Source: Anaerolineales bacterium
Lineage (GTDB): Bacteria > Chloroflexota > Anaerolineae > Anaerolineales > Villigracilaceae
DNA: 58,741 nt
NCBI GenBank assembly: GCA_013140605.1
Contig: JABFSL010000093.1
Location: forward strand, 1-58,741
Direction of reading: 5' to 3'
Shown: positions 1 to 58,741 of the stretch, piece by piece
How the letters are laid out: every line of letters starts with the position of its first letter
Position numbering within the stretch: position 1 is the first letter of the stretch
Notes under the pieces: model-generated
The model's database searches: none
What the model was told of the DNA's origin: nothing
The model's input: the letters and a program-made list of their open reading frames with translations, nothing else
Program-made: the position numbers and the translations under genes

Positions 1-131
1 GGGTTGGCAGTGCGAAATCTGGTGACCCCATGAAAACGAGTCGAATGGACATATTCTGATTTTACCAAACACTGAGTGGCTTATGGCTGTACGTTCCAAT
101 TTACACAGTACTCATGGGTGAAATATGTTGG

Positions 132-160
132 TTGCATGATAGTTGGATTGGTTGTAAAAT
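132..160 (+). promoter_or_regulatory. Candidate sigma70-type promoter
   Basis: TTGCAT (132-137) and TAAAAT (155-160) are separated by exactly 17 bp, about 40 bp upstream of the start at 200. Both hexamers match the housekeeping consensus at four or five positions. It would drive the small membrane protein gene. Prediction from sequence only. Confidence 0.45.
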
Positions 161-199
161 ACTGGAAATTCAAAATCAACTTAATCGGAGGAATAAAAC

Positions 200-511
200 A
201 TGTCTCAAGAACCAATTTCGTCTGAAATCACCAGTGATGACAAACTGTGGGCAATGCTGAGTTATCTAATTCCAATCATCGCAGTTGTTGTATTATTCAT
301 GGAAGACAAGAAAGCCCGTCCGTACATTAAGTTCAGCGCCGTACAATCCATCGTTGCGACAGTTGTGCTTACGATCATTTCCACCATCACCCTCGGCTGT
401 GGATCGATCCTCTTCATCGTCATGCTGTGGTGGGCCTATCAGGCTTATCAGGGTCAGGATGTGAAGATTCCGATGATCTCCGATTTCATCCGCAACCAGG
501 GTTGGGCATAG
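200..511 (+). CDS. DUF4870 (Tic20-like) small membrane protein
   Basis: A 103-residue protein. A short acidic N-terminus is followed by a DDKLWAMLSYL segment, a hydrophobic stretch, the charged loop EDKKARPYIKFSAVQS, a second hydrophobic region and an amphipathic tail. This layout (LW-x-LSYL, then a polar loop with H/S-x-x-QS, then a C-terminal YQAYQG) is typical of the DUF4870 family, integral membrane proteins of unknown function. The start is supported by an excellent ribosome binding site, CGGAGG at 186-191, nine bases before the ATG. The gene is a single transcription unit with its own promoter candidate and a strong terminator at 528-561. The family call is confident; no molecular function is claimed. 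Confidence 0.85.
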   Translation: MSQEPISSEITSDDKLWAMLSYLIPIIAVVVLFMEDKKARPYIKFSAVQSIVATVVLTIISTITLGCGSILFIVMLWWAYQAYQGQDVKIPMISDFIRNQGWA

Positions 512-527
512 TTTTTTCCCCGCTTAT

Positions 528-561
528 AAAAAGACTCGCGGCATCAGCCGCGAGTCTTTTT
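528..561. terminator. Bidirectional rho-independent terminator
   Basis: A perfect 15-bp stem (528-542 with 547-561) with the 4-nt loop ATCA. The arms begin with A5 and end with T5, so it can act in both directions. It ends the DUF4870 gene (stop at 511). Confidence 0.9.
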
Positions 562-594
562 ATTTAATAGCAAGTGCGTTGCACTATATTATTA

Positions 595-689
595 GATCTC
601 TTGCAAAAGTCTTTTTTGCCACAGAGAAAACCCTGAGTTTTTAAGTGTTTTCCTCAAAAGGCTCTGTGCTCTCACTTATGCAAGAGGTC
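595..689. repeat. Imperfect palindromic intergenic element
   Basis: The outer arms GATCTCTTGCAAAAGT (595-610) and ACTTATGCAAGAGGTC (674-689) are inverted copies with two mismatches. An inner pair, CACAGAG (620-626) and CTCTGTG (662-668), is nested inside. No ORF lies within it. It resembles a MITE- or REP-like dispersed element between two converging genes. Only one copy is in this window, so membership of a family is inferred from form. Confidence 0.45.
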
Positions 690-700
690 AATTATCGAAT

Positions 701-2143
701 TTACGGAATACTGCCTGCAATATCAGAGCCGAGCCTTATCTCAACATCCACAGAGGAGGTCGGGTCGGAAACAAATCTGATCTGGTTATCGGTGATCCCA
801 TAAGTACTTTGCAAATATTTCACTGTATAAAGTTTGGAACCATATACAACGATCATGGTTTGGGTATAAGCCTCAGCGGCGGAGCCTACTTCGGTCACAT
901 TCATACCCTGAGATTGGAAATATGTCCCAGCACGCTGATCGAGTCCGGGGGTAAATGTACCATCCAGCACACGCACACGCGCCAGTTCGTCACGCATCAA
1001 TGCCACCACATCACCCTGGGCAATCGGGCTGAGCGGACCAGTTGATGTAAATATCTCGTCACGCAGCACACGGATCTTATCTGAAATAGGCTTCATGATG
1101 CTGGCATTCTGCCCGCCGAGCGTTGTGCTATCAAATGTCACCATGGTGGTATCGATCACGCCTGTTTTTATATTCTCACGTGTAATATCCTTGCCAAGTA
1201 CAGCCAATCTAAGCGCATCTTCAAAAGGCATGTTGGTATGAATACCGTAGGAAAGTTCCTGATACATCTGTGGCGCTTTAGCGATCAAGGAGGGGAAAAC
1301 CTCAGGATCGAATATCTTTTTTTGCAGGGCAAGAACTACTTCCTGCTGGCGTTTGGCGCGGTCAAAATCTCCGCCGGAGGTATGACGGTTACGGGCGTAA
1401 GCCAGCACCTTCCAACCCTGACAAAGTTCTCTTGTACCGCCTGTCGTCAGTTTTACGTGATCTGGTCCCGGACCAATTGGGTCAAGGATCATATCTTCTG
1501 TGGGGTTAACCTCGATACAGCCAAGCCAGCCGACAATATCTGTAAATACAGCAAAATCAACCTGCAAGTAATAATCCACAGGAACGCCAATGAAGTTGGA
1601 AACGGTCTTCATGGCAAGCCCAGGCCCGCCGCCCGGTAATTGAGCGCCTTCCCCGCTGGCATACGCCGTGTTGATGCGGCTATATCCAAACCCGGGGATA
1701 TTCACCCACATATCGCGTGGAATGGACAACATGCCCGCAGTTTTGGTGAGCGGATCAATTGTGACCAGCATCATCGTGTCGGAACGCGGCGGGCCATCCT
1801 GCACTTCAATATCACGCGCATCCAAACCAATGAAAAGGATATTGATGCGGCTCGCGCCATCCCATGCGGGAGGCAATTCTGCCACAGGGGCAATAACCGG
1901 TGTGGGAGGCAGATCCACAGGGGCCACTTCTGTGCCTTCCGGGTTAAAGGTACCCAGCCCGTTTGATTGGCCGCAACTGGCAGGAGCGACCCCCGGCAGT
2001 CGGGTCAAATTCCAACATGCGGTGAAGTCAGTCGCAAAGATGAACGCGCCTATGCTCAGCGCCACTGTCACACCCCAAAAGACCCACCGTCCGATGGATA
2101 ATTTTGGAAATTTTATTTTCTTCAAGAATTCAAATCTATTCAT
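701..2143 (-). CDS. LytR-CpsA-Psr (LCP) family glycopolymer transferase
   Basis: A 480-residue, single-pass membrane protein. Residues about 18-38 form the N-terminal transmembrane anchor. A Pro-rich linker follows, then the LCP catalytic domain (about 98-290) with INILFIGLDAR, the RSDTMMLV motif, SIPRD and YARNRH; these Arg/Asp positions bind the polyprenyl pyrophosphate in the family. Residues about 390-475 form a LytR_C-type domain. Family members transfer polyprenyl-linked polysaccharides onto cell-wall acceptors outside the membrane. The gene lies 14 bp after the HEAT-repeat gene and probably shares its transcript with the Trm112-like gene. The start has GAGG about 13 nt upstream, a loose site. 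The function of this particular paralog, including its acceptor, is inferred. Confidence 0.88.
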   Translation of the reverse strand: MNRFEFLKKIKFPKLSIGRWVFWGVTVALSIGAFIFATDFTACWNLTRLPGVAPASCGQSNGLGTFNPEGTEVAPVDLPPTPVIAPVAELPPAWDGASRINILFIGLDARDIEVQDGPPRSDTMMLVTIDPLTKTAGMLSIPRDMWVNIPGFGYSRINTAYASGEGAQLPGGGPGLAMKTVSNFIGVPVDYYLQVDFAVFTDIVGWLGCIEVNPTEDMILDPIGPGPDHVKLTTGGTRELCQGWKVLAYARNRHTSGGDFDRAKRQQEVVLALQKKIFDPEVFPSLIAKAPQMYQELSYGIHTNMPFEDALRLAVLGKDITRENIKTGVIDTTMVTFDSTTLGGQNASIMKPISDKIRVLRDEIFTSTGPLSPIAQGDVVALMRDELARVRVLDGTFTPGLDQRAGTYFQSQGMNVTEVGSAAEAYTQTMIVVYGSKLYTVKYLQSTYGITDNQIRFVSDPTSSVDVEIRLGSDIAGSIP

Positions 2144-2157
2144 TATTTTCTACAACC

Positions 2158-2721
2158 TCATGGCTTACCATAAATCATATCCAGCCCAAGTCGTTCCAAG
2201 CCTTCCTGCGCCCAATATTGCAGCACAGCCGATTCTTCACTTAGGGATTTCATCATCACCGGAATTGCGCGATGATCGCGGATCTCAGACAGCGCGCGTA
2301 AAACAATTATGCGGATGCCTGTCGGCGCTTCGCTCATAACTGTGAGCAGGCTTGGCACCGAGGGGCCTCCAATTTTTACCAGGGCATTGCCTGCCAAACC
2401 CGCTGTCAGAGAATCTTCATCTGCAAGAGATTTGATCAACGCCTCAACCGCGCTTTCGTCTGGGTGATTACACAGGGCCAGCGCGGCAGCGGCTCGCACT
2501 TCCGGCGCTGAGTCGCTGAGAAGCGGGATCAGGTTCTCGGTCCGCGTGTGAGGCGAGGCGGCGAGGGCACACACTGCCCACCAGCGAGAATCAACTTCTT
2601 CGGCGCGAGTCAATTCCAGTAAAGATGGAATGGCCGCCATTCCCAAATCAATGATGGCGGGAATGGATTTTTCTGCGCGGGAGTCGTCTCCACTGGTTAA
2701 TTCAGCCAGCAGCTCGTGCAT
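2158..2721 (-). CDS. HEAT-repeat protein
   Basis: A 187-residue protein built of helical HEAT/PBS-lyase-type repeats: consecutive blocks such as PEVRAAAALALCNHPDESAVEALIK, then LAGNALVKIGG and RIIVLRALSEIRDHRAIPVMM. HEAT solenoids are protein-interaction scaffolds; no catalytic residues are visible. The longer reading frame extends to 2775 but would overlap the upstream Trm112-like gene. The ATG at 2721 begins two bases after that gene's TAA and is preferred. No purine-rich ribosome binding site precedes it, so translation is probably coupled to the upstream gene. The partner protein is unknown. Confidence 0.75.
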   Translation of the reverse strand: MHELLAELTSGDDSRAEKSIPAIIDLGMAAIPSLLELTRAEEVDSRWWAVCALAASPHTRTENLIPLLSDSAPEVRAAAALALCNHPDESAVEALIKSLADEDSLTAGLAGNALVKIGGPSVPSLLTVMSEAPTGIRIIVLRALSEIRDHRAIPVMMKSLSEESAVLQYWAQEGLERLGLDMIYGKP

Positions 2722-2723
2722 TT

Positions 2724-2942
2724 TTATTTGGAGGGCGGCGGGACCGGAAGCGCGTCTTGCGCGGTGTTGACCCATTTATCCCCTTCGTCGATCAACATAA
2801 CGGGAATATCATCCACGATGGGGTACTTGCGACTGCAATCCTGACAAACGAGCCACGAATCTTTATGCAGAACCAGGAGGCCCTGCTTTTCGCGCACGCA
2901 ATTTGGACAACGTAATATTTCAAGAAGTTCTGTGCTAACCAT
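2724..2942 (-). CDS. Trm112/UPF0434-family zinc-binding protein
   Basis: A 72-residue protein. It has CPNC near residue 13 and CQDC near residue 35, followed by YPIVDDIPVMLIDE, the signature end of the Trm112/YcaR fold. In other organisms Trm112 proteins activate class I methyltransferases; in bacteria the role is mostly unknown. I chose ATG 2942 over an in-frame start at 2975 because AAGGAG lies about 6 nt upstream of it. An extended -10 box (TGG-TACAAT, 2966-2974) lies just ahead. It is the first gene of a probable Trm112-HEAT-LCP operon. Confidence 0.8.
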   Translation of the reverse strand: MVSTELLEILRCPNCVREKQGLLVLHKDSWLVCQDCSRKYPIVDDIPVMLIDEGDKWVNTAQDALPVPPPSK

Positions 2943-2965
2943 AGTTTCTCCTTTTACTGGAAAAG

Positions 2966-2974
2966 ATTGTACCA
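2966..2974 (-). promoter_or_regulatory. Extended -10 promoter element
   Basis: On the minus strand TGG is followed directly by TACAAT, an extended -10 form that does not need a strong -35. It is placed so that transcription would begin about 15-20 nt before the Trm112-like start at 2942, leaving room for the AAGGAG site. Confidence 0.45.
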
Positions 2975-2990
2975 TTTATCAAAGTTGGAA

Positions 2991-3010
2991 AGCGGACTGA
3001 AGTCCGCGCT
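2991..3010 (-). terminator. Short hairpin after VanW gene
   Basis: GCGGACT and AGTCCGC form a 7-bp stem with a two-base spacer. On the minus strand the stem is followed by TTTCC. It sits 10 bp after the VanW stop and may be a weak terminator. The GCGGACTTCAGTCCGC core also has the form of a dispersed palindromic repeat. Confidence 0.4.
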
Positions 3011-3018
3011 CCTGCAAA

Positions 3019-4899
3019 TTAAGTATTGGGCGAAAGACACTGGCCGTTCTTTTTAGCCTTCTTTTCGGGGTCTTCCGTTTCGGGGCCGTACTCACAAATC
3101 GCCTGCCACGGCTGGTAGTGGGTTTGGAAATGATCGGTAAAGTAAACCTGACCATTGATCCAAACCGTGCGCGTCACATTGACATCCGCGCCCTGAGCGG
3201 CATAGTCAATTTGCTTGATCTCATTCCTTTTTAATTCCGGGTTCTCTTCAAAAAGCGGTTCGGGCGGCGGAACAACGTTGGAAGGACCAGTCGTTTCCCA
3301 TGTGACACTGCGCCCGTCAGAAGTGGAATAAAGCTTCCAGGTAATGGTACGCGCGGCGACATTAACATAGGTTTCCATCAACAGCCACGAAGATGTGTCG
3401 TTCACAAATTTGAAGTCCACAAGCGGGAAGTACACAGTCGCATCCATGCCCGCAAAATCCGTGTCCACCGAGCCGCTGGCATCCATTTCGTAATATGAAA
3501 CCCGATAGGCGTGGGAATATCTTTCTGCGACTGGATAGCCCGCGAAGAACACCGTTCTAAAAAGCGTAGTGCTGACCTGACAAACGCCTCCACCGACCCC
3601 TTTGATGGTGCGCCCGCCATAAATGATCAGCGCTTCGGCAAACCCGTTCTCAAGGCTCACATCGCCAAGCACACTTCCCATTGAAAATGTTTCGCCCGGA
3701 GCAACCAGCAATCCATGATAACGTTCAGCGGCGGCGACAATATTTTGGATGCGCGCCTCGCTTGAGCCATAGAAGTATGTGGTCTGTTCGCCCACAAGTT
3801 GAACGACGCCCAACTCCGCGCCGGTGGCTGTATCTGCCACTGACGGTTGTTGTTCCCCGACAGAAAGCGCAACCGTATGTTCTCCTCGCAGAAGCGCATC
3901 ATTGATTGCAAGAATGCTGGCTTCCACATCCATCGAACGGCCTATGGCAGAAGCTGAAATCGGTTCGAGCTGACCTGTAGCATCGTTGAAAACAAAACGC
4001 GCATTGGCTGGCAGACGGTCTACAAAATTTTTTAGTTCCGTCAGAGTATCGCGCAACGCAACGCGCTCCAGCCCGACTTTCATTTCTGCCTTGCCGTTAT
4101 TATCGGCAATATTCACAGCGAGCATGTTCGCAACAACAGGAATATCATAAACCCACGGGCCGGGGTCGCCTTCGCGGAAATTAGGTATCGTGAGCACCAA
4201 TGGCTGGCTGAGAATTTGACGCGCGGCCTCTGCCTGAGAGGATACATCCAGCAGTTTGGGTGCGGTTTCTTGAATGACTAAAGCCACTTCCCCATCGCGG
4301 AAGGATTGCAATTGCGCAGCGAGATAGATCAAAGTCGCATCGAGATTAAGCGAACGTCCAAGCTGGCCAGGTTCGGCAGTCACATTCGTGCCTTCCACGC
4401 GCAGGTTCGCTTCCACAACAGGGCGATCTGTTTGTGTGGAAATGTTTTGCAAGTAGGTATAAGCCACGCGCTGGTCAAAGATGATCACAGGCGCGACATC
4501 TGAGCCAAGTCCGCGTGCTGTGACCTGCCCGGCGAGAGCGCCGAATAAACCACCAGACCGTCCAAAATCATAAGCAGCCAAAGAGCTTGCTGATGGGTCA
4601 AAAACCATTCCCATTTCCGCCGGGGATGCAACCCATAATTTATCGGCATCGCGGAATAATATTTTGCCATTGATGGGATAAGACAGAGTCTGGTTCAACT
4701 TCAATGCGGCATCGTTTGGCGAAAGGCCGGAGAGGTCCACGCCCGCCACGGAAACGCCGGGAAAGATGCGCCCCGCATATATGAGCTGATATCCGAGCGT
4801 CCACGTAATGGTGATGGCGAAAAAGAGCAGGAGTCCGCCCAGGAGCACGGCAATGATCTGCCTCGGCAGATCGCGTCTTGTGATAAAGGTGGTGTTCAT
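3019..4899 (-). CDS. VanW family protein with peptidoglycan-binding-like domains
   Basis: A 626-residue protein with an N-terminal membrane segment (about 15-38). Next come two PG_binding_4/YoaR-like regions (about 45-340), starting at RIFPGVSVAGVDLSG. The VanW domain spans about 375-500 and is marked by APGETFS and the hallmark GGGVCQVSTTLF. A charged tail ends the protein. VanW proteins occur in vancomycin-resistance clusters, but most homologues, such as YoaR, are general envelope proteins of unknown biochemistry. The start lies 7 nt after a TATAAT box with no ribosome binding site, suggesting a leaderless transcript. It diverges from the DsbA-like gene. No other van genes are nearby, so a resistance role is not supported. 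Confidence 0.85.
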   Translation of the reverse strand: MNTTFITRRDLPRQIIAVLLGGLLLFFAITITWTLGYQLIYAGRIFPGVSVAGVDLSGLSPNDAALKLNQTLSYPINGKILFRDADKLWVASPAEMGMVFDPSASSLAAYDFGRSGGLFGALAGQVTARGLGSDVAPVIIFDQRVAYTYLQNISTQTDRPVVEANLRVEGTNVTAEPGQLGRSLNLDATLIYLAAQLQSFRDGEVALVIQETAPKLLDVSSQAEAARQILSQPLVLTIPNFREGDPGPWVYDIPVVANMLAVNIADNNGKAEMKVGLERVALRDTLTELKNFVDRLPANARFVFNDATGQLEPISASAIGRSMDVEASILAINDALLRGEHTVALSVGEQQPSVADTATGAELGVVQLVGEQTTYFYGSSEARIQNIVAAAERYHGLLVAPGETFSMGSVLGDVSLENGFAEALIIYGGRTIKGVGGGVCQVSTTLFRTVFFAGYPVAERYSHAYRVSYYEMDASGSVDTDFAGMDATVYFPLVDFKFVNDTSSWLLMETYVNVAARTITWKLYSTSDGRSVTWETTGPSNVVPPPEPLFEENPELKRNEIKQIDYAAQGADVNVTRTVWINGQVYFTDHFQTHYQPWQAICEYGPETEDPEKKAKKNGQCLSPNT

Positions 4900-4906
4900 G
4901 TAAAGG

Positions 4907-4912
4907 ATTATA
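4907..4912 (-). promoter_or_regulatory. -10 box for leaderless VanW transcript
   Basis: A consensus TATAAT on the minus strand ends 7 nt before the ATG at 4899. Initiation at the usual distance would fall on or next to the start codon. No convincing -35 is seen. Confidence 0.5.
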
Positions 4913-4968
4913 ACGAAAAAATGGATTTCGTTTGTGATAGATATATAAGATTTGGATTAGGAAGTCAC

Positions 4969-5007
4969 CCTCATCCCCAGCCCTTCTCCCACAAAACGGG
5001 AGAAGGG
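4969..5007. repeat. CCTCATCCCCAGCCCTTCTCCC-type palindromic element
   Basis: A perfect 10-bp stem (4981-4990 with 4998-5007, loop ACAAAAC) is preceded by CCTCATCCCC. The same lead-in sequence and a similar stem recur at 52776-52843, so this is a dispersed intergenic repeat family. It lies in the divergent region between VanW and the DsbA-like gene. Confidence 0.7.
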
Positions 5008-5061
5008 AGTCTCGGAGAATTTTATTTCACGGTACAATCTAAAAACTTTAGTGGAGCCATT

Positions 5062-5817
5062 ATGATCGAAGAACAGATTCCCCAGGAACTTGAACCTATT
5101 CAGGAAATAGAAATATCCAAACCAAGCTGGAAATTATGGATCGCAGCCAGTGGATGCGTGGTATTGCTATGCGCGGCTGTATTTGTAGGAACGCTTATTT
5201 TTGCGGGGCCAAAATTCACACAGCAATTCATCCCAGACAAAGCTCAGGTGGCAGAGGAACTTCTCCGCGAGACGACGCAAATCAACGGCATGGGAGACCC
5301 GGCCGCGTCTGTTCATCTCGTTGAATATGGCGATTTCCAATGTCCGTATTGTCTAAAGTTTTGGATGGAGACCGAACCGCAGTTGATCGAAGAATATGTG
5401 AACACTGGTAAAGTATTTTTTGAATATCGTTCCATGGGCGCATTTCTTGGACCCGAATCTGGCTGGGCGGCGGCGGGGGCATACTGCGCGGGAGATCAGG
5501 GGAAATTCTGGGAATATCACGATACTCTCTTCACCAATTGGACGGGTGAAAATGTTGGCGACTTTACAAAAGACAAGTTAACCCAGTACGCCAAAGCGCT
5601 CGGCTTAAATATGACAGAGTTCGAGTCATGCCTCAGCGAAGAAAAACACAAAGGGACAGTAGAGCAGGATAAGGCGCAGGCTGACGCGGACGGAGTCCAC
5701 GCGACGCCGACGTTGTTCATCAATGGAGTCAAATTCGAAGGCGCACAGCCTTTTGAATTCCTAAAAAAGCTAATTGAGCAGGCTTTGAATGGAAATTCAA
5801 ATACGCAAAACGGATAA
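5062..5817 (+). CDS. Membrane-anchored DsbA-like thioredoxin-fold oxidoreductase
   Basis: A 251-residue protein. An acidic cytoplasmic N-terminus and one transmembrane helix (about 25-48) anchor an extracytoplasmic thioredoxin fold. The domain begins around DPAASVHLVEYGDFQCPYC, giving the redox motif CPYC, and ends with the cis-proline region HATPTLFINGVKF. A helical insert carries a second Cys pair (YCAGD and SCLSEE). Such proteins oxidise or isomerise disulfides in secreted proteins. The reading frame is open upstream to 4921, but ATG 5062 has GTGGAG 5-10 nt ahead and TACAAT at 5033-5038, so that start is preferred. The next gene downstream, a methyltransferase, has its own promoter. Confidence 0.88.
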   Translation: MIEEQIPQELEPIQEIEISKPSWKLWIAASGCVVLLCAAVFVGTLIFAGPKFTQQFIPDKAQVAEELLRETTQINGMGDPAASVHLVEYGDFQCPYCLKFWMETEPQLIEEYVNTGKVFFEYRSMGAFLGPESGWAAAGAYCAGDQGKFWEYHDTLFTNWTGENVGDFTKDKLTQYAKALGLNMTEFESCLSEEKHKGTVEQDKAQADADGVHATPTLFINGVKFEGAQPFEFLKKLIEQALNGNSNTQNG

Positions 5818-5826
5818 CGCCTGGGC

Positions 5827-5832
5827 TATAAT
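5827..5832 (+). promoter_or_regulatory. -10 box for leaderless methyltransferase transcript
   Basis: A consensus TATAAT is followed by the six bases CCAATT and then the ATG at 5839. There is no Shine-Dalgarno sequence between them. The spacing fits initiation at the A of the start codon. The -35 is not recognisable. Confidence 0.55.
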
Positions 5833-5838
5833 CCAATT

Positions 5839-6672
5839 ATGAAATCATCGAGAGTCCATTTTCAAAATGAAAAGTTTACGCTCATTCACGACGACGTTTT
5901 GACGACAACCCGTGTGGATGCGAACAGTGTTGATCTTGTGGTTACGTCCCCGCCATATAATGTTGATATTCAATACAATTCTCACAAGGACGATGTGTCT
6001 TATGCGGATTATTTGGAGTTCAGCAAAAAATGGATGTCACGTTGTTTTGAATGGTTGAAGGATGACGGGCGTTTTTGTTTGAATGTTCCGCTTGATAAAA
6101 ACAAGGGCGGCCAGCAAAGCGTGGGCGCTGACTTGACGACAATTGCGAAAGAGATCGGCTTTCACTACCACTCCACAATTGTTTGGAACGAGGGAAATAT
6201 TTCGCGCAGAACCGCATGGGGCTCATGGAAGAGCGCATCGGCGCCGTTTGTGATAGCGCCTGTTGAGTTGATCGTTGTGCTTTACAAGGACAAATGGAAA
6301 AAAACAAGCGGCAGTAAAATTTCTGATATCGAACGAAATGAATTCATGGATTGGACCAACGGCTTGTGGGTATTCAACGGCGAGAGCAAAAAAAGGATCG
6401 GCCACCCCGCGCCGTTTCCCATTGAACTGCCGCGCAGATGTGTAAAACTTTTTAGCTATGTTGACGATGTTGTGCTCGATCCGTTCAGCGGAAGCGGAAC
6501 GACATTGATCGCCGCCGTGTCCAACAATCGAAAAGGTATTGGCATTGATGTGGATCGCAAATATTGCGAGCTTGCGCGCAAACGCATTTTGGAAAACACA
6601 GAACCCGCGCAGGTTGAAACTCCGAAGAAAAAAGTTATGAAGAAAGCAACCAAAGATAAAAAGGACACCTAA
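5839..6672 (+). CDS. Site-specific DNA methyltransferase, beta-class (N4-cytosine or N6-adenine)
   Basis: A 277-residue enzyme. Catalytic motif IV, TSPPYN (about residues 36-41), comes before the S-adenosylmethionine motif I, DPFSGSGTT (about 213-221); this order defines the beta class. SPPY rather than DPPY is more common in N4-cytosine enzymes, though not exclusive to them. The segment between the motifs, including GHPAPFPIELPRR, is the usual lead into motifs X and I. A basic Lys-rich tail ends the protein. It probably acts as a type II modification enzyme. The nuclease-like gene starting 72 bp downstream in the same direction is the obvious candidate partner. The target sequence cannot be read from the protein. 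Confidence 0.88.
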   Translation: MKSSRVHFQNEKFTLIHDDVLTTTRVDANSVDLVVTSPPYNVDIQYNSHKDDVSYADYLEFSKKWMSRCFEWLKDDGRFCLNVPLDKNKGGQQSVGADLTTIAKEIGFHYHSTIVWNEGNISRRTAWGSWKSASAPFVIAPVELIVVLYKDKWKKTSGSKISDIERNEFMDWTNGLWVFNGESKKRIGHPAPFPIELPRRCVKLFSYVDDVVLDPFSGSGTTLIAAVSNNRKGIGIDVDRKYCELARKRILENTEPAQVETPKKKVMKKATKDKKDT

Positions 6673-6744
6673 TTTTGCGCCAGGCACAAGTGTAAAGGCT
6701 GATTTTCACATCCTTTTTATCTGCGTTCATCTGTGGTTAAAATA

Positions 6745-7266
6745 ATGCAAAACACAAATTCCCGTAACCGTTTTGATAAAAAAGACTCGCTTGAGATCGG
6801 CGAACGCGCTGAACATGTTTTCATTCTGCTTGCCGTCAAACTTGGCTGGAAAATTTCCGCTTCGTCGAAAGACGAGAATATAGACGAGCATTGGGATTAC
6901 CTGATCGAAAAGGAAGACGATCACTTCAAGGTTGAAGTGAAAAGCGCGAAACGTATTGATAGAAAAGACACAAACGCACAGGTCAGCTACACTTGGGTGG
7001 AACTTCAAAATGTGCGTGGAAAAGTTGGCTGGCTGTTTGGCAAAGCGGACTTGATCGCATTCGAAAAGGAAACCACTTTTATTTTTGTCAAACGGCTGGA
7101 CCTGCTGGCACTGGTCAATAAAAAAGTTGATCTTGTCGCAAAGGTGCGGGACCCAAAAGATGCGCTTTATAAAATTTACAGACGCGAAGGCCGCAAGGAT
7201 AAATTAACCCTGCTTCCGCTGAGCGATATCGAAGAAATAAAATTTGTGGAATGGAGAAATGTATAA
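6745..7266 (+). CDS. Probable PD-(D/E)XK-type nuclease (candidate restriction partner)
   Basis: A 173-residue protein that I do not recognise as a named enzyme. An N-terminal helix region, GERAEHVFILLAVKLGW, precedes a likely nuclease core. Asp in HWDYLI is followed about 13 residues later by FKVEVKSAK, matching the D-(x)n-E-x-K active-site pattern of PD-(D/E)XK nucleases. A helix-rich basic region follows. The frame can begin at GTG 6733, but ATG 6745 is the more usual codon; neither has a clear ribosome binding site. It lies 72 bp after the methyltransferase, and its stop abuts the next ATG. A restriction endonuclease role is inferred from the motif and context only. Confidence 0.6.
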   Translation: MQNTNSRNRFDKKDSLEIGERAEHVFILLAVKLGWKISASSKDENIDEHWDYLIEKEDDHFKVEVKSAKRIDRKDTNAQVSYTWVELQNVRGKVGWLFGKADLIAFEKETTFIFVKRLDLLALVNKKVDLVAKVRDPKDALYKIYRREGRKDKLTLLPLSDIEEIKFVEWRNV

Positions 7267-8052
7267 ATGCGTTTGGAAATAAAAAAATATATTCGAACAG
7301 GATTCACTCTGTTCTTTTTGTTGACCGCCTGCTCCCCCGCCGCTGTAATTACCCCAAACGTGGAATCTCTCGATCAAACTCAGCCCCAGCCTGCTCTTGT
7401 TACATCGACATTCCCTCCGCTAACGGATACTTCCATACCGCCAACTGAAACGGTCACGCCAACGGTGACCAATACAGCAACATCAATTCCATTTGTAGAA
7501 AGCTTGAAAGCCACCGTCACCGCAGATTTGCTCAGCTGCCGTTATGGACCAGGCGCAAATTATTTGTATCTCATTGCGTTCAATAAAACCACGCCCCTGA
7601 GACTGATTGGACGCGCCGAAGGAAATGACTGGGTTTTGGTGGAAAATGGTCAGCAGGATTGCTGGATTAACTCTCAGTTTGTGGAAGTAAAAGACGGCAA
7701 TCTCAAAACGCTTCATTCTGTTTATCCTGACAGATTCAAAATTCCCGTTTCACCCTACTACGGACCAACCGCCATCCTCAGCGCAACCCGTGAAGAGAAC
7801 ACGATCACAGTGACATGGATGGAGGTCATCGTCAGCCCGGGGAAATATGAAGACGAAAACATGTTCCCCTATATTGTCGAAGTCTGGCGCTGTGAAAACG
7901 GCGGGATCATCTTCGATACGCTTGGCTCCAGAGTCCCATTTATTTCATTTGAAGATCAGGCAGGTTGTAGTTCACCATCCCATGGACGTGTGTATGTGCA
8001 GGAGAAGCATGGATACGCCGGGCCTGCTGAAATCCCCTGGCCTGAGAGATAA
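7267..8052 (+). CDS. Lipoprotein with SH3-like domain
   Basis: A 261-residue secreted lipoprotein. A signal peptide with lipobox LLTAC places the lipidated Cys at about residue 20. A Thr/Pro-rich spacer (TPTVTNTATS and similar) leads to an SH3b-like domain (about 80-140) containing VTADLLSCRYGPG and GNDWVLVENGQQDCWINSQFV. The C-terminal half is a beta-rich domain with Cys residues and no recognised family. SH3b domains often bind cell-wall or surface ligands. The ATG directly abuts the stop of the nuclease-like gene, so the genes are probably cotranscribed although no functional link is evident. A strong terminator follows at 8067-8099. Confidence 0.78.
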   Translation: MRLEIKKYIRTGFTLFFLLTACSPAAVITPNVESLDQTQPQPALVTSTFPPLTDTSIPPTETVTPTVTNTATSIPFVESLKATVTADLLSCRYGPGANYLYLIAFNKTTPLRLIGRAEGNDWVLVENGQQDCWINSQFVEVKDGNLKTLHSVYPDRFKIPVSPYYGPTAILSATREENTITVTWMEVIVSPGKYEDENMFPYIVEVWRCENGGIIFDTLGSRVPFISFEDQAGCSSPSHGRVYVQEKHGYAGPAEIPWPER

Positions 8053-8062
8053 ATATAAACTA

Positions 8063-8140
8063 AAGCAAAGACCTCCAAGTTTATAACTTGGAGGTCTTTT
8101 TTGGCTCCTGACCTAGGACTTGAACCTAGAATCCAGCGGT
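8063..8140. repeat. Attachment-site-like direct repeat, distal copy (tRNA-Asn 3' fragment plus terminator)
   Basis: These 78 bp match 8924-9002 closely. They contain the 3' half of tRNA-Asn (from the end of the anticodon stem through TGG/CCA, 8102-8140, minus sense) and the adjoining terminator. The stretch from GGAGGTC through the T-arm is identical in both copies. The 5' half of a tRNA is missing here. An integrase using the tRNA 3' end leaves exactly this arrangement: an intact tRNA at one end and a 3' fragment at the other. Confidence 0.75.
8067..8099. terminator. Rho-independent terminator after SH3-like lipoprotein
   Basis: A perfect 15-bp stem (8067-8081 with 8085-8099), loop TAT, followed by a T run to 8102. 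It ends the lipoprotein transcript. It is a variant copy of the tRNA-Asn terminator at 8928-8961, with paired base changes (A/T here for G/C there) that keep the stem. Confidence 0.9.
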
Positions 8141-8184
8141 GTTAGGCTTTAGTTCTATTGACCTACATTTTTAGTATTAACACT

Positions 8185-8460
8185 TTAGTAGATGGGATAA
8201 ACTTTATTTCGTTCAGGAATTTTTGGGCGATCAGGTAAATTCTCAAACCATGAATTGCAATCAATAACAACATCCCCATCACAATCTTCATAAGGACATA
8301 AGTGATAATCAGGATCAAGACCTTCGCTAATTGCAAATTTATATTCAAAGGAATTTTTTCGCATCTTTACTACACGATATTCACCTTTTTTATAACATCT
8401 TCCACAATGCATACACCAGCACCAAATACCTAAAGGTATTTCATTATTTATATCACTCAT
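8185..8460 (-). CDS. Small Cys-rich putative zinc-binding protein
   Basis: A 91-residue protein of unknown function. It has CWCMHCGRCY near the N-terminus and CPYEDCDGD in the middle, spaced like a zinc ribbon (CxxC plus CPxxxC). The longer frame reaches 8526, but ATG 8460 has GGGAG six bases upstream (AAAGGGAGTAAAA) and is preferred. It is the last of three AT-rich minus-strand genes enclosed by the tRNA-Asn direct repeats, so it is probably cargo of an integrated element. No close functional assignment can be made. Confidence 0.65.
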   Translation of the reverse strand: MSDINNEIPLGIWCWCMHCGRCYKKGEYRVVKMRKNSFEYKFAISEGLDPDYHLCPYEDCDGDVVIDCNSWFENLPDRPKIPERNKVYPIY

Positions 8461-8526
8461 TTTTACTCCCTTTTGTTTTTGACAACAAAAATTGCTGTAA
8501 GCAGAAAATGAAATTCTTCGAAACAA

Positions 8527-8772
8527 TCATTCCCTTGTATATTTTCTGTTTCGCCTACGTCGCGGCATAGCAGAGATAATAATCGCCAATATGATAAGGG
8601 GCCATAACTTAAGTCCGTTAGCTAGTTGAGTGCCAAATTGGCCCATCAAGACAAATACCGAAATCGTGTCAGGGTAGAAGATTTTCATGAAAATGAACAT
8701 GAAAATGGATACTCCAATGAACACTAATACGGTCATAAATAGATTACGAATCCAATCTTTTAGAAAAAGCAT
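8527..8772 (-). CDS. Small two-helix membrane protein
   Basis: An 81-residue protein with two hydrophobic helices (about 10-33 and 57-70) and a strongly basic tail, PRRRRNRKYTRE. By the positive-inside rule both termini are probably cytoplasmic. GGAGGG lies about 8 nt upstream of the ATG at 8772, a good ribosome binding site. It lies between two other small genes inside the putative tRNA-Asn element. No family is recognised. The three-gene layout could be a small defence or toxin module, but nothing in the sequence proves that. Confidence 0.6.
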   Translation of the reverse strand: MLFLKDWIRNLFMTVLVFIGVSIFMFIFMKIFYPDTISVFVLMGQFGTQLANGLKLWPLIILAIIISAMPRRRRNRKYTRE

Positions 8773-8795
8773 ACTTCAGCCCTCCATTATATAAA

Positions 8796-8945
8796 TCAAC
8801 GTTTTTTATTTTTATCAAAATCTGCCAAGGCTCTCGCCTGAGCAATTAATTTGCTCAAATCATCTGGTCTTAGTCTACGCGCTTGCAATAGCAATTCTTC
8901 TTCAAGAATTTTATCATCTTTACAAGCAAAGACCTCCGAGTTCAT
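8796..8945 (-). CDS. Short ORF beginning inside the tRNA-Asn terminator repeat
   Basis: A 49-codon frame from ATG 8945, in the loop of the tRNA-Asn terminator, to TGA at 8796. The product ends LLLQARRLRPDDLSKLIAQ and a Lys-rich tail, an amphipathic helical C-terminus like those of small regulators. It has the codon style of the two genes downstream and ends 24 bp before the next ATG. Because its first codons lie in the repeat, it is probably the surviving 3' end of a longer gene cut at the element boundary. It may also be expressed by readthrough from the tRNA. Function unknown. Confidence 0.4.
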   Translation of the reverse strand: MNSEVFACKDDKILEEELLLQARRLRPDDLSKLIAQARALADFDKNKKR

Positions 8946-9002
8946 GAACTCGGAGGTCTTTTTTGGCTCCTGACCTAGGACTTGAACCTAGAACCTAGCG
9001 GT
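8924..9002. repeat. Attachment-site-like direct repeat, tRNA-proximal copy
   Basis: Second copy of the 78-79 bp repeat described at 8063-8140. Here it overlaps the 3' half of the intact tRNA-Asn and its terminator. The region between the copies (8141-8923) is AT-rich compared with its surroundings and holds three small minus-strand ORFs. Confidence 0.75.
8928..8961 (-). terminator. Terminator of tRNA-Asn
   Basis: A perfect 16-bp stem (8928-8943 with 8946-8961) with a two-base loop, directly after the tRNA 3' end on the minus strand. Confidence 0.85.
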
Positions 9003-9039
9003 TAACAGCCGCTCGCTCTGCCAATTGAGCTAGTCAGGA
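8964..9039 (-). tRNA. tRNA-Asn (anticodon GTT)
   Basis: 76 nt with an encoded CCA end. The acceptor stem TCCTGAC (5') pairs with GTCAGGA (3'), with discriminator G. The D-arm contains AGCTCAATTGGCAGAGC. The anticodon loop CTGTTAA gives GTT, and the T-arm reads CTAGGTTCAAGTCCTAG. All stems form. A terminator follows. The 3' half is duplicated at 8102-8140, suggesting use as an integration site. Confidence 0.97.
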
Positions 9040-9093
9040 AAGCGACCGACATTATAAGGGTCAGGATGGGGAATGTCAAGGAGAGATATTTTA

Positions 9094-9216
9094 TGTCATT
9101 GCGAGGAGGGCACTTGATTTCCCCCGACGAAGCAATCCCCAGTCATTAGGAGACTGCTCACCGCACTGGCGTACGGCGCAAGTGTCGGCTAAGTACAAGA
9201 GCACCTCGCAGCGACA
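9094..9216. repeat. TGTCATTGCGAGG-type palindromic element, copy 1
   Basis: A 123-bp element with terminal inverted repeats TGTCATTGCGAGG (9094-9106) and CCTCGCAGCGACA (9204-9216), 11 of 13 positions paired. Internal CCCGACGAAGCAATCCCC and ATTAGGAGACTGCT are shared with the second copy at 57751-57847. It is noncoding and ends 4 bp before the glpX stop. Confidence 0.85.
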
Positions 9217-9220
9217 TTAT

Positions 9221-10213
9221 TTAATAATGGATCGAACTTAAATTATCCAGCTTATCGGTGCTGTGTGTGGCATGGATTCGGCGAATCGTACCGGTCAACC
9301 CGCGCACTACGAGGCTTTCCGTTTTTATATGATCGCCATAATAACGAACGCCTTGAAGAAGTTCGCCATCGGTAATCCCTGTTGTCGCGAAGAATACATC
9401 TTCAGACGAGACCAGATCGTTCATTGTTAATATTTTATTGAAGTCATAGCCTGCTTCACGGCCGCGTCTTAATTCATCTTCATCACGCGCGAATAATTTG
9501 CCTTGAATTTCTCCGCCCATGGCGCGCAACGCGCAGGCGGTGATCACACCTTCCGGTGTGCCGCCAATGCCGAACAAAACATCCACGCCTGAGTCAGGCT
9601 GGGCAGTCATCAACGCCGCGGCCACATCGCCATCAGGAATTTCCCTGATGCGCGCGCCAGCCCTGCGGATCTCGGCGATCATGTCATCGTGTCTCGGGCG
9701 GTCGAGGATGATCGTTGTCAGGTCTTCCACGGCCTTGCCTTTGGCTTTGGCAATGGCGTTCAGATTTTCAGTAATTGATTTCTCGATATTAATTTTCCCC
9801 TTGGCTTCCGGTCCCACCGCGATCTTGTTCATGTATAAAAATGGTCCGGGGTCGAACATCGTTCCGCGCGGAGCAACAGCAACCATCGCCAGCGAATTCG
9901 AGCGGCCAAATGCCAAAGGGCGGGTCCCGTCAATTGGGTCCACAGCAACATCCACGTCAGGTTCTGAACCGTTGCCTACCTTCTCTCCATTGAACAACAT
10001 CGGCGCCTTATCCTTCTCCCCTTCGCCGATGACGATGATCCCGTTCATGTCCACTGTGCTGAGGACTAAACGCATCGCATTGACTGCGGCCTGATCCGCC
10101 CCTTCTTTATCTCCGCGTCCCATAAAGCGACCTGCCAACATCGCGGCGGCCTCGGTAACACGCGCCAACTCAAGCGCAAGATTACGAGTAGGTGTTGCGC
10201 CAAGAACAGTCAT
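9221..10213 (-). CDS. glpX: Fructose-1,6-bisphosphatase class II (GlpX)
   Basis: A 330-residue cytosolic enzyme that hydrolyses fructose-1,6-bisphosphate to fructose-6-phosphate in gluconeogenesis; some homologues also act on sedoheptulose-1,7-bisphosphate. Visible family motifs are VIGEGEKDKAPMLFNGE, the metal-binding DVAVDPIDGTRPLA, LDRPRHD, and GGTPEGVITACALRAMGG. The length matches GlpX. The start at 10213 has GGAGG six bases upstream. It lies 12 bp after cdsA and may be cotranscribed with the pyrH-frr-uppS-cdsA genes. A palindromic repeat immediately follows its stop. Confidence 0.96.
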   Translation of the reverse strand: MTVLGATPTRNLALELARVTEAAAMLAGRFMGRGDKEGADQAAVNAMRLVLSTVDMNGIIVIGEGEKDKAPMLFNGEKVGNGSEPDVDVAVDPIDGTRPLAFGRSNSLAMVAVAPRGTMFDPGPFLYMNKIAVGPEAKGKINIEKSITENLNAIAKAKGKAVEDLTTIILDRPRHDDMIAEIRRAGARIREIPDGDVAAALMTAQPDSGVDVLFGIGGTPEGVITACALRAMGGEIQGKLFARDEDELRRGREAGYDFNKILTMNDLVSSEDVFFATTGITDGELLQGVRYYGDHIKTESLVVRGLTGTIRRIHATHSTDKLDNLSSIHY

Positions 10214-10225
10214 GTTGCCTCCGAT

Positions 10226-11038
10226 TTATAGTATGAACCAGGTGAGGAAATAAAAACCAATCACTGCACCCCACAGCCATGAGTCGATGCGGTCAAAAAA
10301 TCCGCCGTGACCGGGAATGATATCGCTCGAATCCTTGATGCCAGACTGGCGCTTGATCATGCTCTCGCCAAGGTCACCCAGTGTCGGCAATGCGCCGAGT
10401 AAAAGTCCCATGATCGCGCCCTGCCAAATGGTAATGTCACTGGTCAGGCTGCCAAAGGTCTTAAATACCCAGACATAAAAACCGCCCGTGACCATCCCAG
10501 TGAAGATACTTGCCGCATAACCTTCCCAGCTTTTCTTGGGGCTGAGGCGCGGCGCAATTTTATGTTTGCCATATGCCCTGCCGATGGAGTACGCACCCGA
10601 ATCCCCCGCCCAAACACAGAACATCACCAACATTAACCACCAGCCGCCTTCAGGCAGTTTTCGCAGTTCAAGAAGATACGAGCCGATCCAGCCGATATAG
10701 GTAATGCCGCCAATGGTAAGGGCAAAATCAAGCGCGGACTGGTCACGTCCGCGCTCATAAATGATGAGATGATATGCCATTGCCACGAGTATGCTTATTG
10801 CAAATGCGGGCTGCGCATATATGGGAAAAAACATGCGTGTGAAGGTTACCAACACCACGCCGCCCACAGTGATGTACATCTGCGGCTCAAGCTTCACCGC
10901 CCGAAAAAGATGCACATATTCCCATGCCGCGCCAACTAGAAATGTACCCATCAATAAATAATAAAAGATGCCGCCAAATATGATGGCGGGCACCCCAATT
11001 ACAGCAAGTCCTAGTGCAGTGATCAGTCTTCTACGCAT
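10226..11038 (-). CDS. cdsA: Phosphatidate cytidylyltransferase
   Basis: A 270-residue polytopic membrane enzyme that makes CDP-diacylglycerol from phosphatidic acid and CTP, the entry to phospholipid synthesis. The C-terminal CDS signature is present: SPKKSWEG, then LGDLGESMIKR, IKDSSDIIPGHGGFFDRIDS. About seven or eight hydrophobic helices precede and surround it. I place the start at ATG 11038, which overlaps the uppS stop by 8 nt (ATGCGTAG), rather than at 11131, which would lie deep inside uppS. This overlap implies translational coupling with uppS, the classic neighbour in bacteria. dxr, which often comes next, is absent. Confidence 0.94.
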   Translation of the reverse strand: MRRRLITALGLAVIGVPAIIFGGIFYYLLMGTFLVGAAWEYVHLFRAVKLEPQMYITVGGVVLVTFTRMFFPIYAQPAFAISILVAMAYHLIIYERGRDQSALDFALTIGGITYIGWIGSYLLELRKLPEGGWWLMLVMFCVWAGDSGAYSIGRAYGKHKIAPRLSPKKSWEGYAASIFTGMVTGGFYVWVFKTFGSLTSDITIWQGAIMGLLLGALPTLGDLGESMIKRQSGIKDSSDIIPGHGGFFDRIDSWLWGAVIGFYFLTWFIL

Positions 11039-11777
11039 TGGTTTCCTGTAATTCCCCCGAAGATACCTTTCCATAGCGTCTGTCACGATGTGCAAAAGAC
11101 TCCAACGCGCGGCGATATTCTTCCTTGTCAAAATCAGGCCAGAAGGTGGGCGTGATGTACCATTCTGAATAAGCGGCCTGCCAGATCAGGAAATTACTCA
11201 CGCGCAGTTCGCCCGAGGTGCGGATGATGAGATCAGGGTCTGGGACACCGACCGTATACAAATACTGGCCCACCAGATCATCGGTCACTTTTTCGGGGGG
11301 CACACCGTCTTTCATCATGCGCTGAATGGCTTGAACGATCTCATCGCGCCCGCCATAGTTGAAGGCGATATTGAGGATCAGACGGTTATTATTCTTTGTC
11401 ACTTCAATTGCATCCAGCACTTTTTGCTGGAGTTTCGGCGATAGTTGTTCCAACCGTCCGATATGGCGCAACTGCACACCTTCTTTGTGCAGTTCATTCA
11501 ATTCGCGGTCAATGACATCTTCGAGAATATACATCAGCCCTTTTACTTCCTCGGGCGGGCGCCCCCAATTCTCAGTGGAGAAGGCATAGATGGTGAGATA
11601 TTTAACCCCGAATTCAACACTTGCACGGATCACGCGGCGCAGGTTTTCAGTCCCCGCTTTGTGGCCAGCCAGACGCGGCAAGCCGCGCTGCAACGCCCAA
11701 CGTCCATTGCCATCCATGATCATGGCAACGTGTTGAGGGACTTTTTCAAGAGGAGTCGTAACAGGGGTTTCAGCCAT
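11031..11777 (-). CDS. uppS: Isoprenyl transferase (undecaprenyl diphosphate synthase family)
   Basis: A 248-residue cis-prenyltransferase that elongates farnesyl diphosphate with isopentenyl diphosphate to make the polyprenyl carrier for wall and surface polymers. The signature MIMDGNGRWA (catalytic Asp) and GHKAG lie near the N-terminus, STENWGRP is in the middle, and RTSGELRVSNFLIWQ plus FWPDF are near the C-terminus. Its product is the lipid substrate for the WecA/MraY-like and LCP proteins in this window, and its precursor would come from the mevalonate pathway whose early genes are also here. The ribosome binding site is weak. Confidence 0.96.
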   Translation of the reverse strand: MAETPVTTPLEKVPQHVAMIMDGNGRWALQRGLPRLAGHKAGTENLRRVIRASVEFGVKYLTIYAFSTENWGRPPEEVKGLMYILEDVIDRELNELHKEGVQLRHIGRLEQLSPKLQQKVLDAIEVTKNNNRLILNIAFNYGGRDEIVQAIQRMMKDGVPPEKVTDDLVGQYLYTVGVPDPDLIIRTSGELRVSNFLIWQAAYSEWYITPTFWPDFDKEEYRRALESFAHRDRRYGKVSSGELQETNA

Positions 11778-11825
11778 ATATTAAGTACTCTTTTGGATGC
11801 GAATGACCCAAAAAGTAAAAGGGAA

Positions 11826-12395
11826 TTAAACTTCCATGATCTCTTTTTCTTTGTTATAGCCGTGCTTCGCAACATCTTCAATATATTTATCGGTCAGTTT
11901 TTGAAGATCGTCTTCACCGCGTTTGAGATCGTCTTCTGTGATCATTTTTTCTTTTTCATAATCACGGATATCATTATGCAGGTCGCGGCGAATATTTCGG
12001 ATCGCCACACGAGCATCCTCGAGACGATGTCCCATTTGCTTGACCAGCTCGCGGCGGCGTTCCTCATCCAACGGAGGCAAATTCAAATGGATGACCTTTC
12101 CGTCAGAATTGGGATTCAGCCCAAGGTTTGAGGCGCGGATCGCCTTCTCGATATCCTTGATGGATGCGGCATCGAACGGTTTGATCATGATCGAGCGCGG
12201 TTCAGGCACGCTGATGGAGGCCAGCTGTAAAAGGTGAGTTGGCGTCCCGTAATAGTCCACCGACAATCGTTCCACCAAAGCGGGGCTGGCGCGTCCGGTC
12301 CGAATTCCAGCGAGATCATCCGACAGCGATTGGATCGCGCCGCGCATTCGAGATTCAGCATCTTTCAAAAGATCTTTAATTTCTTCGGTACTCAC
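11826..12395 (-). CDS. frr: Ribosome recycling factor
   Basis: A 189-residue factor that splits post-termination ribosomes together with EF-G. Typical features: RMRGAIQSLSDDLAGIRTGRASP at the N-terminus, the PEPRSIMIKPFD segment, SNLGLNPNSDG, LPPLDEERRRELVK and the C-terminal helical DDLQKLTDKYI. I place the start at GTG 12395 because GGAGGAAGATA directly precedes it; the frame to 12431 adds non-conserved residues. It is followed by uppS in the usual bacterial order. Confidence 0.95.
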   Translation of the reverse strand: MSTEEIKDLLKDAESRMRGAIQSLSDDLAGIRTGRASPALVERLSVDYYGTPTHLLQLASISVPEPRSIMIKPFDAASIKDIEKAIRASNLGLNPNSDGKVIHLNLPPLDEERRRELVKQMGHRLEDARVAIRNIRRDLHNDIRDYEKEKMITEDDLKRGEDDLQKLTDKYIEDVAKHGYNKEKEIMEV

Positions 12396-12674
12396 TATCT
12401 TCCTCCTACCGCTTGTTATATAAATTACCAAACCTGTCCAAAAAAATTACGGGATGAACATGATTTTGATTTGGCAATTTAGGCGGCACTGTGTGAAAAA
12501 TGATTACCATGCAAGGATACCTTAAAACAAGAATTTATGCTATGGGAGCACAAATAAGCGAGAGGAAATGTAAAAAATTGAGAGTCTCTCAGGCAAAATG
12601 TTGAAGGATTTTTTGGCGGTCATTCGCCTTTCTGACATTCACCACAAAAGACGAATGACCATGCCAAGTCAAGA
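12396..12674. other. 279-bp pyrH-frr intergenic region
   Basis: No gene is supported. An inverted repeat of 9 bp (GGTCATTCG at 12618-12626 and CGAATGACC at 12652-12660) with a 25-nt loop lies just after pyrH and may be a weak terminator or processing site. A short CTCTCAGGCAAAA string occurs on the plus strand near 12585-12598 but lacks the rest of a riboswitch. Such a long gap is unusual between pyrH and frr. Confidence 0.5.
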
Positions 12675-13394
<720 letters not shown>

Positions 13395-13437
13395 TCATGC
13401 CTCCAGATAAAATTTTTATGTTCTGCCATTATTAGAA

Positions 13438-13465
13438 AAAAAGCCAACCCGAAGGCTGGCTTTTT
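13438..13465 (-). terminator. Terminator of rpsB-tsf
   Basis: On the minus strand, a 12-bp stem (one G-U pair) closes a TTCG tetraloop flanked by C-G, the very stable UUCG type, and is followed by T5. It lies 8 bp after the tsf stop and 40 bp before pyrH, so rpsB-tsf is a separate transcript. Confidence 0.85.
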
Positions 13466-13472
13466 AAATTAC

Positions 13473-14075
13473 TTAATTCGTGCTTTCACCCAGCTCCCAT
13501 CGCTGGAAGCGGCGCACGATCACACTTTCGCCAATGGCGGCGATATTTTGCAAAATGAGCTTTTCAATGGTCAGTGATTCGTCGCGGATATAAGTCTGGC
13601 GCAAAAGACAAACTTCATCCTTGAACTTCTCGACGCGGCCTTCCACGATCTTTGCCATGACGGCTTCGGGTTTGCCTTCTTCAATCGCGCGCGCGCGGGC
13701 GATCTCAGCTTCGTGTTGGAGTTCCTCAGCGGGAATATCCTCCGCCTTCACATATTTGGGAGCGCTCGCGGCAATCTGCAACGCGATCTCATGCGCAAGA
13801 TGGCGGAATTGTTCAGCGCGGGCCACAAAGTCGGTCTCGCAATTGATCTCAACCATCACGCCCACACGGCCGCCGCCATGAGAGTACATTTCCACCGTGC
13901 CATTGGAAGCATCACGGTCCGCGCGTTTGGCGGCTGTGGCCATGCCTTTTTCGCGCAGCCAGTCGACAGCCTTTTGATAATCTCCATCCGCTTCCTGCAA
14001 AGCCTTGCGGCAATCCAGCATCGGTGCGCTGGTTGCGGCACGCAATTCTTTGATCATTTGAGTCGTTATTTCCAT
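13473..14075 (-). CDS. tsf: Elongation factor Ts (short form)
   Basis: A 200-residue nucleotide exchange factor for EF-Tu. The N-terminal UBA-like domain begins MIKELRAATSAPMLDCRKAL, close to the consensus RxxTGAGMMDCKKAL. VMVEINCETDFVAR marks the core domain. It is shorter than the E. coli protein, consistent with the single-core-domain form of Thermus and related bacteria. It follows rpsB by 32 bp. Confidence 0.96.
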   Translation of the reverse strand: MEITTQMIKELRAATSAPMLDCRKALQEADGDYQKAVDWLREKGMATAAKRADRDASNGTVEMYSHGGGRVGVMVEINCETDFVARAEQFRHLAHEIALQIAASAPKYVKAEDIPAEELQHEAEIARARAIEEGKPEAVMAKIVEGRVEKFKDEVCLLRQTYIRDESLTIEKLILQNIAAIGESVIVRRFQRWELGESTN

Positions 14076-14107
14076 TTCACTATCCTTAACCTTTTTGTTC
14101 TTATTGA

Positions 14108-15028
14108 CTATTCTGCTTTTGCGGCAGAATCAGCAGATTCGTCTTCTGCCTTCGCAACCGGTGCATCACTTACAACAGGAGCGTCTTCGACTTTACGGCT
14201 GACATTCAACTTTGCCAGAGTGGATTCGCCAAGCAGAATATCTTCAGTTTCATCCTGGTCAGCTTCGACAACAGGCTTGCGCGGACCACGAGTCTTCGGC
14301 TTGTCGTCAGATTTAACTTCTTCGGGCTGCCCATCTTCTTCCTTGCGTGAGGCTTTGCCTTCAAGCACTGCGTCAGCCACTTTGGCAACCAGCAGTTTGA
14401 TGGCGCGAATCGCATCATCATTGGAAGGGATTACGTAATCAACATTCTGAGGATTGCAATTGGTATCGACCATCGCAACGATCGGAATCTGAAGCAGGTT
14501 TGCTTCACGCACTGCGGCTTCTTCGCGGCCGACATCGATAATGAAAAGAAGGTCGGGGCGGCGCTTCATAATGCGGGAACCAGACAAACGAGTTGTCAGG
14601 CGCAGGATCTCGCGTTCGATGAGCAGGCCTTCCTTTTTAGTCAGGCGGCTGATCTCACCACTATCGCGCAGTTTCTCAAGGCGTTCCAATTCCTGAATAC
14701 GCTTGTACATGGTAGCCCAGTTCGTGAGCATACCACCCATCCAGCGCTCGGTGACGTATGGCATGCCGCAGCGGGCGGCTTCTTCAGCCACTGTCTCTTG
14801 CGCCTGGCGTTTGGTACCAACGAACAAAACTGTACCACCATTCGCAACAGCATCGCGAATCGTGTTATAGCCCTGATTCAGCAACTTGACAGTTTGCTGC
14901 AGGTCAATAATATGAATACCGTTACGCTCGGTGAAGATGTACGGTTTCATGCGGGGGTCCCACTTGTTCGTGCGATGTCCGAAGTGGACGCCGCTCTCAA
15001 GCAGGGCCTTCATAGAAATGACGGCCAT
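14108..15028 (-). CDS. rpsB: 30S ribosomal protein S2 with extended C-terminal tail
   Basis: A 306-residue S2 protein. Core features are LLESGVHFGHRTNKWDPRMKPYI, VLFVGTKRQAQ, ERWMGGMLTNW and the ending region VDTNCNPQNVDYVIPSNDDA. After about residue 228 comes a roughly 75-residue tail rich in Glu, Asp, Lys, Ala and Val that is not part of the S2 fold. Standard S2 proteins are about 230-260 residues. The tail is probably disordered. AAGGAG lies about 8 nt before the ATG. An extended -10 promoter is about 145 bp upstream. Confidence 0.97.
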   Translation of the reverse strand: MAVISMKALLESGVHFGHRTNKWDPRMKPYIFTERNGIHIIDLQQTVKLLNQGYNTIRDAVANGGTVLFVGTKRQAQETVAEEAARCGMPYVTERWMGGMLTNWATMYKRIQELERLEKLRDSGEISRLTKKEGLLIEREILRLTTRLSGSRIMKRRPDLLFIIDVGREEAAVREANLLQIPIVAMVDTNCNPQNVDYVIPSNDDAIRAIKLLVAKVADAVLEGKASRKEEDGQPEEVKSDDKPKTRGPRKPVVEADQDETEDILLGESTLAKLNVSRKVEDAPVVSDAPVAKAEDESADSAAKAE

Positions 15029-15173
15029 TATGTATTACTCCTTAACTTTTGCCGTTCATCAACGCGCAGTTCAAAACTGGCGCAGAACGGAATGAGTTTA
15101 GCGGGGATTTAGACCCGCTCAGGGACGCTTATTGCCCGTCCCAGGCAAAGTGTGCTTTTTTCAAAGCGGCGGG

Positions 15174-15182
15174 ATTATACCA
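15174..15182 (-). promoter_or_regulatory. Extended -10 promoter for rpsB-tsf
   Basis: TGG-TATAAT on the minus strand is a consensus extended -10. Transcription would give a leader of about 140 nt before rpsB. The leader contains GTTCTGCGCCAG and CTGGCGC-type complementary segments; an autoregulatory S2 leader is possible but not shown. Confidence 0.6.
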
Positions 15183-15260
15183 TAGGAATCGGGGATAAAA
15201 TTTGCGCTTCTTTTCAACCCGAAACCTGCTTGCAAAAACTAAAGATGTTTCCTCCCCGAC

Positions 15261-15287
15261 AAAAAAGCCCCGGAGATTTCCGGGGCT
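15261..15287 (-). terminator. Terminator of dnaA
   Basis: A perfect 9-bp GC-rich stem AGCCCCGGA/TCCGGGGCT (15266-15287) with a 4-nt loop, followed on the minus strand by T6. It lies 6 bp after the dnaA stop. Confidence 0.92.
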
Positions 15288-15293
15288 GATGGT

Positions 15294-16646
15294 TTATGCT
15301 GCCACAACTGGAGAATATATTTGTTCTTTGATAGACGCAATATCTCTTTCCAGCTTACGATCACCTTGTTCAATTTGATCTTTGATTTTCCCTATTGCGG
15401 ACATAACCGTAGAATGGTCGCGCCCACCCAACACCTCGCCAATTTGAGGATACGAGATGTCGAATTCTACACGCAGCAAATACATTGCAATCTGACGGGG
15501 ATGAGCCACATCTTTTGTGCGGTCACGACTTAAAAGTTTTTCAACAGTGAGATTAAATTTGCGTGCCACAAGATCTACAACACGGGCAGGTTTCACGTCA
15601 CTGCGGGATGGCAACAAGTCGGCCAATGCCATTTCCACAAGGCTGGGCGTGAGTGTGGAACCGCTCAAATCTGCAAATGCAACGATACGATTCAACGCGC
15701 CTTCCAGTTCGCGGATATTGGACTGCACCTGCTTGGCAACGCTCTCCAAAATTTCATCCGAAATGTGACGGCCTGTGCGTTCGGCTTTCGAGCGCAGGAT
15801 CGCAAGGCGTGTTTCAAAATCAGGAGCCTGAATATCGGCGGTTAAGCCCCACTCAAAGCGGGAGCGCAGACGTTCTTCCAATGTGACCAATGATTTGGGA
15901 GGACGGTCAGACGAAACGATGATCTGCTTATCCTGCCCGTGCAGGGTGTTGAAAGTGTGGAAGAATTCCTCTTGAGTGGATTCCTTGCCCGCAATAAATT
16001 GAATATCATCCACCAACATCACATCCGCAGAGCGATATTTTTCGCGGAAAGCCTGTGTTGTATGGGTACGGATGGCGCTGATCATGTCATTCGTGAATTC
16101 TTCAGAGGATACATAAAGAACGGTCAGGCCGTTGGCGTGGCAGGCGTTGCCAATGGCGTGTAATAAGTGAGTTTTTCCAAGTCCCACGCCGCCGTACAGG
16201 AAGAGCGGATTATAGGCACGAGCAGGTTTCTCTGCCACGGCCTGACAAGCCGCGTGCGCAAGACGATTCCCAGAGCCGACAACATATGTGTCGAATGTGT
16301 AGCGTGGATTAAGGGTAACGTGACGCGGTTTGGGCTCAGGGGAGGTAATTTCAATCGAAGCTGAAGCAGGCTCAGGGTCGGTATGCGAATCGTTCTCATC
16401 CGCTTGAGTGACGACAAAATTTACAGACACGTTCGAGTTCATTATCCCGATCAATAAACGGCTGACTGTGCTCGCGAGTCGGCTTTCCAGCCAGTCACGC
16501 GCGTATGCATTGCGGACGCCAACAGTAATGATGCCGTTTTCGTATGATAAAGGATGCGTATCCCGCACCCAGGTATCAAAAGACGCTCTGGGCATTTCCA
16601 TTTGAAGTTGTGCCAGTACAGAATGCCATGCTTGCTCTGCGTTCAT
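15294..16646 (-). CDS. dnaA: Chromosomal replication initiator protein DnaA
   Basis: A 450-residue AAA+ initiator. Domain I begins MNAEQAWHSVLAQLQ and a variable linker spans about 85-115. The ATPase begins NPRYTFDTYVVGSGNRLAHAA and carries Walker A GGVGLGKTHLL, Walker B VMLVDDIQF and the sensor region. The C-terminal DNA-binding domain has the DnaA signature GGRDHSTV. I place the start at ATG 16646, with GAAGGAAA seven nt upstream, rather than 16679. The usual dnaN neighbour is not here; dnaA lies beside rpsB-tsf. No DnaA-box cluster is seen next to it. Confidence 0.97.
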   Translation of the reverse strand: MNAEQAWHSVLAQLQMEMPRASFDTWVRDTHPLSYENGIITVGVRNAYARDWLESRLASTVSRLLIGIMNSNVSVNFVVTQADENDSHTDPEPASASIEITSPEPKPRHVTLNPRYTFDTYVVGSGNRLAHAACQAVAEKPARAYNPLFLYGGVGLGKTHLLHAIGNACHANGLTVLYVSSEEFTNDMISAIRTHTTQAFREKYRSADVMLVDDIQFIAGKESTQEEFFHTFNTLHGQDKQIIVSSDRPPKSLVTLEERLRSRFEWGLTADIQAPDFETRLAILRSKAERTGRHISDEILESVAKQVQSNIRELEGALNRIVAFADLSGSTLTPSLVEMALADLLPSRSDVKPARVVDLVARKFNLTVEKLLSRDRTKDVAHPRQIAMYLLRVEFDISYPQIGEVLGGRDHSTVMSAIGKIKDQIEQGDRKLERDIASIKEQIYSPVVAA

Positions 16647-16792
16647 AAAATTTCCTTCGCTTAGGATTTTTAAGTACATTGAATAGCCCGCCTTGGATCG
16701 CGGCTTTGAAAAGTAAAAATGTTAATTTGTAAAATAGTTCGTGCAGGGATTCGGATGCGAGGGGCATACATCCTTTATATCAGCGTGGATAC

Positions 16793-16801
16793 ATTCTAGC
16801 A
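16793..16801 (-). promoter_or_regulatory. Extended -10 candidate for dnaA
   Basis: TGC-TAGAAT on the minus strand, about 147 bp before the dnaA start. No clear -35, as expected for an extended -10 promoter. Confidence 0.4.
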
Positions 16802-17007
16802 GATAGATCCAATAGATAACAGTCGCTTGGCCTACGTGAAGCTAAAAAGATTTGTTTTTTTAAGGTTGGCTTACGTTAAAGAAAGGTCGCGCATCCATTG
16901 ATAAACTTGTTTCGAAATAGAACGGGCGTTTCAGCCAAGCGCACCTCTGCCCATCCAACGCACCCCCATATATGGGTGTAAACAACATTTTTGGTATAAG
17001 CGGCATA

Positions 17008-17035
17008 TATCTATCTTAAAAAATCGCGATGTCAA
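17008..17035 (-). promoter_or_regulatory. Candidate distal promoter for dnaA
   Basis: A perfect -35 TTGACA (plus-strand TGTCAA, 17030-17035) and TAGATA (17008-17013) are 16 bp apart. The CCCATATATGGG palindrome lies about 32 bp downstream of the -10, within the transcribed leader, where a bound regulator could block elongation or initiation. Confidence 0.45.
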
Positions 17036-17108
17036 AGATTATTGATTCATATTAAATGAGACTCGAGTTCCCGTGACTCATTCACAGCGATTCATCGATT
17101 CGTACACT

Positions 17109-18785
17109 TCATTGTTTTATTGAACGGGGAACCCACACAAGAATGGTAGTCCCCTCGCCACTTACTGCCGAAATATCGATATCGCCGCCGACTGCATGGG
17201 CACGTGTTTGCATATTTGCGAGTCCATGTCCGATGGATGTTTGCATGCGGTCAATATCAAAGCCTTTACCATCATCACGGATCTCAAGCAGAGCGCGTTC
17301 ACTGGTCGTCCAGATGGCAACTTGAACATTTTTTGCCTTTGCATGCTTGGCGGCATTGGCTAATGCTTCCTGACAGATGTGAAATAATGCCAATGACTGT
17401 GTATGCGGCAGGTCTTTCAGGTCAGAATCGGGGCCGGTGAAATTCACTTCAGAGAAAGTATGGGCGCGATATTCAGCGATCAAACGTTTAATGCCGATCA
17501 ATAGGCCTTCATTACCAAGTTGACGCGGCCTGAGATCAAGAATATAAGCGCGAATATCACGAATTGCCTGGTTTAATCCATCAATGGCGTGATGAATGCG
17601 GTCTTTGGCTGATTGCGGATCATCCTTCAATGTAAGTTGTACGCCTTCAAGCGCCAGCCCCACCCCATAAATGGATTGAATGATGCCGTCATGCAAGTCC
17701 ATGCCGATGCGGTCACGCTCCTCCAATACGGCCAGCCGCCGCGCATTGGAATGCAAGCGGGCATTTTCTATCGCAAGACCAGCCCAGGCACCCACTGCCA
17801 CCAACATTTGAACATTTCTCTCATCAAACGGATCGTTCGTTCGGGTGGCAACGCTCATCACGCCCATCAGATTTTCGCCAGAGAGCAGCGGAACGCATGC
17901 AATTTGCTGAAAACCAGCTTCCACAACAGCATCGCGTAGAAAGTTCGAGTCAGCAGCCAACTGCCTGCCGACCAAAGGCTTGCGGCTCTTGGCAACAATG
18001 CCCGGGTAGCCATCGCCGACATTAAAGATATTGCGCGTCCAAAATGCCTCGGCGGCCTGCCCGCGATGCAAAACCATGCGAAGCGTGTTCTTATCCTCTT
18101 CCAGAAGAAAAATATCGCCAGCCTCGACCTTCATGTAGTTCATCACAAGCCCAAGGGTCTTATTAAGAATCTCGTCCAGTTCCAGGCTTGAGGTCAGGGT
18201 GGATGCGATGCCGTTAAGCAGTCCCATATCCACATTGCGACGGGTCAGCGCCAGATCGCGTTCCTTCATCTGTTCGTATAAACGCGCGTTCGTGATGGCT
18301 GTGGCCGCATAAGAAGCCAGCATTTGGATCAGCATCTCATCATCCGCGGTAAATTCAACGGCATCTATTTTTTCGGTCAGGTAGATCTGACCCAACTGTT
18401 TGTCACCCGTACGAATGGGAACTCCCAAAAAGGAAGCCATCTTTGGATGAAATACCGGGAATCCCACAGAATGCGGATGATCTGATATCACTGGAATACG
18501 CAAAGTTGCCTTGGTATTCATCAACTCACCGATCAGGCCATGCCCAACAGGCGGATGAGGAATTTTCTTGATCTGCGAATCGGTCATGCCGACAGTAATG
18601 AACTTCTTCAGTTTGCCTTCATCATCCAAAATCCCCAACGCGGCATACCGTGCGTCAACCTGCTCACAAGCAGTGGATACAATTCGCTCGAGCAAAGTTT
18701 CAAGTGAAACATCCTTGACCAATTCCAAGCTTGCGCGATGAAGCGCGAGCAAACGATCCTGCAGCTGTTCACGGGTTAGAAGCAT
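17109..18785 (-). CDS. Sensor histidine kinase, two GAF domains and HisKA_3 (NarL-type partner)
   Basis: A 558-residue kinase without membrane helices, so probably cytoplasmic. GAF1 (about 12-165) contains DARYAALGILDDEGKL and VGFPVFHPKMASFLG, close to the DevS/DosT GAF type. GAF2 spans about 195-350. The dimerisation domain has ERDRIGMDLHDGIIQSIY, with the phospho-acceptor His in LHDG. The HATPase has ALANAAKHAKA and GHGLANM. DevS-type GAFs bind haem and sense oxygen, NO or CO; whether this one does is not known. No response regulator is adjacent. ATG 18785 follows TATAAT by 6 nt, suggesting a leaderless transcript; an ORF extension to 18860 exists but is not preferred. It diverges from mvaA. 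Confidence 0.87.
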   Translation of the reverse strand: MLLTREQLQDRLLALHRASLELVKDVSLETLLERIVSTACEQVDARYAALGILDDEGKLKKFITVGMTDSQIKKIPHPPVGHGLIGELMNTKATLRIPVISDHPHSVGFPVFHPKMASFLGVPIRTGDKQLGQIYLTEKIDAVEFTADDEMLIQMLASYAATAITNARLYEQMKERDLALTRRNVDMGLLNGIASTLTSSLELDEILNKTLGLVMNYMKVEAGDIFLLEEDKNTLRMVLHRGQAAEAFWTRNIFNVGDGYPGIVAKSRKPLVGRQLAADSNFLRDAVVEAGFQQIACVPLLSGENLMGVMSVATRTNDPFDERNVQMLVAVGAWAGLAIENARLHSNARRLAVLEERDRIGMDLHDGIIQSIYGVGLALEGVQLTLKDDPQSAKDRIHHAIDGLNQAIRDIRAYILDLRPRQLGNEGLLIGIKRLIAEYRAHTFSEVNFTGPDSDLKDLPHTQSLALFHICQEALANAAKHAKAKNVQVAIWTTSERALLEIRDDGKGFDIDRMQTSIGHGLANMQTRAHAVGGDIDISAVSGEGTTILVWVPRSIKQ

Positions 18786-18791
18786 ACAGAC

Positions 18792-18797
18792 ATTATA
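18792..18797 (-). promoter_or_regulatory. -10 box for leaderless kinase transcript
   Basis: TATAAT on the minus strand ends 6 nt before ATG 18785. No ribosome binding site intervenes. Confidence 0.5.
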
Positions 18798-18860
18798 ATC
18801 AATACGTTGCTTTTTGATAGAATTTGAAAGGTAGCCAAACCTATACTTGGGATAACTCAC

Positions 18861-20140
<1,280 letters not shown>

Positions 20141-20144
<4 letters not shown>

Positions 20145-20212
20145 GGGCGGGGCTTGTCCCCGCCCGCTTGTTGGGCAAACACAAACAGGGCGACCACAAG
20201 GGTCGCCCCTAC
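20141..20212. repeat. GTAGGGGCG palindromic element
   Basis: Terminal inverted repeats GTAGGGGCG (20141-20149) and CGCCCCTAC (20204-20212) enclose two inner hairpins, GGGCGGGG/CCCCGCCC and GGCGACC/GGTCGCC. Noncoding. It overlaps the last codon and stop of mvaA and separates it from the MerB-like gene. Confidence 0.7.
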
Positions 20213-20222
20213 GAGAACAACC

Positions 20223-20930
20223 ATGAACGATACCCTCCTCTGGCAAACTCGTACTTTTGTCTACAGTCACTTCGCGGATACCACCCATCCGCCCAGTGTG
20301 GACGAAACCGCCGCGCACTTTAATATCACAACAAATGAAGCCAGCGGACTTTACAAGGAATTACACAATCGCCATGCGTTCTTCCTCGAACCAGAGACGT
20401 TGACCATCCGCATGGCAAATCCATTCTCTGGGATTCCCACAGACTTCAAAGTCCATGCGAATGGGAAAACCTATTTTGCCAACTGTGCCTGGGATATGCT
20501 CGGAATCCCCGCCGCACTGCACTGTGACGCGGTCATTGACGCAGTTTGCACAGAAAGCAATGAAACGGTGAAACTGGAAGTAAAAAACGGAAACATTTAT
20601 GCTCTCGGCGGCGTCCCCGCCGCCGAGGACGGCGATGGGAGCAGTTTATTAGTCCATTTCCCCCTGCCCTTCGCCCGCTGGTATGATGACCTGGTCTTTA
20701 CCTGAGCAAACATACTTCTCTTCCGGTCGGAAGAATGGATTGACAAATGGTGCAAGCGAAACAATCTCGAACGCGGCGAGCTCATCACAATCAACCAGGT
20801 TTGGGGGCTTTCCAAACTTTGGTATCACAACCGCCTGTCCATGGATTTTCACGGGCGAAGCAGCGAACAGGTTGCAGAAATTTTCAGGCAGGCTGGGTTG
20901 ACGTCAAAATTTTGGCGTGTAAAGCGGTAG
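20223..20930 (+). CDS. MerB-like (alkylmercury lyase family) protein, candidate selenoprotein with UGA at residue 161
   Basis: Read through the TGA at 20703-20705, the frame codes for 235 residues ending at TAG 20928. The N-terminal region (about 10-70) is a winged-helix domain like that of MerB. Residues 88-91, CAWD, match the catalytic Cys96-x-x-Asp99 of MerB. The TGA is codon 161, after DDLVFT and before ANILLFRSEEWIDKWC, the place where related proteins have the second catalytic Cys (Cys159 in MerB; family alignment from memory). Downstream codons keep frame for 74 sense codons with family-like sequence. A hairpin with a GGTC loop begins 13 nt after the TGA, as in bacterial SECIS elements. 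MerB cleaves carbon-mercury bonds; the substrate here is unknown. The alternatives are a 160-residue truncated protein or a nonsense pseudogene. No sel genes are in the window. Confidence 0.75.
20706..20741 (+). promoter_or_regulatory. Candidate bacterial SECIS element
   Basis: TCTTCC (20719-20724) pairs perfectly with GGAAGA (20729-20734) around the tetraloop GGTC (20725-20728). The loop starts 19 nt after the TGA; in E. coli fdhF the corresponding GGUC loop starts 18 nt after its UGA. Below the 6-bp stem, C20718 can bulge and T20717 pair with A20735, giving a 5'-side bulge as in the SelB-binding stem of E. coli. The lower helix is irregular. Binding by SelB is inferred. Confidence 0.65.
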
Positions 20931-21058
20931 ACAAGGAAATAGGTAAACAAGTCCGTTTCAATCCGCGAGTCCGTGATAGAGTCCGTTGAAAACCGCAAGC
21001 AGGGTTAACATCAAAGTTTTGGTATATACAGAAATAAGACAAATGAACTGAGATACTT

Positions 21059-21814
21059 ATGGAAATATTAAGAGATCCTTTTTGGCAATTTATAGGTGCA
21101 TTCCTTGCATTGATAGCTATTATAGTTTCAATTTACATATATCTTTTACAAAAAAACAAGAGAAGTCTGTCATATGAAATTGTAGTTAGTAGTGAATTAT
21201 TAACTACAAATGAGGAATTGCACGGAAAGATTCGTATTCTCTTTGGAAAATCTCAAATTCAAAATATCCATCTCCTTGTTATAGAGATAAGTAATGATAG
21301 TAATGGTTCGATCTTGCCTGCCGATTTTTATGAAAATTTATCGTTCATTTTCGGGGATGAAACGAAATTGCTTAGCGCAGAAATCGTTGAATGTTATCCG
21401 CCTTCGTTTAAACCAAAGTTGATGATAGCAAAAACATCTGCCGTTATCGAACCAACCCTTATAAATAGTCAGGATTACTTCAAGATTAAATTTCTACTAT
21501 CGCAGTATGATAACAAGTTCAAAATAAATGGAAGAATTGCAGGAGTCAAAAGTATTAGAAGAGTTACTACCACTAATAACGCGATGTTATCTCTCATAGC
21601 ATTACCTCTTTTAGGGATTTTACTTGCAATCAGTTTAGTATTAATTACTTGGTCCTCTCATAATCTTTTCTCACCACTTTTTTTTCTCGTTTATGCTCCG
21701 CTAAACTTAATTATTCTAATCATGAGCTATTACATATATTTTAGAAATAGAAGAAAAATATTTTGGGGAGTTAAGAAAAGGAACGATGAACACAAGAAGA
21801 ATAATATTACATAA
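21059..21814 (+). CDS. AT-rich hypothetical membrane protein
   Basis: A 251-residue protein of no recognised family. One N-terminal hydrophobic helix (about 8-30) is followed by a basic stop-transfer (QKNKRS), a beta-rich soluble domain of about 145 residues, a pair of hydrophobic helices (about 182-202 and 207-228) and a very basic tail (RNRRKIFWGVKKRNDEHKKNN). Its codon use is strongly AT-biased and unlike the GC-rich genes on either side, so it is probably a recent acquisition. It separates the MerB-like gene from HMG-CoA synthase and ends 10 bp before it. The ribosome binding site is weak. Function unknown. Confidence 0.65.
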   Translation: MEILRDPFWQFIGAFLALIAIIVSIYIYLLQKNKRSLSYEIVVSSELLTTNEELHGKIRILFGKSQIQNIHLLVIEISNDSNGSILPADFYENLSFIFGDETKLLSAEIVECYPPSFKPKLMIAKTSAVIEPTLINSQDYFKIKFLLSQYDNKFKINGRIAGVKSIRRVTTTNNAMLSLIALPLLGILLAISLVLITWSSHNLFSPLFFLVYAPLNLIILIMSYYIYFRNRRKIFWGVKKRNDEHKKNNIT

Positions 21815-21823
21815 GGAACGTAA

Positions 21824-22903
21824 ATGACAACCCCTCAACCTCACTCCCCCACACTCCTCAAACCCGTCAAGCCTGTTGGCATTATCGGCTACGGCGCGTA
21901 CGTACCGCGTTATCGCCTGCCCGCCAAAGAAGTCGCGCGCGTATGGACAGGCAAAACCAGCGGACTTCCCATCAAAGAGAAAGCTGTGCCCGGCCTCGAC
22001 GAAGACGTGATCACCATGTCCATTGAAGCGGCGCGCAATGCCATGCTCCGCGCACAAATTGACCCGACAGAACTACGGGCAGTTTGGGTCGGGTCAGAGT
22101 CGCACCCGTATGCGGTCAAACCAACATCCACGTTGGTCGCCGAAGCAATCGGCGCAGTCCCCAACACCCAAGCCGCAGATTGGGAATTCGCCTGCAAAGC
22201 CGGCACCGAAGCCCTCGTCGCCGCAATGGGATTGGTCGGCTCGGGCATGGGTCATTACGCCATGGCCATCGGCATGGACACCGCCCAAGGCAAGCCCGGC
22301 GACGCGCTCGAATACACCGCGGGCGCGGGCGGCGGCGCGTACATCGTCGGCCCCGCTGAAGAGTCGCTGGCGATCATCAACGCTTCATATTCCTACGTCA
22401 CCGACACGCCCGATTTCTGGCGGCGCGAATATCAAAAGTATCCCGAGCACGGCATGCGTTTCACGGGCGAGCCCGCCTACTTCAAACACATCACCGAAGC
22501 CGCCACCCATCTCATGGAAGCCAGCGGCACCACCGCCAAAGATTACAAGTGGGCAATCTTCCATCAGCCGAACACAAAATTCCCGCAGCGTGTCGCGGGT
22601 CAACTCGGATTTTCTGCGGAACAGATTCAACCCGGACTTTTAGTCCACACGATTGGGAATACATATGCAGGCGCAGCCATGATCGGCCTGACAGCGACTC
22701 TCGACATCGCCCAGCCCGGTGACAGAATCCTCGTCGTCTCTTTCGGCTCGGGAGCTGGCTCAGACGCCTTTGACATTCTCGTCACTGACAAAGTCACCGC
22801 CCGCCAAAGTCTCGCCGTGAAGACACAGGAATACATTGCACGCAGAACAGAAATTGATTATGCAACTTATGTAAGGTATCGCGGCAAGTTGGCGATGAAG
22901 TAA
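21824..22903 (+). CDS. Hydroxymethylglutaryl-CoA synthase, archaeal type
   Basis: A 359-residue thiolase-superfamily enzyme that condenses acetyl-CoA with acetoacetyl-CoA to HMG-CoA. After a 16-residue leader the protein starts [28 protein letters not shown], the nucleophile region [12 protein letters not shown] (Cys), the His-bearing [11 protein letters not shown] and the Gly-rich [11 protein letters not shown] follow. The sequence resembles archaeal HMG-CoA synthases more than the longer eukaryotic or Firmicutes type. In archaea this enzyme forms a complex with thiolase and a DUF35 protein; the thiolase is 600 bp downstream and a DUF35 protein is at 37606. Confidence 0.93.
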
Positions 22904-22910
22904 ATATTCG

Positions 22911-23046
22911 CTGGTTGAGTAGCCCTGAGGCGATAGCCGAAGGGCGTATCGAAACCAGCAATTTCATGTAAACAAAAAATTATAAATAAGCTTGAAACTG
23001 GTGGTTTCGATACGGCGACGGACGAACTCGTCGCCTACTCAACCAC
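22911..23046. repeat. GGTTGAGTAG palindromic element
   Basis: The left arm GGTTGAGTAG...GTATCGAAACCAG and the right arm TGGTTTCGATAC...CTACTCAACC are inverted copies bordering an AT-rich centre. Within each arm, short self-complementary segments occur. Noncoding, between HMG-CoA synthase and the lipoprotein/thiolase genes; it ends about 17 bp before the ATG at 23064. Confidence 0.75.
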
Positions 23047-23063
23047 CGAGGTAGAAATCAAAT

Positions 23064-23116
23064 ATGACCGAAGTTATCATCGCAGGTATCGGACAAACAG
23101 AAGTCGGCGAGCATTG
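23064..23116 (+). repeat. 53-bp direct repeat of thiolase 5' end (second copy 23521-23573)
   Basis: The two segments share about 45 of 53 bases. They encode TEVIIAGIGQTEVGEH and TDVVIAGIGQTPVGEH. Differences are mostly synonymous or conservative, so the duplication is old and was under coding selection for some time. Confidence 0.8.
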
Positions 23117-23513
23117 CATTGGTCCACGTTATCTTGTAACTGCCGCCATCATACTTATCTTGTCCATAACATTGGTTGGATGTACTGCAACTCCCACAGA
23201 ACCCGCCCTCGCCGATTCCTTCTTCTCAGGCCAGGCATTTCTCGACTCAAATGGCAACGGTCAGATTGACTCAGAAGATACGCCTGTGGCAAATGCGACA
23301 TTCATCGTTACCCTTCAAAACGGCGGAGAGTTCGGCGGTCAAACAGACGACACAGGCAAAGCCTTCATCACCATTCCAGCGAGTGTGGAATATCCTGTAA
23401 CGGTTCGAATGGAAGCGCCCAAAGACAGCGCGTTGATATTACTTGAACCTTCAACCCTCACCTTGTCAGAACAAACAGGTGAAACCGTAAAATTTCTATT
23501 TTCTTCAAAGTGA
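23064..23513 (+). CDS. Lipoprotein fused to a duplicated thiolase 5' end
   Basis: A 149-residue frame in two parts. Residues 1-17 (MTEVIIAGIGQTEVGEH) nearly repeat the thiolase N-terminus encoded 457 bp downstream. From about residue 23 there is a lipoprotein signal, with hydrophobic core VTAAIILILSITL and lipobox LVGC. The mature part contains DSNGNGQIDSEDTPVANATF, the calcium-loop and strand pattern of SdrD/Cna-B-like beta domains. As annotated, the signal peptide carries a non-native N-terminal extension; the original start may be lost, or a downstream non-ATG codon may be used. GAGGTAGAAATC precedes the ATG. Whether it is still exported is uncertain. Confidence 0.6.
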   Translation: MTEVIIAGIGQTEVGEHCIGPRYLVTAAIILILSITLVGCTATPTEPALADSFFSGQAFLDSNGNGQIDSEDTPVANATFIVTLQNGGEFGGQTDDTGKAFITIPASVEYPVTVRMEAPKDSALILLEPSTLTLSEQTGETVKFLFSSK

Positions 23514-23520
23514 GAAAAAG

Positions 23521-24687
23521 ATGACAGATGTAGTAATCGCAGGTATCGGACAAACCCCAGTCGGCGAGCATTGGGAGATCAGTTTACGTGATCTCGCTCT
23601 CGACGCCATTCAAGCCGCGCACAAAGATTCGGGCGGATTGAAACCGCAGGCATTATTCGTCGGCAATATGCTCGCGCCGAATCTTTCCAATCAGGCGCAT
23701 CTCGGCGCGCTGATAGCAGATTATGCCGGGCTGACCGGTATTGAAGCCATCACACTTGAAGCCGCAGGCGCATCAGGCGGAGCGGCGCTTCGTCAGGCTT
23801 ATCTCGCCATCGCAAGCGGTATGGTGGATGTGGCGTTGGTCGTGGGCATTGAAAAGTTCACAGACAAGATCGGCTCGGAAGTGGAAGAAGCAATCGCTTC
23901 AACCAGCGATTCAGATTTTGAAGCCGTGCAAGGTCTCACGGCCACCGCGCAAGCCGCGCTATTGATGAAGCGTTACATGCACGAGCATGATGTCCCTGCA
24001 AATGGATTTGCCAACTTTGCATTGACCGCGCACGCCAATGGCGTTGCAAATAAAAACTCCATGTTCCGCAAAGCCATCAAAGCTGAAACATATGCCAAAG
24101 CGGAAATGGTCAGCGACCCGATCAATATGTTTGATGTAGCCCCCAATGCGGATGGCGCTGCCGCGCTCGTTCTGACTCGCCGTGACCTGCTTCCGTTCGA
24201 TTGGCACGCTTCGCGTCCACTCGTGAAGATCGCTGGCTCTGCAGCATCTTCTGACACACTAGCGCTGCATGATAGAAAAGATATTTTGTACTTTGATACT
24301 GCGCAAATTTCCGCAGGCAAGGCAATGAAGCAAGCAGGGATCGTTTTGGATCAGGTCAACTTCTTTGAATATCACGATGCATTCAGCATTTACGCTGCGC
24401 TAAGTTTGGAAGCGATTGGATTTGCGATCAAAGGCAAAGGTTGGAAACTTGCCGCAGATGGCTCAATTGGATTGAAAGGAAAAATTCCATGCGCCACAAT
24501 GGGCGGCATGAAAGCACGCGGATTCCCCGGTGGCGCTGCGGGTGTGTATCAAGCTGTCGAAGCAGTGACCCAGTTACGAGGTCAGGCGGGAGTAAATCAA
24601 ATTGCGAATGCAAAGTATGGACTCATCCAATCGCTTGGCGGACCAGCATCCACGGCAGTCAGTCATGTTTTGCAGGCAATGGAATAG
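23521..24687 (+). CDS. Acetyl-CoA acetyltransferase (thiolase), archaeal type
   Basis: A 388-residue thiolase that condenses two acetyl-CoA to acetoacetyl-CoA. It begins VVIAGIGQTPVGEH. The nucleophile region is ITLEAAGASGGAALRQAYL, where Ala stands at the usual Cys context (E-A-A-G-A-S-G); the C-terminal NFFEYHDAFSIYAALSLEA carries the catalytic His, while CATMGGMKARGFPGGAAG carries the second Cys-Gly element. The apparent absence of the classical nucleophilic Cys is notable for the SCP-x/archaeal group and should be aligned. The neighbours (HMG-CoA synthase, mvaA) place it in the mevalonate pathway. The gene follows the lipoprotein by 7 bp. Confidence 0.82.
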   Translation: MTDVVIAGIGQTPVGEHWEISLRDLALDAIQAAHKDSGGLKPQALFVGNMLAPNLSNQAHLGALIADYAGLTGIEAITLEAAGASGGAALRQAYLAIASGMVDVALVVGIEKFTDKIGSEVEEAIASTSDSDFEAVQGLTATAQAALLMKRYMHEHDVPANGFANFALTAHANGVANKNSMFRKAIKAETYAKAEMVSDPINMFDVAPNADGAAALVLTRRDLLPFDWHASRPLVKIAGSAASSDTLALHDRKDILYFDTAQISAGKAMKQAGIVLDQVNFFEYHDAFSIYAALSLEAIGFAIKGKGWKLAADGSIGLKGKIPCATMGGMKARGFPGGAAGVYQAVEAVTQLRGQAGVNQIANAKYGLIQSLGGPASTAVSHVLQAME

Positions 24688-24709
24688 TGTACTCACCTGT
24701 TCACCCAAT

Positions 24710-24780
24710 TGTGATTCCCTGAACGGAGCGAAGGGTCTCTACTTCCGAGTTCGAGATTCTTCGCTCCGCTCAGAATGACA
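24710..24780. repeat. TGTGATTCCCTGAACGGAG palindromic element
   Basis: TGTGATTCCCTGAACGGAGC...GGGTCTC and GAGATTCTTCGCTCCGCTCAGAATGACA are inverted, imperfect copies around a 13-nt centre. It lies between the converging thiolase and GH13 genes and may act as a terminator structure for both. Confidence 0.65.
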
Positions 24781-24794
24781 CTTTGTAAGACAAG

Positions 24795-26489
24795 TTAAAT
24801 AATTTCCAGCCACATGGTTTGATAGGGCTGAAGAATAATTTCAGAGTTTTGAGAACGGTTCGTGTGTAGATCACGAGCCGTTTTATTTATCAGGTTTTCG
24901 ATCCGCTGTTCCTGCTGGGTAACATTTTGTAAACATAAAACATTTTTTGTTCCATCGGGCGAAATACGAGATAAGGCAAAAATATTATTTCCCACATCCA
25001 AAACTTTCTGACTCCCGTGCGGATGAAACGCCGCAGAGGATGAACGCGCCAAAAGCAACTGCCGAAACCGAGTAAAGACTTGAGATCTTAATGAAACTGC
25101 AGATTTGAGTTCTTTCTCCAATTCAACACGTTCCATTTTTTGACGGTTGATCGTGCGGTTATGGTTTGTTATTCTCACTCCCTCTTTCCAATTGCGTGAA
25201 CCGAACAAGCTGTGGAAGTAAATCCCGGGCAGGCCGATCAACGAAAGCATAATGGCTTGCGCGGCAATAAAACGGTTTACTTGTGTTTCAATGGGTTCAT
25301 CACCAAATGGATTCGAGAGCGCATCAAAATAATTGATGTTCATCTCATACGGACTCTGCGTGCCGCCTGTATTTTGTTTGTAAGAGATCAAACCGCCATG
25401 TGCAAGAGTTTGATTCACAAGTGCGTCAATGTCAGCGGAGGATAAAATCCCTCGCGCAGGATTCAGCCCCACACCGTCGTGTGAAGCGAGGAAGTTGAAA
25501 AACGTTGTCCGCTCAGATGGCAATTCCAAGCCTGAAGCCCACTCGCTCAAAATACCCGCATCTCCCGTGCGGAATGTATGCAAAACAAGCGGCGGAAGCG
25601 CAAAGTTATAAACAAGCTGCGCCTCATTCTTGCCATCGCCAAAATAGGAAATATTATCTGTGTGCGGCACATTGGTTTCGGTAATGAGGCGCACATGCGG
25701 AGCGACATCATCCAACACTGCGCGCAGAAGCTGAATCACCGCATGAGTTTGCGGGAGATGGATACAGGATGTGTTGAGCTCCTTCCATAAATAGGCAATC
25801 GCATCCAGGCGGATGAATTGCGCGCCGCGCTCGGCATACATGAGCAGAACGTCAAAGATTTCAAGCAAGACATCGGGGTTGCGGAAATCGAGATCCACCT
25901 GATCGGCGCTGAATGTCGTCCACACGCGGCGAAGACCGTATGCAGTTTTATAATCTGTAAGCAGGGGCAATGTACGCGGACGCACAACTTTGGAAAGATC
26001 AGGGTCGCCATCCACTGTGAAGAAATAATCGCGATACGGCTTTTCATCGTGCAGAAATTTCTGAAACCATTCCCCTTGTGCAGAATAGTGATTAATAACA
26101 CCGTCGAACATCAGCCGAAAAGACTGGCTCAATTTTTCAACATCACTCCAGTTACCCAATGCTAGGTCAACTGCGCGGTAATCTTTTACCGAGAAGCCAT
26201 CATCAGAAGACCACGGATAGAACGGCAAAATATGAATACCGCTGACTACTCCGCGCAAATGCGATTCGCAAAATTCATTCAGAGTCTGCAAATGTGACCC
26301 GCCCACATCCTGCACCTGATCGCCATAAGTAATTAAGAGTGAGTCGCGTTCAGTTAATGACGAATCGGCAGGCTTTGGGATTCGTCCGCGGTACTGTTCT
26401 ATCAGTGTTTGCAAACGCGCCTGAATATGAGAAGCGGATTTGTCTCCATAAATCGCTTTAAGATATATGGTATAAAAAGTATGTGTCAT
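24795..26489 (-). CDS. GH13 subfamily 18 glycoside phosphorylase (sucrose/glucosylglycerate phosphorylase type)
   Basis: A 564-residue alpha-amylase-fold enzyme. VSGIHILPFYPWSSDDGFSVKDY is a hallmark of the sucrose-phosphorylase subfamily. The nucleophile Asp is in FIRLDAIAY, the acid/base Glu in LITETNVPH and the transition-state Asp in FLASHDGVG. Subfamily members phosphorolyse sucrose, sucrose-6-phosphate, glucosylglycerol or glucosylglycerate to glucose-1-phosphate. The divergent neighbours include a glucosyl-3-phosphoglycerate synthase, so glucosylglycerate is the favoured substrate by context, not by residue analysis. I place the start at the third-last possible ATG (26489, MTHTFYTIYLKAIYG); 26498 is also possible. 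No ribosome binding site is clear. Confidence 0.85.
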   Translation of the reverse strand: MTHTFYTIYLKAIYGDKSASHIQARLQTLIEQYRGRIPKPADSSLTERDSLLITYGDQVQDVGGSHLQTLNEFCESHLRGVVSGIHILPFYPWSSDDGFSVKDYRAVDLALGNWSDVEKLSQSFRLMFDGVINHYSAQGEWFQKFLHDEKPYRDYFFTVDGDPDLSKVVRPRTLPLLTDYKTAYGLRRVWTTFSADQVDLDFRNPDVLLEIFDVLLMYAERGAQFIRLDAIAYLWKELNTSCIHLPQTHAVIQLLRAVLDDVAPHVRLITETNVPHTDNISYFGDGKNEAQLVYNFALPPLVLHTFRTGDAGILSEWASGLELPSERTTFFNFLASHDGVGLNPARGILSSADIDALVNQTLAHGGLISYKQNTGGTQSPYEMNINYFDALSNPFGDEPIETQVNRFIAAQAIMLSLIGLPGIYFHSLFGSRNWKEGVRITNHNRTINRQKMERVELEKELKSAVSLRSQVFTRFRQLLLARSSSAAFHPHGSQKVLDVGNNIFALSRISPDGTKNVLCLQNVTQQEQRIENLINKTARDLHTNRSQNSEIILQPYQTMWLEII

Positions 26490-26566
26490 GCAATGCATTT
26501 TACTGTATGATAATAAGTAGAAAGATTAACTTTAGAATAGAGAATCCAATTTATCAAGGAGAGAGC

Positions 26567-27907
26567 ATGAACACATCACGGCGAATCGGGTTTATTTCCA
26601 CACGCTTTGCAGGTACTGATGGCGTCTCACTGGAAACTGCAAAATGGGCAACCGTTTTGGAAAGGCTCGGGCATCAATGCTTTTACTTTTGCGGCCAATG
26701 CGACCGTCCCGCAGAAATAAGTTACACCGTTGACGAAGTGTTTTACCATCATCCAACCATCGAAGCGATCAACCAGGTCGCGTTTGGAGGCACGTGGGGG
26801 AAAATGCATGAGGATGTTAAGTCGCGCCCGGAGATCAAGGAATCACATCAGGAATTTTTCTCGGTCTATATTCGGCCGTCTCATATCACCAAACAGGTTC
26901 AGGAATTAAAGGATTATATAAAAGAGCATCTCTACAAATTTGCCCAGCGCTATAAACTTGAATTGCTCATCATCGAGAACGCGATCACCATTCCAGTCAA
27001 TCTGCCGCTTGGGCTTGCCATCACAGAATTCATCGCCGAAACTGGATATCCTGTCATAGCGCATCACCACGATTTTTATTGGGAGCGCCAGCGCTTCATC
27101 AACAACTCCGTACACGATTATCTCGCCGCCGCGTTTCCGCCCGACCTGCCATCCATTCGACACGTGGTCATCAATTCTGTTCAGGCACAGCAATTGGCGT
27201 CACGCATCGGGGCCGCCGCGATGGTGATTCCCAACGTGATGGATTTTGACTCTCCCCCGCCGCCAATGGATGATTATGCAAGCACGGTTCGTTCCGACCT
27301 CGGGCTTGTTCCTGGTCAATATTTAATTCTCCAGCCGACGAGGATCATCCAGCGCAAGGGCATTGAACATGCCATCGAGCTGACTCGCCGCCTTGGCCTG
27401 CCCGCTGAACTGGTCATCTCACACGCGGCTGGCGATGAAGGCACAGCTTATGAAAAGCGCGTCCGTGAATTTGCCCAGTTGCTGGAGGTCACTGTCAGGT
27501 TTGAGTCAGCAATTGTCGGCGATGTGCGAAGCGTTACCGTAGATGGCAAAAAAATTTATACGCTGGGAGATATCTATCCGCACGCCGATCTGGTTACGTA
27601 TCCATCCGCAATTGAAGGGTTTGGAAATGCCTTTCTCGAAGCCATCTATTACAAACGTCCGCTGGTGGTAAATAATTATTCGATCTACGAAGCGGATATC
27701 AAACCCAAGGGATTTAAAGTGGTCGAGTTCGACGGCTTCATTAGTGAAAAAACATGTGATGAAGTGTGTTACGTTCTCACTCATCCGGAAGAATCCAGGC
27801 AGCAGACGGAATTGAACTATGAACTCGCGCGCCGCTTTTACTCGTTCACCATGCTCGAACGCAGATTAAATCTTTTGCTGTCTGACTGCTTTGGCGAGGA
27901 TGTATGA
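26567..27907 (+). CDS. GT4-like glycosyltransferase
   Basis: A 446-residue GT-B enzyme. The N-terminal Rossmann domain begins RRIGFISTRFAGTDGVSLET. The nucleotide-sugar domain has LQPTRIIQRKGIEHAIEL and the family signature EGFGNAFLEAIYYKRP with its two conserved Glu. ATG 26567 with AAGGAGAG eight nt upstream is preferred over the frame start at 26483. It overlaps the next glycosyltransferase by 4 bp (ATGA), so the three genes 26567-30911 form an operon diverging from the GH13_18 gene. In other organisms GT4 enzymes near gpgS add mannose to glucosyl(phospho)glycerate; that role is possible here but unproven. Confidence 0.8.
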   Translation: MNTSRRIGFISTRFAGTDGVSLETAKWATVLERLGHQCFYFCGQCDRPAEISYTVDEVFYHHPTIEAINQVAFGGTWGKMHEDVKSRPEIKESHQEFFSVYIRPSHITKQVQELKDYIKEHLYKFAQRYKLELLIIENAITIPVNLPLGLAITEFIAETGYPVIAHHHDFYWERQRFINNSVHDYLAAAFPPDLPSIRHVVINSVQAQQLASRIGAAAMVIPNVMDFDSPPPPMDDYASTVRSDLGLVPGQYLILQPTRIIQRKGIEHAIELTRRLGLPAELVISHAAGDEGTAYEKRVREFAQLLEVTVRFESAIVGDVRSVTVDGKKIYTLGDIYPHADLVTYPSAIEGFGNAFLEAIYYKRPLVVNNYSIYEADIKPKGFKVVEFDGFISEKTCDEVCYVLTHPEESRQQTELNYELARRFYSFTMLERRLNLLLSDCFGEDV

Positions 27908-29130
27908 AAATCGCATTGCTGCATTATTCATCTCCGCCCATTGTTGGCGGCGTGGAAAGTGTGTTGGCGCATCATGCGCGTTTACTGACAGATGACGGTC
28001 ATGAGGTCAGCATCTTAACCGGTCGCGGAGATAAGTACGATAACAGGATTCCCGTGCGTGTTTTGCCCAGATTGGATTCGCGCCATGCGGAAGTCATGGA
28101 AGTTAAATCCGCTTTGGATAAAGGAATACTCACACCCGCATTTGATACTCTGCGAGAAAAAATAAAATTGGAACTGGCGGTAGAGTTAAACGGATGTGAT
28201 ATTCTGATCGCGCATAATGTCGCGTCGTTGAATAAGAATCTCGCTTTAACTGCGGCGCTGTATGAATTAAATGGCGCGCCAAATTTTCCACGAATCATAT
28301 TATGGCATCATGACCTGGCATGGGCATCGCCGCGTTTTAGTGACGAATTACATGACGGTCATCCCTGGGATCTGCTTCGTTCAAACTGGAAAAATGTATC
28401 TCAAGTGGTGGTCTCGGAATTAAGACGGCAGGAACTTGCCAAATTGATGGACATTCCAAAAGATTCGATCCGCGTCATTCCAAATGGAGTTGACCTCAAC
28501 TCGTTCTATAAATTTGAAGAACGAACGACTCAATTGGTCGAACAGTTGAATCTCAAGAATGCAGACCCATTATTTCTTTTACCAGCCCGTCTGACCCCGC
28601 GCAAAAACATCGAACTTGCTTTGCGTATTCTCGCCGAGTTGCGAAGGCAATATCCAAATGCGGTCCTACTAGTGACAGGACCCGAAGGGCCACACAACCC
28701 GAACAACATAACTTATAAAGAAAATTTATTTAAATTGCGTGATGCATTAAACCTGCAAGGGGCTGCCCATTTCCTCGCGGAAACAACCAATGAGTTTCTG
28801 CCAGATGCGGTCATCGCGGATTTTTACCGCCTGGCAGACGCATTATTATTTCCCAGCCTCGAGGAGGGATTTGGCATTCCCATCATCGAAGCCGCGTTCA
28901 GTCACATCCCCGTATTTTGCGCGGATATTCCCGTCCTGCGGGAATTGGGCGGTGGTGATATAAATTACTTCAGCCCGGACGAATCACCAGACCATGTGGC
29001 AAAGAAGATCACAAAAAGATTGGAAGCGGAAACCACATCACGCTGGTCACGCCGCGCCAAACACGCCTACACCTGGGAGCAGATCCATTCCCTCCATATC
29101 GCTCCATTAATTCAAGAGGTATTCAAATGA
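27904..29130 (+). CDS. GT4 family glycosyltransferase
   Basis: A 408-residue retaining glycosyltransferase. It starts MKIALLHYSSPPIVGGVESVL, the usual GT4 opening with a Gly-rich acceptor loop. The donor domain has LPARLTPRKNIELALRI and the catalytic EEGFGIPIIEAAFSHIP. Its ATG overlaps the previous gene's stop, and its stop overlaps the next ATG (ATGA), so translation of all three genes is coupled. It likely acts on the same glycoside as its neighbours; donor and acceptor cannot be read from sequence. Confidence 0.85.
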   Translation: MKIALLHYSSPPIVGGVESVLAHHARLLTDDGHEVSILTGRGDKYDNRIPVRVLPRLDSRHAEVMEVKSALDKGILTPAFDTLREKIKLELAVELNGCDILIAHNVASLNKNLALTAALYELNGAPNFPRIILWHHDLAWASPRFSDELHDGHPWDLLRSNWKNVSQVVVSELRRQELAKLMDIPKDSIRVIPNGVDLNSFYKFEERTTQLVEQLNLKNADPLFLLPARLTPRKNIELALRILAELRRQYPNAVLLVTGPEGPHNPNNITYKENLFKLRDALNLQGAAHFLAETTNEFLPDAVIADFYRLADALLFPSLEEGFGIPIIEAAFSHIPVFCADIPVLRELGGGDINYFSPDESPDHVAKKITKRLEAETTSRWSRRAKHAYTWEQIHSLHIAPLIQEVFK

Positions 29131-30911
29131 CATCAAAGCTCCGCCCGATAAAATCTGTGCTTGTTCCAATTGGTTTGGGCACCGATGGCGCACAAGCTCT
29201 TGCCATTGCAAGAACCATTGCATCTGAAGTGATTTTGGTGGGAGTCGTTCCGATTGCCGGGGAACAGGCGGTCAGCGCGGGCGTTAATGCGGCGCGGGAA
29301 ATACGGAAACGCCTGCTCTCTTTGGGAGATGACACTACACGCTTTAAATCAACAGTCATTGCGTCTTCAACACCCTGGAAGGATATCCAAAGTGTGATCG
29401 CCGATGAAAAGCCAGAAATGCTTATCCTCGAATGGAATGATGGACAGACAAAATGGGGACTGTCTGTTTCAGAAACGCTGATCAATTCCCAATGCAATAT
29501 CGCAATCGTCCGCGGAGAATTACCGTCCGCTCAGAATCCAACGTTGATCGCCGTGCGCGGCGGACCGTATGCGGAACTGGCGCTCGAAATCGGAATGAGC
29601 CTGCCATCCACACAACGGGACGTTTTACACATTGCGCTGACAGGCGCGGCAACCGATGCGCCGTTCAAAGGCATGAAGCATATCCTGCGTCATATGCCCG
29701 AGGTAAACCTGCGCTCCATCACCACCGATGATTCAGTGCGCGCCATATTTGAAGAATCTCAAAACTATGGCGCCGTTGTACTGGGCGCAACCGCAAACCA
29801 ATCCATGGGCGTTTCAACCATCGGACCTGTCGCAGAGAAATTACTGCGCGAATCACCAGCCACCGTCATCATCGTAAAGACCCGCCGCCCCATGTCAGAA
29901 TTAACGCTTGACGAAAGCGTTGGCTCGCAGGCCATCTCCATCCTCGTGGATAAATGGTTCGCCGAAAACACATTCCACGCAGACGAGTTCTCGAATTTGA
30001 AACAGCTCATGGCGCTCAAGGAAAAACAAGGCTCCACGATCAGCCTTGCCCTGCCAGCATTGAACGAAGAAGAAACGGTTGGCAAAGTCATCCGCACCAT
30101 CAAAAAAGCGTTGATGGATAAAGTCCCGTTAATTGACGAGATTGTGCTGATCGATTCCGACTCAACAGACCGCACGCGCCAGATCGCGGAAAAACTCGGC
30201 ATTCCTGTTCACATCCACCAAAACCTTTTGCCAGAACTGGGAGCGCGTCCCGGCAAAGGTGAAGCCCTATGGAAGAGTCTGCTCGTTACCAAAGGTGACA
30301 TCATCGCATGGATCGATACAGACATCGTCAACATTCATCCGCGTTTCGTGTACGGGATCATCGGCCCGTTATTGCTCAACCGTAAGATTCAATTCGTAAA
30401 AGGATTTTATCGCCGCCCATTAAGAGTCTCTGGCAAAATGCAGGCGGGCGGCGGCGGGCGCGTCACTGAATTAACCGCGCGTCCACTGCTCAACCTTTTC
30501 TATCCCGAACTTTCAGGTGTCGTCCAGCCGCTTTCGGGTGAATACGCGGGCCGCCGCGAGTCGTTGGAAAAAGCAACTTTCTATTCAGGGTACGGTGTGG
30601 AAACGGGTTTACTCATTGATATCTTCGAACAATATAATTTGCGAGCCATCGCCCAGGTAGATTTATTGGAACGCATTCATCACAATCAAGACCTCGAAGC
30701 CTTGAGCAAGATGTCATTCGCGATCATCCAAACTGTGCTTCACAAGCTGGAAAAAAGATACGAGCGCGCCATCATTGAGGATGTCAACAAGACCATGAAA
30801 ATGATCCGCTATGACAATGGCGATTATTTTCTTGAAGTGGAAGAGATCGCCGAACGCGACCGCCCGCCCATGATTACCATCCCTGAATATCAGAACCGCG
30901 CCAAGCTATAA
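29127..30911 (+). CDS. gpgS: Universal-stress-protein domain fused to glucosyl-3-phosphoglycerate synthase
   Basis: A 594-residue, two-part protein. Residues about 8-270 form a tandem USP-like region, with SVLVPIGLGTDGAQALAIA and VVLGATANQSMGVSTIGPVAEKLL. Residues about 300-560 are a GT81 enzyme: LALPALNEEETVGKVI, DSDSTDRT, PGKGEALWKSL, the metal-binding DTD, GGGRVTELTARPLL, PLSGEYAGRRE, GYGVETG and HHNQDLEALSKMS. GpgS joins glucose from NDP-glucose to 3-phosphoglycerate, the first step to glucosylglycerate, a solute made under salt or nitrogen stress. Many GpgS proteins lack the USP part, which may sense ATP or stress. No dedicated phosphatase (GpgP) is adjacent. Confidence 0.9.
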   Translation: MTSKLRPIKSVLVPIGLGTDGAQALAIARTIASEVILVGVVPIAGEQAVSAGVNAAREIRKRLLSLGDDTTRFKSTVIASSTPWKDIQSVIADEKPEMLILEWNDGQTKWGLSVSETLINSQCNIAIVRGELPSAQNPTLIAVRGGPYAELALEIGMSLPSTQRDVLHIALTGAATDAPFKGMKHILRHMPEVNLRSITTDDSVRAIFEESQNYGAVVLGATANQSMGVSTIGPVAEKLLRESPATVIIVKTRRPMSELTLDESVGSQAISILVDKWFAENTFHADEFSNLKQLMALKEKQGSTISLALPALNEEETVGKVIRTIKKALMDKVPLIDEIVLIDSDSTDRTRQIAEKLGIPVHIHQNLLPELGARPGKGEALWKSLLVTKGDIIAWIDTDIVNIHPRFVYGIIGPLLLNRKIQFVKGFYRRPLRVSGKMQAGGGGRVTELTARPLLNLFYPELSGVVQPLSGEYAGRRESLEKATFYSGYGVETGLLIDIFEQYNLRAIAQVDLLERIHHNQDLEALSKMSFAIIQTVLHKLEKRYERAIIEDVNKTMKMIRYDNGDYFLEVEEIAERDRPPMITIPEYQNRAKL

Positions 30912-30984
30912 CACCGCATCAGACTTCCCCCATACCTGCTCCTGTTATCGACAGGATTTGTAGTGCTGTGAGAAACTGCCAGAA

Positions 30985-31716
30985 TCACCCAGCATTGATC
31001 GATCTGATAAATTGCAGGATGCGATCCTGAAGATCTGCTTTCGAATCAGTTTCGAACAAGTCAGTCCCATGCGCGGAGCCTGCGTAGGTCTGCCATTCTT
31101 TGGGATCAGCCGCCAGATCATATAATGCGCGTGTGGCGTCCGCTGGGACGGTGTCATCGTTTTCTGCTGTGATGAACAATTTTGGAATGTCGGTATTAAG
31201 ATCAGCGGAATCAATCTCAAAGCCCCATTGCGAAATTGAGGTCGGCGATGCAATAACGATCAAGCCGCTCGCCTCGGATTCAACTGCAAGTTTTGCAGAT
31301 GCGCATCCACCCAAACTTGCGCCGACCAGAATAATTTTGTTCACACCCTGCGCTTTGATGAAATCAATCGCGCCGCGCGTATCATCCAAAAACTTTTGGA
31401 TCTGCACTTCATCCACAGAATTTGGTTTACATCCGCGCCATTGATAAGTCAACGCCATCATCCCATTCTTCGCAACCAGGTCCGCCATATCCTCCCACCC
31501 TCTTTTGCAATTTCCCATCACCGAAAAAATGACAGCCGTATTTCCAGAGCCGTATAAAGTCCCTTCGATGGCAGCGCCATCAGGGGTGTTGAATGTTATG
31601 GTTCGAGGAGCAGGCATGGGCGAAGGAGGAAGCGGCGAGGGTGTCGAAGTTGAAGCAGGCGCGGCGCAAGCTGTCAACAAATGGATCAGAATAAGGGTTA
31701 AAGAAATGTAGCGCAT
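30985..31716 (-). CDS. Alpha/beta-hydrolase lipoprotein
   Basis: A 243-residue exported lipoprotein. The signal peptide ends with lipobox LLTAC, followed by a Ser/Pro/Thr linker. The hydrolase domain has the nucleophile elbow GASLGG, an Asp in AENDDTVP and a His in GSAHGTDLF, a complete catalytic triad. It probably hydrolyses an ester or related bond outside the membrane. The substrate is unknown. ATG 31716 follows TATACT by 8 nt, a possible leaderless start; a frame extension to 31743 exists but begins upstream of the -10 box. Confidence 0.8.
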   Translation of the reverse strand: MRYISLTLILIHLLTACAAPASTSTPSPLPPSPMPAPRTITFNTPDGAAIEGTLYGSGNTAVIFSVMGNCKRGWEDMADLVAKNGMMALTYQWRGCKPNSVDEVQIQKFLDDTRGAIDFIKAQGVNKIILVGASLGGCASAKLAVESEASGLIVIASPTSISQWGFEIDSADLNTDIPKLFITAENDDTVPADATRALYDLAADPKEWQTYAGSAHGTDLFETDSKADLQDRILQFIRSINAG

Positions 31717-31757
31717 AATCCGCGAGTATAGTCGGCTCAACAAAAAAATACCCCCTC

Positions 31758-33833
31758 CTATGGAAGGGTATCAAGATCAACTGTGGTGGTCAGGGCTGGC
31801 GACTTAATTTTCAGCATTCCCGAATCCAACTCAACCGCATCATTCTCAAACCCAAAGAACGTCCAAAAGACAACCTGAGATCGATCCGTTTCCAGCATCG
31901 CGGAAATGGCGGGTTCTTTTTGCCCATAATATTTTGAACGCCAGCCGCGTGTGCTCTGCGGGTCAGCGCGGACAACCGAGAAATTACCCCTTCCTTCAAC
32001 CAATCCCATTTGAATTTTGTATTGATGTGATTCAGGCCACAAACAAATCATATTTTCATTTTGTGTGTACGGATAATCATTGATCAGCCAATGCAGGGCA
32101 TAATGATGATCTTGTTTTCCATGAAGATAATCGACAACAAGCCAGCGGTCATCATCAAGTACAAGCACGGTGCGCTTATGAGTCACGGGGTCAGGCAAAT
32201 GAGTATATCCATCATGCTCACCCTGCCATTTTTTTTCGTCATGCTGAAGGACTTTCCCCTGCGCCCAATCCACCCAAGTGAAACGGCTGACCATTTTCAT
32301 TTGATCTTTTGAATCAACGATAACGGTATTATGCGCTGAGGTATGCGCCAAGCCATTGCGCCAAACGCCGTCACCGCTATATAAATAAGTTCCCGCATCA
32401 CAAGCGATGTTATTTCCGTGCCACCACAGATCAATATGCAATTGATCGGCATGCGAGGGCCGCTCCTGAAAATTGGTACAGCGAATCACTGCTTTGGAAT
32501 GTGCGTTATGTAATACATACACTCCCCCATTTGAAAAACCCTGGTTGGTTTGTTCTGGCGCATCCACTTTGGTCATTAAAGATTCTGAACCACACAACCA
32601 ATAAAGGTCTTCATCCCACGCGCCAGATTCAAATAATCTTTTTCCCTTCATCAAAAAGGAACCCAATTGCAAAACGGGACGGTAATCGGTGAAGTCACAA
32701 TTGTTCAAAGGCAATACCAACGCCCCGTCATTGGAGCCGTAGACAGGCATTTGCCCAGTTTGCGGGTCAACCAATTGATACAAGTAATCAACAGATAAAT
32801 TGGCTACGCGATAGAGAGATTCAGAGAATGGCGATCCATTTAATTCAGCTAATTTGATTGCATATAAAAGCATCTGCAATACAAAGCGATGATAATTCAA
32901 CGAATACATCGAATAACTGCCATCGGGAAAAATCTGTTGAACCGCCTCCCGCTCAAGCGACATGCGACCAAACGATAAATATTTTTCAGCATCTTTCAAT
33001 TCAGGGAAAAGTAAACCCACCATCCACAAGCCAAGCGCCTCACTAATAGAATGATTCCCGCGTGTGAAAATGGCAAAATCGGTGTTGCTATAAATCCGCT
33101 GGGCGTGAGCGGCAATAAATGTAGTTAGATTTGCAACACGGCGGGATGTCGTTGATGGGGAATCTAAAAATGCGTACAGACCAAAAGTCCATGCCATGAG
33201 ACGTAAAGCCGCCTCCTGACCGTCCATCCAGTTTGGTCCTGCGTTCGGAGGATTTGATTCAGCCCAAGCCTCGATCAGTTGCCAGAATGCTTCCGCATAT
33301 CTTTCATCCTGATCAAATGCGTATGCTCGCGCCAACGTATACACAAAGCTAAATCGGCTGGCTTCCCAGATGAACTTGATATCCACTTCCTCTTCATCCG
33401 AAAGTTGTGACCAGTGTTTGGTTGATTCCAGTGTGATGCCAGTGACAGGATCTTTATGCCAATCGGGAGGAAATCCAGTTTTCTGAAATTCATGTGCGAA
33501 ATACTTAATCTCGCCTGATAAGATTCGTTCAGCTTCGTTAACAGTAAGTTTGGAATTAAAACGAGATGCTTCGCTATCGCTCAGCATGACATATAGTGAG
33601 TCAAAAAAGAATTTTGGGGAATTTTGTTTGCGCCAAATTCCATATGATTCAGAGTCGGAAGGAATATTTTTCTTCAGCCATGTTCCAAGCGGACGGTACT
33701 TCCACTGATAAGCTGGCATTTGCAAACGAATGAGTCCTGTGCGAATGCGAAATGCATAAGCGAAACGAAATGTCAACCAACGCAGACCAAGCTGACGGTA
33801 GAGCGAAGCGAGGGTTCGGAGTTTAGTCAACAT
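31758..33833 (-). CDS. Heparinase II/III family protein
   Basis: A 691-residue protein. The N-terminal all-alpha toroid (about 60-400) has features of heparinase II/III and alginate-lyase proteins, with WKYRPLGTWLKK, HAHQRIYSNTD-like segments and RGNHSISEALGLWMVG. The C-terminal beta-sandwich (about 430-690) has HADQLHIDLWWHGNNIACDAGTY, where His and Tyr are candidate catalytic residues. Family members cleave or remodel uronic-acid polysaccharides. In a surface-polysaccharide cluster it may process the polymer made nearby. No signal peptide is obvious. Its ATG overlaps the WecA-like stop by 11 bp. Confidence 0.83.
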   Translation of the reverse strand: MLTKLRTLASLYRQLGLRWLTFRFAYAFRIRTGLIRLQMPAYQWKYRPLGTWLKKNIPSDSESYGIWRKQNSPKFFFDSLYVMLSDSEASRFNSKLTVNEAERILSGEIKYFAHEFQKTGFPPDWHKDPVTGITLESTKHWSQLSDEEEVDIKFIWEASRFSFVYTLARAYAFDQDERYAEAFWQLIEAWAESNPPNAGPNWMDGQEAALRLMAWTFGLYAFLDSPSTTSRRVANLTTFIAAHAQRIYSNTDFAIFTRGNHSISEALGLWMVGLLFPELKDAEKYLSFGRMSLEREAVQQIFPDGSYSMYSLNYHRFVLQMLLYAIKLAELNGSPFSESLYRVANLSVDYLYQLVDPQTGQMPVYGSNDGALVLPLNNCDFTDYRPVLQLGSFLMKGKRLFESGAWDEDLYWLCGSESLMTKVDAPEQTNQGFSNGGVYVLHNAHSKAVIRCTNFQERPSHADQLHIDLWWHGNNIACDAGTYLYSGDGVWRNGLAHTSAHNTVIVDSKDQMKMVSRFTWVDWAQGKVLQHDEKKWQGEHDGYTHLPDPVTHKRTVLVLDDDRWLVVDYLHGKQDHHYALHWLINDYPYTQNENMICLWPESHQYKIQMGLVEGRGNFSVVRADPQSTRGWRSKYYGQKEPAISAMLETDRSQVVFWTFFGFENDAVELDSGMLKIKSPALTTTVDLDTLP

Positions 33834-34833
33834 TCTTTAGTCTCGAAGCGTGACGGGACAGGAGAATCCAAATAAGCGGTAATCCCAAAAAGATGATCGG
33901 CGCAGCGAATTGATGTCCGCGCGCCCATTCATACGAAAGATAGCCCGCGAAGAGAGTTAATAAAATGTAGAGGGAACTGACCGTTGAATGTTTATAACCG
34001 CCGATGACGAGGCGTTGAAATAAATGCGAGCGATGCGCGGAAAAAACTTTTTCACCTTTGCGCAGGCGGTTGATAAAAGTCAGTCCAGCATCCATGATGA
34101 AAGTCCACATCAAAAGCGTGCCAAGCAGCAACGCATCGCCGCCCTTGTCAGCGGACAGCAGCGAGAGAACCGCGAAACTATAACCAAGAAATGTGCTGGC
34201 AACATCGCCCATAAAAATTTTCGCGGGCGACCAGTTGTGAAAGAGAAAGCCCAAACTGCCAGCCGAGATCGCAAGCGCGACCCAAAACGCAAACGAATTT
34301 CCACTCGCGGAAGAAAGCCACATCCAGCCCAGCCCCGCGCTGACCGCAACACCGCCCGCCATGCCGTCAATACCGTCCATAAAATTATAAGCGTTGGTTA
34401 ACCCGATGATCCAAAAAAATGTAATCACGACTCCGACCACGCCGAGTTGAAGTTCGCCGAACAACGGAATTGTGACCGACTTGAAATATCCCATGCTGAT
34501 GATGGAAACCACCGCGACAATTCCCTGCACCGCAAAACGGATGATGGGAGAAAGTGATTTGACATCATCCCGCCAACCCAACAATGCAATGACAACTCCG
34601 CAGGCGACATAAACCAGACTGTGATTTAAATCCGTTTGCTTCGCAGAAAACAAACCTGCTCCCAAAACAAGGAGAACAATCGCCAACCCTCCGCCGCGTG
34701 GAATGGGCATTGAATGCATACTGCGGTCGTTTGGATGATCGAGCAGGTAATCTTTCACTACCCAGCGTCGAATCAAATAGACGAGGATGTAGGAGAGGAT
34801 GACGAGAAGGATAAAGATAGCAAGTTGAATCAT
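33823..34833 (-). CDS. Undecaprenyl-phosphate sugar-1-phosphate transferase (WecA/MraY family)
   Basis: A 336-residue polytopic membrane enzyme with about ten helices. It starts a lipid-linked polysaccharide by transferring a sugar-1-phosphate, often GlcNAc-1-P, to undecaprenyl phosphate. Signature segments are RSMHSMPIPRGGG, GWRDDVKSLSP, NAYNFMDGIDGMAGG and the WecA-type HRSHLFQRL. The ATG at 34833 is preferred; 34866 adds 11 non-conserved residues. No good ribosome binding site is seen at either. It overlaps the heparinase-like gene, and a glycosyltransferase lies upstream, consistent with one surface-polymer pathway. Confidence 0.9.
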   Translation of the reverse strand: MIQLAIFILLVILSYILVYLIRRWVVKDYLLDHPNDRSMHSMPIPRGGGLAIVLLVLGAGLFSAKQTDLNHSLVYVACGVVIALLGWRDDVKSLSPIIRFAVQGIVAVVSIISMGYFKSVTIPLFGELQLGVVGVVITFFWIIGLTNAYNFMDGIDGMAGGVAVSAGLGWMWLSSASGNSFAFWVALAISAGSLGFLFHNWSPAKIFMGDVASTFLGYSFAVLSLLSADKGGDALLLGTLLMWTFIMDAGLTFINRLRKGEKVFSAHRSHLFQRLVIGGYKHSTVSSLYILLTLFAGYLSYEWARGHQFAAPIIFLGLPLIWILLSRHASRLKNVD

Positions 34834-34881
34834 TGAAATTATTGTAAACGAGATTTTCGCTTGCAATTAAATGAAAGTTGA

Positions 34882-36078
34882 TTATGGTGAAACCAGCCAG
34901 CCAACAGGTTCCAATTTTTCTGCAATTAGAAAAGCTCGATTTTTCTGAATATCAACCAGAATAGTTTGAAAATTAAGAAAATCCTCTCCGATCTGACTCT
35001 TGACAATTACGTGTCTACTGTCAGGTGACCACAATGGTGGCTGGTATTTGCGTGATCCAACTTCAGCACCAAGTTCGCCATGAGTACAATAATTCGTCGT
35101 CAAACCCGTCTGTATATCCAAGACGCCAAGAAAATAGTCTCCTCGCGTGCCAAAGGAAGGCATATCAGTCCAGGAAGAATACCAAAATGCTATATAACGG
35201 CTATCTGGCGACCAACTCAAGCCTCCTATATAAACCCAAGGGTAATAATCTGACAAGTGGGTTAATTGAGTGGTGCTACCATCCCGCGAAACGCTAAACA
35301 GATCATAGGAGGGATAATCTCCCATCTTTGAAAATAAACTAGGTGCTATAGCAAATTTATCACTATCAGCAGACCAGCGTGGAATCGTTGAAATATCGCC
35401 AGGGGCTTGAATTTGTGTAATCGCCTCTTTTTTCTGAATGTCCCAAAGTGTATAGTAGTACGGACCGGAGACATCTCCCTCAAGGTAAACCACTTGATCA
35501 AGTTGAGGGTTAAAAGCTGTTATTCCCCAACCATCCCAATTGGGAAGAGGTTTTTGATTATAAATATTTGGATAATTTGCGCTCAATTCCTGCCGTTTAT
35601 TTGTAAAGGGATTAAGTACCAGAAAATTTAAGGAAGCAGATTCACCTGTCTTGATTAAATTGATAATCAATCTCTCATCATCCAGCCAATGTATAGGACC
35701 CCAATTATCTTCTGAAGGCAAAGATTTAATGAGTTGATTATATACTCCTGCAATAACAATATCATTCAGAAGATAATTCAAATTCTCATCAAGAATAGCT
35801 GCGTTGTAAACCATCCATTTGCGCCCAGGCGATACTTCAAAAAACTCGAGATTTTCTTCTGATTTATTTATTTGTATCATATCCTGCGAATTCATATCCA
35901 TCAGGTAAGTTTGAAAGGTTTCACTGGCATCAAGAATAAGTGAGCCTTTTGCATTTAGACTAGAAAGATTAGTTTCCACATTTGGGCATTCAAATTGAAT
36001 GTTTGGTGAGACATTACAGCCTGAAAGAAATTGAGCCGCCAGCAATAAACCTGTGAAGAATTTCATTGAGGTTTTCAT
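34882..36078 (-). CDS. TolB-like beta-propeller lipoprotein
   Basis: A 398-residue lipoprotein with lipobox LSGC. The mature part contains several WD40-like/TolB repeats with the motifs SPDSRYIAFWYSS, SPDSRHVIVKS, SADSDKFAIAP and WLDDERLIIN, so a six- or seven-bladed propeller is likely. Such domains mediate binding; no enzymatic motif is seen. The start has an excellent site, AGGAGGAGAAG directly upstream of the ATG. It has somewhat lower GC than the flanking genes and lies between the WecA-like gene and a glycosyltransferase on the same strand. Its role is unknown. Confidence 0.8.
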   Translation of the reverse strand: MKTSMKFFTGLLLAAQFLSGCNVSPNIQFECPNVETNLSSLNAKGSLILDASETFQTYLMDMNSQDMIQINKSEENLEFFEVSPGRKWMVYNAAILDENLNYLLNDIVIAGVYNQLIKSLPSEDNWGPIHWLDDERLIINLIKTGESASLNFLVLNPFTNKRQELSANYPNIYNQKPLPNWDGWGITAFNPQLDQVVYLEGDVSGPYYYTLWDIQKKEAITQIQAPGDISTIPRWSADSDKFAIAPSLFSKMGDYPSYDLFSVSRDGSTTQLTHLSDYYPWVYIGGLSWSPDSRYIAFWYSSWTDMPSFGTRGDYFLGVLDIQTGLTTNYCTHGELGAEVGSRKYQPPLWSPDSRHVIVKSQIGEDFLNFQTILVDIQKNRAFLIAEKLEPVGWLVSP

Positions 36079-36177
36079 CTTCTCCTCCTATTAGATAGAA
36101 TCCTTTTACGTCTCTTCGTAAGATTCTTGTTTTATTCAATCGCAAGCTTGTTCAAATTTGATGAAAGGAAGAAGAAC

Positions 36178-37398
36178 TCACGCCTTTACCAAACTCTCAA
36201 GCAACTTCAATGTGTCATTTAATTTATCGCGGCGGTCAAGATATTTAACCAAATACGCGCGCGCATTTAATCCCATTTGCCTTACCCGCTGTGGATCATT
36301 CGAAAGCTCAAGAATTGTTTTCGCAAGCCCTTCATCATTCCCAGGTTGAACGAACACTCCCCCGCCAGATGATTCGATCACATCACGGACAACACCGTCA
36401 ATGACCAACACAGTTCCGCGCGCGGCGGCCATATAATCAAAAACCTTGTTCGGGTAAGTCGTGCGAAACATCGGAACATCCTGAAGGATTGCAAGGCACA
36501 CATCCGAAGAAGCAACCACAAGCGGCATTTCCTTTTTAGCGCAAACTCCTGCAAAAATAACATTCGTCAAATTCATGCGCTTTGATTCTAATTCTAGTCG
36601 GGCGCGTTCCTTGCCATCGCCAAAAAGCACAAAGCGGATTTTTGATTCATGATTCAATCTTTCCGCCGCGCGCAGGATGGTATCAATATCATTGGCTTGT
36701 CCCAACGCGCCCGCGTATAGCACAACGAATTTATTTTCCAAACCCAAATCGTTGCGGACAGACGAACCGTCCACATCGGGATTGAACATGTCCACATCCG
36801 TGCCATAAGGAATATACGTGATCTTATTTTCAGGCACGCCTTTGCCAAGCATGTAATCCTTATACGCTGGCGAATTTACAAGAATATGCGTGGCGCGCGC
36901 ATACAAAAATTTTTCAAGCCAGCGCGCAAGTGAAATCAAGATCGGATTTTTCAACACCCCCATGCTCACACCGAACTCGGGCCACAGGTCACGCACTTCC
37001 AACAAAAACGGCTTGCGCCGAATCAATGCAACGAACCACGCAGACACGGCTTGAAAGATCGGCGGTGTCGTGCCCATAATGATGTCCGCGTCCTTAACTG
37101 TTAGCGCGGTCCACACCGAACTGAACATAAAACTAAAAAACGAAATGATGCGCCAGAAATAACTGCGATGCAGCGCGGGGAAAATATACGCGCGCAAAAT
37201 CCGCACACCATCAATCATCTGCTCCGCAAAAAGTCCAGTCCGCTCCACCGTGCGCTGTCCCGTTTGATAATTCAAATCGCTGGCGACGATCACCAACTCA
37301 TGTCCGCGGGCGCGCAAAAATTGCGCCATTTCAAAATGACGTGTATGTCCCGGTTCATTTGGCGAAACAAAAGCTTGATTGAGTAATAAGATTTTCAT
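36178..37398 (-). CDS. GT4 family glycosyltransferase (WbuB/WcaL-like)
   Basis: A 406-residue GT-B glycosyltransferase. The N-terminus reads MKILLLNQAFVSPNEPGHTRH, the middle has GTTPPIFQAVSAWFVALIRRKPFLLEVRDLWPE, typical of the WbuB-type fucosyl/GlcNAc transferases, and the donor domain has FVVLYAGALGQANDIDTILRAAE. It probably adds a sugar to the lipid-linked intermediate made by the WecA-like enzyme. GAGG lies about 13 nt upstream of the ATG, a loose site. A TATAAT box at 37426-37431 gives a likely promoter. Confidence 0.87.
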   Translation of the reverse strand: MKILLLNQAFVSPNEPGHTRHFEMAQFLRARGHELVIVASDLNYQTGQRTVERTGLFAEQMIDGVRILRAYIFPALHRSYFWRIISFFSFMFSSVWTALTVKDADIIMGTTPPIFQAVSAWFVALIRRKPFLLEVRDLWPEFGVSMGVLKNPILISLARWLEKFLYARATHILVNSPAYKDYMLGKGVPENKITYIPYGTDVDMFNPDVDGSSVRNDLGLENKFVVLYAGALGQANDIDTILRAAERLNHESKIRFVLFGDGKERARLELESKRMNLTNVIFAGVCAKKEMPLVVASSDVCLAILQDVPMFRTTYPNKVFDYMAAARGTVLVIDGVVRDVIESSGGGVFVQPGNDEGLAKTILELSNDPQRVRQMGLNARAYLVKYLDRRDKLNDTLKLLESLVKA

Positions 37399-37425
37399 CG
37401 AAAAGAATTTACCTCACTGGATGTG

Positions 37426-37431
37426 ATTATA
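37426..37431 (-). promoter_or_regulatory. -10 box upstream of GT4 gene
   Basis: TATAAT on the minus strand, 27 bp before the ATG at 37398. No strong -35. Confidence 0.4.
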
Positions 37432-37605
37432 TTATGGATTATCCCCGCCGACTCGCACGCTTCACACCACCCGAAAACTGTTCCTGTTTCGAACAGAGAT
37501 TCTCCCTTTTGCTCCCGCTACTCATCCAGACATATTTCGACAACCCTGATAGCTTCTGAGAGTCGTACTGCATACAATTAGGCTCATAGAAAGGAACTAA
37601 CTCGA

Positions 37606-38010
37606 ATGGAAATCCCAAGACACTGGCGACTCAAGAAACAACGATACGGATTGGTGGGCGAAGTATGTCCGCACTGCGATCACAAAATTTTCCCGCCCCG
37701 CGATGTATGTCCCAACTGCGGCGACGAGGCCAAAGAACAATTTGCCTTCAGCGGCAAAGGCGAGGTCTATTCATATACAACAGTCTATGAAGCCCCCGCA
37801 GGCTTTGACGCAAACGCCCCCTACACAGTGGCAATCGTCAAGCTCGAAGAAGGTCCCATGCTCACCGCGCAATTAACTGACGTGGATAGCAGCGAAGTCC
37901 AGATCGGCATGCCCGTTGAAATGGTCACCCGCAAAATGAGGAATGATGGGGATGAGCGTGGGCTGATTGTTTATGGATATAAATTTCGGAAACGCGTAGG
38001 CGTCACGTAG
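37606..38010 (+). CDS. DUF35 Zn-ribbon/OB-fold acyl-CoA-associated protein
   Basis: A 134-residue protein. An N-terminal helix, then a rubredoxin-like zinc ribbon with CPHCDHKIFPPRDVCPNCG, followed by an OB fold (SGKGEVYSYTTVYEAPAGF, YTVAIVKLEEGPMLTAQL). In archaea, DUF35 proteins bridge thiolase and HMG-CoA synthase in one complex so that acetoacetyl-CoA is passed on directly. The thiolase and HMG-CoA synthase of this window are 13-16 kb away, so the gene has been separated from its usual neighbours or serves another thiolase. GAAAGGAAC lies about 10 nt upstream of the ATG. A terminator follows. Confidence 0.9.
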   Translation: MEIPRHWRLKKQRYGLVGEVCPHCDHKIFPPRDVCPNCGDEAKEQFAFSGKGEVYSYTTVYEAPAGFDANAPYTVAIVKLEEGPMLTAQLTDVDSSEVQIGMPVEMVTRKMRNDGDERGLIVYGYKFRKRVGVT

Positions 38011-38073
38011 GCGGCAGAGAATTACTCTGTCTTTCGGGCATTTTTCAACCAAATGGTTGGCAATCAACCCAAA

Positions 38074-38109
38074 ATTAAAAGCGACGGAGTTTTCTCTGTC
38101 GCTTTTAAT
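38074..38109. terminator. Rho-independent terminator of DUF35 gene
   Basis: A 16-bp stem with one mismatch (38074-38089 with 38094-38109) and a TTTT loop; the right arm ends in a T-rich stretch. Usable in both directions. Confidence 0.88.
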
Positions 38110-38222
38110 TTATGATTTCACCAATTTTTGCCCAAGGCAAATTTCTTACAACAGAAAGATTAACAAGAAAATATCTTTCTTTGCAAGATACAGGACGAAG
38201 GTCATAGCCTGATGCAGGCGGC

Positions 38223-38284
38223 GACATCGTGCTGCACATGAGTCAACTCAATATTTCAGCGCGTACTATGCACAGCACGATGTC
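38223..38284. repeat. 12-bp inverted repeat
   Basis: GACATCGTGCTG (38223-38234) and CAGCACGATGTC (38273-38284) are perfect inverted copies with a 38-nt spacer. The right copy overlaps the stop of the DUF4405 relic. It may be the footprint of a lost insertion or a transcription end. Confidence 0.6.
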
Positions 38285-38503
38285 ACCACATCTTCAAGTT
38301 ATCCCGCACAATCGCAGATTTGACTGGGAACGAAGATATCCAATCCACCCATTGGAAGAATTAATGCGTAACGATGGCAGCGCTTAGAGAAACTCCAAGC
38401 CATTCGTGGATCGTATTCCCGGTCAACGATGGATTCGCTGAGACAAGGATGGCGGTGAAGATGGCAATATCGAGAATAAGACTTGTTTTGTAGAGGCTTT
38501 CAT
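38283..38503 (-). pseudogene. DUF4405-like membrane protein relic (frameshift and stop)
   Basis: Starts at ATG 38503 with a fine site, AAAGGAGTAACCAA. After about seven codons the frame must shift to continue as LILDIAIFTAILVSANPSLTG then NTIHEWLGVSLSAAIVTH, the first helix pair of DUF4405 (a haem-less cytochrome b-like membrane domain). A TAA follows where Leu (TTA) is expected. The same frame then reads FFQWVDWISS. The gene is therefore broken twice and truncated. It diverges from the exporter operon and shares its promoter region. Confidence 0.6.
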
Positions 38504-38559
38504 TTGGTTACTCCTTTGGTCTTCGTTTGAACTTACAAGGTTCATACTTGTACTGATTG

Positions 38560-38641
38560 CTGTGAGAAAGCCAAGAACAACCTGTGAAAAGGCTGTGAAA
38601 TATTTCCCTCAAAGCACATGATTTTCACAGCGTTTTCACAG
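38560..38641 (+). promoter_or_regulatory. Candidate OmpR/PhoB-type operator (11-bp-phased CTGTGAA repeats)
   Basis: CTGTGAA occurs at 38582-38588 and 38593-38599, exactly 11 bp apart, with a related CTGTGAG at 38560, 22 bp before the first. Two inverted copies, TTCACAG, are at 38624-38630 and 38635-38641, again 11 bp apart. A 7-mer plus 4-bp spacer, repeated, is the layout of Pho-box type sites. The last copy ends 10 bp before the TATAGT -10, the position from which PhoB-like activators replace the -35. The OmpR-family regulator at 45025, downstream of the exporter operon, is the likely binder. Confidence 0.65.
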
Positions 38642-38651
38642 CTACATTTCA

Positions 38652-38657
38652 TATAGT
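38652..38657 (+). promoter_or_regulatory. -10 box of exporter operon
   Basis: TATAGT, 44 bp before the first gene, directly downstream of the CTGTGAA/TTCACAG array. The -35 region is occupied by the proximal TTCACAG copy. Confidence 0.5.
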
Positions 38658-38701
38658 ATGGAGGAAATACAGATCTTCATTTTTCACATCACAGGAAAAC
38701 C

Positions 38702-40183
38702 ATGTCCACGAAGACAAACCCCAATGAAGCGCCCAGCAAGGCGCAAGGCAATTCTTTTTTTTCCAAGCTGTCCAAACTGCCGAAAAAGGCGATATGGGCA
38801 ATGGCTGTTGTGATTCTGCTGGTGGCGGCTGGCGGGGTATATGCCTATTATCAAAGTACGCAAACCGCAGCCGAAACCACTAGCGAGTCCGAAATGCAGA
38901 CGGCGGTTGCCACAAGAGGTGATCTGATCATCTATGCCAGCGGCACGGGCACGCTCATCTCATCGAGCGAGATCGATCTTTCTTTTCGTACAGCCGGTGA
39001 GGTGACCGAAGTCCTTACGAAAGTGGGCGATACGGTTGAGGCTGGCACATTGCTTGCCCAAATCGATGACAGCGATGCACAAAATGCATATGCTCAAGCA
39101 AACCGAACCTATCTCGAATTGACATCTCCCAGCGCGGTTGCTACGGCACAGCAAACCATTGCCGATACCACCACTGATCTCTCCGATGCGTGGAGTACGC
39201 TGGCGTATCTCATCAGTCCTGAGGCGCTTCGAGCGGAGGATAAGATTGCTGAAGCAGAATCAGCTATCGGCGAGTCTGAGACGAAGCTCAAAGATTCGCC
39301 ATCTGATGCAGAGGCGAAAAAGGCGCTTGAGAAGGCAAAGTCTGATCTGGAGAAATATAAAAAATTATTGAAAGACGCGCAGGCTCGCTACATGAGTTAT
39401 TACGTCCCCAAATATTTTTCGGATGGCATTGATCTGAACGCGCCTTCGGAAGGTGAGGTTCTTGCGGCGCGTGCGAACCTGGAACTTGCCAAAGCTGCCT
39501 TGCAGGAAGCTGAATATTTGTACGCTGCGTTGACGAGCGGGGATGTGCCCGATAATGCGACCGGCAGCGGCCTGACCGAACTGGAGCAAGCTCGTTTGGA
39601 TTTGGAAGCGGAGCAAGCCGATCTGGATGGTACGCGCCTCATTGCCCCAATCTCAGGCACGATCATGTCCATTGACATTTCTGTCGGTGACAGTGTGAGC
39701 AGCGGCAACGCCGTAGTTAGCATGGCTGATCTGAGCCAGCCGTATCTCGAAGTGTATTTGGATGAATCGGACTGGGCGAGTGTGGTGGTGGGCTATGAAA
39801 CCGAAGTGATCTTCGATATTCTTCCAAACCGCACGTTCAACGGCGTAGTAACACAGGTTGACCCTGGCTTGTATTCTTCGAATAACACATCTGTGGTGCG
39901 CGCGCTCGTGCAATTGATAGAGATCGATTCGGGTAATTTCAACCTGCCGCTCGGCACAACGGCCTCGGTGGATGTGATCGGCGGGCGGGCGGAAGATGCG
40001 GTGCTTATTCCGATTGAAGCCTTGCACCAAGCTGGAGACCAATACACGGTCTTTGTCATGGAAAATGATAAGCCCCGCCTGCGTGTGGTGGAGATTGGCA
40101 TTCAAGATTTGCTTTATGCCGAGGTTATTTCTGGAATTGAAGCGGGTGAGACCGTCACTACGGGAATCGTGGAGACGCAATGA
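38702..40183 (+). CDS. HlyD/MacA-like efflux adaptor protein 1
   Basis: A 493-residue membrane-fusion-type protein. A basic N-terminus and one transmembrane helix (about 32-52) are followed by the first biotinyl-lipoyl half (SGTGTLISSSEIDLSFRTAGEV), a long coiled coil rich in Ala, Glu and Lys (about 135-320), the second lipoyl half (GTRLIAPISGTIMSI) and a beta-barrel/membrane-proximal domain ending VTTGIVETQ. It pairs with a MacB-like ATPase and permease whose genes overlap it. AGGAAA precedes the ATG. In an organism without an outer membrane such adaptors would extend from the cytoplasmic membrane into the wall; no TolC-type gene is present. It is paralogous to the protein at 42834. Confidence 0.87.
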   Translation: MSTKTNPNEAPSKAQGNSFFSKLSKLPKKAIWAMAVVILLVAAGGVYAYYQSTQTAAETTSESEMQTAVATRGDLIIYASGTGTLISSSEIDLSFRTAGEVTEVLTKVGDTVEAGTLLAQIDDSDAQNAYAQANRTYLELTSPSAVATAQQTIADTTTDLSDAWSTLAYLISPEALRAEDKIAEAESAIGESETKLKDSPSDAEAKKALEKAKSDLEKYKKLLKDAQARYMSYYVPKYFSDGIDLNAPSEGEVLAARANLELAKAALQEAEYLYAALTSGDVPDNATGSGLTELEQARLDLEAEQADLDGTRLIAPISGTIMSIDISVGDSVSSGNAVVSMADLSQPYLEVYLDESDWASVVVGYETEVIFDILPNRTFNGVVTQVDPGLYSSNNTSVVRALVQLIEIDSGNFNLPLGTTASVDVIGGRAEDAVLIPIEALHQAGDQYTVFVMENDKPRLRVVEIGIQDLLYAEVISGIEAGETVTTGIVETQ

Positions 40184-40929
40184 GCACGGCACACATCATA
40201 ATCAAAACGGTGGATATCACCCAGGTCTATGGCATGGGCGATATCAGTGTGGCGGCTCTGCGCGGAATCAATATCCAGATCCAGCAGGGAGAGTTCGTCG
40301 CCATTATGGGACCTTCCGGTTCGGGCAAGAGCACGCTCATGCACATCCTCGGCTGTCTTTCCCAGCCGACATCAGGGCAATATTTTTTGGATGGGGAGGA
40401 TGTGAGTCATCTCAACAAGATACAACTGGCAACGGTCCGTAATCAAAAGATCGGTTTTATCTTTCAGGCATATAACCTTTTAGCGCGAACCACCGCATTG
40501 CAAAATGTATCTCTGCCATTGCTCTATAACCGCGTGAATCCCAAGACCAAAGAAGATGGCTTGGAGAAAGCACGAAACATGCTGGAACTTGTTGGGCTGG
40601 AGACTCGCGCAAATCACCAGCCGCATGAACTCTCCGGCGGACAGCAGCAGCGTGTGGCGATTGCGCGCGCGTTGGTCAATGACCCAGTCATGGTCATTGC
40701 TGATGAGCCGACCGGCAACCTCGATACCCGCTCCGGCACGGAGATCATGAACCTGTTGCATCAATTGAACGAGCAAGGCACGACCATCGTGATGGTCACA
40801 CATGATCCAAAGACAGCCGCGCATACCCAACGTACGATCAACCTGGTCGATGGCTTGGTGGATAGCATCACACATAACGGCAGGCATTCAACTCAGCCCG
40901 TTGGGGAGGCACAGCATGAAACCCACTGA
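40180..40929 (+). CDS. ABC exporter ATP-binding protein (MacB/LolD family)
   Basis: A 249-residue ATPase. It has Walker [10 protein letters not shown], the Q-loop [18 protein letters not shown], the signature [15 protein letters not shown], Walker [14 protein letters not shown] and the H-loop VTHD. The MacB/LolD subfamily is recognised from the Q-loop region. The ATG overlaps the adaptor's stop (ATGA), and the permease starts 14 bp before its end. The three proteins are expected to form one transporter energised by ATP, for export of a peptide, lipid or drug; the substrate is unknown. Confidence 0.95.
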
Positions 40930-42142
40930 GGCATTAACCATCGCCTGGGAAGCGATTCTCAAGAACAAGATCCGCTCGTTCCTGACCATGCTGGGAATCA
41001 TCATCGGCGTGGCGGCGGTCATTATCATGGTCGCCATCAGCGCCGGAACGGAAGCGACCATTCAAGAGCAGATCACCAGTCTCGGTTCGAATCTTGTTTT
41101 TGTACAAGGCGCCATGATGCGCGGCGGACCGGGACAGGCGCCGCAGGGTGGGCTGGTCTACGATGATGCAGCTGCCATCGAAACCGGTGTGGATGGCATT
41201 ACGGCTGTGGTGGTGGAACAGAACTCCAGCGAAACGATCAAGTATGGCGATGTGATACTTGAAAATGTGGAAATCCTTGGAACCACAGTTGGCTTTCCCT
41301 CCGTCCGCGATATGGAAATTGCAGACGGGCGGTATTTCAATGATCAGGAGATCGAACGAAAAAGCAAAGTAGCTGTGATCGGTTACAGTCTGGCGCAGGA
41401 GCTTTTCGGTGAATCAAATCCAGTTGGGCAGTACGTTAAAGTTGGAAATACCAAATTGGCGGTGATCGGCGTCTTCAAGGAAAAAGGTTTGGTAGGCAAT
41501 ACCGATTTCGACTCGCGCATTTATTTGCCAATCAGTGTTGTCTTTCAAAAATTCACACCGTCCATGTTCGCACGTTTCATGGGTGACAGTGTGCGCATGA
41601 TCTATGTGGAAGTTGACCCTGACGCCAACCTCGACAATATCATCACCCAGATCGAACTTCTTCTGGTCAAGCGTCATGATGTGACCCTAGACTCGGCGGA
41701 TTTCTCCGTCACCACCCAGCAGGACATCATCTCGACTCAGGAATCTACCACATCGGCGTTCCGCTCCCTGTTGGCCTGGGTGGCAGGTGTTTCACTCATT
41801 GTGGGTGGTATCGGTATTATGAACATCATGCTGGTCAGCGTCACCGAACGGACGCGCGAGATCGGCATCCGCCAATCGGTTGGCGCAACACCAAATGACA
41901 TCCGCTTGCAATTCCTGACGGAGGCGCTTTTGCTTAGCATCATCGGCGGGTTGATCGGGGTGCTGGTTGGCGTGGGAGGAGCATACATCTTCGGCGCACT
42001 CAGCGATATGCGTACGGTCATTTCTGCGAGCTCTATTTTGCTGGCATTTGGCTCATCAGCGATTGTCGGCGCATTCTTTGGCTATTACCCCGCCAACCAG
42101 GCATCGAAACTTGATCCCATTGAAGCTTTACGCTACGAATAA
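40916..42142 (+). CDS. MacB-like ABC exporter permease
   Basis: A 408-residue permease. The N-terminal cytoplasmic elbow [33 protein letters not shown] is characteristic of MacB/FtsX-type permeases. A periplasmic MacB_PCD domain (about 50-255) leads to three C-terminal helices with ERTREIGIRQSVGATPNDIRLQFLTEALLLS. The start is ATG 40916, preceded by GGGGAGGC; the frame extends to 40802 but that lies within the ATPase gene. Mechanotransmission without substrate passing through the membrane is typical of the family. Confidence 0.94.
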   Translation: MKPTEALTIAWEAILKNKIRSFLTMLGIIIGVAAVIIMVAISAGTEATIQEQITSLGSNLVFVQGAMMRGGPGQAPQGGLVYDDAAAIETGVDGITAVVVEQNSSETIKYGDVILENVEILGTTVGFPSVRDMEIADGRYFNDQEIERKSKVAVIGYSLAQELFGESNPVGQYVKVGNTKLAVIGVFKEKGLVGNTDFDSRIYLPISVVFQKFTPSMFARFMGDSVRMIYVEVDPDANLDNIITQIELLLVKRHDVTLDSADFSVTTQQDIISTQESTTSAFRSLLAWVAGVSLIVGGIGIMNIMLVSVTERTREIGIRQSVGATPNDIRLQFLTEALLLSIIGGLIGVLVGVGGAYIFGALSDMRTVISASSILLAFGSSAIVGAFFGYYPANQASKLDPIEALRYE

Positions 42143-42154
42143 AGGAGTAACTAT

Positions 42155-42811
42155 ATGAAAAAGAATTTCATCACAATATTTATTTTGCTTGCATTCACCT
42201 TATCTGCCTGCGGTTCAACTGCGACCAATACGCCTGACAGCCAAAGGACGCAGGGCAATGGACAATTGCCTGCAGTCACCAAGCTTGTGATTGGCACGTT
42301 GAAACTCGAAGGGACTGAAAACGCTGTCACGCCAGAACAAGCAGGCGAACTCTTGCCGCTTTGGCAGGTTTATCTATCTCTGCTCAACAGCGATACCGCT
42401 GCACAACAAGAGATCGACATACTGGTAGATCAGATCAGCAGTACGATGACCCCGGAGCAAAATAAGGCCATCGAAGATTTCCAGCTCTCGCAAGAGGATA
42501 TGCTCAGTATTATGCAGGAACAGGGTATTTCCATGGGAAACCGTCCTCCAGGTGAGAATGGGAATCCACCCGCTAATGGAAATGGAGACTTTCCCGGCGG
42601 TGGACAAGGGTTTAGCCCGCCGCCGGGAGGTATGCCACCCGGCGGCGAGGGAATGCCCGGTGGAAATGGCGGACAAGGACCTAGCGAAGAACAAATTGCA
42701 ACGATGCAGGCTGCACGTGAAGCAGGTGGAGGCGGCTTTGGTATGGGCGGCGTTCCCACCCCATTAATTCAAGCAGTTATTGAATATCTCCAGAAAAAAG
42801 CTGCTTCCTGA
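42155..42811 (+). CDS. Exporter-associated Gly/Pro-rich lipoprotein
   Basis: A 218-residue lipoprotein with lipobox LSAC. The helical first half includes VTPEQAGELLPLWQVYLSLL and MTPEQNKAIEDFQLSQEDM, a pattern seen in Spy/CpxP-like helical sensors and in small efflux-linked lipoproteins, though no family is certain. The second half is very rich in Gly, Pro and Asn (GGMPPGGEGMPGGNGGQ) and probably disordered. AAGGAG stands about 7 nt before the ATG. It lies inside the exporter operon between permease and second adaptor, so a role as ligand sensor or accessory is plausible. Confidence 0.7.
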   Translation: MKKNFITIFILLAFTLSACGSTATNTPDSQRTQGNGQLPAVTKLVIGTLKLEGTENAVTPEQAGELLPLWQVYLSLLNSDTAAQQEIDILVDQISSTMTPEQNKAIEDFQLSQEDMLSIMQEQGISMGNRPPGENGNPPANGNGDFPGGGQGFSPPPGGMPPGGEGMPGGNGGQGPSEEQIATMQAAREAGGGGFGMGGVPTPLIQAVIEYLQKKAAS

Positions 42812-42833
42812 TCCATCAAAGAAATGACATGGG

Positions 42834-44264
42834 ATGAACATAAAGAATTGGTTTGGAAAGATCCCCAAAAAAATCTTGGCAGGTACCGCACTTGCGATCC
42901 TCATCACAGCCGGTGCGGTTGGATATTCTGTTTTCGCATCGCAGAAGGAAACAACTTCTGAGGATAATACGCTTCAAACTGCCAGCGTGAGCCGAGGAGA
43001 TATGACCATTTCCGCAAGCGGGACGGGTGTGCTGTCCGTTCTGGATGAAGTGGAACTGTCCTTCACAACAAGCGGTGCGGTGATGAATGTTTTTGTTCAA
43101 GCAGGCGATCTGGTTGAGGCTGGTGAGATTCTGGCTGAGACCGATGCGACTGAAGCCCAGTCTGAATTTGACAGCGCCAAACGCGCTTACATGGAATTGA
43201 CCTCTCCCACTGCGGTTGCATCCGCACTCGACGCGCTCGCACAAGCCCAAAAAGATTACACCGACTCGCTATACAAACTTGAATATCTCATCAGCCCGGA
43301 TGTGATGTATTGGGAACTGAAGATCGCTGAAGCACAGAACAAACTCGAACTGGCACAAAGTCAGTTGAATGCCAACCCGTCAGACGAGCAGGTAAAACAA
43401 CAAGTAAAAGAAACCATGGCGTATTTGCAGGATGCCGCTGTTGGGCTGAACACTGCCCGCAATGATTATTACAACGAATATGCATTTGAGAAATTTGTGC
43501 GACGGAAGAAAAGTGGCAGTTACCTTGCCATTCCAACCGAAGCGGATATTCAGCTTGCCCGCCTCGCCGTTGACGATGCCAGCGTTGCCCTCGCAGAAGC
43601 CAAGTTTGTTTACGAAGCAATGACAAGCGGCGATATTCTTGAAGGCACAGATATTCCCAGTCTGCTGGAAATTCAAAAAGCAAAACACGCGTTGAACGAT
43701 GCCCAAGCAAAACTGGATGGTACAACGATCCTCGCGCCAATGGATGGAACCGTCATGTCTGTGGAGATCTCGCCCGGAGATCAGGCGGGCACAGACACTG
43801 TCATCACTGTGGCAGGTCTTTCACAGGCATATCTCGAACTGTACATGGATGAATCCGATTGGGATAAGACGGTGGTGGGCTACCCAGTCGAAGTCACATT
43901 TGATGCGTTGCCCGACTCGGTTTTTACCGGGACGATCACTACAGTGGATAGCGAACTCTACAGCAGCGGAACATCCACAGCAGTTCATGGCACAGTCACA
44001 TTGGATGCATCGCTAAATGAAATCAGCCTGCCCATCGGCGCATCGGCATCGGTGGAAGTCATCAGCCTGGATGCGAAGAACATCCTCCTCGTCCCGCTTG
44101 AGGCGCTGCACGAAACCGAAAATGGCTATGCCGTTTTTCTTATCACAGAGGATGGCTTGATATTTCAGTACATCACAATTGGCGCGCAAAACGAATTGTA
44201 TGCCGAAGTCAAATCTGGATTAAACGAAGGCGATACCGTTGCGCTTGGAATCGAAATAGAGTGA
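42834..44264 (+). CDS. HlyD/MacA-like efflux adaptor protein 2
   Basis: A 476-residue paralog of the adaptor at 38702 with the same layout: N-terminal helix (about 14-32), lipoyl halves (SASGTGVLSVLDEVELSF and GTTILAPMDGTVMSV), coiled coil (about 120-300) with YMELTSPTAVASALDALAQ, and a C-terminal barrel. The two share long stretches such as YLELYMDESDW against YLEVYLDESDW. Having two adaptor genes with one ATPase/permease pair is unusual. They could form a mixed hexamer, or one could have replaced a lost partner. The ribosome binding site is weak. Confidence 0.85.
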   Translation: MNIKNWFGKIPKKILAGTALAILITAGAVGYSVFASQKETTSEDNTLQTASVSRGDMTISASGTGVLSVLDEVELSFTTSGAVMNVFVQAGDLVEAGEILAETDATEAQSEFDSAKRAYMELTSPTAVASALDALAQAQKDYTDSLYKLEYLISPDVMYWELKIAEAQNKLELAQSQLNANPSDEQVKQQVKETMAYLQDAAVGLNTARNDYYNEYAFEKFVRRKKSGSYLAIPTEADIQLARLAVDDASVALAEAKFVYEAMTSGDILEGTDIPSLLEIQKAKHALNDAQAKLDGTTILAPMDGTVMSVEISPGDQAGTDTVITVAGLSQAYLELYMDESDWDKTVVGYPVEVTFDALPDSVFTGTITTVDSELYSSGTSTAVHGTVTLDASLNEISLPIGASASVEVISLDAKNILLVPLEALHETENGYAVFLITEDGLIFQYITIGAQNELYAEVKSGLNEGDTVALGIEIE

Positions 44265-44280
44265 AGGCATCAAAGCAGAC

Positions 44281-44952
44281 ATGAAAATCAAACTCCTTTC
44301 ACTATTCATCCTCGCCATTTTGCTCAGCGCATGTGGGCAAGCCACCACAGAAATTTCCGCCTCAGAAGGGCAATACAGTCCAGAAATTTATACCCAGGTG
44401 GCGCAAGCCTTGATCTCTGCGGTGACACCGACAAAAGAGACTCTGCCAACTGTCACTGCAACGGCGACGATGCCTATCCCGACAGCAACCCTGCCTCCCA
44501 CACAAACGCCTCTTACTACCCCAAGCCTGACAGCCCAACCCAAAACATTCGCCACACCGATGCCTTATCTAACTAATGTAAATGGTTATTCCGCATGTGA
44601 TAACTCCATCTACATCAGCGACATAACGATCAAGGATGGCACCATCCTCATGCCGGAAGAGCCGTTCAAAAAAATATGGCGGCTCAAAAATACCGGCACC
44701 TGTGCCTGGCGCCCTGACTACACCCTCATCTTCGTCAGCGGCTACAGCATGGAAGGTGAAACGACCACGATCAATCAATATGTTGCGCCGGGAGAAACCG
44801 CCAAAATCAGTGTTCGTCTCATTGCCCCTGATGTAGACGGAACATATGCCGGATATTGGATCCTCACCAACCGCGAGAGCGCCGTGTTTGGCGAGACCAT
44901 TTGGGTGCAGATCGTCGTCTCGGAAGATGAGACTGAAGAAGAACCAGAATAA
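44281..44952 (+). CDS. Lipoprotein with NBR1-like Ig domain
   Basis: A 223-residue lipoprotein with lipobox LSAC. A Thr/Pro spacer (about 55-95) precedes an Ig-like domain of the NBR1 type: IWRLKNTGTCAWRPDYTLIFVSG, VAPGETAKISVRLIAP, GTYAGYWILTN and FGETIWVQIVV. This domain is frequent in secreted Chloroflexota proteins and is thought to bind protein partners. It is the last gene before the two-component pair. No promoter or terminator is evident between it and 45025. Its role with the exporter is inferred from position. Confidence 0.82.
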   Translation: MKIKLLSLFILAILLSACGQATTEISASEGQYSPEIYTQVAQALISAVTPTKETLPTVTATATMPIPTATLPPTQTPLTTPSLTAQPKTFATPMPYLTNVNGYSACDNSIYISDITIKDGTILMPEEPFKKIWRLKNTGTCAWRPDYTLIFVSGYSMEGETTTINQYVAPGETAKISVRLIAPDVDGTYAGYWILTNRESAVFGETIWVQIVVSEDETEEEPE

Positions 44953-45024
44953 TCTATGAAACCGCTCCTTCATTACAATCCTCTGTATAGTTGGCTGTGA
45001 TAAGATGAAGAAAAGTGAGAATTC

Positions 45025-45702
45025 ATGCCTGCCGTACTTGTTGTTGATGACGACCCCAAATTACTAAAAATGCTTCAGCGTACACTGACCTATGAAAACC
45101 TCGACGTTTACATAGCCAGCAATGGCCTGGAAGCTCTGCTCCTGGTGCATGCACAAAACCCCGACCTGATCATTGTAGATTGGATGATGCCCAAAATGGA
45201 TGGGCTTTCCTTCATTCAACGCCTGCGCGATGAAGAGGATAAGACCATGGTGCTGATGCTTACCGCCCGGGATGCTGTCGAGAATCGCGTGGAAGGTCTT
45301 GAAAGCGGCGCGGATGATTACCTTGTTAAACCTTTCGCGCCGGCTGAACTCGTGGCGCGCGTTCATGCCATGTTGCGACGTGTCGAAATCAATCCAGAGA
45401 ATCAAAAAGTTTCTTACGCCGACGTTATCCTGGACCCAGCCACTCGCGAAGCCAAACGAGGCGATATGGAACTCTCCCTTACTGTCACTGAATTCAATTT
45501 ACTGCGCATGCTGCTGCGGCATCCACGCCAGGTGCTGGAACGCCGCCAGATCCTTAACGATGTCTGGGGCTATGACTTCGGCGGCGACGATAACGTCCTT
45601 GAAATTTATATTGGTTACTTGCGTAAAAAGCTTGAAGCCAATGGCGGCCCCCGTCTTATTCACACGGTGCGCGGCATCGGTTATGTTTTGCGCGAGGAAT
45701 AA
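45025..45702 (+). CDS. OmpR-family response regulator
   Basis: A 225-residue transcription regulator. The receiver has the acidic pair DDD (8-10), phospho-acceptor Asp52 in IVDWMMP, the switch Thr in MLTARD and Lys in DDYLVKPF. The winged-helix output domain includes LTVTEFNLLRMLLRHP and the DNA-recognition segment ending YIGYLRKKLE. It shares the TAATG overlap with the kinase gene. It is the strongest candidate for binding the CTGTGAA operator ahead of the exporter operon upstream, which would make the exporter its target. Confidence 0.95.
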   Translation: MPAVLVVDDDPKLLKMLQRTLTYENLDVYIASNGLEALLLVHAQNPDLIIVDWMMPKMDGLSFIQRLRDEEDKTMVLMLTARDAVENRVEGLESGADDYLVKPFAPAELVARVHAMLRRVEINPENQKVSYADVILDPATREAKRGDMELSLTVTEFNLLRMLLRHPRQVLERRQILNDVWGYDFGGDDNVLEIYIGYLRKKLEANGGPRLIHTVRGIGYVLREE

Positions 45703-47120
45703 TGTCCATTCGATTACGTTTCACGCTTCTTTATACTTTCATCCTTGCATTGACGTTGACCATCTTCGGATTCGCACTCTATACGATTCAAGCACGCGAT
45801 ACGCTCAACTCGCTCAAACAAGACCTGAGCCTGGGTGCCAATCGATTTGCAGAAGCCACACTGAGAACTGATTCTCGTCCCAAACCTCCGCGAGATGCAG
45901 AATTTTATCCGCTCCTCCCCTTTGACGAATTTTCCAGCGATCAGGCATTTCAGTCATTCCCTGAGCGTGAGGTCGCCCGCGTGTTGGATCCAAACGGGCA
46001 GCTCGTGGCTAGTCCATTCGGCAGAGAAGGAGATGCGCTTCCTTTAAGCGGAAAAGGTTTACAGACTTTGCAATCTCAACAAGATTGGTGGGAAACGGAA
46101 ATTGTCTCAGGTGAAAAGATGTTGATCTACAGCCGCCCCGTCATTGTGAATGATGAAGTCGTTTATATTGTGCAGGTTGCCCGCCCGCTCACCGAACGGG
46201 ACCGTACGCTTCAATCCCTTGGCACTACATTATTAATAGCTGGTTTGCTTACGCTGCTGGTTGCATTTGGAATTGGCTGGGTATTTTCAGGCATTATGCT
46301 GCACCCCATTCATCGCATTACACAAACCGCACAAACCATCGGCAATGAACGTGATTTCACTCGTCGAGTCAATTACACAGGCCCGCAGGATGAAGTGGGA
46401 CAATTGGCGAATACATTTAATTCCATGTTGTCCCGCCTGCAGGATGCCTTTCAAAAAGTGGAACATTCACTTGAGATGCAAAGAAGTTTCGTGGCTGATG
46501 TCTCTCATGAACTACGCACACCGCTCACCACCCTGCGCGGCAATTTAGGTCTCATGCGCCGTGACCTGCCGCCCGAAGAACAAGCCGATATCGTCAATGA
46601 CATGGTGGATGAAAGCGACCGCCTCATTCGACTCGTCAACGACTTGCTTCTGCTCGCTCGTGCAGATGCAGGCCGCAGCCTGGCAAAAGAGCCGCTGGAT
46701 ACTTCCACAGCGTTGGAGGAAATTTGTCGTCAGGCTCGCCAGCTTGACCCGCAGCGTACTATCAATCTCGATGTCCCTGCAAATCTTTTCATCTTGGGAG
46801 ACCGTGATGCCTTCAAACAGGTAGCATTGATATTGTTGGACAATGCACTCAAGCACTCAACAGCAAGTATCAACGTGACCGCAAAACAACAAGGCAAGCA
46901 GGTTGAAATCCGCGTGCAGGATTTTGGCAAGGGTATCCCCACTGACAAACTCGAACGTGTCTTCGACCGTTTCTATCGCGGCGACGATACAGCCACCATC
47001 CCCGGCTTTGGGCTTGGATTACCAATTGCCAAAACACTCGTTGAAGCTCAGGGCGGAGAAATCGTTCTTGAAAGTGAATTGGGAAAAGGAAGTACTGTGA
47101 CCTTGCAATTCATGCTATGA
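45702..47120 (+). CDS. Membrane sensor histidine kinase (HAMP-HisKA-HATPase)
   Basis: A 472-residue kinase with two transmembrane helices (about 8-30 and 172-195) framing a roughly 140-residue extracytoplasmic sensor of unknown fold. HAMP follows (about 197-250), then HisKA with the phospho-acceptor His in FVADVSHELRTPLTTL, and a HATPase with N box LILLDNALKHS, DFGKGIP and GFGLGLPIAKTLV. It should phosphorylate the regulator at 45025. The signal may be the compound exported by the neighbouring transporter or envelope stress; this is not determined. Confidence 0.94.
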   Translation: MSIRLRFTLLYTFILALTLTIFGFALYTIQARDTLNSLKQDLSLGANRFAEATLRTDSRPKPPRDAEFYPLLPFDEFSSDQAFQSFPEREVARVLDPNGQLVASPFGREGDALPLSGKGLQTLQSQQDWWETEIVSGEKMLIYSRPVIVNDEVVYIVQVARPLTERDRTLQSLGTTLLIAGLLTLLVAFGIGWVFSGIMLHPIHRITQTAQTIGNERDFTRRVNYTGPQDEVGQLANTFNSMLSRLQDAFQKVEHSLEMQRSFVADVSHELRTPLTTLRGNLGLMRRDLPPEEQADIVNDMVDESDRLIRLVNDLLLLARADAGRSLAKEPLDTSTALEEICRQARQLDPQRTINLDVPANLFILGDRDAFKQVALILLDNALKHSTASINVTAKQQGKQVEIRVQDFGKGIPTDKLERVFDRFYRGDDTATIPGFGLGLPIAKTLVEAQGGEIVLESELGKGSTVTLQFML

Positions 47121-47290
47121 GCATCATGGCAAGTTGATTTTTTGACTTCAAAGTTGCACAAAGAGTTGCCCAGCGCGGCATATATCAAATATACGGGTAT
47201 AAATTCCGACCTACTCCACTACATACCACAGGATAGCCCATAAATATGGGATGAAACTTCAAAAACAAGGATAAATTCCTATATATTGCG

Positions 47291-47312
47291 GAATACTCGT
47301 TTACGGGTATTC
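47291..47312. other. Hairpin in the post-kinase intergenic region (47121-47443)
   Basis: GAATACTCG and CGGGTATTC pair (one wobble) around TTTA. The whole 323-bp region has no ORF I can support. It is AT-rich with further short palindromic strings such as CCCATAAATATGGG (47238-47251) and may contain the left boundary of the recombinase-bearing element. Confidence 0.4.
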
Positions 47313-47379
47313 GACTCCTCTCTCATAAACGATCATGCCCCCATTCCCTGCTTTTCGAAGCCGGGAGTGTTTCTTAACA

Positions 47380-47413
47380 CAACAAGGCGATTTACTTTCA
47401 AGTCGCCTTGTTG
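47380..47413. terminator. Terminator after recombinase relic
   Basis: CAACAAGGCGA and TCGCCTTGTTG form an 11-bp stem with a 12-nt loop. Flanking A/T-rich sequence on both sides allows bidirectional action between the kinase gene and the recombinase relic. Confidence 0.65.
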
Positions 47414-47443
47414 ATATTTTCTGAATTGTCTTAATTGGCGTGA

Positions 47444-48999
47444 TCAACCTATAGAGGTTTTAAAGTCTGAGCGAAACTTTATATGTATCGCGCGACCTTC
47501 ATCAATTCTTACTTCCTCCAAAACCGTATCCACGATTCGCTTCTTCAACACGAATACCTGATGCTGCTCCTCCGAGGTTTGAGGGTTGGCATGAATCAAT
47601 TCAACCATCTCTGACTGTAATTCAGCTACATACTTCTTTATCTGTTCTCCCAAGTCAAGTTTTGTGAAATCTTCCTTTATCCGTTCGATGGTTGTTAACC
47701 TGCGCTGTATTCCTCGTTCCTTGTCATAAAGTGCGCTGATTTGGGGAAAGAATTCTTCATCAGGCATCCGTTCTTTGCGAGCTTTGGTAATGAATTCCTG
47801 ACGTTCATCGTTTAGCTTTTTGATTTCAGCTTGCAGACGCAGTTCCTTTTGCTGCATTTGTTCGAAGTCTTTCTGCAACCGAGATACTTTAGCCTCCGCT
47901 TCAGCCAGAAGATAATCGGGGTTGGTAATAAATTCGCTTACTTTCTCCCAGACTTGGGCTTCGGCTTGTTTGGTGCTAATCGACTTGGGACAATCTGAAG
48001 TCCGCAATTCTTTATGCGGTTGCGGACAGAAATACGTTCCAATGGGAGTCTTGCGCTCAATCCAGTCCCCTTTTCGACTGCGACGATGGCTTGCCGTCTT
48101 TGCCTGCCAAGTCAAATTACATGAGCATTTCAGATGTCCAGAGAGCAGATAGTCGTGGCGGATTTGTTGAGGAGAATTGGTTTTATTCTTTGCCCGTTGA
48201 GTTTTGAAAAACTCATAGGTGGGAATGTCAATAATCGGTTCCACCGGGATTTGATAGATCTCACCATCACATGATTGCTCTTTGTAGCCATAGGCATACT
48301 CTTTGGCAGATTCCAAAATTCCTTGAATACTGGAACGAGCTCATTGAATGTGTCGTGGCGCACTACTCCCCTTTTGTGGAGCGTTGCTGTCAATCAGCTT
48401 TTCGCGAATTTGCGACAGTGGAATACTTTGGTTGTACCGTTCAAAGATTTCCTGACCCACTCAGCCTCTTCTTCCACAAGATGAATTTTTTCACCTATAC
48501 GAAAATACCCGTAGCGGTCTTGACCCGTGTTTGCTTTCCCTGCTTTCAGCCGTGCTTTGACACCCATCCCCAACCGTTCTTTCATCCCATCCAATTCTAT
48601 CTGGGCCGCCCTAGCACGGACAGGCGTAATCTTTGGATCAAAATTTTCCTTTGCCAGCATGATTTCGATCTTATAGTCCTGAACGGTTTCCAAGACTGTC
48701 AACATGGAGCGGAGTCCCCGATAAATCCTGTCTTCGCGCCAGGGAAGAATGACACCGAACTCATCCTTGGTAGCGTCATTGAGCATTGCCAATAGACTGG
48801 GGCGGTCTGAACGGGCTCCTGATGGTTCAACCAATTTATTACCCACCCGATATTTTTCCACATCCCGATAAACACGAACAACACTCAATCCCTTTTCCTG
48901 TGCCAGACATTGGCAATCTGCTTCTTGTTCACTCGGACTGGATTTTTCACCCTGCGTTTCGGACGAGGTGCGGATATAGATCGCAGCTCTTCGAGTCAT
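47444..48999 (-). pseudogene. Large serine recombinase, broken by frameshift and nonsense codon
   Basis: The N-terminal part (48999 to about 48400) is a resolvase domain: RRAAIYIRTSSETQGEKSSPSEQE carries the catalytic Ser context, and VILPWREDRIYRGLRSM follows. At about 48452, after EEEAEWVRK, one base seems lost from an A run (AGGAAATC for AGGAAAATC); in the other frame the protein continues IFERYNQSIPLSQIREKL. A TGA follows RHIQ at the place of a likely Trp. The rest (48316-47444) has the zinc ribbon (CSCNLTWQ and a distal CP) and the long coiled coil KLNDERQEFITKARKE of large serine integrases. GAGGAGACTAAA marks the start. It is a dead integrase or transposase from a mobile element. Confidence 0.88.
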
Positions 49000-49061
49000 T
49001 TTAGTCTCCTCGGTAGTGAATATATACCTGCTGCCTCCAATATACCGAAAACACAAAATAG

Positions 49062-49190
49062 ATGGCGTCACGGTGTCGTTAAGAAATTAGCCATCATCGC
49101 CGCCATGAATCCCTGTCCATACGGCTAGTATTCTGACCCACAAAGAGCTGTACTTGTGCGCCTGCTGTCGTACCTATCAAGACTGGGTCA
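49062..49190 (+). pseudogene. ComM/YifB (Mg-chelatase-like ATPase) fragment
   Basis: LAIIAAMNPCPYG, then a TAG, then YSDPQRA, then in the next frame CTCAPAVV followed by a shifted YQ. This follows the highly conserved YifB/ComM segment AAMNPCPCGY-GDPxRxCxCxxxxxxRYQ. Only about 40 codons remain and they are broken by a stop and at least two frameshifts. It lies immediately behind the serine recombinase relic. The remainder of 49000-49394 shows no supported gene. Confidence 0.6.
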
Positions 49191-49394
49191 TTTTATTCAG
49201 GGTTACCGAGAATTTCAAGCAATTAATTTGGAATTTGATAAAAGTCGGGATATAGGTCCCCTTATGTTCAACCGCTTTACAAAGAAAAAAATTTTACTTC
49301 ACTAATCTGGGCGGTTAAGGCAGGCAGTGTAAGTATAATAAACTGCAACGCTTAGACACCACAGTATTGAGTAGTAAAATACCCCACAACCTCC

Positions 49395-52088
49395 ATGCGC
49401 AGATGGCTGACTTTTCACCGTGATCTCGGGCTTCAACTTCTGGCGTTTTACCTGTTATTGATCGTTCCGTTTCTGGTAACGCTGTTGGTGTTTGACCGCC
49501 TGGTGGGGGAAAGAATCCGTGCGGATGTGGAAGCCAATGACATTGCATTGGCGCGCGCCATTGCGCTTGAAACAGATATTTCGATCAGTAACTCGTTGAA
49601 GACCGTGGAGGAACTTTCCTCTTATGCAAGTGTAATCAATATAGAAGAGGAAAAAATGGGGGAGCTATTTTCAGTTGTACTAAGCACTCGTCCCGATGTC
49701 AATTTAGTCTATCGCTTGGGCGCGGATGGGATTATGTTGTATCACTATCCTGTTGGTCCCAGTTCCACAGTGGGGACGGATTTTTCATTCCGCAGTTATT
49801 ATCAAAATGCGTTGACTTCCAACATTCCGTTAATTTCCGAGGGGCGCATCTCGCCCACAACCAATCAAGCGGTTGCGACAGCGGTGATGCCAATTCGCTC
49901 ATCGAGCGGGGAGTTTCTTGGGTTGGTGGGTACGAACATCAAACTGGAAAGTTTGAGTAATACTTTATCTGCGATCATCTCAGAACACGCGAACGAAGAA
50001 GGCTTTGAGATACTTATCCTTGATGCGGGCGGACAGGTCATCGCGCATCCCGACCCTTCCTTTTTGCTAAGACACGCGAATGAAATCCTGCCCGATGTTT
50101 ATACACAAGCGCTGGAAGGGAATGGCGGTTCAATTGTTGAAGCCGATCTCAAAAATGTGGAACGCTTATACACCTACGCATCCATTCCCAGCGTGGACTG
50201 GGGCGTGGTCATCAGCCGCCCAACCGCGAACGCATTCGCAACCCGCATCATTCTTCAGCGCATCACGCAGGTGGCGATGGCAACTTTTGTTTTGATCGGT
50301 CTTGCATTCTGGGGAATCCTGACCTGGCGCGTGATCAATCCCATTGAAAAGCTGGCGCCTATTTCCGAAGCCATCGGGTTGAATCAAGAGATCGAACAAA
50401 GTCAGCGCACACAGATCGAGAAGATGTCGCACCGCGCCGACCAGATCGGGAATTTAATCCGCAGTATTTTGCGGATGGAAAATTCCATCGCCGAGCGGAT
50501 GAAGGAACAAGCGACTTTGCTCGAAACCAGCACCGCTGTTGTCTCGTCTTTGGACTTAAGCGTTGTGCTGGATCGCATACTGGAGCAGGTCGGACGCCTG
50601 TTGAATGTGCAGAGGATTGCCATCATCGCGCTGGATGAAGGTCACGGCGAATTCCGAATCCGCGCCAGCCGTGGACTCTCTCAGGGATTCACCGAGCAGC
50701 TATCCATCCAGCCAAGTGAACCGAGCTCGGTGAGTATGCGCGCATTGCGTGTGCGTGAACCGATCCAGGTCAGCGATACGGAAACCGATCCATCCTATAA
50801 ACCGCAAAGAGCGCGTTCGCGCGCGGAAGGCTATCGCGCCGTATTGGCTGTTCCGCTTAATACGCAGCACGCGCCGCCAACATGCTTGCTGGTCTTTCAT
50901 CCAACGCCGCATGAATTTACGAACAATGAAATACAACTGCTATCGAGTTTCGCGAATCAAGCCACCATGGCAATTGAGAACGCGATCCTGTTTGAACGCA
51001 GTGATACACGCTTGCAGGAGCAAACGCGCCGCCTTGAGGCGCTGGTGCAATCGATGGAAGATGGGTTGATCTTGAGCGACTTGAAAGGCGTGATCATTTA
51101 CGCGAACAGAAGAGTGGCTGAGTTGTCCAGGCTTTCAAACGAGGATATGGCGAATATACAAGTGGAGCGTGTGATCAGCCGCGTGTTGAGTAATTCAATT
51201 GAAAGCACCGCGAAGGATGAAGTCAGGAATATTCTTGAAGGCTCAAACCAGAAATCGGAAATCGCGCTGGTGGTTGCGGGGCGTCCGATGCATCTTCGGT
51301 TCGAGACATTCGATGTGACCGACGCAAGAGACATGCCGATCGGGCGCGGCGTTATTTTGCACGACATTACGGCTGATCGCGACCTTGACCGCATGAAGTC
51401 GAATCTGATTTCGACTGTTTCTCATGAATTGCGCACGCCGCTGGCCGCGATCAAAGGCTACGCATCCACTTTGCTGGCTGAGGATGTGGAATGGGACATT
51501 AAATCGCAAAGGGAATTTTTAACCATCATTTCAAATGAGACAGACCGCTTGACTGGACTTGTCAATAATTTATTGGATTTATCGCGCATTGAAGCAGGGT
51601 CGATAAAATTATCTTTGGAGAAATGCAACATTGAAGAGACGATCCTGCGCGGGGCGAAGCGGTCACGTCTCGAAAGCGGGAACAGGTTCGAGGTTAAGAT
51701 GGAAGCGGATTTGCCGTCCCTTTATGCGGATGTGCCCCGCCTCGAAACAGTCATCCGAAATTTGATCGAGAACTCGGTCAAATATGCGGGGGAGAGGGCG
51801 TCCATTCAAGTGAAGGTCAACAGGCAGAACGACACGATCGTTTTTCGTGTGATGGATGATGGGCCTGGGATTCCGCCAGAAAAAAGCGAACGCATCTTTG
51901 AGAGGTTCTATCGTTTGGATGACAGCCTTGCGCGTGTGACGAGCGGAGCGGGGCTGGGGCTGGCGATTTGTCAGGGGCTTGTGCGCGCGCATCAGGGCGA
52001 GATCTGGGTCGAGCCGATGAATGCGGGCGCCTGTATTGCATTTTCCATTCCGTTGAATTTATATAAAGCGAGTGATGATCCTTTATGA
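49395..52088 (+). CDS. Sensor histidine kinase: Cache-HAMP-GAF-PAS-HisKA-HATPase
   Basis: An 897-residue kinase. The first membrane helix (about 13-35) leads to an extracytoplasmic double-Cache sensor (about 38-290; YRLGADGIMLYHYP, FSFRSYYQNAL, SVDWGVVISRPT). A second helix (about 298-318) is followed by HAMP, GAF (about 375-540), PAS (about 553-660) and HisKA with ISTVSHELRTPLAAI, then a HATPase with NLIENSVKYAG, DDGPGIPPEK and GLGLAICQGL. dCache domains usually bind small metabolites such as amino acids. The response regulator overlaps by ATGA, and an amino-acid ABC importer follows, so an amino-acid signal is plausible but inferred. The start has no clear ribosome binding site. Confidence 0.93.
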   Translation: MRRWLTFHRDLGLQLLAFYLLLIVPFLVTLLVFDRLVGERIRADVEANDIALARAIALETDISISNSLKTVEELSSYASVINIEEEKMGELFSVVLSTRPDVNLVYRLGADGIMLYHYPVGPSSTVGTDFSFRSYYQNALTSNIPLISEGRISPTTNQAVATAVMPIRSSSGEFLGLVGTNIKLESLSNTLSAIISEHANEEGFEILILDAGGQVIAHPDPSFLLRHANEILPDVYTQALEGNGGSIVEADLKNVERLYTYASIPSVDWGVVISRPTANAFATRIILQRITQVAMATFVLIGLAFWGILTWRVINPIEKLAPISEAIGLNQEIEQSQRTQIEKMSHRADQIGNLIRSILRMENSIAERMKEQATLLETSTAVVSSLDLSVVLDRILEQVGRLLNVQRIAIIALDEGHGEFRIRASRGLSQGFTEQLSIQPSEPSSVSMRALRVREPIQVSDTETDPSYKPQRARSRAEGYRAVLAVPLNTQHAPPTCLLVFHPTPHEFTNNEIQLLSSFANQATMAIENAILFERSDTRLQEQTRRLEALVQSMEDGLILSDLKGVIIYANRRVAELSRLSNEDMANIQVERVISRVLSNSIESTAKDEVRNILEGSNQKSEIALVVAGRPMHLRFETFDVTDARDMPIGRGVILHDITADRDLDRMKSNLISTVSHELRTPLAAIKGYASTLLAEDVEWDIKSQREFLTIISNETDRLTGLVNNLLDLSRIEAGSIKLSLEKCNIEETILRGAKRSRLESGNRFEVKMEADLPSLYADVPRLETVIRNLIENSVKYAGERASIQVKVNRQNDTIVFRVMDDGPGIPPEKSERIFERFYRLDDSLARVTSGAGLGLAICQGLVRAHQGEIWVEPMNAGACIAFSIPLNLYKASDDPL

Positions 52089-52774
52089 ATGAGCCTGTTG
52101 TGCTGGTGGTGGATGACGAAAAATCTCTGCGCGATTTCGTGCGGCGTAATTTGGAGGCGCGTCATTACAAGGTGTTAACCGCTTCAAATGGATTGGAGGC
52201 TCTGGCGGCTTTTAATAATGAAAATATTGACCTTGTCATCCTTGACCTGATGATGCCGCATCTGGATGGTTTGGAAACAACGCGCCGCATCCGCGAGACC
52301 TCCAAAACGCCAATCATTATTTTGACAGCGCTGGGCGAGGAGTCGGACAAGGTGCAGGCATTCGACATGGGCGCGGACGATTATTTGACCAAGCCGTTCG
52401 GCGTCGGCGAGTTGATGGGGCGGATCAAAGCCGTGCTGCGGCGTGCGCGCTGGCTGGAGCCTTCATCGAATGAAGAGCAATTGGTGCGCGGCGATATTCG
52501 GGTGGACATGGATCGGCATCTGGTTACGGTGAAAGATTCACCTGTGGAATTAACGCCTACTGAATTTAATCTACTTGTGTATTTATTGAAACATGCGGGC
52601 AGGGTCTTGTCGCATCGCGTAATTCTGCAAAATGTCTGGGGCATGGAATACGGCAACGAAGCGGAATATCTGCGCGTGTACATTGGCCGCCTGCGACAGA
52701 AGATAGAAAGCGATGCGCTTAATCCGCGCCATTTGTTTACCGAGCACGGGATGGGCTATCGCTTCGAGGGGTAA
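52085..52774 (+). CDS. OmpR-family response regulator
   Basis: A 229-residue regulator. Receiver: DDE (10-12), phospho-acceptor Asp54 in VILDLMMP, ILTALGE and DDYLTKPF. The winged helix begins around residue 130 and has LTPTEFNLLVYLLKHAG and YLRVYIGRLRQKIE. Its ATG overlaps the kinase stop, so the two are coupled. The importer gene for a branched-chain amino-acid binding protein starts 220 bp downstream and may be a target. Confidence 0.95.
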   Translation: MNEPVVLVVDDEKSLRDFVRRNLEARHYKVLTASNGLEALAAFNNENIDLVILDLMMPHLDGLETTRRIRETSKTPIIILTALGEESDKVQAFDMGADDYLTKPFGVGELMGRIKAVLRRARWLEPSSNEEQLVRGDIRVDMDRHLVTVKDSPVELTPTEFNLLVYLLKHAGRVLSHRVILQNVWGMEYGNEAEYLRVYIGRLRQKIESDALNPRHLFTEHGMGYRFEG

Positions 52775-52775
52775 T

Positions 52776-52843
52776 CCCTCATCCCCAACCCTTCCCCCGA
52801 AGGGGAAGGGAGTTCCCCTTCGGGGGAAGGGTTGGGGTGAGGG
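52776..52843. repeat. Long perfect-hairpin repeat (CCCTCATCCCCAACCC family)
   Basis: The 32-nt left arm (52776-52807) and 31-nt right arm (52813-52843) are complementary apart from one extra T, with a 5-nt loop. The lead sequence matches the repeat at 4969-5007. It begins one base after the response-regulator stop and probably also ends or stabilises that transcript. Confidence 0.85.
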
Positions 52844-52897
52844 TGCGTACAGGGGAATTATTTATAAATTATTTATATCTGCCCATCCGTTTTTTAT

Positions 52898-52924
52898 TTG
52901 ATATTTCCCCCTGTCTCCTATAAT
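52898..52924 (+). promoter_or_regulatory. Candidate promoter of the liv operon
   Basis: TTGATA (52898-52903) and a consensus TATAAT (52919-52924) are 15 bp apart, slightly short; shifting the -35 by one base gives 16. The transcript would have a leader of about 65 nt before 52997. Confidence 0.5.
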
Positions 52925-52996
52925 TTATTTAATGCGGTCTCAAATCTTGTGATTCGCAATTCATTCTTTCACGCCACGAAGGAGGCTTGTCCGAAA

Positions 52997-54343
52997 ATGA
53001 AACGTACACTCTTCAATCTCTTTGCTCTGTTGGTTGTATTTAGTCTTGCGCTCACCGCCTGCGGAGGCGGAGCCGCCCCGGCGACTGAAGCGCCCGTTGT
53101 TGAGGCTCCTGCTGCCACCGATGCTCCCGCCGCAGCAACCGAAGCGCCCGTTGCCGCCCCGGAAGAAGTAACCATCACCGTCGGATTCACCGCTTCACAG
53201 ACTGGCGCGCAGGAAGTTTCTTCCAAGCGTCAGGTCAATGGTTTTAACTTGTGGATGAACCAAGTAAACGAAGCGGGCGGACTCACCTTGAGCGACGGCA
53301 CAGTCGTCAAATTTGCCGCTCAAAGCTACGATGATGAATCTACAAAAGAACGCGTGCAGGAACTTTACACGCGCCTCATCACCGAAGACAACGCTGACTT
53401 CCTGATCAGCCCGTATTCCTCCGGTCTCACCGCCGCTGCCGCAGTCATTGCGGAACAGAACGGCAAGCTGATGATCACCACCGGCGCGGCTGATGATGAC
53501 ACCTACAAGCAGGGTTACACCGGTGTGTTCCAACTTTATACACCTGGGTCCCTGTATCTGACCAGCACCGTGGATATGCTAAAAACTCTTGATCCCGCCG
53601 CCAAGATCGCCATCGTAAATGAAAGCGATAAATTCTCAACGGCTGTAGTCGGCGGCTTGAAGCCCTATGCCGAAGCTGCTGGATTTGAGATCGTTTTGGA
53701 AGAAGCCTACGCATCCGATACGGCTGACTTCGGGCCGATCATCAACAAGATCGTTGACTCTGGCGCAACGGTTGTTTTGGGCGGCGGTCACTATCCCGAT
53801 GGCAGCACCTTTGCCCGTCAGTTATACGAACGCAAGGTTGGCATTCAATTCATCGGCATTCTCGTTGCCCCGCCCGATAGCAAGTTCTCTGAATTGGGCG
53901 ATGCCGCGCTCGGCGTAACTGGTCCCAGCCAATGGGAAGGCAAAGCCACTCACACTGAAGAGGAAGCAAACGGACTGGGCATAGAATGGTTCGGACCCAG
54001 CGGCGAAGAATTCTCCGCAGCCTTTGAAGCAGCATACACTGACAAACCCACCTATCACGCGGCGGGCGGATACACAGCTGGCTTGCTCCTTGAAAAGGCC
54101 ATCAGAGACGCAGACTCAGTCGACAGCGAAGCAGTCAAAGCCGCGCTCGATGCGACCAATATCTTCACCTTCTACGGCGGCATCAAGTTCGATACATCCG
54201 CCGAAGCGCATGGTTTGCAGGTTGGTCACAGCATGGTTGTCATTCAATGGCAGAAGAATGAAGCGGGCGAATTGGTTCGCGAAGTCGTCTGGCCTGCGGA
54301 TGTCGCCACCAAGGCTCCCATCTTCCCGATCACCGCGCCGTAA
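52997..54343 (+). CDS. Branched-chain/other amino-acid ABC transporter substrate-binding lipoprotein
   Basis: A 448-residue lipoprotein. The signal peptide ends with lipobox LTAC, followed by an Ala/Pro/Thr linker of about 35 residues. The rest is a type I periplasmic-binding fold (Peripla_BP_6): VTITVGFTASQTGAQEVSSKRQVNGFNLWMNQVNEAGGL, FLISPYSSGLTAAAAV and TYHAAGGYTAGLLLEKAI. It captures the substrate outside the membrane and delivers it to the LivHMGF complex encoded next. ATG 52997, with GGAGG 12 nt upstream, is preferred over the frame start at 52898. The true ligand could be Leu/Ile/Val, another amino acid, urea or a short amide. Confidence 0.92.
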   Translation: MKRTLFNLFALLVVFSLALTACGGGAAPATEAPVVEAPAATDAPAAATEAPVAAPEEVTITVGFTASQTGAQEVSSKRQVNGFNLWMNQVNEAGGLTLSDGTVVKFAAQSYDDESTKERVQELYTRLITEDNADFLISPYSSGLTAAAAVIAEQNGKLMITTGAADDDTYKQGYTGVFQLYTPGSLYLTSTVDMLKTLDPAAKIAIVNESDKFSTAVVGGLKPYAEAAGFEIVLEEAYASDTADFGPIINKIVDSGATVVLGGGHYPDGSTFARQLYERKVGIQFIGILVAPPDSKFSELGDAALGVTGPSQWEGKATHTEEEANGLGIEWFGPSGEEFSAAFEAAYTDKPTYHAAGGYTAGLLLEKAIRDADSVDSEAVKAALDATNIFTFYGGIKFDTSAEAHGLQVGHSMVVIQWQKNEAGELVREVVWPADVATKAPIFPITAP

Positions 54344-54361
54344 TATATAAGCTCTCCTCTG

Positions 54362-54402
54362 GACTTCGGAAGTCTTCATAAATCCAAAAGACTTCCGAAG
54401 TC
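54362..54402. terminator. Hairpin between binding-protein and permease genes
   Basis: A perfect 15-bp stem, 54362-54376 with 54388-54402, 11-nt loop, followed by TTTATCATTTT. Each arm (GACTTCGGAAGTC) is also nearly self-complementary. Such a structure after the binding-protein gene usually lowers expression of the downstream membrane genes or protects the upstream mRNA. Confidence 0.75.
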
Positions 54403-54424
54403 TTTATCATTTTGGAGTTGATCC

Positions 54425-55291
54425 ATGCAACAAATAAACCTGCTCCTTGCTTCACTACCAGACGGAATTCTGCTTGGGTTTGTGTACGGCGTTGCCGCGA
54501 TGGGACTGACATTGATCTGGGGTGTGATGAACGTCATCAACCTGTCACATGGTCCCATCATTTCGCTTGGCATGTTTGGTACTTATATTATCTTTATCAA
54601 GCTGGGCGTAAATCCTTATCTGGGATTATTTATCGTCGCGCCAATCGGTTTGCTTTTGGGGATTTTGATCTACACTGTGGCGGTCCATCGCGTGATCAAC
54701 GCGCCGCATCTTTCCTCACTGCTGGCGACCTTTTCAGTCAACATGATCATCATCGGGTTGGGGACTGCGGCTTTCACAACATCTCCCTACAATGTGGATT
54801 TCAACATGGGCAGTGTCACGCTGGGCTCGACGACTCTGCTCGGCACACGCCTGATCGCCGCCCTTGCTTCGGTCATTGCAACGGGGAGCCTGTACCTGTT
54901 TCTCTATCGGACTCGCCCCGGGAAATATATCCGCGCGGTCGCAAATAACCGCTCCGCCGCAGAGTTGATGGGCATTCCATCCTCGCGCATCCTTGCGTTG
55001 AGTTTTGGGCTGGGCACCATGCTGGCCGCCATCTCAGGCGCATTGATCGCGACCTTCTTCCCGTTCAGCATTCTCTCCGGCGGCGGATACGAACTCAAGA
55101 GTTTTGTGATCGGCGTCCTGGGCGGCCTCGGCAACCCAATCGGCGCATTGGTCGGTGGATTGGCGCTTGGCGTTCTTGAAGCCATCGTGCCAGCCTTCCT
55201 CGAAACATCATGGGTTCCCGTTATTGAATTTGGCTTGTTCATTTTGGTTCTGCTTGTTCGTCCCAATGGATTGTTTGGAGCGAAACAATGA
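54425..55291 (+). CDS. livH: Branched-chain amino-acid ABC transporter permease LivH
   Basis: A 288-residue inner-membrane protein with about eight helices. It begins with the typical NLLLASLPDGILLGFVYGVAAMGLTLIWGVMNVINLSHGP, and has the EAA-like loop AVANNRSAAELMGIPSSRILALSFGLG facing the ATPases. Forms a permease dimer with LivM. TTGGAG is 6 nt before the ATG. Its stop overlaps the livM start by 4 bp (ATGA). Confidence 0.95.
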   Translation: MQQINLLLASLPDGILLGFVYGVAAMGLTLIWGVMNVINLSHGPIISLGMFGTYIIFIKLGVNPYLGLFIVAPIGLLLGILIYTVAVHRVINAPHLSSLLATFSVNMIIIGLGTAAFTTSPYNVDFNMGSVTLGSTTLLGTRLIAALASVIATGSLYLFLYRTRPGKYIRAVANNRSAAELMGIPSSRILALSFGLGTMLAAISGALIATFFPFSILSGGGYELKSFVIGVLGGLGNPIGALVGGLALGVLEAIVPAFLETSWVPVIEFGLFILVLLVRPNGLFGAKQ

Positions 55292-56259
55292 CAAACTGGC
55301 AAAAACACATCGGCATTATTATCCCTCTGCTTGTCATCGCAGGATTGATGTTATATCCCACAATTACAGGCAAAGCCGCCGCGCGCGAAACAGCATTCAC
55401 GATCTTAAAGGCCATCGCACTCGCATCCAGTTTGAATATTTTGCTTGGCTACACAGGCTATGTGAGTTTTGGTCATATCGTGTTTTTTGGCTTTGGCGGT
55501 TACGTTGGCTTTTATCTGCTTAGTTCGCAAGGCATGTCACTTTGGATCTGCATCCTCGCCGGCGGAGTCAGCTCCGGCGTTCTGGCTTTTCTTTTGGGAA
55601 AGGCGATATTGAGATTACGCGGTGCTTATTTCGCTCTTGCCACGATCGGCGTGAATGAAGCGATGAGAGCGTTCATCAATAACTTTGACCTGTTCGGCGG
55701 ACCGACAGGCATTACCCTCAACTTCAAGGCTTACCTCGCATACGGCGGCGCAGCGAAGGCATTGGAGATGGCCTTTTACGTTGTCGGCGGACTCGCCATT
55801 CTGGCGATCATACTGAGCTACATCATCCGCACCTCCAAGTTTGGGCTGGGACTGCTCGCCATCCGCGAAAATGAAGATGCGGCGGAAGTGATGGGCGTGT
55901 TCGCGCCAGATGCAAAAACCTGGGCGTATGTGCTATCCGCCATCATCCCCGGCATGATCGGCGTATTGTTCTTCTTCAAGAATGGAAACGTGGAACCGCA
56001 CGACGCGTTCCCGCTCCACGCTTCGATTGAACTGCTCGTCATGGTCATGCTCGGCGGACAAGGCACAGTACTTGGACCGATCCTCGGCGCGTTTGCCTAT
56101 CAGGGTATGCGCGGGTATCTGGTGACCAGTGACTTCTTCAAGGATATTCAACTCTCTGTCTCGGGTGCGTTGTTGTTGATCATTGTCTTGTTCATCCCTG
56201 CTGGCGCAGTCGGCTGGCTAAGGCAGCGCTTCCCAATTTTGAGGAGGGTACTGGCATGA
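55288..56259 (+). CDS. livM: Branched-chain amino-acid ABC transporter permease LivM
   Basis: A 323-residue polytopic permease. It contains ASSLNILLGYTGYVSFGHIVFFGFGGYVGF, the LivM hallmark, LRGAYFALATIGVNEAMRAF and the ATPase-contact loop LLAIRENEDAAEVMGVFAPDAKTWAYVLSA. It is somewhat shorter than E. coli LivM, as in many bacteria. Start and stop both overlap neighbours by 4 bp, so livHMG are translationally coupled. Confidence 0.95.
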   Translation: MTNWQKHIGIIIPLLVIAGLMLYPTITGKAAARETAFTILKAIALASSLNILLGYTGYVSFGHIVFFGFGGYVGFYLLSSQGMSLWICILAGGVSSGVLAFLLGKAILRLRGAYFALATIGVNEAMRAFINNFDLFGGPTGITLNFKAYLAYGGAAKALEMAFYVVGGLAILAIILSYIIRTSKFGLGLLAIRENEDAAEVMGVFAPDAKTWAYVLSAIIPGMIGVLFFFKNGNVEPHDAFPLHASIELLVMVMLGGQGTVLGPILGAFAYQGMRGYLVTSDFFKDIQLSVSGALLLIIVLFIPAGAVGWLRQRFPILRRVLA

Positions 56260-57008
56260 CGCTTCTCTTACAAGTACAGGGTGTCACCAAACGCTTCGGC
56301 GGTTTACAGGCACTGACACAGGTAACCTTCGATCTTCCCAAGGGACAAATTTTGGGCTTGATCGGTCCGAACGGCGCGGGCAAGACTACCTTATTCAATA
56401 CCATCAACGGTGTTTATCATCCCGAAGAAGGACGAATCTTATTTCAAGGAAAAGACGTGACGAATAAGATGCCCTATCATCTGGCGAAGATGGGCATGGC
56501 GCGTACGCATCAAATTGTGCGTCCGTTGAATGAGTTGAGCGTGCGTGAGAATGTGATGGTCGGCGCATGTTTCGGACATGAGAATCAAAGTTTGGGAAAC
56601 GCAGGAAAGATCGCGGACGAAGTGCTCGAGTTTGTGGGAATCTCCAGTCGCACCGACCAGTTGGCGGGTAGTCTGAACGTGGCGCAGAAGAAAAGGCTTG
56701 AGATGGCGCGCGCGCTCGCGTCGCATCCGCACCTGCTTTTGTTGGATGAAGTCCTCGCAGGGTTGAATCCATCCGAGATTGATGGGATGATCCAAATGGT
56801 TTTGGATATTCGCGCGCAGGGCATTACGATCATCATGATCGAGCATTTGATGAAGGCTGTTATGAATGTCTCAGACCGCATTTTTGTGTTGGATTATGGC
56901 GAGCAGATCGCGGAAGGTTCTCCGAACGAAATTGCGAACCACCCGAAAGTGATCGAGGCTTATCTGGGCGATCCCAAACTAGCCGAGCAGTTGATGGAGG
57001 ATGATTAA
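56256..57008 (+). CDS. livG: Branched-chain amino-acid ABC transporter ATPase LivG
   Basis: A 250-residue ATPase with Walker A GPNGAGKTTLFN, the Q-loop region ARTHQIVRPLNELSVRENVMVG, signature LNVAQKKRLEMARALA (the canonical LSGGQ is degenerate here: LNVAQ), Walker B LLLLDEVLAGLNPSE and H-loop IEHLM. The INGVY insertion after Walker A and the short C-terminal Gly-poor end fit LivG. It overlaps livM by ATGA. Confidence 0.94.
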   Translation: MTLLLQVQGVTKRFGGLQALTQVTFDLPKGQILGLIGPNGAGKTTLFNTINGVYHPEEGRILFQGKDVTNKMPYHLAKMGMARTHQIVRPLNELSVRENVMVGACFGHENQSLGNAGKIADEVLEFVGISSRTDQLAGSLNVAQKKRLEMARALASHPHLLLLDEVLAGLNPSEIDGMIQMVLDIRAQGITIIMIEHLMKAVMNVSDRIFVLDYGEQIAEGSPNEIANHPKVIEAYLGDPKLAEQLMEDD

Positions 57009-57009
57009 C

Positions 57010-57720
57010 ATGGCTATTCTTGAAATTCGTGATGTCACCTCCGGGTATGGCGAAGTGCAAATTTTGTGGGGCGCCAGCATGAAGCTGGATGAAGGAAAAT
57101 TAACCTGTCTCGTTGGCGGCAATGGCGCGGGCAAAACGACCATGCTGCGTTCCGTGATGGGTTTGCTCAAACCGTGGAGCGGATCGATCTGGTTTCAAGG
57201 ACAGGATGTCAGCCGTATGCCTGCTTACACTAAAGCGGAGTTGGGGCTGACACTTGTGCCTGAGGGCAGGCAATTGTTCACCGATATGAGCGTGTATGAA
57301 AACCTTGAAATGGGCGCATCCAATAAACGGGCGCGCCCGAAGGTCAAGCAGAATCTTGAAAAGGTGTACACCATGTTCCCGCGATTGCTGGAACGCCATA
57401 CGCAAAAAGCCGGCACTTTAAGCGGGGGAGAGCAGCAAATGCTGGCCGTGGCGAGAGGCATCATGGCGGACCCTGTGGTCTTGATGATCGACGAACTCTC
57501 ACTGGGTCTCGCGCCATTGCTTGTCCTGCAACTCTTTGAAGGACTGCGTGCCTTGCGCGATACAGGTCTCACGATCATGCTGGTGGAACAAAACGTACAA
57601 ATGGCATTGGCCATCAGCGATTATGGATATGTGCTCGCAGAAGGCAAATCTGGCATCGAAGGTCCTGCGCGGCAATTGATCAAGGATAAGCATGTCCGCG
57701 AGGCGTATCTTGGTTTGTAA
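57010..57720 (+). CDS. livF: Branched-chain amino-acid ABC transporter ATPase LivF
   Basis: A 236-residue ATPase: Walker A GGNGAGKTTML, QLFTDMSVYENLEMG, signature LSGGEQQMLAVARG, Walker B VLMIDELSLGLAP and H-loop VEQNV. VTSGYGEVQILWGASM at the N-terminus is typical of LivF. GGAGG lies about 9 nt before ATG 57010, which directly follows the livG stop; the frame also has ATG 57001 inside livG. It ends the operon. Confidence 0.95.
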   Translation: MAILEIRDVTSGYGEVQILWGASMKLDEGKLTCLVGGNGAGKTTMLRSVMGLLKPWSGSIWFQGQDVSRMPAYTKAELGLTLVPEGRQLFTDMSVYENLEMGASNKRARPKVKQNLEKVYTMFPRLLERHTQKAGTLSGGEQQMLAVARGIMADPVVLMIDELSLGLAPLLVLQLFEGLRALRDTGLTIMLVEQNVQMALAISDYGYVLAEGKSGIEGPARQLIKDKHVREAYLGL

Positions 57721-57750
57721 TTCAAAATATTAAAATAGTAATTTTCAATA

Positions 57751-57847
57751 TGTCGTTGCGAGGAGGGCTCTTGCTCTTCCCGACGAAGCAATCCCCCTAT
57801 AATTAGGAGACTGCTTCGGCAAAAAACAAGAGCGCCTCGCAGCGACA
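57751..57847. repeat. TGTCRTTGCGAGG-type palindromic element, copy 2
   Basis: 97 bp with terminal inverted repeats TGTCGTTGCGAGG (57751-57763) and CCTCGCAGCGACA (57835-57847), 12 of 13 paired. The internal blocks match copy 1 at 9094-9216, but about 26 bp of copy 1 are absent. It lies between livF and the CBS-ACT gene. Confidence 0.85.
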
Positions 57848-57870
57848 TTATTCAATTTAGGAGGCTCCCC

Positions 57871-58512
57871 ATGTTAGTCGGCGAAAGAATGTCCCGCCCT
57901 GTTATTTCGATCACAAGAGATATGCCCATTCATGACGCACTTGCGTTATTCAAGAAGGAACGAATCCGCCGCGCGCCTGTGCTGAAGGATGGCAAGTTGA
58001 TCGGCATCATCTCGGATAAGGATTTGTTGAATGCATCCCCGTCACAGGCCACAAGTTTGAGCGTGTGGGAAATGAATTACATGCTCAGCAAGATCACGGT
58101 CAAGGAAGTGATGACGCGCGATGTATTAACCGTGCAGGCTGATACTCCCATAGAAGAAGCCGCGCGTTTGATGGCAGATAATAAGATCGGCGGTGTCCCC
58201 GTGATGAAAGCCGATAAAGTCGTCGGCATGATCACCGAGACCGACCTGTTCAAGATATTCCTCGAATTGATGGGTGCGCGCACAAAAGGAATCCGCGTGA
58301 CGGCCATTGCCGAAGATCACCCCGGGCAATTGGCGATGATCACCAAAGCCATTGCAGATGCGGGCGGCAATTTCATCTCCTTTGGGCAGTTTGCTGGAAC
58401 GGATGGAAAGACCGTCATTGTCACTTTCAAAGTGGCCGAGATGAAATTGGAAGATGTCAAGAAGGCGTTGGCGAAGGTGGTGGTGAAGTTTGTAGATGTG
58501 AGAGAGTGCTGA
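57871..58512 (+). CDS. CBS-pair and ACT domain protein (AcuB-like)
   Basis: A 213-residue cytosolic protein. Two CBS motifs form one Bateman module: VGERMSRPVISITRDMPIHDALALF with LIGIISDKDLL, and VKEVMTRDVLTVQADTPIEEAARLM with VVGMITETDLF. Residues about 138-213 form an ACT domain beginning IRVTAIAEDHPGQLAMITKAI. CBS pairs bind adenine nucleotides and ACT domains bind amino acids, so it probably senses energy and amino-acid status. Its place after the amino-acid importer fits, although a repeat element separates them. TAGGAGG precedes the ATG. The target is unknown. Confidence 0.92.
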   Translation: MLVGERMSRPVISITRDMPIHDALALFKKERIRRAPVLKDGKLIGIISDKDLLNASPSQATSLSVWEMNYMLSKITVKEVMTRDVLTVQADTPIEEAARLMADNKIGGVPVMKADKVVGMITETDLFKIFLELMGARTKGIRVTAIAEDHPGQLAMITKAIADAGGNFISFGQFAGTDGKTVIVTFKVAEMKLEDVKKALAKVVVKFVDVREC

Positions 58513-58572
58513 TAATTTCTACAAAAGAGTTGGTCAAATAAAGCTATAGTGTTGCCGAATTTTGTTCAAGAT

Positions 58573-58611
58573 AAGAACCGCGAAGATGGTTTGTACTTCT
58601 TCGCGGTTCTT
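58573..58611 (+). terminator. Rho-independent terminator of CBS-ACT gene
   Basis: A perfect 14-bp stem (58573-58586 with 58598-58611), 11-nt loop, followed by AAG and T7. Confidence 0.9.
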
Positions 58612-58741
58612 AAGTTTTTTTGAGATTGCGATATTTCAAGACGCGAATGCAGTATAAATCGCAAGGTCAGCATTTAATATGTATCTCATTTACGAATACA
58701 ATTACTTTTATAACTATGAGAGGATACAATTAAAAATAAGA
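58612..58741. other. Window end, no supported feature
   Basis: AT-rich sequence with no ORF, RNA or clear promoter. A TATAAC-like string is present near the end, but no gene follows within the window. Confidence 0.5.

Follow-up and report, generated by a model that had tools for sequence, protein, structure and literature searches.

The gene at positions 20223 to 20930 of the forward strand raises the question of whether a MerB-like protein is read through an in-frame TGA by insertion of selenocysteine (Sec) and, if so, what the resulting protein does. The gene lies in the window, that is, the whole 58,741-nucleotide stretch of Anaerolineales DNA that was analyzed, and would encode 235 amino acids with Sec at residue 161, ending at a TAG stop codon (20928 to 20930). 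The first-pass annotation had described this frame as having one TGA, at codon 161 (20703 to 20705), followed by 74 sense codons up to the TAG, and that description held. When Cys is substituted for Sec, the read-through product matches the Pfam MerB domain (PF03243) with 82.2 bits against a cut-off of 27, and the match covers residues 68 to 201, with the TGA included. This similarity to the MerB family is far beyond chance.

The predicted fold is likewise that of MerB. An AlphaFold2 model of the protein, based on a 38-sequence alignment and with Cys in place of Sec, has a pLDDT of 93.9 and a pTM of 0.91. Its best match in the PDB is MerB2 (5c17; Z score 18.1, rmsd 3.5 over 192 residues), entries for MerB itself reach a Z score of 14.4 at best (3f0o), and the next fold, LexA, matches the N-terminal winged helix only. 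Foldseek concurs in selecting 5c17 (E value, 3e-12).

Two features of the local sequence deserve a separate mention. The stretch at 20610 to 20636 on the forward strand is a 27-nt repeat that forms a protein loop, with pLDDT below 50 at residues 131 to 135. The repeat has 7 copies in the genome (up to 3 mismatches allowed), compared with 0 for a reversed-pattern control, and different repeat-like inserts are seen at the same site of this variable loop in other genomes (G375, G218, and G270). Upstream, the region at 20143 to 20215, which separates the gene for HMG-CoA reductase from the start of the MerB-like gene, is GC-rich and palindrome-like and ends in GGTCGCCCCTACG, which is found nowhere else in the window.

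To place the TGA among the MerB residues, we relied on homologs from the same order. A search with the PF03243 profile of 400 genomes of Anaerolineales returned matches in 58 of them; 40 match rows carried one TGA and 12 carried two, and no TAA or TAG was found inside any match row from these genomes. The alignment used here consists of 61 proteins from the order, 37 with one TGA, 12 with two, and 12 without any, after nine rows were dropped as fragments or as weak or second matches (G284a, G284b, G322:C104:10021-10266, G106, G087, G176:C235, G115:C29, G024:C398:56559, and G322:C180). The TGAs in this alignment are confined to two columns. The first corresponds to Cys96 of MerB and contains 12 Sec and 49 Cys residues; the second corresponds to Cys159 and contains 49 Sec and 12 Cys residues, with no other residue. 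The columns were anchored in two ways, by the presence in the alignment of a canonical MerB (its score of 258 bits exceeds the 193 that NCBI requires for MerB) and by a phmmer alignment with MerB2 (5c17), which puts residue 161 of the window protein opposite a Cys. Cys96, Asp99, and Cys159 are essential in MerB (PMC8261052).

The TGA of the window gene thus occupies the column of the catalytic Cys159, as had been proposed initially, and this part of the proposal held, with Cys in 12 of the 12 aligned homologs that lack a TGA. The claim that the remaining catalytic pair, C88-x-x-D91, is intact and matches Cys96 and Asp99 held as well: the codon for Cys88 (20484 to 20486, forward strand) is the equivalent of Cys96 and is invariant in alignment A2, and that for Asp91 (20493 to 20495, forward strand) aligns with Asp99. 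The Asp99 equivalent is retained in all 37 one-Sec proteins. The exceptions in this column are Cys in the genomes G010 and G037 and Glu in five two-Sec proteins (class A, see below). The codon for Cys109 (20547 to 20549, forward strand) falls in a column that we take to be that of MerB Cys117 from its position in a conserved block. Cys occupies this column in 6 of the 12 Cys-type proteins, in 24 of the 37 with one Sec, and in all 12 with two.

Three short TGA-bearing rows left outside the alignment (from G284, G322, and G106) show, by eye, the same local setting around the TGA. The row from G106 is apparently a decayed remnant, with its TGA in the same local sequence. The corresponding search at the phylum level gave 18 one-TGA rows, 7 two-TGA rows, 1 row with a TAG, and 1 with a TAA, the last being below the cut-off. 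Only part of the TGA rows from that search were examined; in the five newly seen one-TGA rows, the TGA is always on the Cys159 column. In G630, two adjoining MerB matches (L204 and G630:C30) were observed, one of them with an in-frame TAG; this is perhaps a decayed copy.

The same position was followed in a collection of genome contigs, which was scanned with the family alignment. The scan confirmed 339 loci. Among the 80 loci that were examined, mostly from Chloroflexota with a few from Gemmatimonadota, Actinomycetota, and Acidobacteriota, the site is a TGA in 79, and the 80th is truncated by the contig end before the site. These data bear on the possibility that the TGA either has been reassigned, for example, to Trp, or is a sequencing error. 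We found nothing in favor of this explanation. Reassignment is contradicted by the use of TGA as an ordinary stop codon, which terminates 18 of the 44 non-overlapping open reading frames of at least 200 amino acids in the window, and by the homologs without a TGA, which have Cys and never Trp at this site. As for an error at position 20703, which the first-pass annotation had named as something that would refute its proposal, it is very unlikely because the same TGA is present in 49 aligned proteins and in 79 of 80 contig loci, that is, in many separate assemblies. This explanation as a whole can be all but ruled out.

The genome that contains the window encodes the components of Sec decoding: SelA (555 bits), SelB (297 bits for a gene that the end of its contig truncates), and SelD (354 bits), each above its cut-off, as well as a tRNA-Sec (66 bits), which was confirmed by ARAGORN with the anticodon tca. 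The proposal of a selenoprotein, which the absence of these genes would have undermined, was therefore not refuted. The SelD gene of this genome, judging by its own in-frame TGA, itself encodes a selenoprotein. Across the order, SelA is a weak test because it is too common, being over the cut-off in 320 of the 400 genomes. Of the 46 genomes from which a TGA-bearing protein was extracted, 43 have a selA match with an E value of 1e-90 or better. Two others, G375 and G391, contain a SelB that exceeds the cut-off. The last, G002, has neither selA nor selB above the cut-off and is an exception to the pairing of the TGA with the Sec machinery.

The TGA is followed by a SECIS-type hairpin at 20719 to 20734 of the forward strand, with a 6-bp stem (20719 to 20724 paired with 20729 to 20734) and the loop GGUC (20725 to 20728). 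There are 19 nt between the TGA and the loop, and the 45 nt starting from the TGA fold with an energy of -8.1 kcal/mol. The published bSECIS model (PMC13188914, section 5) specifies a loop of 3 to 9 nt with a G in the first two positions, a stem of 4 to 16 bp, a spacing of 16 to 37 nt, and a minimum free energy of at most -7.5, and the window hairpin, with its 4-nt loop, satisfies it. A search of 20600 to 20900 against Rfam detected no SECIS family and gave one weak match below the gathering score. A pattern made of the TGA and the hairpin (up to 3 mismatches) occurs once in the whole window, with a match also in 6 of 100 shuffled sequences.

Conservation of the hairpin was evaluated in 92 unique one-TGA sequences out of 117. 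In this set, 534 of 552 stem cells are paired, versus 265 to 390 when the partners are slid, and the loop is GGUC in 63 sequences, AGUC in 23, and GUGA in 6. Compared with the bacterial SECIS element in general, the hairpin of this family is very uniform (a GGUC or AGUC loop in 86 of 92). Codon choice within it is equally restricted: Ser sites use TCG in 86 of 86 cases, compared with 56 of the 489 Ser codons that lie outside the hairpin in these genes from the order, and Arg sites use CGG in 63 of 69 cases versus 37 of 422 elsewhere. This choice of codons indicates that the RNA, and not the protein alone, is being maintained; no probability was attached to these counts, as the sequences are related. 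When the two-Sec proteins are included (95 distinct sequences), 97.5% of stem cells pair. Changes on both sides of the stem were found in 12 cells in 3 pairs, compared with a mean of 0.7 in shuffled data, and none of 500 shuffles gave a count as high. The number of further pair types in the hairpin was not above that in the shuffles. The covariation score of 0.138 is matched by stems slid by +1 or +3 (0.140 and 0.137), albeit with far fewer paired cells.

Where a protein has two Sec, its second TGA precedes a hairpin with this sequence motif, in which class B has switched from C-G to U-A, and the first TGA is followed, by eye, by its own stem in most folds. The fit is not perfect: two class B second-site folds reach only -5.7 kcal/mol, missing the energy criterion, and at some class A and B sites a different fold has the lowest energy.

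One objection is that the TGA is a real stop, so that the locus would be a truncated or split pseudogene or would contain a separate downstream frame. In favor of this explanation, there is only the codon itself and the few relatives that are fragments, such as the one from G106. Against it, in addition to the recurrence of the same TGA in the aligned proteins and contig loci and the lack of TAA or TAG in the matches from the order, stands the selection on the region past the codon. In one-TGA genes, the dN/dS ratio has a median of 0.18 for the part upstream of the TGA and of 0.22 for the part that follows the SECIS codons (57 sufficiently close pairs), and in the six pairs that involve the window gene, dN/dS after the TGA ranges from 0.11 to 0.32. 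As these low values show, the region 3' of the TGA is under purifying selection, and it is most likely translated and useful. Re-initiation of translation at codon +3 after the TGA is not a conserved option, as this codon is Met in only 51 of 92 sequences (Ile in 40 and Asn in 1). The sequence data as good as refute the real-stop explanation, and we regard it as very improbable.

A Cys form of the window subfamily was found in two genomes, G010 and G037. Neither selA nor selB was detected above the cut-off in these two draft genomes, which are 93 and 86% complete, so their absence may reflect, in part, incompleteness. A true selenoprotein would be expected to show this kind of Sec/Cys pairing, with the Cys form in genomes that have no selA or selB above the cut-off. 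In these Cys forms (L026 and L028), Cys replaces Asp99 (NCAWC) in addition to being present at the Sec column. In a quick tree of 139 proteins (131 of them different), a branch with a support of 79 has the 115 one-Sec rows all on the same side, and two-Sec classes A and B are placed separately. Since this is a quick tree only, with long-branch warnings, no evolutionary history was drawn from it. Taken by itself, the statement that the window gene encodes a selenoprotein is very probably correct; it rests on sequence comparison, with no protein or selenium data.

The window protein shares with MerB (PF03243; 3f0o and MerB2 5c17) the fold, the Pfam domain, and the equivalents of Cys96 and Asp99 but has Sec where MerB has Cys159. 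It scores only 31.9 bits with the NCBI MerB equivalog NF009710, under the cut-off of 193. A Sec-containing protein of this kind is not unprecedented. SaoL (NF040728), a MerB-like organometallic lyase of the SAO system, has one Sec, in the motif CU (PMC13188914, Table 1). The initial suggestion that a Sec-containing MerB would be a new or little-known enzyme form has accordingly been amended, as SaoL is already in print. The same May 2026 review lists a single MerB-like selenoprotein, SaoL, and no two-Sec MerB. We recognized no other report of a Sec-containing MerB in the open-access literature that was searched; the original SaoL paper was not covered, and an earlier mention there is possible. 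Nor did MerB turn up in a word search of the main text of three other papers on selenoproteins.

This raises the possibility, compatible with the interpretation preferred here, that the window protein belongs to the SaoL family as a divergent, and only in that sense new, member. Indeed, both proteins are MerB-like with one Sec, and NF040728 is the best NCBIfam match of the window protein. However, the score of this match is 45.5 bits, far below the SaoL cut-off of 140, and the alignment covers only profile positions 31 to 136 of 159, short of the Sec. The motif also differs, with Thr preceding the Sec (TU) in the window protein instead of the CU listed for SaoL. In 400 genomes of the phylum, NF040728 matched 49 at an E value of 0.001, with none over the cut-off, and a plasmid search returned 12 records, all with less than 60% identity and none annotated as SaoL. 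While Sec in a MerB-like protein is thus already known, assignment of the window protein to the SaoL family appears unlikely.

The genomic context provides some hints about the function. Neighbors of the window gene that were verified by tests include the genes for ribosomal protein S2, DnaA, a GAF histidine kinase, and HMG-CoA reductase; further neighbors are putative genes for HMG-CoA synthase and thiolase. A gene for HMG-CoA reductase is found near the MerB-like gene in 18 of 21 examined family loci (L086 is without it). Neighbors were also clustered for 54 of the 80 examined contig loci (L118 to L171), and in 13 of the 54, the gene is located between rpsB/tsf and pyrH (tsf and pyrH being putative labels), with one side fitting in 5 more. 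The 13 loci are L140, L146, L147, L149, L150, L155, L157, L160, L162, L165, L167, L168, and L171. The rpsB/tsf-pyrH cluster is usually a conserved translation operon.

MerB is usually, though not necessarily, encoded beside merA in a mer operon. The window gene is not: no mer genes were found among its neighbors, and no MerA above the cut-off was found in its genome. MerA was above the cut-off in 12 of 56 searched genomes, which were mostly MerB-bearing. Half of the Cys-type MerB genes (6 of 12; in G280, G337, G024, G176, G322, and G115) are located within a few kilobases of a MerA gene above the cut-off. In the genomes that have both such a MerA and an aligned Sec form (G117, G002, G227, G209, G337, and G198), the two genes are far apart or do not share a contig; the exception among Sec forms is the two-Sec protein of G322. 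Thus, while the label MerB-like is appropriate, mercury as the substrate of the window protein is unsupported by neighbors or by MerA. Housekeeping neighbors and the lack of MerA in the genome favor a chromosomal organometal lyase over a mer resistance gene, and we consider this assignment likely, with the activity and the substrate both being inferred.

The mechanism that we propose draws, beyond the Sec insertion, on what is generally known of MerB chemistry. Comparison of the sequences, without evidence from the protein itself, shows that SelB with Sec-tRNA-Sec, guided by the hairpin after the TGA, inserts Sec at position 161. From the alignment and the fold, Sec161 is inferred to replace Cys159 of MerB and, together with Cys88 and Asp91, to form the metal-binding catalytic site. 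By analogy with MerB, the thiolate/selenolate pair would bind the organometallic compound R-M, the selenolate would labilize the carbon-metal bond, and the leaving carbanion would receive a proton from Asp91 or from an exchanging thiol or selenol. Judging by its setting, the gene would be chromosomal and probably expressed constitutively, and its product would detoxify methylmercury or some other organometal(loid) without being part of a mobile mer cassette. The complete explanation, a selenoprotein of the MerB fold with Sec161 inserted, MerB-like organometal cleavage, and a role in chromosomal detoxification, is in our judgment likely, although the lyase activity and the substrate are inferred.

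The main competitor of this explanation accepts a true selenoprotein and assigns it a redox or metal-sequestering role in place of carbon-metal cleavage: Cys88 and Sec161 would serve to bind or buffer a soft metal, be it Hg(II) or a different one, or the protein would be a thiol/selenol oxidoreductase. This remains a possibility. It is consistent with the housekeeping setting without mer linkage and with the view that most uncharacterized selenoproteins are likely to be redox proteins (PMC13188914, section 7), and the two-Sec relatives, by inference, would bind Hg very tightly. However, the Asp99 equivalent, which would be needless for redox chemistry, is present in every one of the 37 one-Sec proteins, and the fold is still that of MerB. 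The organometal lyase remains the preferred reading.

The more surprising part of the finding is the two-Sec forms. In 12 aligned proteins from the order, TGA is found at both catalytic columns, those of Cys96 and Cys159. Class A (L072 to L076) consists of 5 proteins of about 520 amino acids with Glu at the Asp99 column; an AAA ATPase domain follows the MerB domain in both members that were scanned, and all five align end to end. A structural model of this AAA-fused class, built from five sequences, had a pLDDT of 52.5 and was set aside. Class B (L077 to L083) comprises 7 proteins of about 245 to 300 amino acids in which Asp99 is kept. The seven two-TGA rows of the phylum search include three from a single genome and one (from G194) that had already been counted.

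A thirteenth two-Sec protein, with Asp99 kept, is encoded in G322 (L216, in G322:C104:7500-13500) and lies outside the alignment. Roughly 0.5 kb away from its gene lies one for a flavin reductase, in which the codon for the first redox Cys is a TGA, giving GGTU in place of GGTC (GGTUVNEGC). The same contig also bears a Cys-type MerB gene and two MerA genes above the cut-off, all on one strand, so that at least one two-Sec relative is tied to mercury genes. The flavin reductase scores 424 against the NCBI dihydrolipoyl dehydrogenase cut-off of 408.8 and 365 against the MerA cut-off of 454, and GGTU flavoproteins are also found in G117, G045, and G115. The two-Sec MerB-like protein and the Sec-containing flavoprotein of G322 are a possible selenium-based MerB-MerA pair.

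A bolder reading would unite these proteins in a broad branch of MerB-fold selenoenzymes, one that does not appear under such a heading in the May 2026 review, spread over Chloroflexota and some other phyla, in which a selenolate replaces one or both catalytic thiolates, with the two-Sec forms included, and in which most one-Sec forms are chromosomal organometal lyases outside mer operons. We lean toward this joint claim, if only by a small margin.

These observations may affect the way in which MerB is counted in genomes. One survey, which covered 80,925 bacterial genomes, selected MerB homologs by Cys96, Asp99, Cys159, and Cys117, with variants allowed at positions 99 and 117 (PMC8261052). 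Proteins cut at a TGA before Cys159 would probably be excluded from such a survey, and gene callers that stop at TGA would miss these forms. The methylmercury-degrading potential of Chloroflexota may therefore be undercounted, which is an inference until activity is shown. Selenium is known to bind mercury more strongly than sulfur does, and the natural one-Sec, two-Sec, and Cys forms of this family could reveal whether a selenolate helps or harms the cleavage of the carbon-mercury bond.
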